Positions 1-64,000 of a stretch of 64,000 nucleotides of DNA are shown one piece after another (positions within the stretch are counted from its first letter, which is position 1; every line of letters begins with the position of its first letter). Source of the stretch: Hysterangium stoloniferum (taxonomy: Eukaryota > Basidiomycota > Agaricomycetes > Hysterangiales > Hysterangiaceae); the NCBI GenBank assembly GCA_015178975.1, contig WHVD01000172.1, positions 102,986 through 166,985 on the forward strand, read 5' to 3'. The notes below the pieces were generated by a model. The model was not told the DNA's origin. It worked only from the letters and a program-made list of their open reading frames with translations, and did no database searches. Position numbers and translations under genes: made by a program.

Positions 1-1
1 A

Positions 2-927
2 GACTGCACCATTGATCTGGAGTCAGCCAGACTAGTGCCTATTTTTGTCGAGGACCTAATGGGTGAGGAGTGGATTGTCGAAGGAATCATATTACAAAAT
101 GAGGACGGTTCCATATTAGCCACCCCAATCATGGCAATTTCAAGGAATAGCGTGTCAGTACCCTTGGCCAATCTGTCGTTAACCCCTAAGATTATCCGAT
201 GAGGGGAGACAATCGGGATAATTCACGACCCCGCTCATTGGGCTCACAAGCCCAGGTCACTTAAGGAGAAGGATTTAATGGCAGCCAGCACGACCAAGAT
301 TGCACACCTTATCGAAAGTCTCTCTCAACTTGAGGAGGACCATCAATCCACCTCAGAAAGGCCTAAGCCACCTGTTGAACCAGAGATTGCAGATGATTTT
401 GAACCGCCCAGTCCTAAGACGGCCGCGGTGGCTGAAAATGAGAAACTGGCCTCAGAGGATCTCCACAAGCTGGTCAATTTGGGACCAGATATACCAATGG
501 AAGTTCTGCCACATCTCAGATCAGTTTTGACTGAGAATTTTAAGGCTTTTGGAGTCGACGGACGGTTAGGGCAAGTGGAATGCAGTGTCCCTATCCCCTT
601 GAAAGAGGGCGCCCAGCCCATCTCCATGCCTATGTTCCCCTCTTCCCCTGCCAATAGGAGAGTTATAGATGAGCAAATGGATACCTGGTTCGAACAGGGT
701 GTCATCGAGCCATCTAAAAGTCCCTGGGGGGTGCTGGCTTTTGTAGTATATCGCAATGGTAAACCACGGGTGGTCATTGATTACCGGAAACTCAATCATC
801 TCACTGTTCCAGATGAATTCCCTTTACCACATCAATCGGAGATCATGCAAGCGCTGTCAGGGTCAAATGTCCTCTCTTCTTTCAACACGTTAGCTGGGTT
901 TATTCAATTAGAAATGTTAGAGGACGA
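2..927 (+). pseudogene. Ty3 pol, 5' portion: protease end to first half of reverse transcriptase
   Basis: One reading frame runs from base 2 to 927, broken by a single TGA at 200-202 that fits a former CGA. An ATG at 278 is internal and is not the true start. The N-terminal third is the region downstream of the protease; an acidic, low-complexity linker follows. The reverse transcriptase begins around 560 with the conserved stretch before 'PSKSPWG', then 'RVVIDYRKLN' (about 770-800) and the first catalytic region 'FNTLAGFIQLEM' (about 880-915), where the usual Asp of the D-L/V-x-G-x-x-Q motif is Asn. The frame is cut at 927 by the insertion at 928-2333 and resumes at 2338. Confidence 0.85.
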
Positions 928-2333
928 TGTAGAGAGTTCAATCGGAAAGAGACTAATATGGCAATAGTTTCAAGTCATGTCACAGCACAAATTCTTATAT
1001 ATACTTTGGCACTCAAGACGACTTCTACACAGCCAAATCAGTTTCACCAAACAGATGACCAAAACTCCATCATGTTCAACACTGCATCGTCCTCCAAAGT
1101 AACCCTCAGTTCCTACTCGAAACCGACTCTTCACTCCCAAATAGAACTCCAGCCAATAACGTCTCGCTTCTCCTCATCCTCAGACATCATTTCCAAGCCC
1201 TTACCAGCCCACTCATGCTCCTCCAAGAAATACCATCGCTTCCTCTGTCGACAAGGTATTCGACTCCCATATGCTCCAGACGATCCTGTCTTCATTCGTA
1301 TAGAGCACTATGATGGCTCCTCGGAAATCCTCCACTATCGATTTGATCGAGTGTTCCAGCAGGACTGTTCCCCACCGTCATCAGGAATCTATTACATGGC
1401 AATGTTCACTCCAGTAGGAGATCACAGAGGACCCAAGTTATTTAGGACCCCGGTTCCAGAGGGAAGTCAAGTAGAGCCTCGTCGAGGTCGTCGTCGATTC
1501 GTGTTCCTTGCGTGGTTGTGGAGCCTACTCACCACCTGGTTCTAAATGGTGATTGATTGTGTCCCCTCCTTATACTGCAAAACTAGGAACACAATACGTC
1601 CAATCTCGGTTCATCGATTGGTAATATTGTCAAGATTTCGAAATCAAGCATAGCATTTGAGGGTGACGCACTATCGTGGGATTCTTGTGTTTCTGACTCA
1701 TATCATCGATGTTTCATCAGCCATCACTTCTATTACTCCATCATCCCTATTGTCTGACTCACTTCCCCTATTGTTCTATTGTGTTTCCCCATTTATCCGT
1801 ATCACATGTCTGATCTCATCTTTTGTTTGTCATTCTCTTATTGTTCAGTGCAGCCTCCCCCTATTTTTGTTCACAGCTTTACTAACACTCCTATTGTGAT
1901 GACTCAGAGATGACTCACACCATATCACATTGTTATTGTGTCGTTGTTTGTAGATGTTTGTTTTTACCTGTGCTCTCTCATGTATATAAGGGCCTCTCTT
2001 TGCCCACTATTGAACAAGCAATTTCGTTGTATCTCATTTTGAAGCTCATTCTTAAGGACAATCTCTTAAGTCTTACTCTCAGTCTCACTCCTACGGCCAG
2101 TAAGGGATACTGTAGTGTCTCTTATTGTTGAAGTTCTACACTCCTCGACATTAGGCTTATGTCAGCCTTTTGATATCATCTTCGTTTACGTCATCCAAGG
2201 TCCGATCTCTAGCCTCTCGCTCCAAGTGTGTTTGGTTATAGACTGGTTTCAAGAACGACTGTGTCAGTGACCGTCATAAAGACTTGACCGTTGCGTGCAG
2301 GTTATTAGGCCTTTTCCTAGTAACGAACTTACA
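928..2333 (+). mobile_element. 1.4 kb LTR-like insertion in Ty3 pol
   Basis: The insertion begins TGTAGAGAG and ends AACTTACA, and is flanked by the 4-bp repeat ACGA (924-927 and 2334-2337). Removing it and one repeat rejoins the reverse transcriptase frame exactly. A TATA-like TATATAAG at 1983-1990 with a downstream untranslated-looking stretch suggests an LTR promoter on the plus strand, so this may be a long solo LTR or a small non-autonomous element. It contains a 195-codon open frame (958-1545) without recognisable domains. No terminal direct repeat was seen inside it. Confidence 0.7.
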
Positions 2334-2337
2334 ACGA

Positions 2338-4761
2338 TAAGCCCAAAATAGCCTTCAGAGCTCACAGAGGGCTGTGGCAATTTAAAAGGATGCCGTTTGG
2401 GCTTAGAAACGGTCCCTCCACATTTCAGTGTGTTATGCAAATGGTTTTAGCACCCTACCTATGGATCTTTTGTTTGGTTTACATCGACGACATAGTAATA
2501 TTCTCTAAGAATTGGGATGATCATCTGCTTCATCTAAATCAGGTGCTCAGTGCTATTGCTTTGGCTGGCATCACTCTCTCTCCCAAGAAATGTTTTATCG
2601 GATATAATTTGATCTTGTTGTTGGGTCATAAAGTATCCAGGTTGGGTTTCTCGACCCACCAAGAGAAAGTTTGCACTATATTGGAACTGGCCCCACCCAC
2701 TAAGGTTTCTGAACTGCAACGGTTCCTTGGTATGGTCCTTTACTTTTTGGCATATATACCATTCTATTCATGGATAGTGTCCCCTTTATTCTCACTCCTA
2801 AAGAAGGGAACACCCTGGACGTGGACCACTGAACATGTCAGAGCTTACGAGGATGTTAAAGCCATGCTAGGAGCAGCACCGGTGCTGGGACATCCAGTTA
2901 GTGGGATGCCCCATCGGCTGTATACAGATGCTTTGGATTTTGCCCTAGGCTGTTGTCTCCAACAAGTCCAGAAGATGGCTTTAGGAGACTTAATGGACAC
3001 TAAAATCTATCCCCAAGCCAAGTTGGCTTTCAACTGTACACAGGATGTGCCATCCTTCGGTCATCGGTATAAAACCAAACAGCCCGAGATTGAGTGGTCA
3101 GACTCGTGGGGACCCACCTTTGAGGCGACCAAAGTTACAATTGAACGAGTCATCGCATATTGGAGTCGCACTCTGAAAAGCGCTGAATGTAACTATTCCG
3201 CTACGGAATGGGAAGCGTTAGCAGCGAAGGAAGGACTAGTCCACTTCCAACCCTTCATTGAAGGTGAACATGTTCTGCTCATTACAGACCATGCAGCTCT
3301 GCAATGGGCTAGATCGTATGAGAACACTAATCGTTGACTAGCTGCATGGGGGGCGATATATGCTGCATTTCCAGGTCTCGAGATTCTACACTGAGCAGAA
3401 AGAATTCACAGCAATGTGGACCCACTGTCCAGACTCCCTCAAGTACATAACTCTATCTTAAAGTTGGTACATGATAACCCTTTTGAGGGAGCACACACTG
3501 GAGGTCAGCAATTATTCAAGCTAATGAAAGACCGGTTCTTTTAGCCAAAAATGCTGCAAGATTGCGTGTCGTACGCACATACCTGTGACATCTGCCAAAA
3601 GACCAAGGTCGATCACACTGCTCGTCAAGGAACCCTCAGACCTGCCGACATACCTTTTAGGCCTTTCAAAGTAGTTTCTATGGACTTGATCACTGGACTA
3701 CCCAACTCATGAAAGGATTTGTATTCTGCAGTCTTTGTCGCCGTTGATAAATTGACGTGTTTCGCTATTTCAATACCTACTTTCTCGAACCTTACGGCTG
3801 AAGGATTTGCATGAATATTTGTCAAACAGGTGGCCAGCCCCTTTGGACTGCCCTCTCGAATAATCTGTGATTGGGACAAGAGATGGACCTGCAGGTTCTG
3901 GCGGGAGGTCTGTAAGATTTATGGTACCACCCTTGCGGTATCTTCAGCTCATCATCCTCAGATGGATGGACAGATGGAGAACATGAATGTGACCATAGAA
4001 CAGATGCTTTGGGCCTATTGTGCTTCTGCTAGGGAGAGCTGGTCCCAATGGATTGAGGTGGTTGTCCACACGTACAACTCAACCGTTCACAGTTCCACAA
4101 ACTACGCTCCAGCCTCTTATTAATGGGACACCTTCCGAGAGGAATGTCTCGAGTTCTAGGAGGTGACAAACCCCTAGTTCCTAGAGAACTATCAGACAGC
4201 CCTATAGCTGACCAATGGATTCTCGAACTAGAAAATCATTGACAGATGGCGCGGGCTTCAATCGCTCGAGCCCAAGAAATTCAAGCACGAGCGTATAACA
4301 AGAAGCAAAGACCTGTAGAAGATATCTCTGAGGGAGACCTCATATTGGTGAACCCCCACTCCCTCGAACTGGTGGAAGTCAAGGGAACTGGGAAGAAACT
4401 AATACAAAGATGGATTGGACCATTCGAGGTCCTGGAGAAATTGAACCCTCAAGTATTTAGGCTTAAGATTCCCCCGGAGTATCCAATGCATCCAGTCATT
4501 AAACGGGACCATCTATGGAAATACCAACCCTCTCCTCCCAACCTCGGTCCAAGACCCCAACTTGAGAACCTACAAGAGTTGAAACCAGATCATGAAGAAT
4601 ATGAGGTCGAAGCTATTGTTGGACATAGAAAACAGCGAAACCGTCTGCTATTTAGGGTGCACTGGAAAGGTTAAGGACCTGAAGAGGATTCGTGGTTAAA
4701 CAGTACTAACCTCAGAAACGCTCCGGCACTTCTGAGGGCATACAAGGCACTGTTCAAAATC
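2338..4761 (+). pseudogene. Ty3 pol, 3' portion: reverse transcriptase, RNase H, integrase, chromodomain
   Basis: Reverse transcriptase resumes with 'MPFGLRNGPSTFQ' at 2390 and the catalytic 'YIDD' near 2482. RNase H follows (about 2900-3400, with 'TDALDFALG' and 'ITDHAALQW'). The integrase zinc region has the Cys pair 'CDICQKTK' near 3585; the core has 'SMDLITGLP' near 3678 and 'HHPQMDGQMENMN' near 3950. The chromodomain is at 4594-4745 ('EYEVEAIVGHRK'). Stops at 3335, 3392, 3542, 3710, 3812 and in the chromodomain break it; most are TGA or TAG reachable from CGA or TGG by a single transition. It encodes no functional product but identifies a chromovirus-type Ty3 element. Confidence 0.9.
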
Positions 4762-4989
4762 TAACGGAATATATGCACTCGAGGAACCATCTATTCTATC
4801 TTTTATTCCATTTCTTTCATATGTAACTTCCTTTCAGAAACATCTCAGTCGTTCAGTGAGCCATCTCATTGGTATTCTCTTTCATTTTTTCTCTCCTTCC
4901 GGTTGGTTGGGACAACCATTCATTGGTGGTGGACACATTTACCCCAAAACCCAGCCACAATTAATGAATCTCATTTAATGTCCAACCGA

Positions 4990-5062
4990 GTGGAGTTTCA
5001 ATTCAATATATATAAAAAAGTACACGTAAATTCGCATAAATTTTCTTTATCTTTCATACCAC
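4990..5062 (+). promoter_or_regulatory. TATA-containing stretch ahead of the third ORF
   Basis: A TATATATAAAAAAG run (about 5008-5021) is followed by pyrimidine-rich sequence and then the third ORF at about 5111. The position, 250 bp after the chromodomain stop, suggests an internal promoter rather than an LTR promoter. This is inference from sequence only. Confidence 0.35.
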
Positions 5063-5110
5063 ATCCTTCACCTATCTGCAGTTCTTCCCTCTACTTTCAA
5101 CTCCACCACC

Positions 5111-7042
5111 TTGCCACGCTACGATGCTCCCATTCCAACAAAACTAGCAAGTCCTCCCTAAGTTCAAAAAGATCCTGCGGGCCTTGATAGCCAGTACATC
5201 CACAACTGGCAGGGGATTCATTACCCGCATGCCTCGTACAGACAATGTCAAGAGCAATTGGGGTACCCTAGGACCAACCTCCCTGCTGACTTTCTCCTTT
5301 GGTGCTGAGCCGGGGGGAGATAGCAGTACTGATTGGAGTAAGCCGTTAGGGCAGTCCTTCAGACCATCATCAGAGGAAGTTGCTGCTACTATGCAGAGGC
5401 AGGAAACGTTTATGGAAGACCATAACGCAAGGCGGCTCACCAGCAAAAGAGAAAGACGCGCTGAGTATAGAAGTCAACAGGAGGCAAGGGGAGCAAGAGA
5501 GAGAGTCCCCTCCAAGTGACAGTGGCGTGAGGACAGAGTACGATTCGGAAACAGAGCTTCCGTGCCGATCCTTCCCCCCCAGGAGAGAAATGGGCTGACT
5601 TCGTGGAGACAGATGATAGCGAGGATGGGACACCTTGCATTAGAATGATGGGAACCAAGAGCTGGAAAGAAAAGGAGGGCACCATCTTCTATGACTGGGA
5701 ACTACTCCGGCATATTAAGTTGCGACGGATAACCCTTACCCGAGGGGATGGTCAAGCACTGCCCCAACAAGAAAAAGGATATCGTAGGGGACCAATCGAT
5801 TTTTCCTCGGATGAGGATGAGGAGGAAGACAAGGATAGGAATGATGCATATAGTGTGCAATATCTGGGAGAGGATTGTCATGAAAAGGTTCCTCCTCCCC
5901 TCGAAGGTTCGCTTCGTGACCAGTGACCCCAATCAACGACAAATGCAGAAACCGTCATCCAAAGTATGGAGGGGTCGTTGCCCTAGTCAACCGTCACAGG
6001 AACACAAACCTTCCCCGATTCCAGTCCCACGCCTTTCACCAACTTCGAGGCCCCCTCCCATCCTCCACCCTGCACACACTCCCCCGGCCCTGATTCTAGC
6101 GCCTTGTCTACCCCCTTCCCCCAAGGCTATACCGGCTCCTACCCCACTTCTGCCGTCACCGGCTATCCCTCCTGACTCTCCGTATTCATATTGTGTGTCC
6201 TTAGGTAGCCCTATCCACGACCTTCCACAGGAGCGAATGGACGTCGATTTGGACCCTCTTACACTGGACGTCATCCTTCCCCCGACAAGCGGAAAGGCAA
6301 AGGAGATACAGAAGGCTACCACTCCTCTCCCAGAGTGATCCCCTAGTCCCATCCTTGACAGCTCGCTTCCCCCAACCGAGCTCATCTCCACCACTTTCTG
6401 GACACGAGTAGCTATCAACTACCCTTCTGAACAGTTTCCTGTCGGAAGGGTGCTATCGCAGCTGGTGCCGGTACTCCAGCAACCCCTCCTTCAAGGGAGC
6501 CTTAAGGGTTGTCGCAGTCTTGCTCCATCGTCTGAGATTATGGAAGACTTCTATCTCTCCTTCGAGGATCCTGTGGAGGGGGAGAACTTTGCGTGAGCAG
6601 CTCGGGAGATTAAACTCTCTATGTTTCGGCATATCATAGTAGAACCACACCGTCTGCCCCCAGACTCAGCGAGTGTCCTCTCTATTGCTGGCCTTGTAGA
6701 TTTACTCGAGGCCCTCGTCCTGATGCCTCCCACAGAGACCACTACCCAGACACCTGTTCCTGCCCCGCTACCCGCGTCTTTGTTTCCCCTCCCCAATGCT
6801 CCTCTTCTCGCGTGGATTTCTGCTCCGCCAGTTAGTGTCCGTGCAGTCATTCGTTGCAGAGAGAAGGCCTACAGATGCTGGGCCGACTCCTTGCACAGGG
6901 ATTCTAGTAATTTGGCTCAGGCGAGAATAGCCGAATCCTTCAGAGTGAAAAGGGAATGGTGGGGAAACATCATTTTGGACCTTGGGGGATCCTCACAGGA
7001 AGCTTGGGGTGGTGTCCCAGATGCTCTTCGACACCTTGTATA
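5111..7042 (+). pseudogene. Third ORF of Ty3 element 1, frameshifted, unknown function
   Basis: A decayed coding region of about 600 codons sits between the chromodomain and the 3' LTR, in the same direction as pol. Its frame changes near 5310, between 5520 and 5600, and near 5900. Readable blocks are an N-terminal part containing 'YPRTNLPADFLLW' (about 5255-5300), a charged linker, a conserved-looking 'TIFYDWELLR' block (about 5680-5710), an acidic run (5810-5840), a long Pro/Ser-rich region (6000-6330) and a C-terminal domain ending at 7042 ('WADSLHRDSS', 'VKREWWG'). In-frame TAA near 5153 and TGA near 6594 fit C-to-T changes. I recognise no family; Gag-like or accessory function are both possible. 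It abuts the purine tract of the 3' LTR, so it belongs to this element. Confidence 0.55.
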
Positions 7043-7055
7043 GCATATCCCTTTG

Positions 7056-7068
7056 AACTGGGGGGCAC
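7056..7068 (+). other. Polypurine tract of Ty3 element 1
   Basis: AACTGGGGGGCAC directly precedes the LTR start TGTGAAGG, the expected place for the plus-strand primer of an LTR retrotransposon. Confidence 0.65.
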
Positions 7069-7705
7069 TGTGAAGGGTATGCATATATCATGATTGGACT
7101 GTGGAATAATAGACGTATTATAGTACTTTATTATCTAGTTTTTATTTCTTTTCTCTAATTCTCTATATCTTTTGAGCATACCCTTATTTCTTAGTTCGAA
7201 GCCTTGTGTATATCAATGGGCACTCTCGGCATCAAATGACAAGACACTTTTACCCAGTAGACACCACCTCGTAATGACTCAGATGTCGAATAGCGAGAGG
7301 TGTCAAGGGTAATATCTCTGCTACCCATAAAGGTAGCATCTTCTTGCATACTAATAATATTTGGACTCGAACCGCGAAGGTCGAGATCCACTCTCAAGAC
7401 TCTGTGCTTGTCGACACTGTAGTCGACTCGCGCTGCTATCTCTCTACCCTAGATATTCAGTCTTTTGCTGATTATCTCTCTTACTTCTAGCTACAAGTTG
7501 TACCGTAAGGGTCAACTCTTCTATTCTCTAGTTCCAATCGTCACGAGCAACTGTACAGTTGCTCTTGTGATGTGTAGTGCATCCTATACTAGTACTATCA
7601 GTCTAGTAATCTAGTATTGAACTGAACGGTCAATACTTTCTAATAGTAGTTGAATAAACACTATTCTTCATATATTGAGCAGTCAGAATCTATCAACTCT
7701 TCACA
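7069..7705 (+). repeat. 3' LTR of Ty3 element 1
   Basis: The sequence starts TGTGAAG and ends CTTCACA, a perfect 7-bp terminal inverted repeat with TG...CA ends. It follows a purine tract and ends at the junction with a different LTR family. Length 637 bp. It contains a 10-bp inverted repeat (AAGGGTATGC at 7073, GCATACCCTT at 7178) and a 20-bp perfect palindrome at 7545-7564. The 5' LTR is outside the window, so the end points rest on one copy. Confidence 0.7.
7545..7564. repeat. 20-bp perfect palindrome in the LTR
   Basis: GAGCAACTGT followed by its exact reverse complement, without a spacer; it could extrude as a cruciform or bind a dimeric protein. Position is near the LTR 3' third. Confidence 0.8.
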
Positions 7706-8516
7706 AGGCCTTATTATACTCCCTGATTTGTAGTACAATTATTGGAACAACTATATAGTCATGTACTTACTCTCCAGTTTGTATCTTGAATTAGTCTCAA
7801 TCTAATCTCCTCCTTTGTTCTTGCACTTGATATTGAGAACTCTTTGGAACTCCAAATATCCATAAACTCTCTGGCTGTTAAGTGTGGGGCTCACATGTAG
7901 GTCTCCAGGGGAAACCTGTGGAAGCTCTGGGGAAGGACTTGGCTTCAGCTTATGTGCTGCACCCTTGCAAGATCATGTTGTCCAACTTCAGACAGGGTCA
8001 GATGGGAAATCTGTGGGTTCTGAGAATATGCTGAGGCAGATACTAAGTTGAAGCTAAGTTGATTTTCTGATTGGATTGTAAGTACAGATAGTAGCTAGAC
8101 TATATAGACTAGTAGGTTATTGTACTACATATCCAGAGAGACAAAAAAGACATAACAAGCATACAATAAGACAATAAACCAGATGTCAAATGGGCAAAGA
8201 CAGATTGGGAACAAGGAGTCCAGAATGTCCAGGTAGAGTCCAATGGCTGGTTTGTACAATATAGAGAGTCAGATATCTATAGGATGGGTTCTGGGTCCCA
8301 GTGGGGTTTCCTGGTCCTAACACTGGCATGTATCAGCCCTCTGAAATATGAACACCCAAATGAGTGTATGAAGGTGCAGCACATAAGCTGAAGCCAAGTC
8401 CAACTCATAATCTGGTTATATTCTGATACTCCTGAGACAAATTCCCCAGAACTCTGCAGACTATTTCCCTGGAATATCCACCAGAAAGTTTGACTAGATC
8501 TGGAACTTAGCAGGAG
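7706..8516 (+). repeat. Solo LTR, family 4, split by a family 2 LTR and 5'-truncated
   Basis: The segments 7706-7875 and 8328-8516 together match the 3' two thirds of the complete family 4 LTR at 37709-38380 (shared 'TTATTATACTCCC', 'GTAGTACAATTATTGGAACA', and the end 'GATCTGGAACTTAGCA' against 'GATCCAGAACTTAACA'). The missing 5' part was probably displaced by Ty3 element 1. It contains the shared LTR block TAAGCTGAAGCCAAGTCC at 8384. Confidence 0.7.
7876..8322 (-). repeat. Solo LTR, family 2
   Basis: The LTR is 447 bp with TGTTAAG...CCTAACA ends and is flanked by CTGGC on both sides (7871-7875 and 8323-8327), a 5-bp target duplication. It is inverted relative to the family 2 LTR at 26989. 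The shared LTR block is present in reverse complement at 7937. Confidence 0.85.
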
Positions 8517-8621
8517 TCCAGGAATATACAAGGTTGGGGGTGAGAGATCCAAGGATTCTGAGAATATGTTATGTCAAGGCAGAATGCCCATGGGCTCCAG
8601 GAATACACTGGTACTGAGTTC

Positions 8622-8997
8622 CACTGGAGGCACCCCATGGTTTTTGGAGTTTGAAAACCTTCTGAAAATCCTAATATTTGGCCAAATTTTCTAAGAATTC
8701 TTTAAAATAATAAATTGTTTGAAAATTTTAAGTTTTATTAATATTTTTCAAAGTGGAGAATCATATCTGAAAACTTTAAATATTTATATTAAGAAACTCT
8801 GACTAATTGATGTTTCCTTAGGTTTCCTTAAACAAATATTTAAAGTTTTCAGATATGATTTTCCACTTTGGAAAATCCTACTAAAACTTAAAATTTTCAA
8901 ACAATTTATCATTTCAAAGAATTCTTAGACAATTTGGCTAAATATTAAGATTTTCAGAAACTTTCTCAACTTCAAAAATTTTGGGGTGCCTCCAGTG
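8622..8997. mobile_element. Foldback (MITE-like) element
   Basis: This 376-bp AT-rich element consists of two arms of about 170-180 bp that are imperfect reverse complements, meeting near 8815. The tips are CACTGGAGGCACCCC and its reverse complement, and TTC flanks both sides (8619-8621 and 8998-9000). It has no coding capacity and must rely on a transposase from elsewhere. Transcribed, it would form a long hairpin. Confidence 0.85.
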
Positions 8998-9000
8998 TTC

Positions 9001-9240
9001 TTAGAGTGAGAGGTATCAAGACAGGTAGAATACTAAGTGGGTGCTAAGTTGATTTTTTGATTAGATTGCAAGTACATGCATAGCTAGAATATATAGAACT
9101 AGGGATTATTGTGTTACAAATCCAGTAAGACAAAAAGACAAAAAGGGTGAACAAGAAACAAGGCAGTGGTGACCAAATATAGGACAAAGGCCAGGATGAT
9201 CCAGGAACATACATATATAGGGACATAATAAACTAGATGC
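9001..9240 (-). repeat. Decayed family 2-like LTR fragment
   Basis: The block from about 9040 to 9130 resembles 8046-8140 of the family 2 LTR (shared 'CTAAGTTGATTTT', 'GATTAGATTGCAAGTACA'). Ends are not recoverable; the foldback element inserted at its left side. Confidence 0.45.
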
Positions 9241-9244
9241 CAAC

Positions 9245-9306
9245 TATGGTTTGTTTCTGGTGTGACAGACAAGGGCACTATAAATATGAATGCCCTGAGA
9301 GGTAAG
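9245..9306 (+). pseudogene. Retrotransposon Gag zinc-knuckle remnant
   Basis: A short frame encodes 'CFWCDRQGHYKYEC', a CX2CX4HX4C zinc knuckle typical of retrotransposon Gag, followed by a lysine-rich tail and stops. It is an isolated remnant; the parent family cannot be assigned. Confidence 0.6.
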
Positions 9307-9679
9307 AGTGGAAGAGGTCAAAAAAGGCAAAAAAGGAAAGAAAAATGCAAAAATATCAGGAACTGTATTGGCTCTAATGAGCAATAATGACAGCAATTCT
9401 GAAAATGAAGGAGTTTTTTAATCCCTGCACAAGTTACAGGGATATGTGCAGATATTTCCTTTTTTTTCCTTGTCTGAGCTTGTGGAAATGTATTGAATTT
9501 CAAGCATCACACAAGCTCAAGTTCCTTTGTTCCCTACTCCTATTGTCTCAAAGTCCCCTTGTTTCACAGTCTCATTGTCTTCCTTATTTAGAATTCCATT
9601 GTTCTTAAGAGTTTATATATGTAGCTACTATACATGTGAATACCCTCTGTGATTGTGAGGGTCCTCTGCTACTTGAGTA

Positions 9680-10205
9680 CAGTGACTCAAAAAACCCTTC
9701 CAATATGTGGTACTTCAGATGTATATCCTTGATAACTCAGAGGATAAAATTGCAAAAGTATCAAAAATATTTGTGAATATGCTTTATCATATCTAGATTC
9801 TTTAAATACAATGCCATTGCATAAGCTCCAAATATGGAAATACTACAAAAATATATATACAGGAGACTCATTGGAAGGGTTTTTTGGCCAGCAGCCTTGA
9901 TGACTATCCATGCTTACTGTATAGTCATGTGACCTTGTTGATTGTCCACCTCCAACTGAGTCCTATCAAGAAAATCACATGATGTCACATGATGTGCCAG
10001 AGTATAAATACATGACCTTTAGCAACTAGCAATGCCCCAATTCCCAAAATGCACACTTTGTCTCTTGCCAGCCAGAATCATATCCTCTCACTGCTTGATG
10101 CTGGCCATACAGCTAGCCACATTGCAGCTTCTACTGGCCATGGCATTGGCACAGTCTCTAGACTTTGCTCCAAGCATTGTTGTCATCTCTCTAAGTCCAT
10201 TAGTG
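9680..10205 (+). mobile_element. Tc1-type transposon 2, 5' remnant
   Basis: It starts CAGTGACTCAAAAAACCC after a TA, the same kind of end as the Tc1 element at 10250. An open frame from 10049 encodes an N-terminal helix-turn-helix like that of Tc1 transposases ('LSLLDAGHTASHIAASTG'). It is cut at 10205 by the LTR of the minus-strand Copia element; no matching right half was found. Confidence 0.6.
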
Positions 10206-10470
10206 TGTTAAGTTTTGAGACAAGGATATGAAAGGATTGAGTCTGTATACAGTGACCCAAAAAAGCGTCCGGATGTTTGGTGAAATTGGAAAGATGGGTT
10301 TGCAGCTCTAGAAATAAAATAGATAAAATTCTGAATAAATAAAAGGTAAGAGGTATACATCTGACCTACATGATGACATAAGCATGACATCATAGCTTTC
10401 CTTATCAGGGAAGTAGGAAATGAACAATGGACATGGTGCATCCGGACATTTTTTTTGCTCTGTCAACTGA

Positions 10471-11268
10471 TGTTAGGATACACACTCAGGCCGGGTTTCC
10501 GGAGAAACCCACGGGATATCCGGTAGGACTTGGCTTCAGCTTATAGGCTGCGCCCTCGCTAGATTGTATTGTCCAATTTCAGACAGGCGGACAGGAATCC
10601 TGGGGAGTCTGGGCGGGGGTTCGTGGGTCGTGAGTCGTGAATCGAGATAATCGAGAGAGATAGATGCGCCGGAGCCCGTGGGCTCCGACTAGTGCGAGCG
10701 GTCTGATAAGAGTAGGGTTTTAGAGAGGAAAATGTATTAGATTACTGGGGGGAATCTAAGCTAATTTTCTGACTGGATTGTATGTACAACATCTGCCAGT
10801 TTATATAGACCGTGGAATGCATGACATACCGAATCCAGTAATAATGAGACGAAACGAGCAAAACATAAAACGGGAATAGTAAACACCAAATTGGTGTTAG
10901 GAACGGGACGGAACGGAGCGGAGTCCGAATCGTGACAAAGCATAACCCATAACGGGAAACGGAGCGGGAGCGGAGTCCTAAATCGTGACAGGTCATTTGA
11001 CTAAAACGGGAACGGGGCTCGATTAGAGCGGTGACGGGATTCTAAGCGGGTTCCGGTGACTGATGCGTGGGACGAAGACGGACATAGACAGAGACGGGGT
11101 CCGGGGAAGTCCGGTGACTGATATGTGTCTTAATGAGGTCGAACGTAACGAGTCTTGACGTAACGGAGTCCGGGCGGGAAATCCTATAAACAGACGATTG
11201 GTGCTTGTAGTGCGTGGGGGCATACGAGTTAGTGCCCGGAGTCCGGCGGGATTTGTCCGGTCGTAACA
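10471..11268 (-). repeat. Solo LTR, family 1, within the Tc1 element
   Basis: The ends are TGTTAGGATACAC and GTCGTAACA (798 bp), flanked by ACTGA on both sides (10466-10470 and 11269-11273). It is the least CpG-depleted of four family 1 copies in the window and is therefore probably the youngest or best protected. A 7-bp stem with loop CGGA (GGGTTTC/GAAACCC) lies near its outer end. Confidence 0.9.
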
Positions 11269-11401
11269 ACTGATACATGAAACTCAATAAGGTTCATATA
11301 ACTGTGGGAATTTCTGGTTAGGTTCAACAATGTCATGTGACCACATGTTTAAATAACACATTTACATGAACCTTTGCCTCAATTCACCCCCCCACCACAT
11401 G

Positions 11402-12372
11402 ATGAAGAAGCACTCTACTGAAACAAGGCTCTCTGTCATTTCTCTTCTCCAGGAAGGTCACTCCTGCAGAACAATTGCTTCTAAACTTCATATTGGGCAC
11501 TCTACAGTATCAGAAATTCGCTTTCAACTCCCTGGTCCACTTCCAACACCTTCCAGAGGTTGTCCTCCCAAACTCTCCCCCAGGGATCATCACCACCTGG
11601 CTCGTTCTATCACCTCTGGACAGGTTGATAATGCCTCCCAAGCCAAGTCCCACCTCTCCCTCAATGTCTGCACACAGACAATTAGAAATGCATTGAAGAA
11701 ACTCTTCTTGCCTGTCGACACATCAAGGCTCGATATGAGTTTGCTATCAAGTACCAGCATTGGACTGAGGAGGACTGGTTTAGGGTTATCTTCTCAGATG
11801 AGACCAAAATCAATCGTTTGGGCTCTGATGGGAGGTTGTGGGTATGGAAAAGACCAGGTTCTGCACTCACTCAGCAGCATATCAATGGAACTATCAAATT
11901 TGGAGGGGGGAGTCTAATGATTTGGGGATGTATGACAGCACATGGTGTGGGGTACATGTGCAAGATAGATGGGAGGATGGATGGGGAGATGTACAAGGAC
12001 ATATTGGAGGACTATATCTTCAAAACAGTGGAGTATTATGGGATGGACAGGGAAAGGTTTGTCTTCCAGCAGGACAATGACCCTAAACACACTTGCAAGT
12101 TGGCCAAGGATTGGTTCAAGGACGATCAGGTGGAGGTTTTAGACTGGCCTGCACAGTCTCCAGACCTGAATCCAATAGAACACTTATGGTGGGAGTTGAA
12201 GAGAAGGCTTGGAACATACCCTGAGGCACCCAAGAGCATATTGGAGCTCTGGGAGAGAGTGGAGGTGGAATGGGAGGGTATTCCAAGGGAGAAATGCCTT
12301 GAATTGATCAAGAGCATGCCTAGAAGGGTTGCTGCAGTACTAAAGGCCAAGGGGGGGTACACTAAATACTGA
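11402..12372 (+). pseudogene. Tc1-type transposase, DD34E-like, one frameshift
   Basis: An N-terminal helix-turn-helix (from 11402, 'MMKKHSTETR') is followed by the catalytic domain. The first Asp is in 'SDETK' (about 11795), the second in 'QQDNDPKH' (about 12070) and the Glu in 'NPIEHLWWELK' (about 12175), the DD34E-type layout of Tc1 elements. A one-base loss near 11716 moves the frame, so the N-terminal part ends in the wrong frame. From 11716 to 12372 the catalytic part is open. The family cuts and reinserts the element at TA dinucleotides. It lies between the matching inverted repeats, so it is the element's own gene. Confidence 0.88.
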
Positions 12373-12714
12373 AACTGGTAAAAACTAGTAATTAATTACA
12401 AGAGCAAAAAAAGTGTCCGGATGCACCATGTCCATTATTAATTTCCTACTTTCCTGATAAGGAAAGTTATGATGTCATGCTTATGTCATCATGTAGGTCA
12501 GATGTATACCTCTTACCTCTGATTTATTCAGAATTTTATCTATTTTATTTCTGGAGCTGTAAACCCATCTTGCCAATTTCACCAAACATCCGGACGCTTT
12601 TTTGGGTCACTGTATGTGGCTCAGTGAGTGAATAACTTTCACTATATATTATAGTACCTGTATATGTGGCTACAAGGTGTTTTATAAGTAATAGAATAAC
12701 AGTAAATGATTGCA

Positions 12715-12755
12715 CACATACCTCAGTGAGTGAATAACCTTCACTGAGGTATGTG
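12715..12755. repeat. Hairpin in the Copia A LTR
   Basis: A 15-bp perfect inverted repeat (CACATACCTCAGTGA and reverse complement) is separated by 11 bases. A related, weaker copy of the left arm lies near 12620. Confidence 0.75.
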
Positions 12756-12979
12756 GTGAATATTGTGTCTTTTTATTTACTTTGTTTAGGGGAGTCTTTA
12801 GGAGAGTAAAAAGGAGAAATTTAGATACTCGAAGTTTCTAGCCAATTGCATCATTAAAGGAGAGATATATAATCAAAGGAGTTAGTTCCCCTTATGGCAC
12901 CATAGTATATGTGCATACACCCATCATTGCAGATCCAATCCCAGTCTAGGTTTATGCGAAGACTTTGTTATTATCAACA

Positions 12980-14695
12980 CTTCCCCTCAAGTCGAGTGTT
13001 AATAAGACCAAGTTTTGATGTAAAATAGATGAGTTTTGGGCAAGGTAGAGCTTTGGTGAATACATCTGCTGTCATATCTTCAGTAGGACAATATATGAGT
13101 GTAACCATGTGTTACGACCGTGTCGCAACCCTATCGACCCCGAGGTTATCGCCACTTGTCAACGTTTCAAGTCATCCTCTCGGAAACCATCGGCACCGAA
13201 GCTGATGAATGTTTCGCGAAGATCAAACTCCATTTACGCCCACGTCAAAATAACTCGTATTGTCTGGTCAAACTTTGATACGTCCCCTTTATTATGTTGA
13301 TCCGTTCAATCTTATGTTTCGCATATGTCTATCTATATTTGTAGTCCTTGAACCATTTCCTTTTATCGTAATCCCGCTCTCGGTTATCATCGGCCTCCGA
13401 ACTAATCATAAACTTCCCGTTCCTAGTCAAGCTTATTGTTAATACCGTGTTCCGCCCTTCTCCCCATTAGTATTTTCCAGACGCCTGTTACTTGTATATG
13501 AACCCGCTGTAATTGTAGTTACTAGGCAATCAGAATATCGACTCAGAATACCCTCATACGTCTGTAGCAGTCTCATACTAGAAGAACCCCCTTCCGCCTT
13601 CGCGTGCGCTCGCCCATTCTCGGCCCGATCCCTTGGCCCGACACTCGACCTGTCCTTCGGTTCCGATCGGTATCTCACCGAAAGGTCCTTCTTAGGATAT
13701 AGTCTTCGCCTGTCCGAAATTTAAGGACAACCTACGGATATTTGCGAGGGCGCAGCACATAAGCTGAAGCCAAGTCCTTCCGATCGGTCCCCATCGGCCA
13801 CCGACATTAGTCAGTTTCCAGTTCTTAACACCATGCCATTTTCCACAATTTTGTATATAAATTTGTATCATATGTCGATGTGCTTTGTATGTCCTTGGAA
13901 CCTATTATTCTTTGATATAATAATAGCAGCTTGATTGTCGCAATATAGTGTAATTGATTTGGTGAATGGACAAAAAACTTCATTCATGAACTTGCAAATC
14001 CAGCATGCCTCTTTAATAGTGTATGTGGCTGCAATGAATTCAGCTTCAGTGCTAGATAAAGTAATAGGCCTTCATTTGTTTGAACTCCAAGAGAATGCAC
14101 CACCATCTAATAGAAAACAGTAGCCTGACATTGAATGGTGATCCAGTTGTTGTCCCCAATCTGTGTCTGTATATTCTATTATTCTTTCTTTGTTCCTCCC
14201 CAATGTTAGTTTGAAGTTTTGTGTCCCTTTCAAATATTTAGTACTCATTTTGTTGCTTCCCAATATACCCATCCCAGATTCTCCATAAATTGAGATAGAA
14301 TAGATACTGTGATAGCTATATCTGCCCTGGTACCCATTGCAGCCCACATTAGTGAACCAATGGCCTCACAATATGGGATGTTCTTCATATCTTTGTGTTC
14401 TTTTGGTGTAGTAGGACATTGCTCTTTTGATAGTAATGGTTTGGGGTCCATAGGTAGTGGAACTGGGGCTGCATCTTGTAGGTTAAAATGTTTGATAATT
14501 AGGTCGATATGTATATGCAGTTTGCCCAAATGAAATTGTATGCACTTTTATATTGTATTTGACCTCTATGTTTAGTAGCCAATGTAATTTGCCCATATCC
14601 TTCATTTTGAAATGTGATTTGAATTGTTCTTTTGTTTGGATTATCCCTTCATTCATATTTGCAGATCGTCCATGGCTACTGCGATAATGATAATA
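12980..14695 (-). pseudogene. Copia A pol 3' part (reverse transcriptase end and RNase H), split by a solo LTR
   Basis: Reading leftwards: remnants of the reverse transcriptase palm ('IIAVAMDDLQI', the DD motif), the post-RT block ('PYCEAIGSLMWAA' about 14420, 'GTRADIAI'), RNase H ('EYTDTDWGQ' about 14165, 'SSTEAEFIAA' about 14040, 'LYCDNQAAI' about 13950) and the C-terminal 'DMTADVFTKALP' (about 13060). The last two blocks are separated by the family 3 LTR at 13110-13830. Several stops are present. The stop of pol lies inside the purine tract/LTR junction, as is common in Copia elements. Confidence 0.8.
13110..13830 (+). repeat. Solo LTR, family 3
   Basis: The ends are TGTTACGACCGTG and CAGTTCTTAACA (721 bp), flanked by CCATG on both sides (13105-13109 and 13831-13835). 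It is CpG-rich unlike its surroundings, suggesting a recent arrival. It has the shared LTR block at about 13759. Confidence 0.9.
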
Positions 14696-14700
14696 CTATG

Positions 14701-14861
14701 TGTTAGATTTAGTGACTCGGCACAGTAGCTACAAGTTGTGTACCATTGTGGGTCTGTAGTGTGTGCTGGTGAAATTTGCATTCACTCATTCGTGTCTGTG
14801 TCTGTGTCTGAGCTCTCACACTTCTTGTGTTACACATCCACCTCCCTTCTTCATTCTAACA
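14701..14861 (+). repeat. 5' LTR of Gag-only element 1
   Basis: TGTTAGATTTAG...ATTCTAACA, 161 bp, matching 25373-25533. Confidence 0.92.
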
Positions 14862-14879
14862 GGTTATGGGCCCTGGCTC
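14862..14879 (+). other. Primer-binding site of Gag-only element 1
   Basis: GGTTATGGGCCCTGGCTC follows the LTR directly. The same core (GGTTATGGGCCC) follows the LTR of Copia D on the minus strand at about 34045. It resembles the half-tRNA (initiator Met, anticodon arm) primer site known for Drosophila copia. Confidence 0.7.
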
Positions 14880-14967
14880 TTACTAAATAACACCAAATTT
14901 ACCACCAAACTTCTTCTTTTTAGCCCTATCACTTCACCACCACCTGTAGCATCACTCTACCAGCATC

Positions 14968-15410
14968 ATGTCTTTGCCCAACTTCCTCACTCCTATCATA
15001 GCCAAAGCTCCTCTCCTTACAGAAGACAATTATTCCAAATGGAGAGATGCAATGTCTATGGTCTTTTTAGGTGCTGGTGCTTTTTGGATTACAGATGATG
15101 ATGATACTGTTGCCCCCACATCCTCTACTGCTTCTGTGCAAACAGATAAGCAAATGGCAGCCATCATCTGGTCTACTATTAGTGATGAGTTGCAGTATTT
15201 GGTTATAGGGCAGACTTCAGGTTTAGCTGCTTGGAAAGCAGTGAGGGAACACTTCCAGAGGTCTACAATGGCTCATTGTTTCAAATTTCATGAGGATTTC
15301 TATCATATTGAGCATGATCCTTCTAAATCCATTGACATTTACATCCATGCTATTGAAAGTGCTTGTCAAAACCTCATATCCTTAGGTTGTGTTATCAATG
15401 ATTGTCAAAC
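14968..15410 (+). pseudogene. Copia-type Gag, N-terminal part
   Basis: The frame starts at ATG 14968 and encodes a Copia Gag: 'LTEDNYSKWRDAMSMVF' (about 15017), 'AAIIWSTISDEL' and the hydrophobic core around 'AWKAVREHFQ'. After 'NDCQ' the Ty3 element intervenes; the frame resumes at 24914 with 'TLDVLLMNLHPSY', the expected next block of the UBN2/Gag-polypeptide family. The protein would form virus-like particles for packaging element RNA. Confidence 0.85.
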
Positions 15411-16226
15411 TGTTACGACCGGAAATCCTGCTGGACTCTGGGCACCAACTTATATGCACCCATGCCCTATACACACCCATTATCAGTTCACCGGAATTCC
15501 CACCGGACTCCGTACGTCAGACTCGTCTATGTTCGTCTTTGTTATGTTGTGTTTCAGTCACTGGAATACTCACTGGACCCCATCTCTGTCTAATTCCGAC
15601 CTCGTCCAGCGCGTCAGTCACTGGACCCTGCTCAGAATACCTGTCATCCCTCTAACTGAGCCCCATTCCCATTTTAGTCAAATGACCTGTCACGATTCGG
15701 ACTCCACTCCCGCTCTGTTTCCCATTATGGTTTATGATTTGTCATTATTTGGACTCCGCTCCATTCCATCCCATTCCTAACACCAATTTGGTGTTTATTA
15801 TTCCCGTTTTATGTTTTGCTCACTTCGTTTCATTATTACTGGATTCAGTATGACATTTACCCCACAGTCTATTTAAACTGGCAGATGCTGTACATACAAT
15901 CCAGTCAGAAAATTAGCTTAGATTCCCCCCAGTAATCTAATCCATTTTCCACTCTAAAACCTTGCTTGATTCACATCGCTCTCACTAGTCGGAGCCCACG
16001 GGCTCCGGCATATCTATCTCTCTCACCAGTCTGAACTCACAACCCACGACCTCCAACTTACGACTCACAACCCACGACCCCCACCCAGACTCCCCAGGAT
16101 TCCCATCTGCCTGTCTGAAATTGGACAACACGATCTAGTGAGGGCACAGCCTATAAGCTGAAGCCAAGTCCTATTGGATATCCCGCGGGTTTCTCTGGAG
16201 ACCCACCCTGTGTGTGTATCCTAACA
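15411..16226 (+). repeat. 5' LTR (family 1) of Ty3 element C
   Basis: The LTR is 816 bp, TGTTACGACCGG to GTGTATCCTAACA. It matches 24104-24913 and, inverted, 10471-11268 and 23227-24041. It contains the shared block TAAGCTGAAGCCAAGTCC at 16154 and a TATTTAAAC TATA-like site near 15870. Confidence 0.93.
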
Positions 16227-16262
16227 GTATTTTCTGACTAACACTTGCAGATTGTTTTCATT

Positions 16263-17549
16263 ATGCCACCAAGAAGAAATACACGTGCACAGGCATCATT
16301 ACCTGGACCATCGACTCTTCATTCCCCGTTAACTTTGTATACCAGTCAGACACTTGCGAACCAGTCGGAAACCATGGAAGAAGTCCATATTGAAGAAGTC
16401 CTGGAAAATAAGGACAAATTTGAGCACGAGGACAAATCCGTGACCCCCGACAAGGGAAAAGGTGTTGAAAATCCTCTGCCTGTTCAACGACCGCACTTGG
16501 GGGATCCTACTTCTGAATTTTTGGCAGGTACTATAGATAAATTCATGACGCACCTGCTCGAACAACGAAAGAAAAGGGAACAAGAACCTCCACGGTCAAA
16601 AGTCAATGCTCCAGAACCCTTCATGGGTTCCAACCCAAACAAACTCTCTACTTTCCTCATGCAATGTTGCTTCAATTTCCGCGATCGATCCGCTGCATTC
16701 TCCACGGACTCCCGAAAAGTCAACTACACACTGTCATATTTGTCGGGATCTGTGTTGAAATGGTTCGAACTGGCTTTTAGCGGGATTTCTGAGGAAGAGC
16801 TGCTCTGGCTCGACAATTGGGAGGCTTTTGTTGAGGAGCTTGAAACTAACTTTGGCCCATATGACCCGACAAGAGAAGCCGAGAATAGTCTCACAAATCT
16901 TCGTATGAGGGACACGCAGTGCATCACGGACTATATCGTCCAATTCAATAATCTTGCAGCTCGTTGTCAGTGGGGCGATCCTGCTCTCCGCCACCAATTC
17001 TACACCAGTCTGCCATCCTGCCTTAAAGACGAAGTCTCAAAAGGAGAAGATGGCAAGCCAAAAACCCTGTCCCATATGCGCCTCAAAGCTCAAAATGTGG
17101 ACACACGCTATTGGGAACATCGTGCGGAAGTTGCCTGCGAGACCTCCGCAGACAAAGTAAACAAGTCCACAGCCAATAAAAACAACAACAATAATTCGTC
17201 AACCAGCAACCAGAACTCCACGCAATCAGACAAGAAGAACGATAAAAAGTCTTCAAACAACAACAACAACAACAATAATAACAACAAGGACAATAACAAG
17301 GGTCAACAATCCAGAAAGCAAGCCGGAAAACCCGACCTCTCAGGCAAACTCAGACCCGATGGCAAATTGACCCCACAGGAAAGACAATGTCATATGGACA
17401 ACAACCTCTGTCTCTTGTGCAGGAAACCCAGTCATCGAGTCCCAGAATGTCCGCTGGCAAAAGCAAACTCTTCAAAGGGTCAAACAGCCAAGGCCTCCAC
17501 GGAAACCCCGTCGAAGGACAAACCAGCTTCCGACTTGAAAAAAGAGTAA
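16263..17549 (+). CDS. Gag of Ty3 element C
   Basis: This 428-codon open frame begins at the ATG at 16263 ('MPPRRNTRAQ') 37 bp after the LTR and ends with TAA at 17547. The structural core lies at about residues 115-280, with 'FMGSNPNKLSTFLMQC' and 'AENSLTNLRMRDTQ', typical of Ty3 retrotransposon Gag (PF03732-like). An Asn-rich tract follows (about residues 300-360), then one CX2CX4HX4C zinc knuckle ('CLLCRKPSHRVPEC', about residue 380). It has no internal stop, which is exceptional among the elements here. The role is RNA packaging into particles. The pol frame is -1 relative to it and overlaps the end. Confidence 0.9.
   Translation: MPPRRNTRAQASLPGPSTLHSPLTLYTSQTLANQSETMEEVHIEEVLENKDKFEHEDKSVTPDKGKGVENPLPVQRPHLGDPTSEFLAGTIDKFMTHLLEQRKKREQEPPRSKVNAPEPFMGSNPNKLSTFLMQCCFNFRDRSAAFSTDSRKVNYTLSYLSGSVLKWFELAFSGISEEELLWLDNWEAFVEELETNFGPYDPTREAENSLTNLRMRDTQCITDYIVQFNNLAARCQWGDPALRHQFYTSLPSCLKDEVSKGEDGKPKTLSHMRLKAQNVDTRYWEHRAEVACETSADKVNKSTANKNNNNNSSTSNQNSTQSDKKNDKKSSNNNNNNNNNNKDNNKGQQSRKQAGKPDLSGKLRPDGKLTPQERQCHMDNNLCLLCRKPSHRVPECPLAKANSSKGQTAKASTETPSKDKPASDLKKE
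17533..17549 (+). promoter_or_regulatory. Putative -1 frameshift site at gag/pol junction
   Basis: A run of six A immediately precedes GAG TAA at the end of gag. Slipping back one base on this run moves ribosomes into the pol frame, which is open across the site. No stable downstream pseudoknot was worked out. A splice explanation (GTAAGC starts at 17545) was considered and is less supported because pol is open without it. Confidence 0.4.
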
Positions 17550-19801
17550 GCAACCCCGCAGACTCCGTGCGGGTTGGGGGTTGCATTGCCTCTCCGTACA
17601 TTCAAGAGTTTACCCATCTCAACGCATCCGCTTTTTTGCATTCTGATTCATTTTTCGTTAAACTTATGTCTAATATGATTCTGAAATTCATTTTTTCAGC
17701 TCTCATAGATTCAGGCTCAACTCATTGTTTTTTAGATACAAAATTCATGCAAAAAAATCCTTTGTCAACTTATTCGATAAATCCCATCGGCCTCCACCTC
17801 TTCGATGGCACAAGTAATTCGGTTGTTACCCAAGCTTGTGATTTACCCATCTGTTTCCCATGTGGAACATCTCAATTGGTCACTTTCTATGTGACCCAGT
17901 TAGACTCAAGTTGCTCGGTGGTCCTAGGACATAACTGGCTTACCCACTACAATCTGTTGATTGACTGGATAGCTAGCAGTATAACATTCCGGACTCCCAC
18001 GGGCAGCCGAGGAAACTGCGCCTGTCTCGGCCTCCATGGCACCCATGGTCTTCCCGGCACCTGCAGTCTCGAGGACTCCTGTGATCCCTACAGCACCCAT
18101 GGCTTCCCCAGAACCCATGGCACCTCTGTCTATTTCTCTGATTAATGCTGCAGCTTTTATTAGGGCTTCAAAAATGGACGGGTCCCAGGCATTCACTATC
18201 AACTTGAAAATTGATGAAGCAACTGGACATTTTTCAACCCTGGTATCCAAATCTGAGCAAGCTGCTGACCTAGAAGGTGTCCCAGAGAAATATCATGACT
18301 TCGCAGATGTTTTTAGCAAGCGGAAAGCTGACCGGCTCCCACCTCACAGAGAATACGACTTAAAAATTGATCTCGAAGACAGCACCCAGCCACCCCTAGG
18401 ACATATTTACCCACTCTCATCCATGGAATTTTCCACGATCTGCAATTTCCTGGATGAACATTTGTCCATAGGTTTTATCAGACCCTCAAAGTCTCCTTTT
18501 GGAGCACCTGTTCTGTTTGTCAGAAAAAAGGATGGATCCCTTCGACTATGTGTTGATTTTAGAGGACTCAATGCTGTCACCAAAAAGGATAAATATCCAC
18601 TCCCACTTATATCTGATCTGCTCGATGCTCTGCGGAATGCCCAGATTTACACCAAAATAGATCTCAAACACACCTATCATTTGGTCTGGATTGCCACGGG
18701 TGATGAATGGAAGACCACTTTTAAAACCCACTATGGAGCCTTCAAGTGGTTGGTGATGCCCTTCAGACTCACCAATGCTCTGTCTGTTTTTCAGCATTTT
18801 ATCAATGACATTTTCTCCAACATGCTCGATGTATGCATCATTGTTTACTTGGATGACATTCTTATCTCCTCCGAGAATCCCGCGGAACATGACAAACAAG
18901 TCCATGAAGTTCTCCGGAGACTCAGACAACATGGTTTATTCGCAAATGGTAAAAAATGTACTTTTGACACGGACTCCATGGAATACCTAGGTTTCATGAT
19001 GGGACCTGATGGACTCCAAATGGATGAAACTAAAGTGCAAGTCATCAAAGATTGGCCTGAACCCCGAAAAGTTAAAGATATACAATCCTTCCTTGGCTTT
19101 GCCAATTTTTACCAATGATTTATCCGTGGACATTCCGACATCACGGTACCCCTTACCCATCTTACGTGTAAGGGTACTCCATGGAACTTTAACGATAAGT
19201 GTCAAAAAGCTTTCAATCTTTTAAAAAATTCTTTTTCTTCAGCTCCTATTCTGTCGCATTGGAAACCAGACTTCCCACTCATTGTTGAAACGGATGCCTT
19301 GGATTATGCACTTGGAGCCATTCTGTCTATCCAGGACTCCGACAGAGAAGTCCACCCTGTGGCCTTTCTGTCCCGGACTTTTACCGGAGCAGAGCTCAAC
19401 TACGATGTTCATGATAAAGAACTCCTAGCAATCTTTTCAGCTTTCAAAGCATGGTGACACTATTTGGAAGGCTCAGGAACTCCTATTGATCTTGTAACAG
19501 ATCACAAAAACTTGGAATACTTTTCTACCACAAAACCTTTGACCCGTCGGCAGGCCTGCTGGTCTGAATATCTATTTGCTTTCAACATGATTATCCGTTT
19601 TCGACCCGGCCGTCTCAGCGGCAAACCCGATGCTTTAACTAGACGATGGGACATCTATCCTAAAGAGGGGAGCAACGACTATGCCATGGTAAATCCGCAC
19701 AACCTGAAATGTATTTTCACGAATAAACAACTTACTGCATCGGTCCACGCAACTTTCCTTGTCAATCCCATTGTCCGTGGAATTATCATTATGGAGGATA
19801 T
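17550..19801 (+). pseudogene. Ty3 element C pol: protease, reverse transcriptase, RNase H
   Basis: The protease has the catalytic 'ALIDSGSTHCF' (about 17700-17730) and a retroviral-type flap region. The frame changes once between 18036 and 18145 in a Pro/Met-rich linker. The reverse transcriptase (about 18400-19000) has '[10 protein letters not shown]', 'MPFRLTNA' and 'VYLDDILIS' (about 18843) with both catalytic Asp residues. RNase H follows (about 19260-19650, 'ETDALDYALGA', '[10 protein letters not shown]'). TGA at 19117 and 19456 replace expected Arg codons (CGA). The frame is cut near 19796 by the AT-rich insertion. Confidence 0.9.
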
Positions 19802-20467
19802 CTGAAAACTATTAAGTATACCAAATTCTAATATACTCTAAAGGTCATTTAAACATCTGGGATGTGATTCAAACATAATTTGGTTTTTAAAACTTTCAAA
19901 AAGTTTTAAACTCTCTCATACATTACAAACTAAAGAATCTTTCTGGACACGAGTAGACAATAAAAGAAATTAGTAGTTTGAAACACTAATACTTTTAAAA
20001 AGTAGATACCTTTAGATAGTCCATTCCATGCATATGTATATCATTGGCACCTCTAAATACATATGTATTACTTTGGAATGGATCTGTCAATCTGAACAGA
20101 TTTCTACTTGATTCAACATACCCAGAATATATAGGTAATTTCACTTAATAAAGAAGGCCATAGGATGAAAAATTTCCAATGACATCTCATATATTTTACT
20201 AGGAAATAACTACATTACAGCTTTTAAAAGACAAAGTACTAATAAAAGTATTAGTAGACATCTGTAAAAGGAAGGAAATTATATACAATAGAATTTGTTA
20301 AATAACTATGGGTTGTATAAGATGTAATATGGAGAACTATTTCTGATGGTTGTTTTTTGATGATATAATTGTTTCAGAATAGATATCACTATTTAAAGAT
20401 GGAGTTTTGTAAAAATAAGACTTTTATTAGTAAATATTTGAGATTATAGTAATTATAAACACCCTCC
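19796..20467. mobile_element. 672-bp AT-rich insertion in pol, unclassified
   Basis: It separates RNase H from integrase. A 6-bp duplication flanks it (TATGGA at 19790 and 20468; the overlapping GGATAT at 19796 and 20471 is an equally good reading, which would shift the ends by six). It has no open frame and no clear terminal inverted repeat. Inside is an imperfect hairpin (CCATTCCA...TGGAATGG, 20020-20083). Confidence 0.7.
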
Positions 20468-20468
20468 T

Positions 20469-21918
20469 ATGGATATTGAGAAGTTACATCAAGATATTCT
20501 ATCAGCAATTCCGCTAGACCCAATTACTAAAGCTTACCTTGACAATCCCATGGACCCCAGTCAACCCTGGTGGTCTCTTGATCAACATGGTTTCATTAGA
20601 CTTGACGATCGAATCTATGTACCGGACTCCAATGGCCTCCGCCTCAGGATCCTTCAATACAAACATGATCATCCACTCTCAGGACATTTCGGGTACAACA
20701 AAACTCTATCATTAATAATAAGAGAATACACTTGGCACAGACTCCGTGGATTCGTTAAGCACTATTGTAAATCTTGCACTTGTCCCCACTCGAAATCTCA
20801 GCGACACAAACCATATGGCCTTTTGAAACAACTCCCGGTACCGGAACACCCATGGAATTCTATCTCTATGGATTTCATTGAACACCTACCGGATTCCGAA
20901 GGCTTTTCTGCTATTCTAGTCATTGTTGACAGATTCTCAAAACAAGGTATATTCATCCCTACACATGACACAATTACGACCATGCAGTTAGCGGAACTTT
21001 TCATTATCCACATATTTTCCAAGCATGGAGTTCCATCCCACGTGACTTCTGATCGAGGATCAGAGTTCGTGTCTCACTTCTTTAGATCCCTCAGGAAATC
21101 CTTGGACATGACATTACATTTCACGTCCGGACACCACCCAGAAGGCGACGGACAAACCGAACACGTCAACCAGACATTGGAACAATACCTCCATGTATAT
21201 TGCAACTACCAACAGGACAATTGTAAATCCTTGTTACCACTTGCAGAGTTTGCTTACAACAATGCACCTTTGGCCACTACTGGTGTTTCCCCGTTCTTTG
21301 CAAATAAAGGATATAATCCAAATATTACAGTACATCCAGAATGAAATCTCACCTCTGCTCACACTCAAGAGTTCACCATGGACCTCCACAAGCTCCACGA
21401 GGAACTCCGGACTGCAATACTGTCTGCCCAAGAGCAGGACCAACATTCAGCGGACAAACACCAGATCCCGCCACCAAACTTCAAGATTGGCGATCGTGTT
21501 TTTGTCAAAGCTCAATTCTTCCGGACTACCCATCCATCAAAAAAGCTTGCTGAAAAATATTTAGGTCCGTTTGAAATTATCGCACAAGTAGGTTCAGTCT
21601 CCTGGACTCTATGGCTTCCAGATAGCATGTGCGTGGTACACCCGGTATTTAATGTTTCTATGTTAGAACCTTGTACTGCTAACACTATCCCGGATCGCGT
21701 GCAATCTCCAAGTTGAAATCTCACAGATTTTAGATTCAAAAATTGACAAGCATCGACACACTTGTAAACTGCTTTACTTGGTCAAGTGGGTGGGTTACGA
21801 GGGCACCAATGAAGAAACCTCATGGATTTTGGCCACGGAACTCGGTAATGCCACAGAAATCATTACTGACTTTCATACAGCTTACCCACTCAAACCTGGA
21901 CCACTATCGTCTCTCTGA
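20469..21918 (+). pseudogene. Ty3 element C pol: integrase and chromodomain
   Basis: Integrase zinc region (about 20680-20790; His pair 'HDHPLSGHFG', Cys pair 'CKSCTC') precedes the core with Asp in 'SMDFIEHLP' (about 20870), Asp in 'SDRGSEF' (about 21050) and Glu in 'GDGQTEHVNQ' (about 21160). A TGA at 21342 and a one-base shift near 21712 interrupt it. The chromodomain at 21716-21918 ('YLVKWVGYEGTNEETSW') would bind modified histone tails and steer integration, as known for chromoviruses. The stop is at 21916. Confidence 0.9.
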
Positions 21919-22112
21919 CTGCACTCCGCGGACCCCGTGTTACGTTTGGACTCATTTTCATTTTTCCCTGTCGCCCTATGTCTCTCTTTGCTTTTACAGG
22001 TTCTGACATGTTCTTAAGTCCTTAAGTGGTTTTCCCGTGGACTTTGACTTTTATGTTTTTTCACGCTTTACTTTTATGATTCAAATTATTCTTTTTATTC
22101 TATACTACTTTT

Positions 22113-23074
22113 TCAGTCTACATTTATGGGACTGTGTTTTTTCCCCGCTTCCTCAGCCATCTCCTCAGGGAGCTCTGTGACCTCCGTGGCAACCCCATCC
22201 TCATCTGACCCAGCATCCTTGGAACTCCCGACTTGTGGCTCTTCATACACATAACTGCCATACTCTGCCAGGAATCTCCAAAACTCCTCACGGAGTCCGC
22301 ACAGTTCCTTTCCCACCACTATGTGGACCTTGTTGCTCTTCCAGAGCAACTCGTTTTGGGCCTCGATGCCCTCGGCGATCTGTCCCAGGACTTTGTCCAA
22401 CCCGGAAAACCCGTCCAACCCGCTAATGTCTCACACCCCGGACCCCGCAGCCTGCTCGTGAATGACTGAGCACCTCGCCTTGAGGTGCGCACATTGGTAG
22501 CAGCCCGGACCCCGGCCGGACTTTCAGTTGCATTCCATGTTCTGGTCGTTACAACCGGAACACCGCAGATCATTCCACATTGGAAGGCAGACTGGCGCCG
22601 CCTTCCTTGCCTTCTGTTGATACGGTCAGTTCCACGGTTATCCCACAGACCTGAGGCTTACCTTTGGGGGGCTCTCTGGCTCCCCCTCAGACTTGGACTC
22701 CACCTCTGTCGCCTTGTGCTGAAAATGCCAAGTCAAAAAAAAAAACAACAAGTTGAAATATTGGGACTTACCTTTCCTGCGACAATCACAGCTCTGTCCA
22801 CAGCCACCTGCACTTTCTCCATGGCCACCTGTGCAACCTCCTCCTCATCTCTCTGCCTCTGCCTCTCAGCCTCCTCTGCGGCCAATGCCGCCTGGTACTC
22901 CATGTCTAAGGCCTCCTCGGCCTCCCTGGCTTCCTTTTCTGCCTCTTCGCAAAGTTGGCATTGCTCTTCTCACCGCACCAAGAGTTGGGCCGCACTCCAA
23001 GTCGCCTGATGTGCAGTACCCGTGGAAGGCCTGGTGGTTGGCATCACCTGTCTTGGCGTTGGCTTTGGTCCCAT
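22113..23074 (-). pseudogene. Antisense accessory gene of Ty3 element C: helical protein with Zn2Cys6-type motif
   Basis: The gene lies opposite in direction to gag-pol, between the chromodomain and the 3' LTR. The model has three exons: 23074-22772 (101 codons), 22718-22662 (19 codons) and 22613-22113 (166 codons plus stop), with introns of 53 bp (22771-22719, GTAAGT...TTTCAG) and 48 bp (22661-22614, GTAAGC...AACAG); all frames join exactly. The product would be 286 residues: a Pro/Thr-rich start, a charged Glu/Ala-rich helical segment (residues about 36-95), then CX2CX6CX9CX2CX6C (about residues 138-164), which fits the fungal Zn(II)2Cys6 cluster spacing, and an acidic C-terminus. Three TGA codons occur where CGA is likely (codon 35, between Cys3 and Cys4, and after the cluster), so this copy is inactivated. 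DNA binding is inference; I do not recognise a named family. Confidence 0.7.
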
Positions 23075-23120
23075 TTTGTCGATGATGGGGGTAATAAAGA
23101 AGAAGAATTTCTATTTTTTC

Positions 23121-23133
23121 CAATTTATATATA
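23121..23133 (-). promoter_or_regulatory. TATA box of the antisense gene
   Basis: On the minus strand TATATATAAATTG lies about 50-60 bp before the ATG at 23074, followed by an A/T and pyrimidine-rich leader. This supports independent transcription of the antisense gene. Confidence 0.5.
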
Positions 23134-23226
23134 GGCTCATCGCATTTGAACCTTACCTTCCAGATCACATGACTTCTTGACACATACGTGTAACTGACAT
23201 GACCTTTGACACATGCACGTAGCCGA

Positions 23227-24041
23227 TGTTAGGATACACACACAGGGTGGGTTTCTGGAGAAACCCGTGGGATATCTGGTAGGACTTGGCTTCAGCTTAT
23301 AGGCTGCGCCCTCGCTAGATCGTGTTGTCCAATTTTGAACAGGCAGACAGGGATCCCGGGGAGTCCGGGCGGGGGTCATGGGTTGTAGGTCGTAGGTCGG
23401 AGGTCGTGGGTCGTGAGTCGAGATGGTTGAGATAGATGCACTGGAGCCCGTGGGCTCTGACTAGTGAGAGTGATGTGAATCAAGCAAGGTTTTAGAGCGG
23501 AAAATGTTATTAGATTACTGGGGGGAATCTAAGCTAATTTTCTGACTGGATTGTATGTACAACATCTCCAGTTTATATAGACCATGGAGTGAATGACATA
23601 CCAAATCCAGTAATGATGAAACAAAACTAACAAAACATAAAACGGGAATAGTAAACACCAAGTTTGGTGTTAGGAATGGGACGGAATGGAGCGGAGTCTG
23701 AATCGTGACAAAGCATAACCCATAACAGGAAATGGAGCGGGAGCGGAGTCCTAAATCGTGACAGGTCATTTGACTAAAATGGGAACAGGGCTCGATTAGA
23801 GCAGTGACAGGATTCTGAGTGGGGTCCAGTGACTGATGCGTGGGATGAAGATGGACATAGACAGAGACAGAGTCTGGGGGAAGTCCGGTGACTGATATGT
23901 GTCATAATGAGGTCAAACGTAATGAGTCTTGATGTAACGGAGTCCGGGCAGGAAATCCTATAAACAGATAATTGGTGCTTGTAGCGTGTGGGGGTGTACA
24001 GGTTAGTGCCCAGAGTCCAGCGGGATTGTCCAGTCGTAACA
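23227..24041 (-). repeat. Solo LTR, family 1, inverted, within Ty3 element C
   Basis: The LTR is 815 bp, TGTTAGGATACAC to CAGTCGTAACA, flanked by GCCGA (23222-23226) and GCCAA (24042-24046), a duplication with one G-to-A change at a CpG. It is the same family as the host element but inverted, and inserted 62 bp before the host's 3' LTR. Confidence 0.88.
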
Positions 24042-24090
24042 GCCAACAAGAACCTTATCGAGGTCTAGAGCCTCTTTTGGACTTCGGCAT

Positions 24091-24103
24091 AAAGGGAGGG
24101 TAC
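24091..24103 (+). other. Polypurine tract of Ty3 element C
   Basis: AAAGGGAGGGTAC directly before the 3' LTR start. Confidence 0.75.
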
Positions 24104-24913
24104 TGTTACGACCAGAAATCCCACTCCGGGCACCAACTTATATGCACCCACACCCTATACGCACCCATTATCAGTTCACCGGAATTCCCACTGCACTCCG
24201 TACATCAGACTCGTCTACATTCGTCTTTGTTACATTGTGTTTCAGTCACCGGAATACTCACCAGACCCCATCTCTGTCTAATTCCAATCTCGTCCCATGC
24301 ATCAGTCACCGGACCCCACTCAGAATACCTGTCATCCCTCTAACTGAGCCCCGTTCCCGTTTTAGTCAAATGACCTGTCATGATTTGGACTCCGCTCCCA
24401 CTCCGTTTCCCGTTATGGTTTATGATTTGTCACTATTTGGACTCCACTCCATTCCATCCCATTCCTAACACCAATTTGGTGTTTATTATTCCCGTTTTAT
24501 GTTTTGCTCGTTCATTTCATTATTACTGGATTCGGTATGACATTTACCCCACGGTCTATTTAAACTGGCAGATGTTGTACATACAATCCAGTCAGAAAAT
24601 TAGCTTAGATTCCCCTCAGTAATCTAATACATTTTCCACTCTAAAACCTTGCTTGATTCACATCGCTCTCACTAGTCGGAGCCCATGGGCTCCGGCGTAT
24701 CTATCTCTCTCACCAGTCTCAACTCACGACCCACAACCTCCGACTTACACCTCACGACCCACGACCCCTGCCCGGACTCCCCAGGATTCCTGTCTGCATG
24801 TCTGAAATTGGACAACACGATCTAGCGAGGGTGCAACCTATAAGCTGAAGCCAAGTCCTACCGGATATCCTGCGGGTTTCTCCAGAGACCCGCCCTGTGT
24901 GTGTATCCTAACA
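24104..24913 (+). repeat. 3' LTR (family 1) of Ty3 element C
   Basis: The LTR is 810 bp, same ends as the 5' LTR. The differences from 15411-16226 are concentrated at CpG/TpG/CpA. Confidence 0.92.
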
Positions 24914-25348
24914 CAAACATTGGATGTCCTCCTCATGAACCTTCACCCTTCCTATCACACCAGAGCTGATCAATGTTGCATATGCAGCTGGTCCAAAGCA
25001 CAGGAATGTTTGGAAACAACCCAGTCAGTTTTCTAGGTCAGGCACTACTCCACCACCTATTTTAGAAGATGACAAAGGTTTCCATTGTGGTCACCCAGGT
25101 CATATTGCTGCATTTTGTGTCTACAATATACCCTGAGAAGTAAGGGAATGGGGCATAGGTGGTCCTCCAAAGCCACCATATTTTTCCTCCTCCTCTACCA
25201 ACACTGCTCATCAAACAGAACAAGTTTTATCGTCCACCATTGTTAATAAATATTCACACAGGTCTTCACCACCTTCATCTCCTTCTTCTAGTCCCCCCAG
25301 ATTTATTCTTAGGATTTGAGTATTTTATCTGGTGGGAGGTATTACTTA
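24914..25348 (+). pseudogene. Copia-type Gag, C-terminal part (Gag-only element 1)
   Basis: Continues the frame broken at 15410 ('TLDVLLMNLHPSY'). A zinc-knuckle remnant 'FHCGHPGHIAAFC' (about 25079-25120) has Gly in place of the first Cys. A TGA near 25134 and Ser/Pro-rich sequence follow. The region ends at the purine tract before the LTR at 25373. Confidence 0.8.
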
Positions 25349-25372
25349 GATATGTGTCTCATCAGGTGGGAG

Positions 25373-25533
25373 TGTTAGATTTAGTGACTCGGCACAGTAG
25401 CTACAAGTTGTGTACCATTGTGGGTCTGTAGTGTGTGCTGGTGAAATTTTCATTCACTCATTCATGTCTGTGTCTGTGTCTGAGCTCTCATACATCTTGC
25501 GTTTCACATCCACCTCCCTTCTTCATTCTAACA
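25373..25533 (+). repeat. 3' LTR of Gag-only element 1
   Basis: 161 bp, preceded by the purine tract CAGGTGGGAG; flanked on the right by CTATG. Confidence 0.92.
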
Positions 25534-25538
25534 CTATG

Positions 25539-26720
25539 TTCCACTTGTTTGTAGAACACAGCTGGATCAGAGAGTGAGCAAGTAAACCCCATTTGGTTCA
25601 TCACCTTGCTAAGTAATTTGTACCATTCTCTGCCTGATTGCTTTAAACTGTATAAAGCTTTCTTTAATTTGAGTACTTTGGTTGATGGACCTTGAGGAAA
25701 ACCCAGTGGTTGGTGCATATACACCATTTCTGTAAGCTTTGCATTTAAATATGCATTGTTGACGTCCATTTGCTCTATAGGCCATTTCTTTTGACCTGTT
25801 ATGCCTGTTATAAGCCTTAGTGAAGCTAGATGAACAATGGGAGAGAATGTCTCCTTGTAATCTGTTCTGAATACTTGAGTGAATCCTTGGGCTACTAGTC
25901 AGGCTTTGTATGTGGTAATGTTTCCGTTCACATCACATTTTATCCTTAGCATCCATTTAGAACTGACTATGTTGGCTCCTTCAGGTTTGTCAATGAGTTC
26001 CCAGGTGCCTAAGTTGTGTAAGCCTTCAACTCTTTTAGAAATGCTGGCTTCCACAATGGCCAATCACATCCTCTCATTGCATCTTCCACTGTAGCTGGTA
26101 CTCCTTCCTGAAGGTTTCCAACCATCCCTATGGTTTCCAACATCTCACTGTCTATCCTGTCTATAAAGTCCATCCATTCCGATGGGCTATATGTGTCTGT
26201 ATATGGGGTGTTTTTATTAACTGTAATTGGTGGCTCACTTGGACCGTCCTCCCATAAAATTGAGTCTTTATCAAAACTGTTTTCATCTTCTAAGATAATG
26301 CATGTGACTTTCCTGGGCTCTTCAGGTACTTGTAGTCCTGAAGGGAATCCAATCTGACTAGAACCTGCAGTACCTTCCCCTTGTTTGAGATGGTGCATAT
26401 AATCAGATGGGAATCTGGTTCTTGAGCTTCATCTTAATTGCTCTTGAGGTAAAGACTCTGTGATTTCTGATACCTCTGGAGTGCCAGCATGAGGTGATTC
26501 AGGTAATGGTACATCTGTGGGCTCTTGGGGAAGTATCTTGTCTTTAATTTCATATGTTTTGTGTTCTGGATTTTTTCCCAATATGAGTATAGGTACCCTA
26601 GTTTGCTTGGGGAATGTTACATTTCATTCTACGGTCACAGTTCATTTTTCTGGCCAATATATGTGATGTCCTTGACCGTTAAAGCTATAATAGAAATGGG
26701 CAACAGGAGGTGTGTTGAGT
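25539..26720 (-). pseudogene. Copia A pol 5' remnant: integrase tail to reverse transcriptase
   Basis: On the minus strand: 'SPGKSHALS'-like linker frames, 'DAMRGCDWPLWKPAFLKELKA' (about 26090-26030) which is the start of the Copia reverse transcriptase, then 'MDVNNAYLNAKLTEMVYM' (25769, the first catalytic Asp in 'DVNNAYLN') and 'KALYSLKQSGREWY' (about 25650). The remainder continues at 14695. Upstream of about 26720 no Copia sequence is recognisable. Confidence 0.8.
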
Positions 26721-26988
26721 ATTGAACCCCCACACAATATGATCAATCCATTCTATGCCAGGGCAAATGTGGCAAAGGAGACAATGGAGCACAGCCCTTG
26801 TCTTACCCCAATTCCTATTGTCACAACCTTCCTTTGTGCTGCTAACATTCCTTCATTGCATTGAAATCACTTACATATAAGCCTTACCCCAAACACCATG
26901 GCACCTCAGTCCATTATACATTTATATGAGACTGAGGTGAGTACTCTATTTTTACATCATCATCCTTAACATTATTAATATATATATA
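26721..26988. other. Intergenic remnant, no gene seen
   Basis: No coding signal. The 28 bases at 26911-26938 (beginning AGTCCATTATACATTTATAT) recur at 34431-34458 beyond the next solo LTR, and at 26908-26941 they form a loop between CCTCAGTC and GACTGAGG. Confidence 0.6.
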
Positions 26989-27406
26989 TGTTAGGACTGG
27001 GAAATCCTCTGGGACCTGGAACCCATCCTATAGGTATTTGACTCTATATTGTACAAACCAGCGACTGGACTCCACCCGGACATTCCAGACCCTTGTTCCC
27101 AATCTGTCTTTGTCTGTTTGACATCTGGTTCTTGTCTGCCCCTTGTTTCTCAATCTGTTTGACATCTGGTTTATTGTCTTATTGTATGCCTGTTATGTCT
27201 TTTTTGTCTCTCTGGATATGTAGTACAATAATCTACTAGTCTATATAGTCTGGCTACTATCTGTACTTACAATCTGATCAGAAAATCAACTAAGTATCTC
27301 TCTAGTAACTTGCTCCTGCAGATTCTTGGAACCTATGGGTTTCACTCCTGCCTGAAGTTGGACAATGCAATCTTGTGAGGATGCAGCACATAAGCTGAAG
27401 CCAAGT

Positions 27407-27696
27407 TAAAGACGTTTAAGTATCTCAGCGGTTAAATGTTTGCTTTATTATACAATACCTAAAGATGTTTAAGTACTAAATACATAGATAATTTTTGTTT
27501 CATGATGAGGCAATAGACATATCACTTACTCTCAGCAGTTAAACGTTCACTGAGAGATTCCCTAGCTATACTACGTGTATATAATAGTACATTCGAGAGG
27601 AGATTGAACAATATGATGCATTGCGTCTTTTCGAGACATTCTGTCTCACCTTCTTCATATGAGTGCTTACTTCTTTAATACTCGTCATACCTAATA
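27407..27696 (-). repeat. 3' LTR of Copia D
   Basis: 290 bp, matching 34046-34335 with differences mainly C/T and G/A. The coding-strand purine tract GAAGAGGAG adjoins it at about 27697-27705. Confidence 0.92.
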
Positions 27697-28164
27697 CTCC
27701 TCTTCGAGTTTTGAAGAAGTAAGTCCTAAACGTCCTGTGTGATGGTAATGAATTGGCAAAGAAAGAGATTTCGTTAAAATATCTGCAATCATTTGTTTGG
27801 TCGATCGATAGATGAGTTGGATAGTGCTGTTTTCAATCAAATGACGAATGAAGTGGTATTTCACTTCAATATGTTTCATCCTTCTCAAAGCGCATTGGTT
27901 TTGAGCAAATGTGATAGTACCTTGATTGTCTTCAAAAATTGCCATCGGTTCTTCATATTTTATATTAAGTTCTTCGAGGAAATGATGCATCCACATAATT
28001 TTGCGAGCCGCTTCCAAAAGCACAATATATTCCACTTCAGTGGATGAAAGGGTGACTGTTGATTGCTTCCTCGAAGACCAAGATACTGCTCATGAACCTA
28101 AAAAAATCACATATCCACCTGTTGAACGTCTATCCTTTTGATCTCCTGCAAAATTGGCATCTGA
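27697..28164 (-). pseudogene. Copia D pol 3' end: RNase H
   Basis: Minus-strand frame with 'YSDANFAGD' (about 28160), 'STGGYVIFLGS', 'SSTEVEYIVLLEAARKIMW', 'IFEDNQGTI' (about 27915) and the terminal 'MIADILTKSLSLP' (about 27760). One TGA/TAG-type stop precedes 'AVSWSSRKQS'. The stop of pol is at about 27691-27693 in the purine tract/LTR junction. Confidence 0.85.
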
Positions 28165-28445
28165 ATATCTGTTATGTATTTTTAGGTTTTTCCGATTTTT
28201 AACTAATCTCCCCCTAAACAAATTGATAAAAACACATTTAAATGTACTTATATTGTGACGAAATTATTGTACAATAGTCTCTTGAAATTAACCTAATTTT
28301 TACAAATTATTTCATATTTTTATCATTTATTTTGGGAGAGTTATTGAATTTCTACTGTTTATTCTTTTTTATCTAAATATCTTCTAAGTCGGCCATCTGG
28401 CACTTATTGCGCAATGTGTGGGAAAATTTGTCACAACATGTGACT

Positions 28446-28540
28446 GTTGTCACAAACACAACTCAGCTGTCACAAACACAACTCAGCTGTCACAAACACA
28501 ACTCAGCTGTCACAAACACAACTCAGCTGTCACAAAACAG
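28446..28540. repeat. 20-bp tandem repeat
   Basis: Unit GTCACAAACACAACTCAGCT occurs four times without change, with partial units at both sides. It lies upstream of the TATA box of the LTR-like insertion, where enhancer repeats are found in some LTRs. Confidence 0.9.
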
Positions 28541-28907
28541 CTGAATAATAATAACGTCACTCATATGGAAACATTGTGACGCATGGGAATATTATGTAAT
28601 CAGCGCGCGCACGAAAATCAGCAACTTCGCAACTCGCAAGAACATTACATCAGCATATATGCTACAATGGAAAGTAGTAGAAACTCCTGGAATATTCCAG
28701 CAGATTCCAGGTAAAATAGCTAAAAATAGGTAAAACAAGTAGCTAGAACATTCTCCCATGTCTCAGATTTTACTGTATATAAGGAGCTCTGCTCCACCAC
28801 TGAAATATAACTCATTTTAACCCATTTATCAGCCACATCAGTGTGCCACTGCAGCAAGCAGTTATATTCCACCCCTAGTTGGGATGTTGGATAAATATAT
28901 ACAAACA

Positions 28908-29110
28908 CTTAGTCACCTCTAGTTGAGCTGCTGACCTAAGCTAACTCAGGATCCCTTTGCCACCTCTAGTTGAGCTTCTGGTAATAATCCTAATCCCTTG
29001 TCACCTCTAGTTGAGCTTCTGACAAACAATCTTGTTCCCTTTGCCACCTCTTAGTTGAGTAGCTGGCTATCCTTTATTACTTATCCACCTCTAGTTGAGT
29101 TGTTGGTTAT
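28908..29110. repeat. Dispersed tandem motif CACCTCTAGTTGAG
   Basis: Five to six copies of CACCTCTAGTTGAG(C/T) followed by a CTG-containing spacer, spaced about 45-50 bp, downstream of the TATA box. Confidence 0.85.
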
Positions 29111-29694
29111 AAATTAAAGTAATAAATATTTTAGGTTATATTGAGATTAGAAATACATATATTCTAATTTCTACCCGGTTTTTGGCATAAATAAATACTG
29201 AGAATATTCTTGCAGAATCCTTAAGACTACATTAAGATCCTGAGAAGTTAGTATCACAATAGACCCTGTAGGTTAGTGTAAATAAAGCATATATTAGCCA
29301 AATTGTGTTTTATTCTATATCTAATCTTTTGACCTGTTTATAAATATTTTTACTGTTTGATAAATAGTATAAAATATATATAAACTAGCTAGAATCGAAG
29401 TCAAATCTAGTTTCAGAATCAGTGAATTGTTATTCATATTTTAGTAGTGTTTTTCCAGAAAAAGAACAAGCTTGCACAAGCAGCTCTCAAAACCTTCTTT
29501 GCGAAGTAGGGTGCATATATTCAAGTAAACTCTTGACTTCAGGGGTTCTAAGTCTATTTAGGCTGCCACTGATTAATATCAAATACTTAAATTATTTTAC
29601 CTTGCAGTGAATTGAGTATTTGCACATTTTGATAGAGCATTGGACTCCTTTTTCGGAAAATAGTATTAAAATAAGGCTAATACATCACAATATC

Positions 29695-30530
29695 CATGCA
29701 GACAAAGCGCTTGTCCTCCCAATTGAAGCTCAAAATCTCGAGTCGTGTATAAATATTGTAGGATACATTTAGCTAAGTTCCAATGTGTTCTCACAGGATT
29801 TGATGAATATTGAGATAATTTGTTAACAGAATACGCGATATCTGGATGCAATACTGTAGCTGCAAACATCAAACTTCCAATAAGTTCGCAATACGGCAAT
29901 TCCGCAATTTCATTTCGTTCTTCTGTAGTATCTGGGCAAATAATAGAGGCGAAATTGATTCCAAGTGATATGGGAGTTCAGATTGGTTTGGAATTTTGTA
30001 TGTTAAACTTCTTCGCTGTATTTTCAATATCTTCCTTCTGCGATATGAATGCTGATTTCAATTCAGCATCTCGACAGATACTCGTTCCCAATATCCAATG
30101 GGCCTCGCCTTTGCTCGAAATTCCAAATCATTTGCGGAATGCCTTTTCGAGATCTAGGAGCCGTTTTTCATCACCTACAGCAGTTGCATCATCCACCCAA
30201 AATGCAACTACAGCCCAGCTTCCATCGTCCCATATTTTGAAGAATGTAGTGCTATCAAAATCGGAACAGAACCAGGTGAGTTCTTTAACCATAAAATCAT
30301 ATAGCATTTTTCTCCACTCATTGCCTCCCTGTTTTGTTCCATATAGAGCCTTCAATAACAGTAATGCTAAATTCTCCTTTCTGTGTTCTTCAAACCCCTC
30401 CAGTTGTTGAACCCAAACCTTTTCTTTCATTGTTCCATGTAAGTATGCCGATTTGACATCAAATTGATGTATAGCTGAATTTGTTATTACTCCCAGCACC
30501 AGTAAAATTTGGAATGTTTCCCACTTCATG
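29695..30530 (-). pseudogene. Copia D reverse transcriptase
   Basis: Minus-strand frame with 'QFDVKSAYLHGTMKEKVWV' (about 30460-30410; first catalytic Asp), 'KALYGTKQGGNEW' (about 30340), a catalytic 'WVDDATAVG' (about 30200) where the usual YVDD has Trp, and 'MPYCELIGSLMFAA' (29899). It is continuous with RNase H across the LTR at 28170-29689 and with the upstream part across the insertion at 30536-31009. Confidence 0.87.
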
Positions 30531-30535
30531 ACTGG

Positions 30536-31009
30536 TTGTGAAGAGTGGTATAAGTTCTGACCGTTCTATATATGAAGAAATGAGTAGAATGGGAAGATGG
30601 ATGATTCAAGAAGGATGATTCAAGAAGGATGATTTGAGAAGGATGATTTGAGAAGGATGATTTGAGAAGGATGATTCGAGTGGAGGCCTCGACTGTTACA
30701 GTTCGAGGCCAGAAGTGTTAGATAGTTCAGATATTGCTACCTATGTAGTAGCTGACACGTTACCCTGATCACCACTCATAGTAGACCTAGTTTATGTCTT
30801 ACAAGTGGTGGTTCTTGGGTAAAAGTGTGTCTGAGTTTCATTTGGTGCCGAGTGCACCCACAAGTATACACAATGCTTCAAACTAATGAAATGATGCAAT
30901 ATTCGAAGAATATAAAAGATAGAAAAATATGAATAGAATGTGTAAAATATAAATAAAATAAAAGGAGTGTTTTACCACAATGAAACTGTGGTAAAAGCAT
31001 ACTCCTCAC
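30536..31009. mobile_element. 474-bp non-autonomous insertion
   Basis: Flanked by ACTGG (30531-30535 and 31010-31014); removing it restores the pol frame. It has no gene. It contains a minisatellite (30597-30680), an inverted repeat CCTCGA...TTCGAGG (30694-30716) and a hairpin TTTTACCACA...TGTGGTAAAA (30970-30996). Class unknown. Confidence 0.75.
30597..30680. repeat. 14-bp minisatellite
   Basis: Six copies of GATGATT(C/T)(A/G)AGAAG in a row, the last one diverged. Confidence 0.9.
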
Positions 31010-31014
31010 ACTGG

Positions 31015-32552
31015 TGTGTACGTTTCGTTAAAATGTAATCCAGGAATTTGACTAAATCCTTTTATGACGATTCGTACTTTCCTCTTTATTAGTTTGCCGT
31101 TCTTGTACAATCCACGACACACCATTCTGGTTTTTAAAACACATGTTCCTGGCGGTGGTTCTTCAGGTGCGCCGAATATGTTATGTTCTACCATATTCTT
31201 CCACTCCACCTGTCTAGCTTCTTCCCAAGCTAATCCTTCATCTCCTGGCATATTCAATGCCTCCTCTATCATTGGATTTTCCAAAGTCAAGAAAACAACC
31301 GGTACGTTAGAATCTTCTAATTCTTTTTCTTCGACTGACAATGAACTTCAAATTCCTTCTCGTACTTTACCAGATCTTGTTATTCCATGAGGATAATCAG
31401 GTACATTTGACACTAATTGAGACTCTTCCCTCATTGTAGTCTCCTCTTTTTCTTCGATAGGTCGAGGATGAGGCAGGATACAGATCGTGAGTTTAGGTTG
31501 AGGCTCACTCCCGGGTTGGATAGGAGGGACATTATTTATATCCCTGAATTGACCTTCATCTCCATAAGGCACCGGTGATGGCAAATTCATTGCATCTTCA
31601 TGGAATATCACATCTCATACTTTTTTGATCCTCCTCATTCCAGGGAACCACACTAATTATCCAGATGAATACGGTTCATACCCAACCATATAACCCATCT
31701 TTGAATGTGAGTCCCACTTCTGACATCTTTGCTTAGGAACTGCCACACTAACTGGACTTCTGAATATCCACAAATGTGCTAAATCTGGCTTTTCACCAGT
31801 TATTCGTTCAAGAGGCATATGTCCATTGTTTGCACACGATGGACTCCGATTCCTCAAATATGCCATCATTTTGACTGTGATCGACCACAAGAATTTTGGG
31901 AGTTTTGATGTGTATAGTAAGTTTTGTGCACCTTCCACTATTTTCGTCACATATACATAACATTGTTCTTGCCCCTTCCATAATGGTGCATATACCTCAT
32001 TCTGCAACACCATTTTGCTATGGTGTATATGGCACTGAGGTAAATAAAGCTATACCTTTCGATAACAGATAACTTCTAAATTCCAAATTTATTAACTCGG
32101 TTCTGTTATCCATCATAACTCCTTGGACCCTCATATTGAATAACATCTCCAATTGAGTTATATATTCCTTTATTTTGCACACTGCTTCGAGCTTGCTTGC
32201 TAATGTTTCAACCCATACAGCACAGGAGAAGTCGTCAACAACAATAATGAAATAACACTTTTTGTTGAAACTTATCATTTCCATAGGTCCGGCTACATCC
32301 ATATGGAGTAATTCTCCCAACTTCGTCGCTCTGGTACATACGTCCTGTTTTAAATGGGTTTCTGCGCTGTTTACCCTCAATATATGCAATGCAGTCAGCT
32401 TTGAAACCTTCAATTTCTTTGATTTCCATTCCAGTCACAAAATGTCGCGCAAGATTCCTAATAGCATTCGCACTCAAATGCCCCAAACGCTGATGCCATC
32501 GCATAATATCACATGTCGAACTTGCGGAAAATATCATAGGTACGTCTTCCAA
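31015..32552 (-). pseudogene. Copia D integrase and linker
   Basis: From right to left: the pre-integrase zinc region ('MRWHQRLGHLSANAIRNLA', about 32510), the integrase core with 'LHMDVAGPM' (about 32310), 'VVDDFS', 'MDNRTELIN' (about 32110) and 'QNGVAE' (about 32000), then 'WSITVKMMAYLRNRSP' and the linker to 'FNETYTPV' (31006). In-frame TAG before QNGVAE and TGA directly after fit CAG and CGA. The gene is broken at these and two more places. Confidence 0.87.
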
Positions 32553-32558
32553 CCTATT

Positions 32559-33978
32559 TCATAATTCATTGTCTGATAAATTTGTATATTCGCATACTGG
32601 CAGTGACATGGGGATTGTATCCAGCTGGAAAGGGTATACATTACCCCTCTCATTCGCCTCAATGAGTGTACGGCCTGACGAATCGACAATTGTAGAACCA
32701 GTTTTGCTCAACATAATGCGATATCCATCCTTGAAAAACTGTGCAGAATTAAAGAGTCGCACCTTAACTTCAGGAGTCCATTCGACATTGGGAATTTCAC
32801 CTATAAACTCCGGACCATGTTCCATAACCTTGAAATGCAATGTTCCAATACCTCTGGCATAAATATAAGTGCCATTCGCCATTTGGATTTTCTTCAGATT
32901 TTTATATGCCATAAAATTGTGTAAGTCACACATACTTGGCACATAATGTCCTGATGCTGCGGAATCCAGGAAATATTTGTGTAGCACACTCTCCTTGCTC
33001 AGGAAGAATGTGGATTCGACGGCGGTAAACATTCCCCTACTTGCAATTGAGGGAGATGGCGTATTTCCAGATGAGTCGTTACTTCTATTTTGGTTTTCCA
33101 ATTTTCAGATCGCTGAGCATATCTTTGTTTTCTTTTAGGACAATCACTTGCCTAATGCGACAAATCCCCGCATTCGAAACAACCAGATTGTGGAGTACTC
33201 CTCCTGATCTGTGTTCCTCGTGGAATGGCAGCACAACCACGACCCCTATTACGATATGCTCCTTGCTGCATACTGATTCCTCCCTCTGGGGGCGAAATGT
33301 AGAACCTTCGCCCCTCTGGGCATGAAATGCGGAACCTTCACCATAGCCTGGACGTATTTCCTTTCGAATCTCAACTTGACGCAGTTTATTAACTACTTCC
33401 TCCACAGTATCAATGTCATAATCAATTGTCGTTGACATTATATCGAAATCTTCAGGTAGCATACTCATGAATAGGCTGAGGTAGTCAGCATTCGTGATGG
33501 CATGACCAGCCTCCAACAATTTAAGTCTGATGGAGTCCATTTGGGATTTATATTCGATAATTCCTGTCCCGTCGTAACACATACGAACAAGTTTGGAAAG
33601 TAGTGTCACATGGCTATTGGCCAATCACGTTCCATAAGTCATCTTCAATGTTTCCCATGCTCTGACTGGATTACTATCCACCATTATAGCCACCCTGGGC
33701 TCGTCTTCGACACACAGCATTATTTCGCTATAGGCCCTCTTCTTTCGAAGCTCCCAGGCCTCTTCGATCTCTAGCTCCTCCTTTGTAGGAACTTTTGAAT
33801 CTGCACGTACTGGATCCACCAGTTCTCCCATTACAACCTTCCATTGGTTTAAAGACTCCAGCACGGTTTTCATACTCGCACTCCAAGTAAAATAGTTGTC
33901 TTTGCGTAACTTCGAAAAGACTTGGTAAGCACTCCCAGTGCTTATTTCATAATTCTTAATTTTGTCCAGGGTAGTCAT
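32559..33978 (-). pseudogene. Copia D Gag and protease
   Basis: The start ATG at 33978 lies 68 bp inside the primer site. Gag has 'SKLRKDNYFTWSASMKTVLE' (about 33925) and 'AWETLKMTYGT'; a stop near 33625 and a frameshift near 33190 interrupt it. The zinc knuckle 'CFECGDLSH-ASDC' (about 33180-33140) has a TAG after His. The protease (33101-32559) has 'FLDSAASGHYVP' with the catalytic Asp at about 32970, Ala replacing the usual Gly. Confidence 0.87.
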
Positions 33979-34029
33979 TTGAACGATAAATTAGGATGGC
34001 TTATTTATTGTATGTTATCAATATAAAGA

Positions 34030-34045
34030 GCTGGGGCCCATAACC
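34030..34045 (-). other. Primer-binding site of Copia D
   Basis: On the coding strand GGTTATGGGCCCCAGC directly follows the 5' LTR. The core is the same as in Gag-only element 1 (14862). Confidence 0.7.
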
Positions 34046-34335
34046 TAAAGATGTTTAAGTATCTCAGCAGTTAAACGTCTGCTTTATTATACAATACCTA
34101 AAGGCATTTAAGTACTAAATAGATAGATAAGTTTTATTTCGTGATGAGGCAATAGACATATCACTTACTCTCAGCGGTTAAACATTCGCTGAGAGATTCC
34201 CTAGCTATACTACATGTATATAATAGTACATTCAAGAGGAGATTGAACAATATGATGCATTGCGTCTTTTCGAGACATTCTGTCTCACCTTCTTCATACG
34301 AGCGCTTACTTCTTTAATACTCATCATACCTAATA
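34046..34335 (-). repeat. 5' LTR of Copia D
   Basis: 290 bp, same length as the 3' LTR; flanked by CAAGT on the right. Confidence 0.92.
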
Positions 34336-34401
34336 CAAGTCCTTCCCCAGAACTTCCATGGGTTTCCCCTGGAGACCCACCCATAAGCCCCATCCTTAAC
34401 A

Positions 34402-35151
34402 ATAGATTAGTTACTTTTAGGTATATATATAGTCCATTATACATTTATATGAGACTGAGTTACTTTTAGGATTACCTTTTTCAACAATCTTCATGTATAC
34501 AGAAACAGCTTTTATGACTTCAATTATGAGCATAACCACAGTGCTTGTGGCTCACAAGTTCCCTATTACCTGATTCTTGAAGCTGTGAGGCTGGTGCAAG
34601 GCAATGGCCCTACAGGAAATTGTGCCATTCTGTGGGCTCCTGCAGGCTTGTCATCCACAGACTGTTTTTATCCATTCATCAACTTTCTTATGGTAGCTGG
34701 TCAAGTACAATAGCTTATATCACTCTTACATTGATCAGGAAGGGAAGAGCTGGTTTGGGTTTCAGTGATACAAGGGCCATAATTACAGTTTGAACTAGTC
34801 CAACACAATGGCTTATACCACTGTTTTTCCAATTAGGAAGGGAAGAGTCAGGGTGTCTGACATTGACAGAAGATCCACAGTTATAATTTGGAAGGTATTG
34901 CAATCATACACTGTTTGCACATGTAACACGGTGTTTCAAATTGAGAGTAGTTGTGACTGTTGGAGGCTGTGAGCCATGGAAGCTGCAAGACAAGACTCCA
35001 TGTTGTCCCAGATGATTGGTTCTGAGATTGAATTAAGTAAATTTGGGTATATAAAGGTCATGTAGTTAGCATTATAAAATAGTGTGCTTTGCTCTTATAC
35101 ATTGAGAACACCAAAATATTTAACAGTGACCAATGCCCCACTGACAGATGA
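34402..35151. other. Degenerate intergenic sequence
   Basis: No supported gene. Two diverged direct repeats of about 95 bp (about 34698-34791 and 34792-34890) share 'GGAAGGGAAGAG' and 'AATNNCTTATANCACT'. Confidence 0.5.
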
Positions 35152-35490
35152 GTGACTTTTGATTTTGTGGTGGAACCAGGTATGGTGAGGAGATGTTGGT
35201 TCTCATAAGGAGCTTCAGGAACTTTCCTGTGTCCTGGTGCCATTCACCTTACTCCAAGCATGGGATAGGTAAGTCAGCTTGCATCTGATTTCACACAAAT
35301 AATTTGGAATAAACCACTAGACTCGAAATTAACATTTTGTTTGTAATCTTTCTTTGTCAATGATTTTATGTTTTCTCATAATGTGATGGTCTTAATATTT
35401 GACAAGCCTGGAACACTCCAAGACCATGTACCTACTAATAATCCATATTAGACCAACAAGGTTACCATCCCCACAGAATATGAATGATTG
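35152..35490. repeat. Interspersed repeat R1, CpG-depleted copy
   Basis: About 340 bp aligned with 43400-43732. Differences are nearly all CpG in the other copy against TpG or CpA here (for example GTGGTGGAACCAGG here, GTGGCGGACCCGGG there). No coding signal; probably an LTR or DNA element fragment. Confidence 0.85.
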
Positions 35491-35788
35491 CCTCACAGTG
35501 GGGGTTCAATTGACATTGGAGCACTATGTATATTGGATGTTCTGTATCAATTGCAGACATGCCTTGGAATGTTTCCCTATTTCCCTGTTGCAAACCAGGC
35601 AGTAAGCATAGCTGTGAAGATCTGTTCCTGGAGACTCTATGGAGTATTTCCTGGATATCATATCAGTTTCTGAACCATCTTCCAGACTAGTATCAAGATC
35701 TGGAATCCACCAGAACCCAACCCTCATCCCTCAAGTACCCTTCAACTCAAATCCCCTTCTGGTGTTTTGCCCTCAACTAGACACCTCC

Positions 35789-35969
35789 TGTTATGACTCA
35801 GAATCCATTGGACTTTGCCCTTTCCCAGCTAGCATCTCCAAGTATCCTTGGTCATTTCCTGACCTGGACTCCAGCCAGGCTCCCTGCATTTGTTCTATAT
35901 GCATCTTTAATCCATGACCCAACCTTCACTCAATCATCCCTGTCAACCCTTGTCACTTCTCTATGCCAA
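35789..35969 (+). repeat. Possible decayed LTR start, family 1-like
   Basis: TGTTATGACTCAGAATCC resembles the family 1 start TGTTACGACCGGAAATCC with CpG lost. The resemblance fades after about 40 bp; Gag-only element 2 is inserted at its right. Confidence 0.3.
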
Positions 35970-35974
35970 TGTTC

Positions 35975-36151
35975 TATTAGATTTTTTGGGTTCACAAACA
36001 ATGTAGCATGTGATTGATGGGTAACCGGGTATAGTATTACTGGTAGTAGGGTACTTAAACTAGGTACTTGTACTCTACACTTCTTATGTTTGCAATGCAT
36101 TCTTTCTATCCAGACCGAGTCAAGCGTATTTCGAACCCGCAAATTCTAACA
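35975..36151 (+). repeat. 5' LTR of Gag-only element 2
   Basis: 177 bp; differs from 37472-37648 at roughly eight positions, mostly C/T or G/A. Confidence 0.92.
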
Positions 36152-36289
36152 CAAATGTATAACCTAGCTTGAAGGGCATTCTCAAGCAACGCCAAGTGGG
36201 GCTGAAACCACTAGACTTGCACAGCTTTAACTAGCCACTTGCTTTATCATCACAGACACTCACACTATGAAGTCAACCCGACCTGAACT

Positions 36290-36605
36290 GCTACGCCACC
36301 ATGCCTCATTGAAAAGCGTGTGTTGCGTTGAACCCGAACCTGTGGACACCCTGTTGAAAAGCATCGCACACTGAACCCAAACTCGAATCGTGGACGCCTC
36401 ATTGAAAAGTGTCACACACCGACACTGAACCTGAACCCGTGGACACCTCATTGAAAAGCGTTGCACGTCAAACTCAAACCCGTGGACACCTCATTGAAAA
36501 GCATCACACATCAAACTGAACTGTCAACCACACCTCGTTGAACAGCGGGCATTGAACCCGACCCAAACCGTTAGCCACACCCCATCGAACAGCATGTGCC
36601 GAACT
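36290..36605 (+). repeat. Degenerate tandem repeat in the Gag leader
   Basis: Seven units of about 45-49 bp share the core CCTCATTGAAAAGC (at about 36304, 36350, 36397, 36447, 36489, 36532 and 36581) joined by GAACCCG-like spacers. The array fills the leader between 5' LTR and Gag start, where a packaging signal would be expected. Confidence 0.8.
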
Positions 36606-36631
36606 CGAACCCGAACTGAAGACACCGAAAC

Positions 36632-37429
36632 ATGCCAGAACCATTAATTCCAAAACTCGACGATCACAACTACACTGACTGGGCTTATCTGATGGAAGCA
36701 CTACTCGCCGACACGGACCTGTGGGATGTTGTTAGTGGTGACATGACCCGTCTGCCTGGTTCTGCAAACTCAAAGCCAATCCATGCCTTTGTGATGAAGC
36801 AGAAACTCACCCATGCCAAGATTATTCTTCACGTCGAAATGTCACAGCTTCCCCATACACGTCATGAAGATCCGAAGATTATTTGGGAAAGTTTGAAACA
36901 AGTCCATTGGGCCCGCGGTTTCACTACCTGTCTTGCCCTTCGCCGTCATTTTCTTTATATGCAGAAGCGCAATGATCAGACAATGAACTCCTGGATATCA
37001 GAAGTCAAAAATGCCACCTACAGATTGACTGATGCAGGTATAGATGTTCTCGAAGAAGACATTATCCTTGCGCTTTCGGCTGGCCTTCCTGACACCTAGT
37101 CCACATTCAGTGTTACCCTCAACTCTATCTCTCCCGACCAATTGACACTTGACAGTGTCATCACCCATCTCATGAACGAGGAGGTGCACCAAGAACCATC
37201 CACTGAAATTCACCCTGACCCAGAGACCGCACTCGCCATCCACAGCAAAGGCAAATGGCCCACATCCGAAGTCACATGTTTTAATTGCGGCAGTAGGGGA
37301 CATTATGCTACAGATTGTTCATCTGCATCACTGCGAGGTAATCAGAAACCATTATCTAATACTGCAGCCATAGCAACAGATGAAAATAAGGAGTGTACAA
37401 ATACTGAGCATGTTCTCTTAGTCATTTAG
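36632..37429 (+). pseudogene. Copia-type Gag of Gag-only element 2, one stop
   Basis: ATG at 36632 starts 'MPEPLIPKLDDHNYTDWAYLM', the usual N-terminus of Copia Gag. The frame is open to a TAG at 37097-37099 and then again to 37429 in the same frame; the TAG fits a former CAG. The UBN2-type core ('DPKIIWESLKQVH', 'RRHFLYMQKRNDQTMNSWI') is at residues about 85-130, and a perfect zinc knuckle 'CFNCGSRGHYATDC' lies at about 37279-37320. Apart from the one stop it is intact (265 codons), so particle formation by recent copies elsewhere is plausible. Confidence 0.9.
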
Positions 37430-37471
37430 TATGAGTTTTTCTGTATGAAGACTACATTGTTCGAGAAGGAG

Positions 37472-37648
37472 TATTAGATTTTTTGGGTTCACAAACAATG
37501 TAGCATGTGATTGATGGGTAACCGGGTATAGTATTACCGGTAGTAGGGTACTTAAACTAGGTACTTGTACTCTACACTTCATACGTTTGCAACGCATTCT
37601 GTCTATCCAAACCGAGTCAAGCGTATTTCAAACCCACAAATTCTAACA
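37472..37648 (+). repeat. 3' LTR of Gag-only element 2
   Basis: 177 bp, preceded by the purine tract CGAGAAGGAG. Confidence 0.92.
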
Positions 37649-37708
37649 TGTTCTGACCTGCCCAGAACCCATGGCCTTCCCAGAAATATGCTCATCTAAT
37701 CATTATAG

Positions 37709-38380
37709 TGTTAGGATCCATTTCTGGATAATATCAGATATCTGTGGATATTCTGACTCACTTCCTTTGTTCCACATTTGGTAACTGACTAGTTGACAAA
37801 TGTTCATTCATTTGTTTATTGTTCTTGCCCTTATTCCCTGATCTGTCCCCATCCTTGTATGTACATATCCTCATTTATCTGACTCATTATTATATCCTTA
37901 GTTGGGAAACAGTTCCAAATAGGTCTTATTATACTCCCAGACTTGTAGTACAATTATTGGAACATCTATATAGACTTCCATAGTCATGTACTTACTCCTT
38001 GGTTTTAATCTTGAATTAGTCTTGCTCTCAAATTAGTTTGTATCTCGACTTACTGTAGTTTCTTATCCCTTCTGTCTTTCTATACACTTGATATCCTGAA
38101 CTCTCTGGACTCTGGATATCTGGAACCCTCCAGAACTCTGAGTATCCATAAACACTCTAGCATACATCTGCCCTCCAAAATATGGACACCTGAGTGAGTG
38201 CACAAGGGTGCAGCACATAAGCTGAAGCCAACTCCATCCCATACTCTGGTAATATTCTGATACTCACCCAAACTAATCCCTAGAAACTCCCAGACTAATT
38301 CTCTGGAACTCTGTGGACATGTTCCAGGAAGTGTCCAGAATATCCACCAGAAATTCCACCCAGAGATCCAGAACTTAACA
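37709..38380 (+). repeat. Solo LTR, family 4, complete
   Basis: The LTR is 672 bp, TGTTAGGATCCATT to CCAGAACTTAACA, flanked by ATAG (37705-37708 and 38381-38384). It matches the split copy at 7706-8516. The shared block near 38218 reads TAAGCTGAAGCCAACTCC. Confidence 0.85.
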
Positions 38381-39060
38381 ATAGCATTGCAACAAGAGGC
38401 AGTGTCAGGAGAGCGTCCAGGCAGAGAAAATAAGGAAAATGTTGCCTGATTGTAAGCATTTATACCCCTTCTTAAAAATAAACTATTTGCCATTCAATGA
38501 TGTGAGCCCCCTCTCTTTAACTATTGTTAATCCCACTTTCCTGATTGAAGCTCCTTCACTCTGATCTTCACCCATCAAATACAAATTACAGTAGCTCAAG
38601 CAAAGGAGCTCTCATTTTAATAATGCTTGTATCCTTTTTTAAAAATAAGAATAAGCAAACAGGGATATCTGACTGATTATGCACCTGCAGGTTTTCAAGG
38701 AAGTGTGAGCCCTACACCAGATTTAAAAGAATAGAGTCAGCAGGAGTCAAGCACCTCACTCAAGTTGTGGAAAGTTCTATGTCATACTTGTTCTTCCAAT
38801 GTTTGGGATGTGTAGCCCTGGTTCAGTATAAACCTATTGATTAATTGACTTTTCTCTGAGCAACAGCTTCACTTTTTTGCTGCTGTTGTCAAAGATAATA
38901 ACTTGCAACAATCCCTGTGAACCATCCACTGAAGGCACTATTTTGAACTGGTGGTGTTCTGAGGCCAGGCCCAAAACTTGGCGGATTTCCTTGACTTGAA
39001 ACAGAAGTGTGTGGTTGTGGTGGAAATCCCTACATTTTGACACCAAGAACATTATACCCT
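38381..39060. other. Transition zone, unidentified minus-strand frame
   Basis: A 72-codon minus-strand frame (39052-38834) shows 'KEIRQVLGLASEHHQFKIV' without a known motif. It could be the decayed end of a host gene. Nothing else is supported. Confidence 0.35.
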
Positions 39061-40368
39061 TTTACCGAAGTATCAGTCAGCCATACAGACACAAAATCGG
39101 TCCTATTGATTTGGGATGGTGGAAATGACTACCTTACTTTGTTCCGAAGCCCCAATTATATCGTTTGTTGTGTTTAGCGCGATTTTCTGTATACAGAAGG
39201 TTAAATTCGGTTAGCACATATTCTTCTGGTCCTGATCCTGTCGTACGGAAGAAGGTTAGAGCCTAAACACACGTGACCACTGACTTGGCCAAAGTACTCA
39301 GACTTGCTGGGGTAAGTGTTCGGATGGTTATGGCAATGTTTGCTGCGCATTACTCCGTAAGCGGAAAAGGCGAGAGAAATGAAAGACAAAGTGACAGATG
39401 TGGTTCCCGAGCTCTTCTGAAGTCCTAGCGGCTCGCTTAGTTCGATTTAGACGGTATGTCAAGGTTCGAGGGGACAGATAACAGTCCTCTTCTAAACCTT
39501 TCCCCCACCCTCTTCTAACCCTTTCCCCCACCCACTTCTAACCCTTTCCCCCACCCACTTCTAACCCTTTCCCCCCACTCTGTGACCACCACCGTCCTCT
39601 GTCCTACAGATGAACAACATATTTCAGTATGTCGGCAGATTTTACTTCAACACCTTTACTTATCCTTTCACCTCAGTCACCGCAACATCGAAGGAGAGGT
39701 TAATCTCCCCCAATCACCAACGTTCCGCACCCTGAGTCTCGGAGAGACACAGGAACATCAACAGCAGTGAGAGATTAATCTCAAAGATTTTGTTGGCTTA
39801 CCCACAGGCCTACAGGGTTGGTACAAGTCCCAACTTGGAAGGTGTCCCAGCAACTCGCGGAACTAAGTCTTCAGAATCCACCTCGCCTCCTCTCTCAAGG
39901 ATTCGTCGCCCGCGAATATTTTTTTTTCCCGATGAATCCGACATTGAAGAGGAGTTAGTATCAACGTGTGTATATGATACGAGAAAGCTGAATTTTTCGC
40001 CTTAATAGCGTAGCATTGCCGAGTGGCTTAGGAAATCAAATACCAGCCAGCTGCAGCACAGCACCCCTCATTTCTCCCTCTCGGATGATCGCTACCGCTT
40101 CTAGCACCGACGTTGACCATAGGCGTACGATTCTTAAAGTGCAAAAGTCCCTGAATCTGTAAGGATGAAAACATTATGATGATGCGTAATGTGGACTGAA
40201 AATATATAACGCTAGGTACAGGGATTTTACCAAAGACGTTACGGCATTCAACCTACACGTTGAAATAGCGGATTGGAAAGAGATCTGCACCGCACTGTTT
40301 AATATGAGTGGAACGTGTGGGAACTCTCATCCCAATTCTATATCTATGTATGACGGGGAGATGAAAAA
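39061..40368. other. Intergenic, minisatellite at 39484-39585
   Basis: The minisatellite has about four and a half copies of a 22-23 bp unit (CTTCTAACCCTTTCCCCCACC). Outside it I see only short frames with no motif, so no gene is called. Confidence 0.7.
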
Positions 40369-41088
40369 GTGAGTAAAGCGGACCTATTATTTCAATTCAC
40401 TGATTACATTTCCCGATCGATTGCTGGCTGCAGTGCAACTCTTCGTCACCTGAACAATTGTGACCACATGAAGCACCCAGAGGAGCGAAATATCGCTTCC
40501 GTGGTGCCATTCCCATCCAGAAGAACATCTCCCGTCTGTTTCCCAAAATTTTGTGGAATGCAGTCATCTCTATCAACCTCATCCAGGCCAATTTACACCA
40601 TTCACTGCCAAAGACAGACTGGGAAATCCACTAAGGGCGAGGAGCTGGACACACTCTCCAGCAATGATTTGTCCCTCCCGCACAATCACCTTCTTTCCTA
40701 GACCCAACATTTTCCCATAGCGTACGGTCAGATGCCCTGGCTAAAAGGCCATCTGTTTGAACTCAAGGAAGATGGAAGTGTCTATCTCTCTGGTCAACAG
40801 TGGGAGATTGTCTATCTCTCTGGTCGACAGTGGGAGATTGTCTATCACTCACTGTTGAGGTGTCAAGAAGAAGCTTACCCCCAGCAGGGCGGTTTTTTCT
40901 TTTCTGAAAATTTTAACCAGCACTGTAAGGACCACAAGAAAGGCCTTGCACCTGGGAATGTTTTAGATGGCATTGAGGAGCGAGAGGCAGATGAACTTTG
41001 TGCAATGCGCACACTTTCACCCATGGACGTCTTGTCTTATATGTCCTGGGAGGATAAGTTTATATTTTCTATCTTCCAGCTATCATAA
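40369..41088 (+). CDS. Hypothetical protein, interrupted by one TAG
   Basis: A single frame of about 240 codons runs from 40369 to 41088 with one TAG at 40699-40701. There is no ATG near the beginning; GTGAGT at 40369 could instead be a splice donor. The second half (ATG 40732) contains a 30-bp tandem duplication (40780-40839, 'VYLSGQQWEI' then 'VYLSGRQWEI'). No domain recognised. It may be a decayed host gene. Confidence 0.3.
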
Positions 41089-43399
41089 TCCGTCCATAAA
41101 CCTCCCAATGAATCTGATTTTTGCATTAGTGATGTGCTCAAAGAGAAGTAACATTCTGGGGGAGATTCCCGTGTGGTGACGTGGCAAATTGCGCCTTCTG
41201 AAAACCAAAATATTCTGATCGCCTAGACAAGATTGAATCTACTTTTCCTCTTCTAGGCAAAACCAGTGATTTATTCACCCCAGATATCCCAAAGGGGATC
41301 CACATTACTAGTTGACTTCTACACAAACGATCTATAAAACTTTTTTGAGCCAATATTTAATGATCTTCCCCGACAAAACGTCAATGTTGCTCCGTGTCCT
41401 ATGTAACGCTGGACACTCACTAGGGTAATCGACTTCAAAAGGTTGAGTGGCGGATTGCAAGGTGGGCTTGATGGGATGAAGATTAAGACTAGCCTGCCTC
41501 AATCTTATTTTATGCCGCACCAATCGATCCACTTTATATCCCTTCACTATTAGTGTAGATCGAGCGGAAGGTTTGCGCGATATTGTTCAGAGGTCTACGT
41601 CAAATGCATTCATGCTGAATTCTCTCACGAAATAACCGGTTGTTCTTATACCAAGGTATTAAGTCACGCACTATTCAGCATTGAAAATTTTCAGGTTTAC
41701 GCGAATCTGGCAGGCATTCGGAAGGCAGGTAATCAAGCAATGTAGAATAGTGTAGATGAACGGAAAGCGTTTGCAATAGTACGAATCAGAATAAAATGAT
41801 TAATATTACTAAGCTACTGTGAGCTTAGCGCGTATGCCGGTGGCCCACAGATGTCATGTTGATCTACCGAATGGCCGGAATTTGAACAATAACATGGCCC
41901 GTCCGTCATGCTGTCCATCATTCTGATGAGCAAACCTGGAAAGAGTTTGCGTGCCGTTTGCGGAGACATGCAGACCAGCGCGGTGCCGACCATGCGGTAG
42001 CTTTTCCTCCACGCTAGATTGCATAACGTTTTCGCCTCGTGGCCGGTGGCTCATGTTCCGAATATTCCCAGTACCATTGTAGGTGTCGGTCCATATTTTG
42101 ACAGACTAAACTCCGAGGTGTCACCATTACGGAGTTGGCCGTGGAGATTATCTGCGAATATAGCACCTATGATTCAAGGCCGAGATTGGGATGCTATGGA
42201 GACACGAAGCAGACAATTTAGTCAACCGCATACACCAGGGAGACATCTGAGATGCCAGATTCAATGTGAACGGTGATTGTGACTTGACCTGGACTGAAAT
42301 ACAAGTTTAATAAGGCCCCAAATATACTTGATCGATGCGGTATAACGACAAACGAAATCGTGGGAGTAAAAGGGGAAAGCAAGCCATTATTCCAGCTGGG
42401 ACGGATAGAGATACTATAAAATATTTTTAATGTACGTCAGCATTTTAGGGAACTATGTCATTGCCAATCGATACTTAGGCAAACACACTTCAAAAGAAAA
42501 CGGAAACCGTACCGCTCGCTCCCGCCTCTCAGCACTTTGATTCTTGCCAAACCCTGCATAGTGTTTTACGATAACAATTTTCCCATCAAAGCAAGGTTGG
42601 GCCTCGTATGTCTTAACATAAAGACCAAGATAATCTGGAACTGCAGCTGGGATTGGAGAGTGGTCTGGACAAATCAGCTTGGTAAATACAAGGTCGCCTT
42701 GCACAAAGTACGAAAGCTAGGCCCGGTATATGTTTATATGATTGAAAGTGTTACATACATCTGTTCCGAAGAATACAGTCATAACAATATTCCTTCTCAA
42801 CCAGGATAGAGGAGGACTTGATCGCATTAAGCTAGACATGTTGGTCGGCACATCACTATTTTGCCCCGAGCTGTCCGCTGTCACTTTTAGAATTCCGTTG
42901 GCTGCGATTGATGTGCTTAGCCCTATACCTAGGCTAACTTACTATGATTGAATGTTCGAATTGCATTAGACTTCGGCTTAGCAAGTCCGTTTTCTGTTCC
43001 CAACTTGGATAATTGAGTAGAGCGGTGCCGACAGAGGACCGGCTGTATTGATTCGCCACCTTGAGGAGCAAGCGGAGAAAGCTGCGTTAAAAGGTTTTAT
43101 CAGGACGTTGGGGACCGTTTATTATAACTTGTCAATAATCTAGTCAAAATTCTTACCTCTCGAATTCATCCAAGGAAAATTTAAAGGGTCAGGAACAATG
43201 TCCCATGTATCCTCTATATAGTCCCCCAAACGGACAAGGTGAGTGGCAATTGTATAAGTGACTAAGTTGGGTTTTGCTATGTTATTCCTTGTCACCTATA
43301 CAAATAAGAATAAATCTATCAATTATCTTGAAAGACGCCGTTGAGGGGTGCAGTCTTCAGGTATTATCTGGAGCGACTCTACCTCCTCACATCCCTTGT
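41089..43399. other. Gene-poor stretch, nothing supported
   Basis: Only short frames on both strands; the longest (42704-42453 minus, 42537-42809 plus) overlap each other and have no motif. CpG is frequent, unlike in the transposon cluster. No repeat structure was seen. Confidence 0.5.
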
Positions 43400-43732
43400 G
43401 TCACTTCGGATTTTGTGGCGGACCCGGGTATGGTGAGGCGACGCTAGCTCTCGTAAGGAGTTTCGGGAACTTCCCCATGTCCTAGTGCCGTTCGCTTTAC
43501 TCCAAGCGTGGGATCAGTAAGTCACCTCGCATCCGATTTCACACAAAATTTTGGAATAACCCACGAAGCTTGAAATTAACGTTTTGTTCGTAATCTTTCG
43601 TTGTCAATGATTCCATATTTTCTCGTAACACGACAGTCTTAATATTTGACAAGCCTGGAACGCTCCGGGATCACCTACTAATAATCCGTATTAGACCAAC
43701 AAGGTTACCGTCCCCGCAGAGTATGAATGATT
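43400..43732. repeat. Interspersed repeat R1, CpG-rich copy
   Basis: Pairs with 35152-35490. This copy keeps CpG at most sites where the other has TpG or CpA. Confidence 0.85.
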
Positions 43733-44080
43733 TTCAGGACAACTTGATAAGCACTTCCGGTACTAATTTTTTTCCAATGCAACCATGATGATTATACAGA
43801 TTTATCTCAAATAAATTTGCAGAGTCAGTTAACAGGAAGGCTTGGGACCCATAACCTAAAGACAATGTTAATACTACACATACATAGTTAGCTTTGCCTT
43901 AAAACGAAATACAATATCGATGTATTTTCAGCAGTTTAAAAGACACTTAGATATTTGTACAACTAGACCACAAGTATATAATAATGCAATTGAGGAGAAG
44001 ACTCAATTCAGATGGATAAAATTCCAAATTTCATCACTTTTGAGATATAGTTGTGCACCGGCCCGGATGTATGTGGCACT
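43733..44080 (-). mobile_element. 5' fragment of a Copia D relative
   Basis: On the minus strand: an LTR end (CTTTA, plus position 43857), primer site GGTTATGGGTCCCAAGCC, a short leader, then a Gag start with 'ISTGSAYQV' that matches Copia D Gag ('ISTGSAYQVFSKL'). The fragment stops at repeat R1. The LTR is only loosely similar to that of Copia D. Confidence 0.65.
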
Positions 44081-45828
44081 CGGTTCTTCAACACCCATTC
44101 CCTAACAGCTTCAATGTGCTGTACTTTAGCTACAAATACTAACCTGTGTTCGGAACACTATACTTTGGATTTTGAACTCTGCTTGTATCCCAAATCTTGT
44201 CACACTCAATTGCAAGCTGTGAATCTGCATCTCACACCCACACTAACAAACACAAAAGTGCTGACTCCAAGGTCATGCTGCCACTATTTATGATGCACAA
44301 GTTGATGTGGATGATGGCATGAAAAAAAGGATGTAATCAATGAGGATGAAGCTGGAGATGAGTGGAGGGAGGTGGCGATCAGAGATGAAAGACAGAAGTG
44401 TGCAGAAGAAAATATAAAACTGAATATCATAAGTAACCAAATACTGGAGAATAACGAGACTCGACTGCACATGATGGCAAAAAGGAAAATATGAACGGAC
44501 AAAATAAGGGTGAGGAGGATTCGCGCAACCAAGGTTTTTCAAGTAATCACAAAGACCCGGAAGGCAAGGCCTCATCAACATAGTCGATTGTTTGTGTCAC
44601 AGATGATGATTCGGCCGCAGTGCTCGCTGCACCTGATCCAACAACTTTGCTCACAGTGGAAAGCTTTGTCGCTGCATCAACTTCACCATTAAACCTCTTC
44701 ACTTCACTGTTGCCATCACCGCCATGGCCTCTTGCTCCTCATGCTGCTCTGGCCCATTTCCAACCACACCATCCCTACTCTTACGCTTACCCTCGGTGCT
44801 GTTGGTGTTCGTTCCTCTCATATACGCCCTGCCAGGATATCCTGCCCCCAGGCAGGCTTGGGGCATGATAGTCCGGGGCACAGGCAGGGATGTAATGGTG
44901 GGAGCGGGGATTTCGGGGACTTTGGTCATAGTGGAGGTGGAAATCGCAGCAGCGGTTGAAGCTGGGGTTGAGTTGATGGGGTGAAACGGGTGCAATCCCC
45001 AGGTGCAGGCTGTGACACTGTGCAGAACTGACTCATTCCTTAATCCTATGCTTGTCCGTTAGTGTTTAGTGTGACCAGTTAGACAGCTGGGAGCAGGGAA
45101 ACCTGTCCCGGTCCCTGTTCCTCCTGTTTTCCCTGTTGCCACTGCTTCAGGAACAACTGCTTCTGAAATGAGAACAGTGCAGGGGGATGTGACACAGATT
45201 GGGGTAGAGAGTATTGCAGGTGGATGATATCGTATTGTGGATGATGTTGATGCCACAGGTTTGGGTGTGGGTTTCGATGATGCTGATAGAGGTGGATTTG
45301 TAGCGATTGCTGTAGAATGCACAAAGATGATAATATGAGATGATGACTAGGTTCAGAAGCCCAGAGATACCACACCCTCAGCTGTTGGCTTCCTCTCTGT
45401 TTCACTACTCTAGCGTTACACAATATTCCCCCGCTTGAGTTCACACTTCTGTTCGCCGACCTTTGTTGACCTGTAATGGAACACCGAGATCAGAGACAAA
45501 GCGTAGATGACGAGTGATGCGGAAAAATCGCTCGCACAAGAGAGACTTCAAATAAACCTGATGAATTGCAAATGTCTTTTCATGGGCATCGAGGGAATAG
45601 TTTGGAGTTCTAGACATCAGTGACGAGATGTACCTTGATAATCCATCTTCGAAGTTGTTGCAACGTGAAGAAGAGAGGTGCTGGTGCGGGTGGTACGGCC
45701 GTAAGACCGAGCTTGAAAATGGCATGGATGGAGTAGATCAAAAAGAAAAATTAAATGCTAGACAAAAAATTCGTGTAGTTGCAGGACGATTGGGTATTGG
45801 GTGACCAAATTTAATTACGGTATGGGGA
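44081..45828. other. No gene supported; low-complexity frames
   Basis: Overlapping frames on both strands (44699-44995, 45059-45322 and shadows) are Ser/Thr/Pro- or Gly/Val-rich without motifs. An expressed short secreted or mucin-like protein cannot be excluded. Confidence 0.45.
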
Positions 45829-46114
45829 CATTTCAAGCAGGTCCTCTGCGCAGTGCACAGTGGGCCGTCAACAGAATAACGATAGATAGAATCGGAGGAC
45901 TCACGAAATCTGCTTTGAAACTTCACACCGTCCGAAGGCGTCCATGTACGTCCTTGCTTGTGGTACTAGGCCATTTGAAGCAAATCCTCTGCGCAATGCA
46001 CCGTGGGCGGTCAATAGAATAATATAAACAAAATGGCGGAACCCACGAAATTTGCTTTGAAGCTGGTTGAGGCTGATACCGTTCGGAGATGTTTATATGC
46101 GTCCTTGCTTGTAG
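45829..46114. repeat. Tandem duplication, 143-bp period
   Basis: Two diverged copies (45829-45971 and 45972-46114) share 'CCTCTGCGCAGTGCAC', 'CCACGAAAT-TGCTTTGAA' and 'CGTCCTTGCTTGT'. No coding function seen. Confidence 0.85.
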
Positions 46115-46944
46115 CCCTGCCTAATGTACAAAAATTTCAAAAAACGAATTAAATGTGTTGTTGTTATAAAACGTTATTTTAACCTTAGTAGCCCATTAAA
46201 TTGTTATTCCGATAAGGACTAGTAGGGCCGCTCAAATAATGCCCTCGACAAAAATAAAAATAAAAATGTAAATTATGTGTTGATACCAGTATACCAGTTG
46301 CGGCGTAAGTTTTTTCTTCACTACAAGACCAGGGAGTTATGATCATGATAGGCAAACACCGTGTTCGTGGTTCCAAACGATAGCTTATAAATATAAACCT
46401 TGCGGTATACTAACTTAGGCGCACGCCTCAATAAGAAGCGGAGACTTAGAACCGGGATATTTGAAATAGACGTTAGAATGAAACTTCGGTGGGTGTATGA
46501 AATGCCAGACCTGCGGCAATTCTCCAGCGTACATTGTTCACACTCCATCATCGCTTTAAGCTACCTATCAATAAGTTGGTATTTGATCCAGACGGCTCTC
46601 GGAGTGTTTGCCCTAATTCAAGATCCGCAATCCGACCGATCGACGGATTTGATCACTTTTATACAACTTAGAACGTTCAGAGTTCATTTTGGCCAGCTAA
46701 TGCTGTTTCGTGACCCGAATCCGGAAATAGATGAAAATTAGAAAGTGGACGAGTGACGGAGTGTCAATTGGAGAGCGAACTGTGATCAGCCACTGACATG
46801 TGTGAGAGAGTATCTACTGAGCACCAGTTTACGCAGAATACAAACCAATATAGGTGTATCCGGGAGAATTTGGTTGCAAAAGCAAGTTTATAAAACAGCT
46901 ACTACACTTGTTCATATATTATTTCGACAAAACCGTCCCACTGT
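46115..46944. other. Intergenic; one open frame 46400-46741
   Basis: A 113-codon plus-strand frame has 'SIIALSYLSISWYLIQTALGV', a possible membrane helix, but starts from a non-ATG codon and has no family match I know. It may be a gene remnant. Confidence 0.3.
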
Positions 46945-47543
46945 TTACAAAGTAATCGGGGTGCATCCAACGTTAACCTAAAAGGAAGAAGTATCAGTAT
47001 CAAAACAAGTCCCAAGTTGTACAGATAACTTACCAAACCATCCTGCTTGACATTGGTGCAGCATACAGGGTGCTGGGAACAGTCAGCCCCCTGACCAAGA
47101 CCGCTGTGAATAAAATAAATAAACAATGTCAAATGAAACTGAAGCCAGAGACCTCAAATGCAAGGCTTACATGACAGTAATAGGGGTGCATCCAAGTCCG
47201 ATGTTAACACCATTGAGGGCTTGAACGGCGATCCCAAGCAGACCAAGTTGATTTGCCACTGAGGGTGAGGTGGCGGACCCTACGGTGTTGCAGCACTGAG
47301 GGCTGCCAACTGGAGTGGGCAGGAAGAAGAGAGAAGGGGGACACGATAAATTGTATCAGGAACAAAAAGTGCTATCCATTATTTGTGATCATGCTCACCC
47401 GTGTTGCATTGGGATATGGTAGTTGCAGTGGGAGCGGTCCCTGACACAGTGATGGTGACGGTTGGTTTGGGATGATGATGGGAGGCGACCGCAAGGAGGG
47501 TGAGGGAAGAGAGGACCAAGAATACGTTGGAAGTAAAGACCAT
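46945..47543 (-). CDS. Class I hydrophobin
   Basis: Small secreted protein that self-assembles at air/water surfaces and coats hyphae and spores. Exons 47543-47399, 47309-47171, 47103-47034 and 46977-46945; introns of 89, 67 and 56 bp have GT...AG ends and all phases join. The product is 128 residues. Residues 1-20 form a signal peptide ('VFLVLSSLTLLAVA'), followed by His/Pro and Thr-rich sequence. The eight cysteines are at 46, 54-55, 89, 103, 109-110 and 123, giving C-x7-CC-x33-C-x13-C-x5-CC-x12-C, within class I spacing. A TATA box lies about 70 bp upstream. A pseudogene (50925-51287) and a fragment (52110-52180) lie downstream on the plus-strand side. Confidence 0.95.
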
Positions 47544-47610
47544 GTTGTGATATGATTCAGTGGAAGATAGAGCTCTTGGGGAGTGGAGTATGACAGTGGA
47601 GTTGGGAGGC

Positions 47611-47618
47611 CTTTTATA
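47611..47618 (-). promoter_or_regulatory. TATA box of the hydrophobin gene
   Basis: TATAAAAG on the minus strand, 68 bp before the ATG. The adjoining GAGCTC and TTCGAAAG segments recur upstream of the hydrophobin pseudogene (51287-51440). Confidence 0.75.
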
Positions 47619-47649
47619 CCCTGCGTTCGAAAGTTGACACGATCATCAC

Positions 47650-49383
47650 GGTGGTCCGACGCGGATGCTCAAGAATAAGAATAATGACTGATGTTGCGTG
47701 TCTGTATACAAAAAAATCGGGATTTAATATATGAATATATGGTGTGAACATTTTCAGGGGCTGTCAACTAAAAGAATGTCCTGTTAACCCTGTAGGCTAG
47801 AATTCGTAGTGATGATCGAATACACTCGGTCGTCGGGGCACAGTCATGTGTCTTCTTTGAATCTTTACACGACGCGATGAGAGGAGTCGGAAATCCGCCT
47901 GGAATAATGATTCATGAAATATTAGGTTGATTCATGGCGTTCATTTGACCATCGTCGTCTTCTGTCACTTGCCCTTTGTTGCTTCACTGTGTGAGTGGCA
48001 GCCTCGTTTCGTCTGTGATGAGTTGTCATTTTCCTAACATATGTTGTGTGTTTTCAATAATGCTTACCACGAGAAGTTATGACTTTCCAAATCCCAGCAA
48101 TCCAGCATCAACGCTATGATCAGAAAGAAGAACACAACAACACCACGGCTGCTCGGAGCTCCTTTTTTTCCATCTTTTTCTCCACGTTGTGATGGTTTCA
48201 TATAACTTAACCAACCCCAGCAGGAAACAAGATGGTCATGACACTTCCACCGTTCATTAATACGTTCAACGCCTTAATGAGCGGTGGAAGTGTAAGTTGT
48301 TCGAAGTTCAAGCCTGCTGCACGCATCCACCACTCTATTCAACCAAGCTGTCAGCTAGTCGCAAATGCCAATATGAGAAGAACTCGAAGTGTGGATGGAT
48401 ACAGGGCCTATTTCAACAACGCGCGTCTCCATGCTCATTTAAGTACCAGGAAGATGTTGGTTGCCTGTTTTGCTGCCGTCTGGCCGGTCGTGCTTCTCCA
48501 TCCTCACATTGATTAATTTCCAGTGGGTTGGGCAGTTTGATGAAATCCCAAATGAACTTCCTCGAAGAATCTTTTCACCATTATCATCCGGACGCCCGCG
48601 TATGTCATTATTACTATTACTCTTGCTTGGCGCATATACATTCACAAGTAGTTACATAATTATTTCATCAAGAACAGTCAAACCTTCTCGAAGTCGCTGG
48701 GAAAGAGCGGCGAAAACACTCCTTCGGGTCTCTATCCCAGTCGTTGGGGCCTATCCTCTTTGAACCATATCAGGGTCTTTGATTATAGGAGAACCCCATT
48801 TGCGTTCATTGAACATGGTTAATTTGGTGAAAATTTACAACACGCAGAGGACAGCCTTCTTTGACACGCTGAGTTAAAGCAATGGGGACTCCCTGGCCCT
48901 GGTTGACATTTTCTCCGATTAGGCATCTAGTTACCATAATGACCGAGTATCTCGCGATGAAACCGGATAACTGAGACAATTCTTTGAGATTAAGGGGTAT
49001 CGGGACAATGTATTGTGAAGTATCTCGCTCCTGGGAGATTATGAAACCAGTAGTCTATGTATATTTTTGACGTGTGTCGCAGATGCGATAAAACCGGCAT
49101 ATGCACAATCATTAATTTCCTTTGATATACTTGATTCTAATACAGACACAACATACCTGCTAACGTCTAACGTAGTCATATTACTTAATTTTCTTTAATT
49201 TAGCAGTTCTAGTCCCCGAGGGGGTACGCTCCTACTGTAGTATATTTTCTTTTTAGGTTAACCCGGCAAGAAGAGAAACCTTCCATTGAGGAAATTAAAA
49301 TTCATAATTATAATTATTTCGAGGTGTCCTGGAAGCGAGAAAACCATTCACTCTTCTGTCTATGAATTTTTTGTCTTGCACCA
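47650..49383. other. Intergenic, no gene supported
   Basis: Frames at 48232-48516 and 48461-48763 overlap and show no family motif. AT-rich from about 48,800. Confidence 0.45.
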
Positions 49384-49991
49384 TGAGAGATATTCAATTA
49401 AGGCGCCAGAAGTGCCAGTGTGTTTATGGAGCACCGAAACTATAGTATTATGAACGGGGAATGTATCTTGCACCGTGTGACCACCTCGCTTCTTGTTCAC
49501 ACCGCGTTTCTCAACTCATCTTCAACATCTTTCAGGTGAGTTAATATAGTAGTAGGTTGATTGTTCGAGACTGTAGCATACTGACCGTGACAGACTACTC
49601 GTTGATATTACTTGTTCACGAATCTTATAAACAACACAATCATACCAGGTCAAGAGTTGTGTTCGTAAACAAAGTTGCCGACAACATGCCTGCCTGTAAA
49701 TCGTTGATCCGTCCAGAGGGCAAAGGCCAGAAAGACTCCGCTCGAGCATTGTCAATCTCAAAAAATTTATCAGACTACCGAAAAAGCACTGCCATGTTTT
49801 TAAAGGGACTTTCAAACGCGTCTCGGGTTATATCACCATGTGCCTTTTGTGATGGCCTCGGGCTGTGGGCTGCATTTGTTAAAAGGCCATATGCATGGTT
49901 CCGAATCTCTTGTCGTACCAAGAGTTCGTTTTCCATGGCTCAGCCTCAATGTGACCTTCCACCGAACTCCATTTGCACAACATATTATTAA
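49384..49991 (+). other. Duplicated block, copy 1 (unidentified conserved stretch)
   Basis: The part 49557-49991 is open on the plus strand and resembles 52250-52680; the best shared segment reads 'KSSFSMAQPQCDLPPNS' here and 'KSSFSMVQPQHDLPPNS' there. It has no start in common and could equally be conserved non-coding sequence. The first 55 bp resemble 55103-55165 with CpG lost there. A receptor tail fragment follows 50 bp downstream. Confidence 0.5.
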
Positions 49992-50044
49992 AAACTAGCT
50001 CAGTCGCATGAAGGGCATAAACGACTGAGGAAATAGAAAAGAAA

Positions 50045-50155
50045 AAGAAGAGAATTCAGTGATGAGAGTGCGACCTGGAGTCTCTACATCTCATCCTTAT
50101 GTGGATTTGACACCGTAGGTAACTGTCATGAGTTATGTATTTAGCCCAGCATACG
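50045..50155 (+). pseudogene. Fragment of receptor gene 3' end
   Basis: About 110 bp match the last exon and trailer of the receptor gene at 54140-54250 ('AGAGAATTCAGTGA', 'CTCATCCTTATGTG'). The rest of the receptor is absent here. Confidence 0.7.
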
Positions 50156-50924
50156 AACTTTGCGACGCCTTTGATTTTTAATGTATTCTTTATACATTTA
50201 TGCGGCGTAGTAACATTGCCTTATTAACTTAAGAGCGGCTGTTAGTGGTTGGCCTTGATAATATGCATGTGACATTATGATACTGCTAGTGTGGTTGTCA
50301 GGTGCGTAGAGTAGTTGGAGAGAATACGGCGTCCCCTCAAACCTTAACTTTGGGTACCCCGAGCTAATTTGTGTGCATCACTGCTTATTCTTCCTTTCAT
50401 GGAGCTATCCTACAATGCAACTAGGACGGCCCAAGACATCGCGCGTAGGTAGATTTGCAAACGGCTTTCAGATTGTCGGATTAGTGCACTATAATAGGGG
50501 CACATATTTATTTCCCAGGTGGTTCGTTCGTCCTTTTTTGAGAATCGCAACACTAGCAATTTAATAAAAATCTCCTTTAAACACCCGCGTGCTGGAATTG
50601 CAACCTTTCAACGTTATCCTTGTTTTTAGTTCACAAGTTCCTACGTCATTTACCATCCCGCATCGCTCTTTGCAAAGATTGATAGCTGATTGGCAGCGTC
50701 GGAAGACTAGAAAAGGACCACTGCAACGACCAACAAGACAATTAGACCATAGTGGCAAATGGCTAGTAATAGTTCGGAGCCTTAGTGTTCACATTCATAA
50801 CGATGATTCGTCGCAGCTAATTTTTTGTCCAAATCCGCCCATTGTTAGACCTATTTAGTTGCGCATGCGAAGAGGAGGCTAGTACTGCGAGATTCTATAT
50901 CATTTTAACAAAATACTCCACTGT

Positions 50925-51287
50925 TTATAAAATATTGACCTTAAGGGAAGAAATATTATTTTAAAAAACGTCGTAGAGATAAATTACCAAACAATCGAAG
51001 GCAACATTACTGCAGCATGCGCACAGAGGAAGAATTAGCCGCCTCCCCGGTCTTGCAGCACTTGGTACACGTGGAGTTACCAGGGAGCGAAGTGGGGAAT
51101 GATTGCTTACCCGTATGCATTGGGAAATAGCAGTTGCTGTGGACGGGGCCCTCTATCATGGTGACGGTGACGGTGGAGGGATAGTTTTTTGGTTTGGGGA
51201 AGGTCCGTTGTGTTCAGGAGAAGCGATCGCAGAGAGCGTCAGCTAAGAGAGTCTGAGGGTTAATAAATCGTTGGTAGGAAAGACCAT
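50925..51287 (-). pseudogene. Hydrophobin pseudogene
   Basis: A start ATG at 51287 and the segment before the first Cys ('TVTVTM') resemble the hydrophobin at 46945-47543, as do the first intron donor (GTAAGC near 51112), the last intron (about 50940-50990) and the promoter. An in-frame TAG occurs about 45 bases after the start, and the central exon with the fourth Cys is missing. Not functional. Confidence 0.75.
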
Positions 51288-51439
51288 ATTAAACTCGGAT
51301 AAGTTGGTGGGGGATAGAGCTCTTGGGGAGTTGGGGAGTTGAGGAGTTGGGTAGGGAGGTGAAGCCAAAGGCCGTACTTTATACCTAGTTTCGAAAGTTG
51401 GAGAGATTCTTGTGGTGATCGCGTATGTTCGAGAATAAC

Positions 51440-52109
51440 GACGTATTAAAAAATAGTATGAGTTGACCTATTGTAATACACAATCAACAAGGTGGTAATA
51501 GTCTTGTAATATAAGTATTTATGTCTCAATCAATGTGTTAGTTAGTGAATCACCTTCTGACATAGTAGGTAGGATGCTAGTTTAGGTGTACACTGGTTCT
51601 GGCATGCATTAACCTCCAAAAACATGGTCCACAATTAGCATCCTCCTATGAAAAAGTGAAGAAATAGGTGAACCGCCCCTAAGAAAAGGGTGGTTTCATC
51701 ACCAATTCCAACACGACGGACATTCGGTGTCTCATCTCGTAAATGAAGGACATACTGTGAATGTGTAAAATATGTTTATAATATTAGAAACATTTTCGAT
51801 CATTGTACTAAATATGTAGTGTAAGAGCAGAGACATTGGATCTTTCTTTTTCTATGCACTAAAACATCACAAAACAGTGGAGTGCAAGCTTATCGGCAAA
51901 CGGCAAAGTGAACGCTAGATAATGAATTTATCTCAGTGTTCGCAAACGATAACGGAGCCAAACAGCTAAAGCGAAACCTGGCAAAACTAATTACTGTGCA
52001 AGCATGAGACTCGGGGCTAGTATGTGACTATTGATACAATAAGCAATGTAAGCGTGAATATCGAGATACAGAAATTGAATAGGGGAAATGTATTTCCCAG
52101 GTACAAGTG
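51440..52109. other. Intergenic, no gene seen
   Basis: AT-rich sequence without open frames or repeats I can identify. Confidence 0.5.
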
Positions 52110-52180
52110 CCGGAAGTGTCCGAAATAGTCGTTGCTGTGGACAGGGCCTCTGTCACGATGACGGTGACGGTGGAGGGATG
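52110..52180 (-). pseudogene. Hydrophobin exon 1 fragment
   Basis: About 70 bp match the pseudogene's segment around 51130-51190 (GTTGCTGTGGACAGGGCC, GACGGTGACGGTGGAGGG). The rest is absent. Confidence 0.65.
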
Positions 52181-52249
52181 ATTCTCTCAAGTGTCCCGTT
52201 AGGCGAAACAGCTAAGCATGGAGGTTACAATTTGTTTACTTATTCAACA

Positions 52250-52680
52250 GTGACAGGTACTGACGTCGACTGACTATTCGTCTTGATCATGATATTGCTC
52301 GTTCGAACAAATCGAATCCTACGGATCAATTATTATACCAGGTCAAGGGTGCATTTTGTAAGAAAAGCAAAAATACCTGTCCAATCCAGACATTAAAACC
52401 TAGAGGATGCTCCAGTTGACCATGTCACTAACAAAGTCAGTGGAGCCGAATTATATAAGCGCTGCCATATCTCACAAGGGATCTTCAAATGCGTCTAGAA
52501 TGATATGATTATATTTATATTACTCTTTTGCCGACGTTAGGCTCAGGCTGTGAACTAGATCTTTTAAAAAAGTTGTATGCATGGTTCCGCCGCGACTCTT
52601 GTATCAAGAGTTCGTTCTCCATGGTTCAGCCTCAACATGACCTTCCACCGAACTCCGTTTGTACAACATATCTCACCCGT
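52250..52680 (+). other. Duplicated block, copy 2
   Basis: Pairs with 49557-49985. Frames are more broken than in copy 1; the shared end is 'DLPPNSVCTTY'. It ends about 60 bp before the first receptor exon that I can read, so it may be the receptor's promoter/5' region. Confidence 0.5.
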
Positions 52681-52744
52681 GGGCAAACAGTAGGACTTGT
52701 GGTGCGATTCCGCTTTCAGTTCCATTCCTGGTGAACTTCTAGAT

Positions 52745-54222
52745 CTTAATGTTGACGTTCAGTTCACATCGGAGGCGGGTATATCGTCATCAATGGCGGT
52801 AGCCGCTCTCTTCTACGTAATTATTGTGAGCTCATGAATATCCCCTTTCTTGTGATCCATTTGATGACGGGGCATACAAGAAACGGGCAAATTATCATCT
52901 TCATAAAGACCCAGAAAGGCGCTGGTGGCAGATCAGCAGGTCACCTATTGAAGTTTACATGGTGAGCCCCCTCGCGTTGGTAAGCTTTATTGACTGAGTT
53001 CGAGAAAGTTATCGCTTTTTGTGGGCGACTTCGTGCAAGGGGTGGGGATAGCCTTCGACATAAGATGGATCAGCAAAGGCATAGTAGCATGTGGGGGATA
53101 CTGTACAGCACAAGGTCTAATGTCGCCAGCCCGATAGGCTTTGTGATCGTTAACTCTTCGAACCTCAGGTGTATTGAGGCAAACGAGTGAAACTATTGTG
53201 TATGTCGACGCTTGTGTGTCCTTCTTTCATAACACTTTTGACAATACTAATGCGAATCTATCTACCATGATATGAAGGCTATTGCCGTGCACACTTTTAT
53301 TAGTATATTCTTCCGAAGGGGAGAAAAAGCTATGATATTATCACTCTTTATTGTGTGCATCATATGGCTCTATGTTATTCTTTTTGTGTGTATGGCTGTA
53401 AGCAGTCACACGAAAGGAAACGATATATTTAATACTCCGACACCGTAAGTAAGCACTTTAATCTGTAACATTGAGTTGAAATAATTGCACTATAGTTATT
53501 GTAAGTTCACCGGTCGTTATTATATCACCGTAAAGTAACTCGGTTTAGGGTGTTGGATTGGATCGCAGTACACTGCCGAACGTATTGCTGGGGAATATTT
53601 CTGGATTTGGTTCACTGGATTGATATCCTTAGTCCTCTACGTACTCCTATATTTCTGCATCCGCGGAAATATTGTGGTTGAAGAGAATAAATGGTGGCGA
53701 ATCCATTTTCGCCGGGTTGGTGCGAACCAGAGACAGAAGGCTGCAAGCGCTCCCGCGAAGGATGCCTTCATTGTTCTTCTGTAAGATTCGAATACTCACA
53801 AGAATGTATGGCTAAAATAAGAGACACAGATACCCTGCAGCATATTTTGGTCTAAGGCTTGGATTATCCATTGTTAGATGGATTAACTTCGTCGGACGTA
53901 GTGATCCCAACGATATCAGCCCAAATGTCGCCTCTGGCCCCACGTTTTTTGTCCAAACTATATCTGCTTTGAGCGGTGTGGTGAACGTGGTATTATTGGC
54001 CTATACACGACCAGGTCTTCTCCTGCTTGGTGAGCACTCTTGGCGGTTAACCTTGGCAATCAGGGGACAATCCAGGAGCCGATCCAGGAGCCGGAAAACG
54101 CACAGGAGCGCATTTCTGGCTCTTCGAACAACGTAGTTACCGACGGTGAAGAGAATTCAGTGACGAGAATGCGCCCTGAGGTCTCTATATTTCATCCTTA
54201 TGTGAATGATTCAACTCCTTAA
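52745..54222 (+). CDS. Seven-helix G-protein-coupled receptor, cAMP-receptor-like (Dicty_CAR/Git3 type)
   Basis: Exons read: up to 52825, 52881-52961, 53009-53114, 53169-53197, 53278-53444, 53496-53500, 53549-53780, 53830-54029, and a tail that joins in frame at 54137-54222. Every junction from 52825 to 54029 keeps the frame. Helices: 1 'SSSMAVAALFYVII', 2 'YMLSLFVGDFVQG', the extracellular 'CGGYCTAQG', 3 'AIAVHTFISIFF', 4 'ILSLFIVCIIWLYVILF', then 'YWCWIGSQY', 5 'WFTGLISLVLYVLLYF', 6 'YPAAYFGLRLGLSIVRW', 7 'FVQTISALSGVVNVVLLAYTRP'. The order and the WCWIG and YP motifs are typical of fungal receptors of this class, which sense external signals through G proteins. The N-terminus and the last intron (54030-54136, 107 bp) are uncertain. 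No ligand can be inferred. Confidence 0.8.
53496..53500 (+). other. 5-nucleotide microexon TTATT of the receptor gene
   Basis: Flanked by intron 53445-53495 (GTAAGT...TATAG, 51 bp) and intron 53501-53548 (GTAAGT...TTTAG, 48 bp). It contributes the last base of a Pro codon, TAT (Tyr) and the first base of a Trp codon, producing the conserved YWCWIG motif. Skipping it shifts the frame. Confidence 0.7.
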
Positions 54223-54250
54223 GATAATTTCCATGAGTGACGCATATAGC

Positions 54251-56900
54251 CTTACTAAATAGCTGAGTGTAGTCAGACTGTGAGCACTTTCAACAGCTTG
54301 CAATATTCTAACATAAGATTCCCGGCTTGATGGCAAGAATAGGACCAGGGTATGTGTACCGCGCTTTCTGGTACGGTACACCCAACATCGGGAACATTGT
54401 CGGATGCATTATGACAGGGATGCTCAAGATGGGTCCGTTCATCCCCTGTCTCTGGACAACAAGAAACCTCTCGAGCTTGATTATACTTCGCATAGAGTGT
54501 AGGGCTCTTTGAAGTTGTAAGCCCCGCTGTAGGTATAGGTCGTAAGTATAAAGTGACTTTACACCATGTGTTGTCGGTTGTACTTACATTCGTTGTTAGC
54601 GGCAGCCCGCCGAACAGGTCATCAGTCTATTAATGCAGAAATGCAAGGTGGTTTCATTCGGAATTGTGATACCTTGAGAGACCTGAAGGATCGTGGCCTT
54701 CAGTAGTAGGTCGATGAAACATGAAAAGACGACATCCATCTTTGTAAGACGTTTGACACGATATATGCGTGTTATCCATGTTGCGCTCCCCAAACTATTG
54801 TCTGTCTTTTTCAATTCAATAACGACAATCTGCACTGAACGTCAGGCATTCGGGCCTTGTGTAGTGGAGCCTCCATATATTTCATAGAACTGGGGCATTT
54901 TGTCATGCTGAGAAAGGGTTATGTTGAGGTAAAAATCACACTATTTGGGTGACAGGGCATGACTGGCACTTCTTGACAAACAATGGCCTCATACAAACAC
55001 TTTGTGGGGCAGGGTGGCTCTCTAAACCCAACATGTGTGGGGATGGTATCTAACTTGTGTGAATGTCACTTATATATTACCTTGAACATGTTCCCTGACT
55101 GAGAGAGAGAGAGATCAATTAAGATGCTGGAAGTGCTAGTGCAGCTATGGTGCACTGTATCATGTGTAAATACAGGTCTTAACTGCTGTGGGATATGTGA
55201 AATAGCAGATGGACTACATGTAGAAGAGGATTACAAGCTAAGATAAAGTTATGGAAGAGAAATGAGCTTCTCCTGGAATATTGCATGCGTGGATATTAAG
55301 TAAAGTCGGAAATGGGTGGCAACATCGTCCATATCCAACATTCCTCCTACCGGATTTTACAGTCAACCCCTCAAAACTCTAAATGGAATGTTCTAGCACG
55401 CTCCTGTGGTAAGGTCCTTTATCTTTGGAGAACATTGCCATGACTAATAGGTTCAATACATTATACGTCTCTCCACGTCCTCCTATATATCCGTGATCTC
55501 CAGTCTACCAAAATAATCATGCTATGCGGAACAGTTCAGTTCATACAGCACCAGTGAAGGCCGCACAGCTGCCTCTGCCTCACTATTGAGATGTTGTTGA
55601 CATCGTTACTGGTGGCTGTTCAAACGATCTCTTCTCATGATAAAGGCCGACCGCCCTGTTACAGTAAACCGCCGAATATTTTCAGTTCAATCAGATGTGT
55701 CCAAATAGGAATTTTTAAATATTCCTTGTTAAAATGGCCTGTTTTATAATAGCAACAGATATCAAAGATCGCGGTTGAGTCTATGTCTGAATACGAAATG
55801 TCATATGTTTGAGGTGTCAAAAACCTGCCTTCATGGAAACTTAATATGTGTTGTCTCACCTGTTCTTCTCTTACATTAAGTTTAGTGCTGGTGACTCCAC
55901 GGCCGCCACGGTTCCGAGCTCCTATCAGAGGGCGCTGTGGTGAAGCGGTGTTATTACATAGTCGTCTGCCGCATGCCCAACCGGTCGACGACCAAACACC
56001 AATTTTAATTTGGATTCCAAGCACAAAGCTTTATATTAGATATTGAGGATTTAGGTTTGCGAGCTGTAAGGGGCTCGAAAGCATTCGAGGGTGTTTGACC
56101 GTATTTGCAACCGGTTTACTGGGTAATATTCCCCTCATCAATTTGTAACGGGTTAATGTCCTCTCACTCTCTCAAACGGAAAGTTAATTTGTCTTGAGAG
56201 CAGCGCCAGATTATTTCAACACTATAATTGACTAGCTCACATAATCCAACTTATAATTAGGTAGACATAAATTTATTCCAAGCACTAGTCTGTAAAAAAA
56301 CCCCGAAAAAAAGGAGTAAAAGCTATACATTGTAATTTCCACGGTGCACATCACGGAGCACACCACCTTCTCACTATCTCACTATCTATATTATTTAATG
56401 CCATTGTGAAATCATGCAATCAGTTAGGTCATGGACAGTCTACTTTATTCATAACCTACATGCTCATTTGCTCATATCTGGTTAGATAGCCCACCACCTG
56501 GTCCCCAATCTTAGTATGAAACTCTTTTAATGGTTGATGGGTGTAATACTATGAGCCAGTGCTTTGAGTATCAGCAGGATCGTTGATAATGAGAAGGGGA
56601 GAATGAGACTGGGAGCTAGTAGAGGGGACAGTGGGTGACAAACTGTCCCAATGTTTTGATAATTCCCATTAAATGTTTTATAACTGATCAAATAAATTTC
56701 CTAAAATAGTGAAAATATTCTCAGAGATGCCTTAGCATACTGGAGCGGACTAATTCCATTCATAGATATTTTTTGTAATAAGAATGTTTCCCCTTTTAAG
56801 CTCTGCCATCAAGTGATCGAGCATTCATCCTGGCAGGATCCTTCAACTGCATTTGTGATATGTTCGCTCCCAGCCCTCTGTGCCTCTGCTCCATTCTTTC
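54251..56900. other. Intergenic, no gene supported
   Basis: Short frames only (54327-54512 plus, its shadow on the minus strand, and 55659-56024 minus) with no motif. A (GA)n run lies at 55103-55115. From 55096 to 55165 there is a diverged copy of 49384-49440. Confidence 0.5.
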
Positions 56901-56933
56901 ATTGGGCTCACGGAGCTATAACATGGGTCACAG

Positions 56934-59900
56934 GTGCAGCCTTATTCTCCACCTACTCTGAACCAGTATCACCCCCCATTAAACCTATCTTACAAACCGC
57001 CTCCACCTCTTCCACAAATCGATGGATCCTTTGCGTTCCATCAAACCCGCCGCGGTCCTCATCGGGATCGTGGTGGCACTTTTTCTCACAAATATATGTT
57101 GGGGGTCGGCCTCATCGAGTCATTGACTCCTCGCATTGGGGCCATATTGTCTATGATGTTGACAGATATTGTTCTATCAACGCCGTAAGCATTTTTCCCA
57201 TTCCTTCTCCACCGCCACCGCCACTTATACTTACATTCGCCATAGGGCCTCCTTCGCCACAACATCCCTTCTGGTCTCTCGGTCGTTGTTCTCTCTTCTT
57301 CTCCGCCACTTGATTGCAGCATGGCAACTTGGGTTTTTGGACAAGATGACGGGATTGTCCATCGCGTTGGAGGGGAGGCTTCCTGGTATCGACACTGATG
57401 TGAGGTACAACATCTTCTCCAGCATGTTCACTGCGTGTAGGTTTCTCTTCGATTTCGGCCTTGATCTTAATGAGGCAAGGAGGTCGGTTCGCCTGCTTCC
57501 CGATAATACCCTCACACGCTCGTTGCATGTTGTCTGTTATGGCGATGTGTGAGTCACAGTTCCTCTTTCCATAAATATTATCTCGTGCTCATGCAAGTGT
57601 TCTTTTTGACAGATTGTATCCCCTCGCGACTGAAAGCCTTGGGACAATGATTACGCTCAACGATTACATGGGAAAGAGGAGCTTACTCGTCGCCCAGTTC
57701 CCAACTGTGTTGGTCAAACACATCGAGGAGACTGTCTGTCCTGAGCTCAAGAGACGGTGAGATTTTAGGCACTCACGTATACTTAATGTTTGCTGATTGA
57801 TTCTGAATTAATCCAGCCATGTTTCGGCGTTTCGCACCGCATTTCTTACATTTGTGTGTTGCGTGATTGCATTCATGGTACTCACTGTCATTGTACATGT
57901 CTTGCTGCGACGTCTGGGAAGACTACTATTTAAACAGATAGCTGTCGTTGTCATCGCGTCATCCGTCCCAGTGACCGTGACCATTTCATCTTCCCCATCA
58001 CTTGCCGTCACCACGTCGGTGGAGTTAAGGACGGGGTCAGAGAACAAAGACGCGAAGCTTCCTATGGCGGCAGTAACAACACTCAATGCTGCCGATGTGG
58101 GTGTTCCGGTCAGGAGTAGTGGTGCACCCGCTGCGAATGACCGCAGCGGTCACGCACAGGTCAACCCAGCAAAGTCCTTGGATGCCATGAATGCAGAACA
58201 TACGGCGGATATTAACGGCACTGTGCAGAAGGGTCACGTTCAGCACCATGACAGATCCAGTGATGCGGTTCCAGGTTCGTGCAGCATATTTCATCATTTT
58301 TATCGTACACTTACTTTAAAATATTATTACTTTTGAAGATCACGCTGTCAATCCCATTCCTCTCTCCCTCCCTGCGGCTCCACCAGTGACGTTTTTACCA
58401 AGTACATAGGCTCATCACGACTTTTCAAGTCAGGCCAACTCCCCCCTAGACAGTGGTGATACGACATCGGCTAACGCGGGGGTAGACATCTCCGTAGGCG
58501 GTATTCCGGTCACATGCGGTGAGAAAGATCTTCAGGTCGAGGCATTTGGTTCGTTGTGCATCAATATTTCCTATGATTTTCATCACAACTTATCCGAACG
58601 CACGATCATTGCAGACATGCCTGTGGCACCATCGGCGACGCTCCCGATAACTGCATCCGTTGACTCCGACGTACCATGTCAGGCCGACTCGTCTTTTGAC
58701 AGTGGTGACACGACTTTGGTAAATGATGACAGGATTTATGAACAGCAAGCCGCAGAAGGTGGCTAATTCGACTTCCTTTTCATTATGAAGTACTAACATT
58801 TGCGTTCCATATAGCAGGATTGATTCCGGCGTCTGCACAACTCAGTGGTGACAAGAGACCTGAGACGCTGATAAGGTAACGTTTATTCACTTCTATCCCA
58901 AGAGACAGCAATATAATCACAAGTCAACAGGTCTGACGATGGGCAGAAGTCTATTCCGTAGGTGTCCTTCACGCCCAAATTTAATATTCACCATCTTATC
59001 ACGTTTCAGTGTTGAAGGTCTCGTGGAAGCCATGGATTTGTTCCTGAATAAAATGGAGACTCCTGTAAGTCAACATGTGTGTAGCTCTCCGTTAACATGG
59101 CGCTAATGCGCGCAAGCAGCAGTTTGACTCCTTCAAGCCTACCAACGACTCTTCCGTGGTGTCTATTACAAAGGTTGAAGACTCCTCGGATCAGATGGAC
59201 CATCCTGAGTAGGTATTGCTTCGGTTTGATTATTTTGTCATTATCATATCTCGTGTCGCGCAGGCTTCAATCCGAGCAAAAGGTTCAGGATGAGAAAGAT
59301 AAGCACGAGAAGGACAAGGACACTTTTCCGGCTAGTGTGGAGGAACTTGTGAGTGAAATTTCACATAGCCGGTCGTGACCATGTTATTAACGTTCCCGTA
59401 AAGCAAAGGATCGTGAATGGAAGCCAAAACTCGGCGTTTGTATTACCGACCACTTCCTCTGCCGAGCAAGCTGCTGCGGATATGACTGGACCTGGAAGAA
59501 GGCGTAGCAATATGAGGCATGCTAGTGGCACTCCCCAAAAAAAACGCCCTACCTTGGACCTTTCGGCCTTGGTAAGTTACTTTGATAAAGCTTTCTCCCG
59601 AAAGACATAAAAATTGATTTCTGTTAATAAAAATATAGACTTCTCGGCCGGCATCGACATACTTCTCACATCCATTACCAGTGATGGAGAGGGTCGCTGC
59701 ACCGTCGCTGTTTGTCCCACTGGTGAGTTTCATCACGAAATCTCGGAAGAATTATCTCATGAACCGCTTCAGAGTGCGGGCGCGCCGCCTTTGCTTCCGT
59801 CTCCGCTGCCGCCACCGCCTGCGTCCGAGGACCTCCAGGCCGAACTCCAACTCCCTACACCAGATCCGAGTTTTCATAACGAGATATCGGAAGGGTTGTC

Positions 59901-60078
59901 CCAACCGCCCCAGAGTGCAGTCGCGCCGCCTCTGTCTCCGTCTCCGCTGCCGCTATCGCCACCGCCTGCGTCCGAGCACCTCCAGGACGAACTCCCCCCC
60001 CCCCCTACACCAGCTCCGAGCCTGCGCAAGGCTAAACCGGTGCCGGTGACAAAAAAGGGTGGGAAGAGGCACAAATAA
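56934..60078 (+). CDS. Multi-exon membrane protein with long disordered C-terminus, unknown function
   Basis: Exons that join cleanly: to 57184, 57246-57548, 57613-57756 and 57817-58274, with introns of 61, 64 and 60 bp (GT...AG); further exons follow 58339, 58617, 58815, about 59010, 59120, 59263 and 59370, ending at TAA 60076. The exact 5' start and the exons after 58380 are uncertain. The first part has hydrophobic segments ('LVSRSLFSLLLRHLIAAW', 'AFRTAFLTFVCCVIAFMVLTVIVHVLL'), so several membrane passes are likely, with a soluble, Leu-rich part between. The C-terminal half is Ser/Pro/Asp-rich, contains a charged helical stretch ('VQDEKDKHEKDKD') and ends in a basic 'KKGGKRHK'. Exon repeats are described separately. 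I do not recognise the family; lineage-specific fungal membrane protein is the best description. Confidence 0.55.
58430..58765 (+). repeat. Duplicated exon in the membrane protein gene
   Basis: 'LDSGDTTSAN' (about 58450) and 'FDSGDTTLVN' (about 58695) lie in two exons with the same surroundings (CAGGCC(A/G)ACTC, ACAGTGGTGA), pointing to an exon duplication about 245 bp apart. Confidence 0.65.
59723..60018 (+). repeat. 148-bp tandem repeat, Pro-rich coding
   Basis: Two units (59723-59870 and 59871-60018) code for 'HEISEEL...PPASEDLQAEL' and 'NEISEGL...PPASEHLQDEL'. In unit 1 a GTGAGT at 59721 and an AG at 59771 would allow splicing of what is coding in unit 2. Confidence 0.8.
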
Positions 60079-60106
60079 AGGAGTTCCCTATCCTTCTCAG
60101 CTTTCT

Positions 60107-60133
60107 CTTCTCTTCTCTCTCTCTCTCTCTCTT
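60107..60133. repeat. (CT)n microsatellite
   Basis: About eleven CT units just after the stop of the membrane protein gene. Confidence 0.95.
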
Positions 60134-60304
60134 TGTCTTTATTTCTTCATTTTTAATGTGTGCATCTTATTTCGTCCCTTTCTTATTTTGAGGTGGGGCT
60201 CTGAAGGCTAATTTTCGTGTTTGAGGATATAGTAAGCCCGTCGCTTCCATCGTAACTCCCACCTACGTCGTTAACCTACATTGCACAGCTTGGTGTCTAA
60301 GAAG

Positions 60305-60513
60305 TCAGTAAGTCAGATCGTTTATGATCCTGTGTTGTGAGACGGTACGGGCCACGATGAGGAAGTGCGACTGGATGTGCAAATGTAAGCCCTGATTCCA
60401 CTCTTCCAACACACTTTGTTGATTATGAGGCTTGCTGGCCACTTTCTCCCAGACGTCCTGGATCCATGGAGTGTCGTGAAACGAATAACGATGGATCAAT
60501 CCGTAATGACTGG
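60305..60513 (-). CDS. C-terminal exon of an unidentified gene
   Basis: A minus-strand frame ('HRYSFHDTPWIQDVWEKVA', 'EEWNQGLHLHIQSHFLIVA', 'RIINDLTY') preceded by an intron-like acceptor (CACCAG) at about 60514. The composition is that of a folded protein, not of noise. Upstream exons (about 60570-60830) are not clear. Family unknown. Confidence 0.4.
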
Positions 60514-60833
60514 TGTATGTACAGTATTATTTCTTTATATCACTGTCTCTAACACCGCTTATTGTTACAGACCAGACGTCATTCCAGGACAAAGACAGTT
60601 CAAATCGTTCACATCCTTATATACCAGTCAGAACGGATATTAATTCCTTGCAAGCGACAAAAGTGTGAGTTGTTGGTCCCTCAATTCACTGTCACGAACT
60701 CTCGTTTATACTCAGCCGTTAGCCATTGTGTCCAACCAACTTATTTACCATTCAGTCTCATTCCTCTATCCGTTCCGGATGATCTGCTCTAGGATTATTT
60801 TGTGAGAAGCCATCGTGCTTTATTCTATCCGTG

Positions 60834-61942
60834 ACTGACCTTTGTACAGACTAGACTATCTGGACGCAATTGACTTCAGAACGCTTGCAGTTTATACCTC
60901 GAAGAACTGACGATGTACTACTGACGAGATGTACTATTTTGTTTAGCCCAAGGAACCCCTCATACCTCTTTTATCTGCTCTTTTTGCCTTTTTCCCGTTG
61001 TCTTTATCTTGTACTAAATAGCTTGTGTATATTGTAAAAACAAGCCTGCGCTGGTTGCCCGACTTCCCTCTTGTGCCACCTTCAAGAGGTAGAATTGGGA
61101 CGTCACAGAGTTTGTTTCTCGGTTCCCTCGTGCGGCTAAATGGAAAAAAATACTCTCGTTGTAATGGCTACGGTTGGGGATTAATATAGATATATTTCCT
61201 CCCAATACGAACCAACAGAACACTAGGTGTAACTTCAACTTGTGGCTGCCAATGGATTCACAAATTCAAACTGCCTTCTGACATAGAAACACTATCTCTC
61301 TCTGGACATTACAGTTATGTAACAGTGACTGAACAGTTCATTATTGATGTCTGATGGTCGATTGAATCCTTTATAGGCCTGTTGAATGTGTACGCACTAA
61401 TATGTATTTCTGTATTGGTCCTTTGAATGATCTCGGAGACTTACAGGGCACATTGTATTCAAAACACAATGTGGCCATCAACTAGATCCGAAATATAAAT
61501 CTCTGGTCTGAGTCATGGTGATATTCACAACCTTATGATTAAGATGAATTTCTTTGTCACTGCATAACGTCGCTGACATCGGTGCAATAACGCTACACCT
61601 ATTGTTTGCTGTGAATGCCGGAAATAATTAAATCTGGCCTGGGATACATGGCTAACGGTCCTCACTGTGATATGAATTTGACAAGTCTGCGTTGATTGAT
61701 CACCTCTAAGAAAGAATGAGTGCTGATGCGCATAATACCTGCATTTCAGGGCAATTATGGACTTAGTTTGAGATGCCACACCTATGATTCATCCCCCGAT
61801 CTATGATGACTACTAGAATTCTAGGTACCGTAATAGGGATCCTCATTTGCAGTATTTGATCCATGCCAGTGGCATCATCACATTACAATAGTACCCAACC
61901 CGACGACATGATCAAAGCGTCTTCGGCCAAATTTCTCTAAAA
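60834..61942. other. Intergenic, no gene supported
   Basis: Only short frames on both strands. Confidence 0.5.
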
Positions 61943-62128
61943 ATGACTACGCTTACTCAGCCCTTCGCTCTTATATTATTTGCATTCTCTGTTCCGTTGG
62001 ATGCCATCGAGAATCCAACGACGATTCATATTGACAATTTCCTGCCTACATACCCATCCCTGCTACCACTCTTACATTTGCCGCATTATATGACCGGTGA
62101 ACCCATTGGCAATCAGGAGCTGTGCTAG
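61943..62128 (+). CDS. Possible first exon of a secreted protein
   Basis: ATG 61943 begins 'MTTLTQPFALILFAFSVPL', a plausible signal peptide, followed by about 40 residues. A GTGAAC at about 62098 might be a splice donor. No downstream exon was identified, so this is weak. Confidence 0.2.
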   Translation: MTTLTQPFALILFAFSVPLDAIENPTTIHIDNFLPTYPSLLPLLHLPHYMTGEPIGNQELC

Positions 62129-62129
62129 T

Positions 62130-63460
62130 AAATCATACCTAGAAGTGAACTTGCATATTGGTGGGTATTTGTGTGCAACCTTCGATAGCTATTCCATAGC
62201 TTGATGGTCTCACAAGGTATTCATGACTAAATAAACGAGCTTATCGCAGGGGAATATGTTGAGATTGTTACGTCGATATTACCATTGTTGAAATTTGTAT
62301 AGTTCAGCGGAAAGTGGCTTGGGAAAAACGCCCCTCTGGCATTGTTCGTTCAAAGAATATTATTGTTGCCAACTCAATGTCGCAACCAACAAATATTTTT
62401 CGTCAGCAGACAATAGAAGATTTGTAAATTGTAATGGTAGGTCGAACGACGTACATGATAGGCTACCTCAATGAAAGCCACTCCGAGGATAGCGCGCCTA
62501 GAGAAATTCCTCAATATTCCTATTGGACAAGTGGTCTATCTGTTAAGCCACCGTTCCCGGCTGATGTATCTTGTGCGATCTGTCAATGTCATTCCGGATC
62601 CGATTTGTGGTTGTGTACTCTACGTGTGCGAACAAGGGCTGATAGAGCTTATCGTTGTCGGATATAGATGATAATAGGAACCATCTATTATCAAAGCAGG
62701 GCTGCTGTGTACCGAATTCCGCACCCATTTATTAATTCTCGACAAATTGACTCGGAGAAGCCTTCAATTTGCAGATAATGTAGTTTCGTGTGTATAGCAT
62801 TCCCGTGGCTTTAAACTACAGTCTTCAGGTGTATGTAACCGCTTACCCTATCTGCGATCAATTAATTTTGTGAATGCTTTCTGTAATGAAAAATGATTGA
62901 CAGAAAGGTGTAGAAGATATGACTGCCCAAACGGGGTCGCGGCTTCATGCACACCGTGACGTTTGCTGAAAAAAACATATCCCAGGGTGAAGATCATGCC
63001 TCGTCTTCATGTGTAACTCTTTGAAAGCCACAATTTCGCCTATTCTTAGTTCCGACAGATCGCTTCGGATCTGACTTCTTACCCATCGCCTGCAAGCTGT
63101 CAGCGAAGATGACTCATATTTATTGTGTGAGAGGCACTGCCAAGGACCAGCTGTTTCGAGGCATGAGGTATTGGTAGAATTTCACACACACATATATATA
63201 TGAGAAAAAACGAACTGCAAAATTTGTACAGGCCTCTACAAGCCCACCACGAGTCTTTGACTGTCTGACGGCCTGAGCTATGTCCAAAACGGCGCATCTA
63301 ACCCTCGTTGAAGAAGAAACGTGGATGTGAGTACGCATGCACAGGAAAATTGAGCTAGAACCAATGACGTTACTTCTTCCCTACGTCTAAGTCAGCTGTA
63401 TTACTATATCCAAGTTGGAGTGTTAGGTATGAAGCTGTACAACCAATCATAAAAAGGTAT
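62130..63460. other. Intergenic, no gene supported
   Basis: Overlapping short frames at 62434-62728 and 63100-63338 lack motifs. Confidence 0.5.
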
Positions 63461-63474
63461 CTGATGTTTGCAGC

Positions 63475-64000
63475 GATGTTCTGCTATGACTACACCCTTA
63501 CCTTCGGGTTGGAATTTGACTTGATATGGCAGAGAAAAGTCCCAATTTCAACCGTTCTTTATTTTATGGCTCGTTATCTCCCACTTGGAGAGCTTCTCTT
63601 CCAGGTGGCAGCAACTTCCGCTACTCCCAAGGTATCATTCTATCTTACACCACCAAGGAAATTTATTTAGGCTCACAACTTGCAGTTGGTAGAATTTCAA
63701 GTTACAACAATAATATTTTGTTCACCCACAGTTGTTTTTCAGCTGTGATTTCACCTATCAAAGCATGGCTGTTTTAGGGTTGCTTGGCGAGCCGCAGTGA
63801 CAGGTAATTTTCTCATTCGAAGTAATTTCTGTTTAACTTATTGTTATTAACAATGGTAAAGCAATTTTGTTCTAAGAACATATGCTCTGTACAGCTGCAA
63901 CAAAATGGTTTTTATATTTTTGGGTATTCTTGGGACTGCTGTAGTAGTTGTTGATGGTGTAAGGATTGACACCTTTCTCCAACGGATCGCATTATTTAAC
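63475..64000 (+). CDS. DUF6533-like membrane protein, 5' part (runs off the window)
   Basis: The exon 63475-63603 encodes 'YDYTLTFGLEFDLIWQRKV' and 'TVLYFMARYLPL', the pattern of the N-terminal DUF6533 domain common in Agaricomycete multi-helix proteins (YDY...L..E..LIW...W......L....RY). The acceptor TTTGCAG at 63468-63474 and the donor GTGGCA at 63604 bound it; the preceding exon is not identified. Later exons probably lie at about 63732-63804 and from 63894, with hydrophobic sequence ('FIFLGILGTAVVVVDG') near the edge. Function of the family is unknown. Confidence 0.5.

Follow-up and report, generated by a model that had tools for sequence, protein, structure and literature searches.

Genes that run antisense to gag and pol are already known from LTR elements of plants, from the Boty elements of ascomycetes and from retroviruses. 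In plants, antisense reading frames placed between pol and the 3′ LTR (aORF-3R) have been described in Grande (gene23), RIRE2, Retand (TRP28) and PvRetro13, where they are reported from most copies and as conserved to a degree like that of the other element proteins (PMC7264820, PMC11963269). Grande gene23 is described with an upstream promoter, its product GENE23 as nuclear, and TRP28 as a predicted DNA-binding protein (PMC7264820, PMC11963269). TRP28 antisense ORFs are given for 97% of the recently active Retand clusters, and a regulatory role has been suggested for TRP28 by comparison with retroviral antisense genes (PMC11963269). Among fungi, the gene brtn is described as lying antisense between pol and the 3′ LTR of the Boty-like element (BcGypsy1) of Botrytis cinerea (PMC7264820, PMC8365987), and the pol of Boty-like elements as carrying a chromodomain (PMC4227169); with brtn on record, a fungal element that carries an antisense gene is by itself nothing new. 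Among retroviruses, the HBZ protein of HTLV-1 is described as nuclear (PMC11963269) and the antisense promoter of HTLV as lying within the 3′ LTR (PMC7264820). The function of retrotransposon antisense genes is called unknown in this literature (PMC7264820, PMC11963269), and the need to look for antisense and spliced transcripts has been stated (PMC7264820).

The stretch of DNA analysed here, 64,000 nucleotides long and called the window throughout, holds a Ty3 element with a gene of this kind. Its source, Hysterangium stoloniferum, is an ectomycorrhizal false truffle. The parts of the element and of its antisense gene lie as follows within the window:

15411..16226, + strand: 5′ LTR (TG..CA), with the left target-site duplicate CAAAC at 15406-15410
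16245..17549, + strand: gag ORF (Retrotrans_gag, E 6.1e-10)
18036..19118, + strand: pol reverse transcriptase ORF (RVT_1, E 2.1e-31)
20469..21716, + strand: pol integrase (20469-21344) and SH3_Tf2-1 (21378-21716), in two ORFs (Integrase_H2C2, rve, SH3_Tf2-1, E 3.8e-20)
21742..21915, + strand: pol chromodomain (PF00385, E 6e-5; score 23.3 bits, cut-off 25.1)
22113..22613, − strand: antisense exon 3, 501 nt, with a basic stretch, six-cysteine cluster, probably helical part and acidic tail
22614..22661, − strand: intron 2, GT..AG
22662..22718, − strand: antisense exon 2, 57 nt
22719..22771, − strand: intron 1, GT..AG
22772..23074, − strand: antisense exon 1, 303 nt, with the start codon, rich in E, A and R
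23075..23226, − strand: antisense promoter region, with TATATATAAA at 23133-23124 and then a pyrimidine-rich stretch
23227..24041, − strand: reversed solo LTR between the antisense promoter region and the polypurine tract (PPT) stretch, 83-84% identical to the element's own LTRs
24042..24103, + strand: stretch before the 3′ LTR, with the PPT
24104..24913, + strand: 3′ LTR

The element is a chromovirus in its make-up, with gag, reverse transcriptase, integrase, chromodomain and two LTRs, and with a 5-bp duplication of the target, CAAAC being found again directly 3′ of the 3′ LTR. Two other copies have target duplications of their own (AAAAG in L046, CATGG in L045), and L043 has none. The pol of the window copy is split into several frames, and its chromodomain lies outside the ORF ending at 21716; the chromodomain of L043 (PF00385) reaches 30.3 bits, above the cut-off of 25.1. 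The LTRs of the window copy are identical at 744 of 811 aligned bases, a divergence by which this copy is old, and 61 of the 67 differences between them are transitions, an excess that would fit cytosine deamination in silenced repeats.

Some further observations concern the element and its surroundings. Two bases past the 5′ LTR (window 16227-16260), ATTTTCTGACT complements AGTCAGAAAAT within the LTR at 15411-16226, where the latter stands about 30-40 nt downstream of a TATATAA; we take this complementarity to resemble self-priming of reverse transcription of the Tf1 type. About 670 bp of the window's pol (19796-20467) are absent from L043, L046 and L041, and this segment occurs elsewhere at 95-99% identity (L048, L070), as a separate short repeat with a duplication of about 6 bp. 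A 96% direct repeat (14700-14861 and 25372-25533) flanks the entire Ty3 element, and an ORF at 14968 is presumably copia-type and gag-like; possibly the Ty3 element inserted into a different element.

A reading of the window from its letters (the sequence-only reading) had placed the gene between the chromodomain and the 3′ LTR, and that order is correct, but a full reversed LTR (23227-24041) intervenes and had been overlooked. It is a complete LTR of the same family, flanked by GCCGA and GCCAA. Where both flanks are present in other fetched copies, promoter region and PPT stretch are as a rule directly adjacent, and we therefore regard the reversed LTR as a later solo-LTR insertion. It has the same orientation as the antisense gene. 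A candidate explanation in which the gene is part of a separate nested element represented by this LTR was rejected, since the gene is kept in copies that have no such LTR.

The gene itself had been modelled on the minus strand as three exons of 303, 57 and 501 nt, with a TATA box upstream and cysteines spaced CX2CX6CX9CX2CX6C. Both introns are present with GT..AG ends at the coordinates listed above, the TATA box lies at 23133-23124, about 60 nt 5′ of the ATG, and the cysteine spacing is as described. What did not survive is the exact closing of the frames, since codons 35, 150 and 181 of the window copy read TGA (22972-22970 in exon 1; 22526-22524 and 22433-22431 in exon 3), codon 150 being within the cysteine cluster. 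With three such codons the window copy cannot make the protein, and its gene is dead.

Copies were sought in the 111-Mb assembly of the host, that is, in one genome. A pattern made from the gene's 3′ end (its last codons, with up to 3 mismatches) matches 591 places, whereas its reversed control matches 0, so that a single capture of a host fragment, which the sequence-only reading had named among the outcomes that would speak against it, is not what the genome shows. A search with the gene's DNA scored 40 places. The best 30 were fetched, and of these 29 have the pol end to one side of the gene and 29 have the PPT stretch to the opposite side. A second, more distant set (L047-L070) has the same order wherever flanks are present, and every one of the 60 oriented loci (58 distinct places, the window's own included) holds at least one Ty3-internal anchor. 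Approached from the pol end, the gene stands on the opposite strand at at least 29 of the best 40 of 1,591 candidates, the window included, and in those 29 places it lies 397-456 bp beyond the pol match (by coordinates). The expectation that the gene belongs to the Ty3 family was thus borne out, a related gene being seen in sister copies, and like the plant aORF-3R it is antisense to gag-pol and lies between pol and the 3′ LTR.

For the comparisons that follow, an alignment of 46 rows was drawn from the 60 oriented loci by leaving out 12 that had no pol or PPT anchor or had large insertions (among them L001, the window's own place) and three that were repeats or near-copies (L051, L046, L021), and by adding the window's row; loci L031-L040, matched by exon pieces and including four places already represented, were excluded from all comparisons. 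In nine of the 46 copies all three exons lack stops and frameshifts, and three of these nine (L041-L043) are near-identical. The LTRs of L043 are 97.9% identical, so that gene-bearing members of the family were still active at a more recent time.

Three observations on the distribution of copies may be recorded here. Exon 3 matches 19 places with the same E-value of 9.2e-96, several of them less than 2 kb from a contig end (for example C16:973, C33:540, C103:971 and C545:844), and these equal-scoring copies probably stem from a recent burst, at which the assembly breaks. On C1 an inverted pair of genes with equal scores lies about 380 bp apart (4436345-4436755 on the + strand, 4437136-4437546 on the − strand). 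At L024:1003-1218 a tandem array with a 17-bp period is found in the LTR next to the antisense promoter region.

The pattern of substitution among the copies points to a protein. Mean dN/dS over the 29 copies of the first set is 0.227; it is 0.23-0.28 within the two gene lineages described below and, between them, 0.26 (exon 3) and 0.19 (exon 1), compared with 0.21 for the integrase part of pol and 0.37-0.41 for its SH3_Tf2-1 part. The gene is richer in CpG than pol (9.2% versus 5.7% in L043), so that its dS is inflated. Variants common to three or more copies fall on first, second and third codon positions 76, 72 and 158 times, summed over the exons, and the six cysteines are kept in 273 of 276 cells over the 46 copies. 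Read in the frame of the gene, exon 3 averages 0.42 stops per copy, versus 2.9-9.2 in the other five frames (36 of 46 copies), and exon 1 has 0.81 versus 0.38-2.43 and does not stand out (37 of 46 copies), rows with frameshifts having been left out of these counts and of dN/dS. The dN/dS values among copies, which the sequence-only reading had proposed as a check, thus come to 0.19-0.28, which is to say purifying selection; as judged from these substitutions, the gene is under purifying selection comparable to that on the integrase. Its presence in most copies (at least 29 of 40 pol ends), together with a dN/dS like that of the integrase, is a further property shared with the plant aORF-3R. 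Positive selection on the protein overall was considered, because no other part compared differs as much, and was rejected on average, dN/dS between lineages being 0.19-0.26.

It is worth considering in this light whether the frame is an element gene at all, as opposed to a host fragment caught once or a chance frame opposite a coding region. The three stops of the window copy could be cited for such an origin, as could the fact that only two partial hypothetical host proteins were matched; against it are the hundreds of gene ends, the same place in the loci examined, the conserved splice signals and cysteines, and the stop counts of exon 3, 2.9-9.2 per copy in the frames other than that of the gene. 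We find it hardly credible, host-gene capture and a chance ORF alike being rejected on the comparison of copies. The sequence evidence shows the gene to be an established component of the Ty3 family that codes for protein, and not a host fragment caught once.

The signals for splicing are conserved as well. Intron 1 has GT-AG ends in 45 of the 46 aligned copies and GC-AG ends in one, and intron 2 has GT-AG ends in 46 of 46; the 5′ site of intron 1 reads GTAAGT in 42 of 46, and all 3′ sites read YAG. A branch-like YTRAY site lies 8-35 nt 5′ of the 3′ splice site in 46 of 46 copies for intron 1 and in 45 of 46 for intron 2. Net changes in length relative to the window are divisible by three in 51 of 74 cases in the exons and in 16 of 68 in the introns, the copies being non-independent. 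By every sequence criterion tested, the gene looks spliced.

Upstream of the gene, TATAWA is present in 44 of 46 copies and, in 37 of those 44, stands 59-60 nt before the ATG, the TATA box named in the sequence-only reading being conserved across copies. The motif can be read on the sense strand too in 42 of 46 copies, and the strand is therefore not told from the motif alone; we regard the region as a candidate TATA-type promoter region belonging to the gene. A conserved promoter region and conserved splice signals would be compatible with a role for the antisense RNA alone, acting as double-stranded RNA with the genome or through transcription interference, with the reading frame incidental, and a role of this sort has been raised for other antisense transcripts (PMC7264820). 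Purifying selection, exon changes that preserve the frame and near-invariant cysteines all speak against it, and we consider it very improbable.

The predicted protein has about 290 residues, comprising an N-terminal coiled-coil-like part, the basic stretch KKARK, the cysteine cluster, a helical part and an acidic tail; the coiled coil, basic stretch, helical part and acidic tail were assigned by eye, and by this judgement the product of exon 1 is probably a coiled coil. The family pattern of the fungal Zn2Cys6 factors is CX2CX6CX5-12CX2CX6-8C, and typical members have basic residues between the second and third cysteines. The six cysteines of the antisense protein fit this pattern, and the spacing on which the sequence-only reading had based its identification does match, yet the Pfam match stays under threshold: 7 of 8 exon-3 translations match Zn_clus (PF00172), all below the cut-off and the best at E 0.16, the exon of L046 scoring 10.9 bits versus a cut-off of 21, and one full-length translation gave no Zn_clus match at E 1. 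The gene is thus like the Zn2Cys6 factors in a spacing within the family range and in a weak match, and differs from them in lying below the curated cut-off, in the scarcity of basic residues between cysteines two and three, and in being encoded by a retrotransposon.

Sequence searches of the PDB gave weak matches only, none of them to a zinc cluster (the best at E 0.045, to a talin-1 helix in the helical part, and at E 0.32), and the predicted fold of exon 3 alone was uninformative (pLDDT 41). Protein searches, which reach relatives that share exact 5-residue words, gave two hypothetical Hysterangium proteins, both partial, and nothing else among the candidates scored; in one search these were the 7,999 that shared most. 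The two public protein models carry the gene incompletely and mis-joined. Taking its predicted features together, the product is probably a nuclear regulator, putatively DNA-binding.

Comparison of the copies also reveals at least two divergent lineages of the antisense gene, A (the window type) and B. L043 (A) and L066 (B) are 76.3% identical in the gene, but 94.1% at the pol end and 94.7% both in the region that follows and in the promoter region. Over the 46 copies, Fst between A and B is 0.15-0.51 within 22073-23112 and −0.01 to 0.09 outside it (blocks of the pol end, chromodomain, intergenic part, promoter and PPT), the maximum of 0.09 coming from a block that touches the gene's strip; since the labels were set from exon 3, Fst in that exon is partly by construction, and exon 1 and the flanks are the fair test. 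The stretch 21717-22112 combines the chromodomain (about 21717-21918) with an intergenic part. In 48 LTRs, for which eight further loci were put into lineages by hand, Fst is −0.05 to 0.07. Similarly, dS between A and B is 0.84 in exon 3 versus 0.19 in the integrase, where it is 0.19 for A-A and 0.20 for B-B. CpG content can raise the substitution rate of the gene but cannot explain an A/B split that is absent from the flanks. The A/B comparison covered the gene, the 3′ part of pol, the promoter region, the PPT and the LTR.

The A/B label changes once on the gene tree, against 7, 8 and 11 times on trees of the short flanks. A pol tree of the 34 of 46 copies with enough pol has the shape of a star, good support being limited to 3 of its 31 inner branches. 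On it there are 8 changes, much as for shuffled labels (mean 9.3-9.5), 92-94 of 500 shuffles giving a number as low as that observed; B as one clade on this tree is weakly rejected (p 0.032). Raw pol distances tell against a swap (A-A 0.084, A-B 0.127, B-B 0.167); we tentatively ascribe their rise to cut or misaligned pol in the B rows, on the ground that dS is flat on the blast-aligned integrase. In the intergenic strip adjoining the gene, the A-B distance is slightly higher, 0.165 versus 0.141 and 0.146. From these comparisons, gene cassettes appear to have been exchanged among backbones or, equivalently, the backbone appears to have been homogenised around old gene lineages.

Within the gene, near-fixed A/B differences are densest at 22233-22312 (13 of 80 positions, C-terminal) and 22953-23032 (10 of 80, N-terminal). 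The blocks of the cysteine cluster have 1 of 80 and 3 of 80, with Fst of 0.23-0.25, and some other blocks are equally low. No cis sequence that co-varies with lineage was found by Fst in the pol end, promoter region, PPT or LTR. Because the cluster is among the less differentiated parts and no tested flank co-varies with lineage, the variable parts may face host proteins; we lean toward a variable protein partner, more likely one of the host's, over a variable DNA target.

Considering these observations as a whole, the best explanation, to which we would give a probability of about one half, is a resident antisense gene that encodes a nuclear DNA-binding regulator acting in trans, with variable parts that face the host. 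Under this explanation, a three-exon gene between pol and the PPT would be transcribed on the opposite strand from its own TATA-type promoter region. The protein would enter the nucleus, bind DNA through its cluster, probably as a dimer, and act in trans on the expression of element copies. Its variable parts would be directed at proteins of the host, such as chromatin or silencing factors, which it would recruit or displace and so keep element copies transcribable. Cassettes would be swapped, probably by template switching between co-packaged genomes, and the introns would persist, as the sequence-only reading soundly argued, because the RNA that is reverse-transcribed is the opposite strand.

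A more specific proposal, which we offer tentatively, is that the gene is an interchangeable specificity cassette, a spliced zinc-cluster protein whose lineages are held under balancing selection and moved by recombination while the backbone stays uniform. Each lineage would then meet or escape a different factor of the host or of a rival element. If this is true, the cassette would be the counterpart in a fungal retroelement of a viral counter-silencing gene.

It is also possible, if rather doubtful, that the element restrains itself, with the antisense protein repressing sense transcription or transposition in trans and so limiting damage to the host. There are precedents for restraint in HBZ of HTLV-1 and in the truncated Gag of Ty1 copy-number control, and HBZ has the same place and strand as the fungal gene. 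A putative separate promoter region, a possible DNA-binding motif and a helical part would all suit a repressor, and restraint would be useful at a copy number as high as 591 gene ends suggests. Repression specific to a lineage, however, should be accompanied by a cis target that co-varies with it, and Fst in the LTR, promoter, PPT and pol end is at most 0.09; one common target might instead be bound by the conserved cluster.

We consider it unlikely that the protein acts after transcription, by binding cDNA or integrase and aiding nuclear import or the choice of integration site. The basic stretch and the possible DNA-binding cluster could serve such a purpose, and a role like that of retroviral accessory proteins has been suggested for plant antisense proteins, nuclear import being among the points discussed (PMC7264820). 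On the other hand, a promoter region of its own would separate the supply of the protein from the Gag-Pol genomic RNA, and the pol chromodomain is already a candidate targeting part.

In a single genome this family provides hundreds of copies of the gene, with open frames in 9 of 46, and a defined candidate core promoter region; the two introns would give unambiguous strand-specific RNA markers, and there are two natural protein lineages on one backbone. The role of antisense element genes thereby becomes directly testable. Among the top open-PMC literature matches, none describes a basidiomycete element whose antisense gene is spliced and has a zinc-cluster motif, and in the same literature we found no antisense element gene that combines two introns, a zinc-cluster-like motif and swapped lineages.

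Set beside the known systems, the fungal gene resembles HBZ in being antisense near the 3′ LTR, an analogy of place and strand only, with no homology claimed. HBZ has a spliced form and a leucine zipper and is a nuclear bZIP-type factor that modulates the sense promoter. In the fungal gene, the TATA region is inside the element and not in an LTR, and the motif is zinc-cluster-like and not bZIP. With brtn it shares place and strand within a fungal Ty3/gypsy element whose pol has a chromodomain, and the hosts differ, an ascomycete for brtn and a basidiomycete here. The plant aORF-3R genes are matched by the fungal gene in place, strand, presence in most copies and conservation, whereas it resides in a chromodomain Ty3 element of a basidiomycete and carries a six-cysteine motif instead of TRP28 or SMC. 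It also has two introns, and the word “intron” does not occur in the main text of the two plant reports (PMC7264820, PMC11963269). Finally, unlike the plant genes, it comes as divergent versions that appear to have been exchanged among backbones, an indication that a regulatory gene can pass between elements as a cassette.
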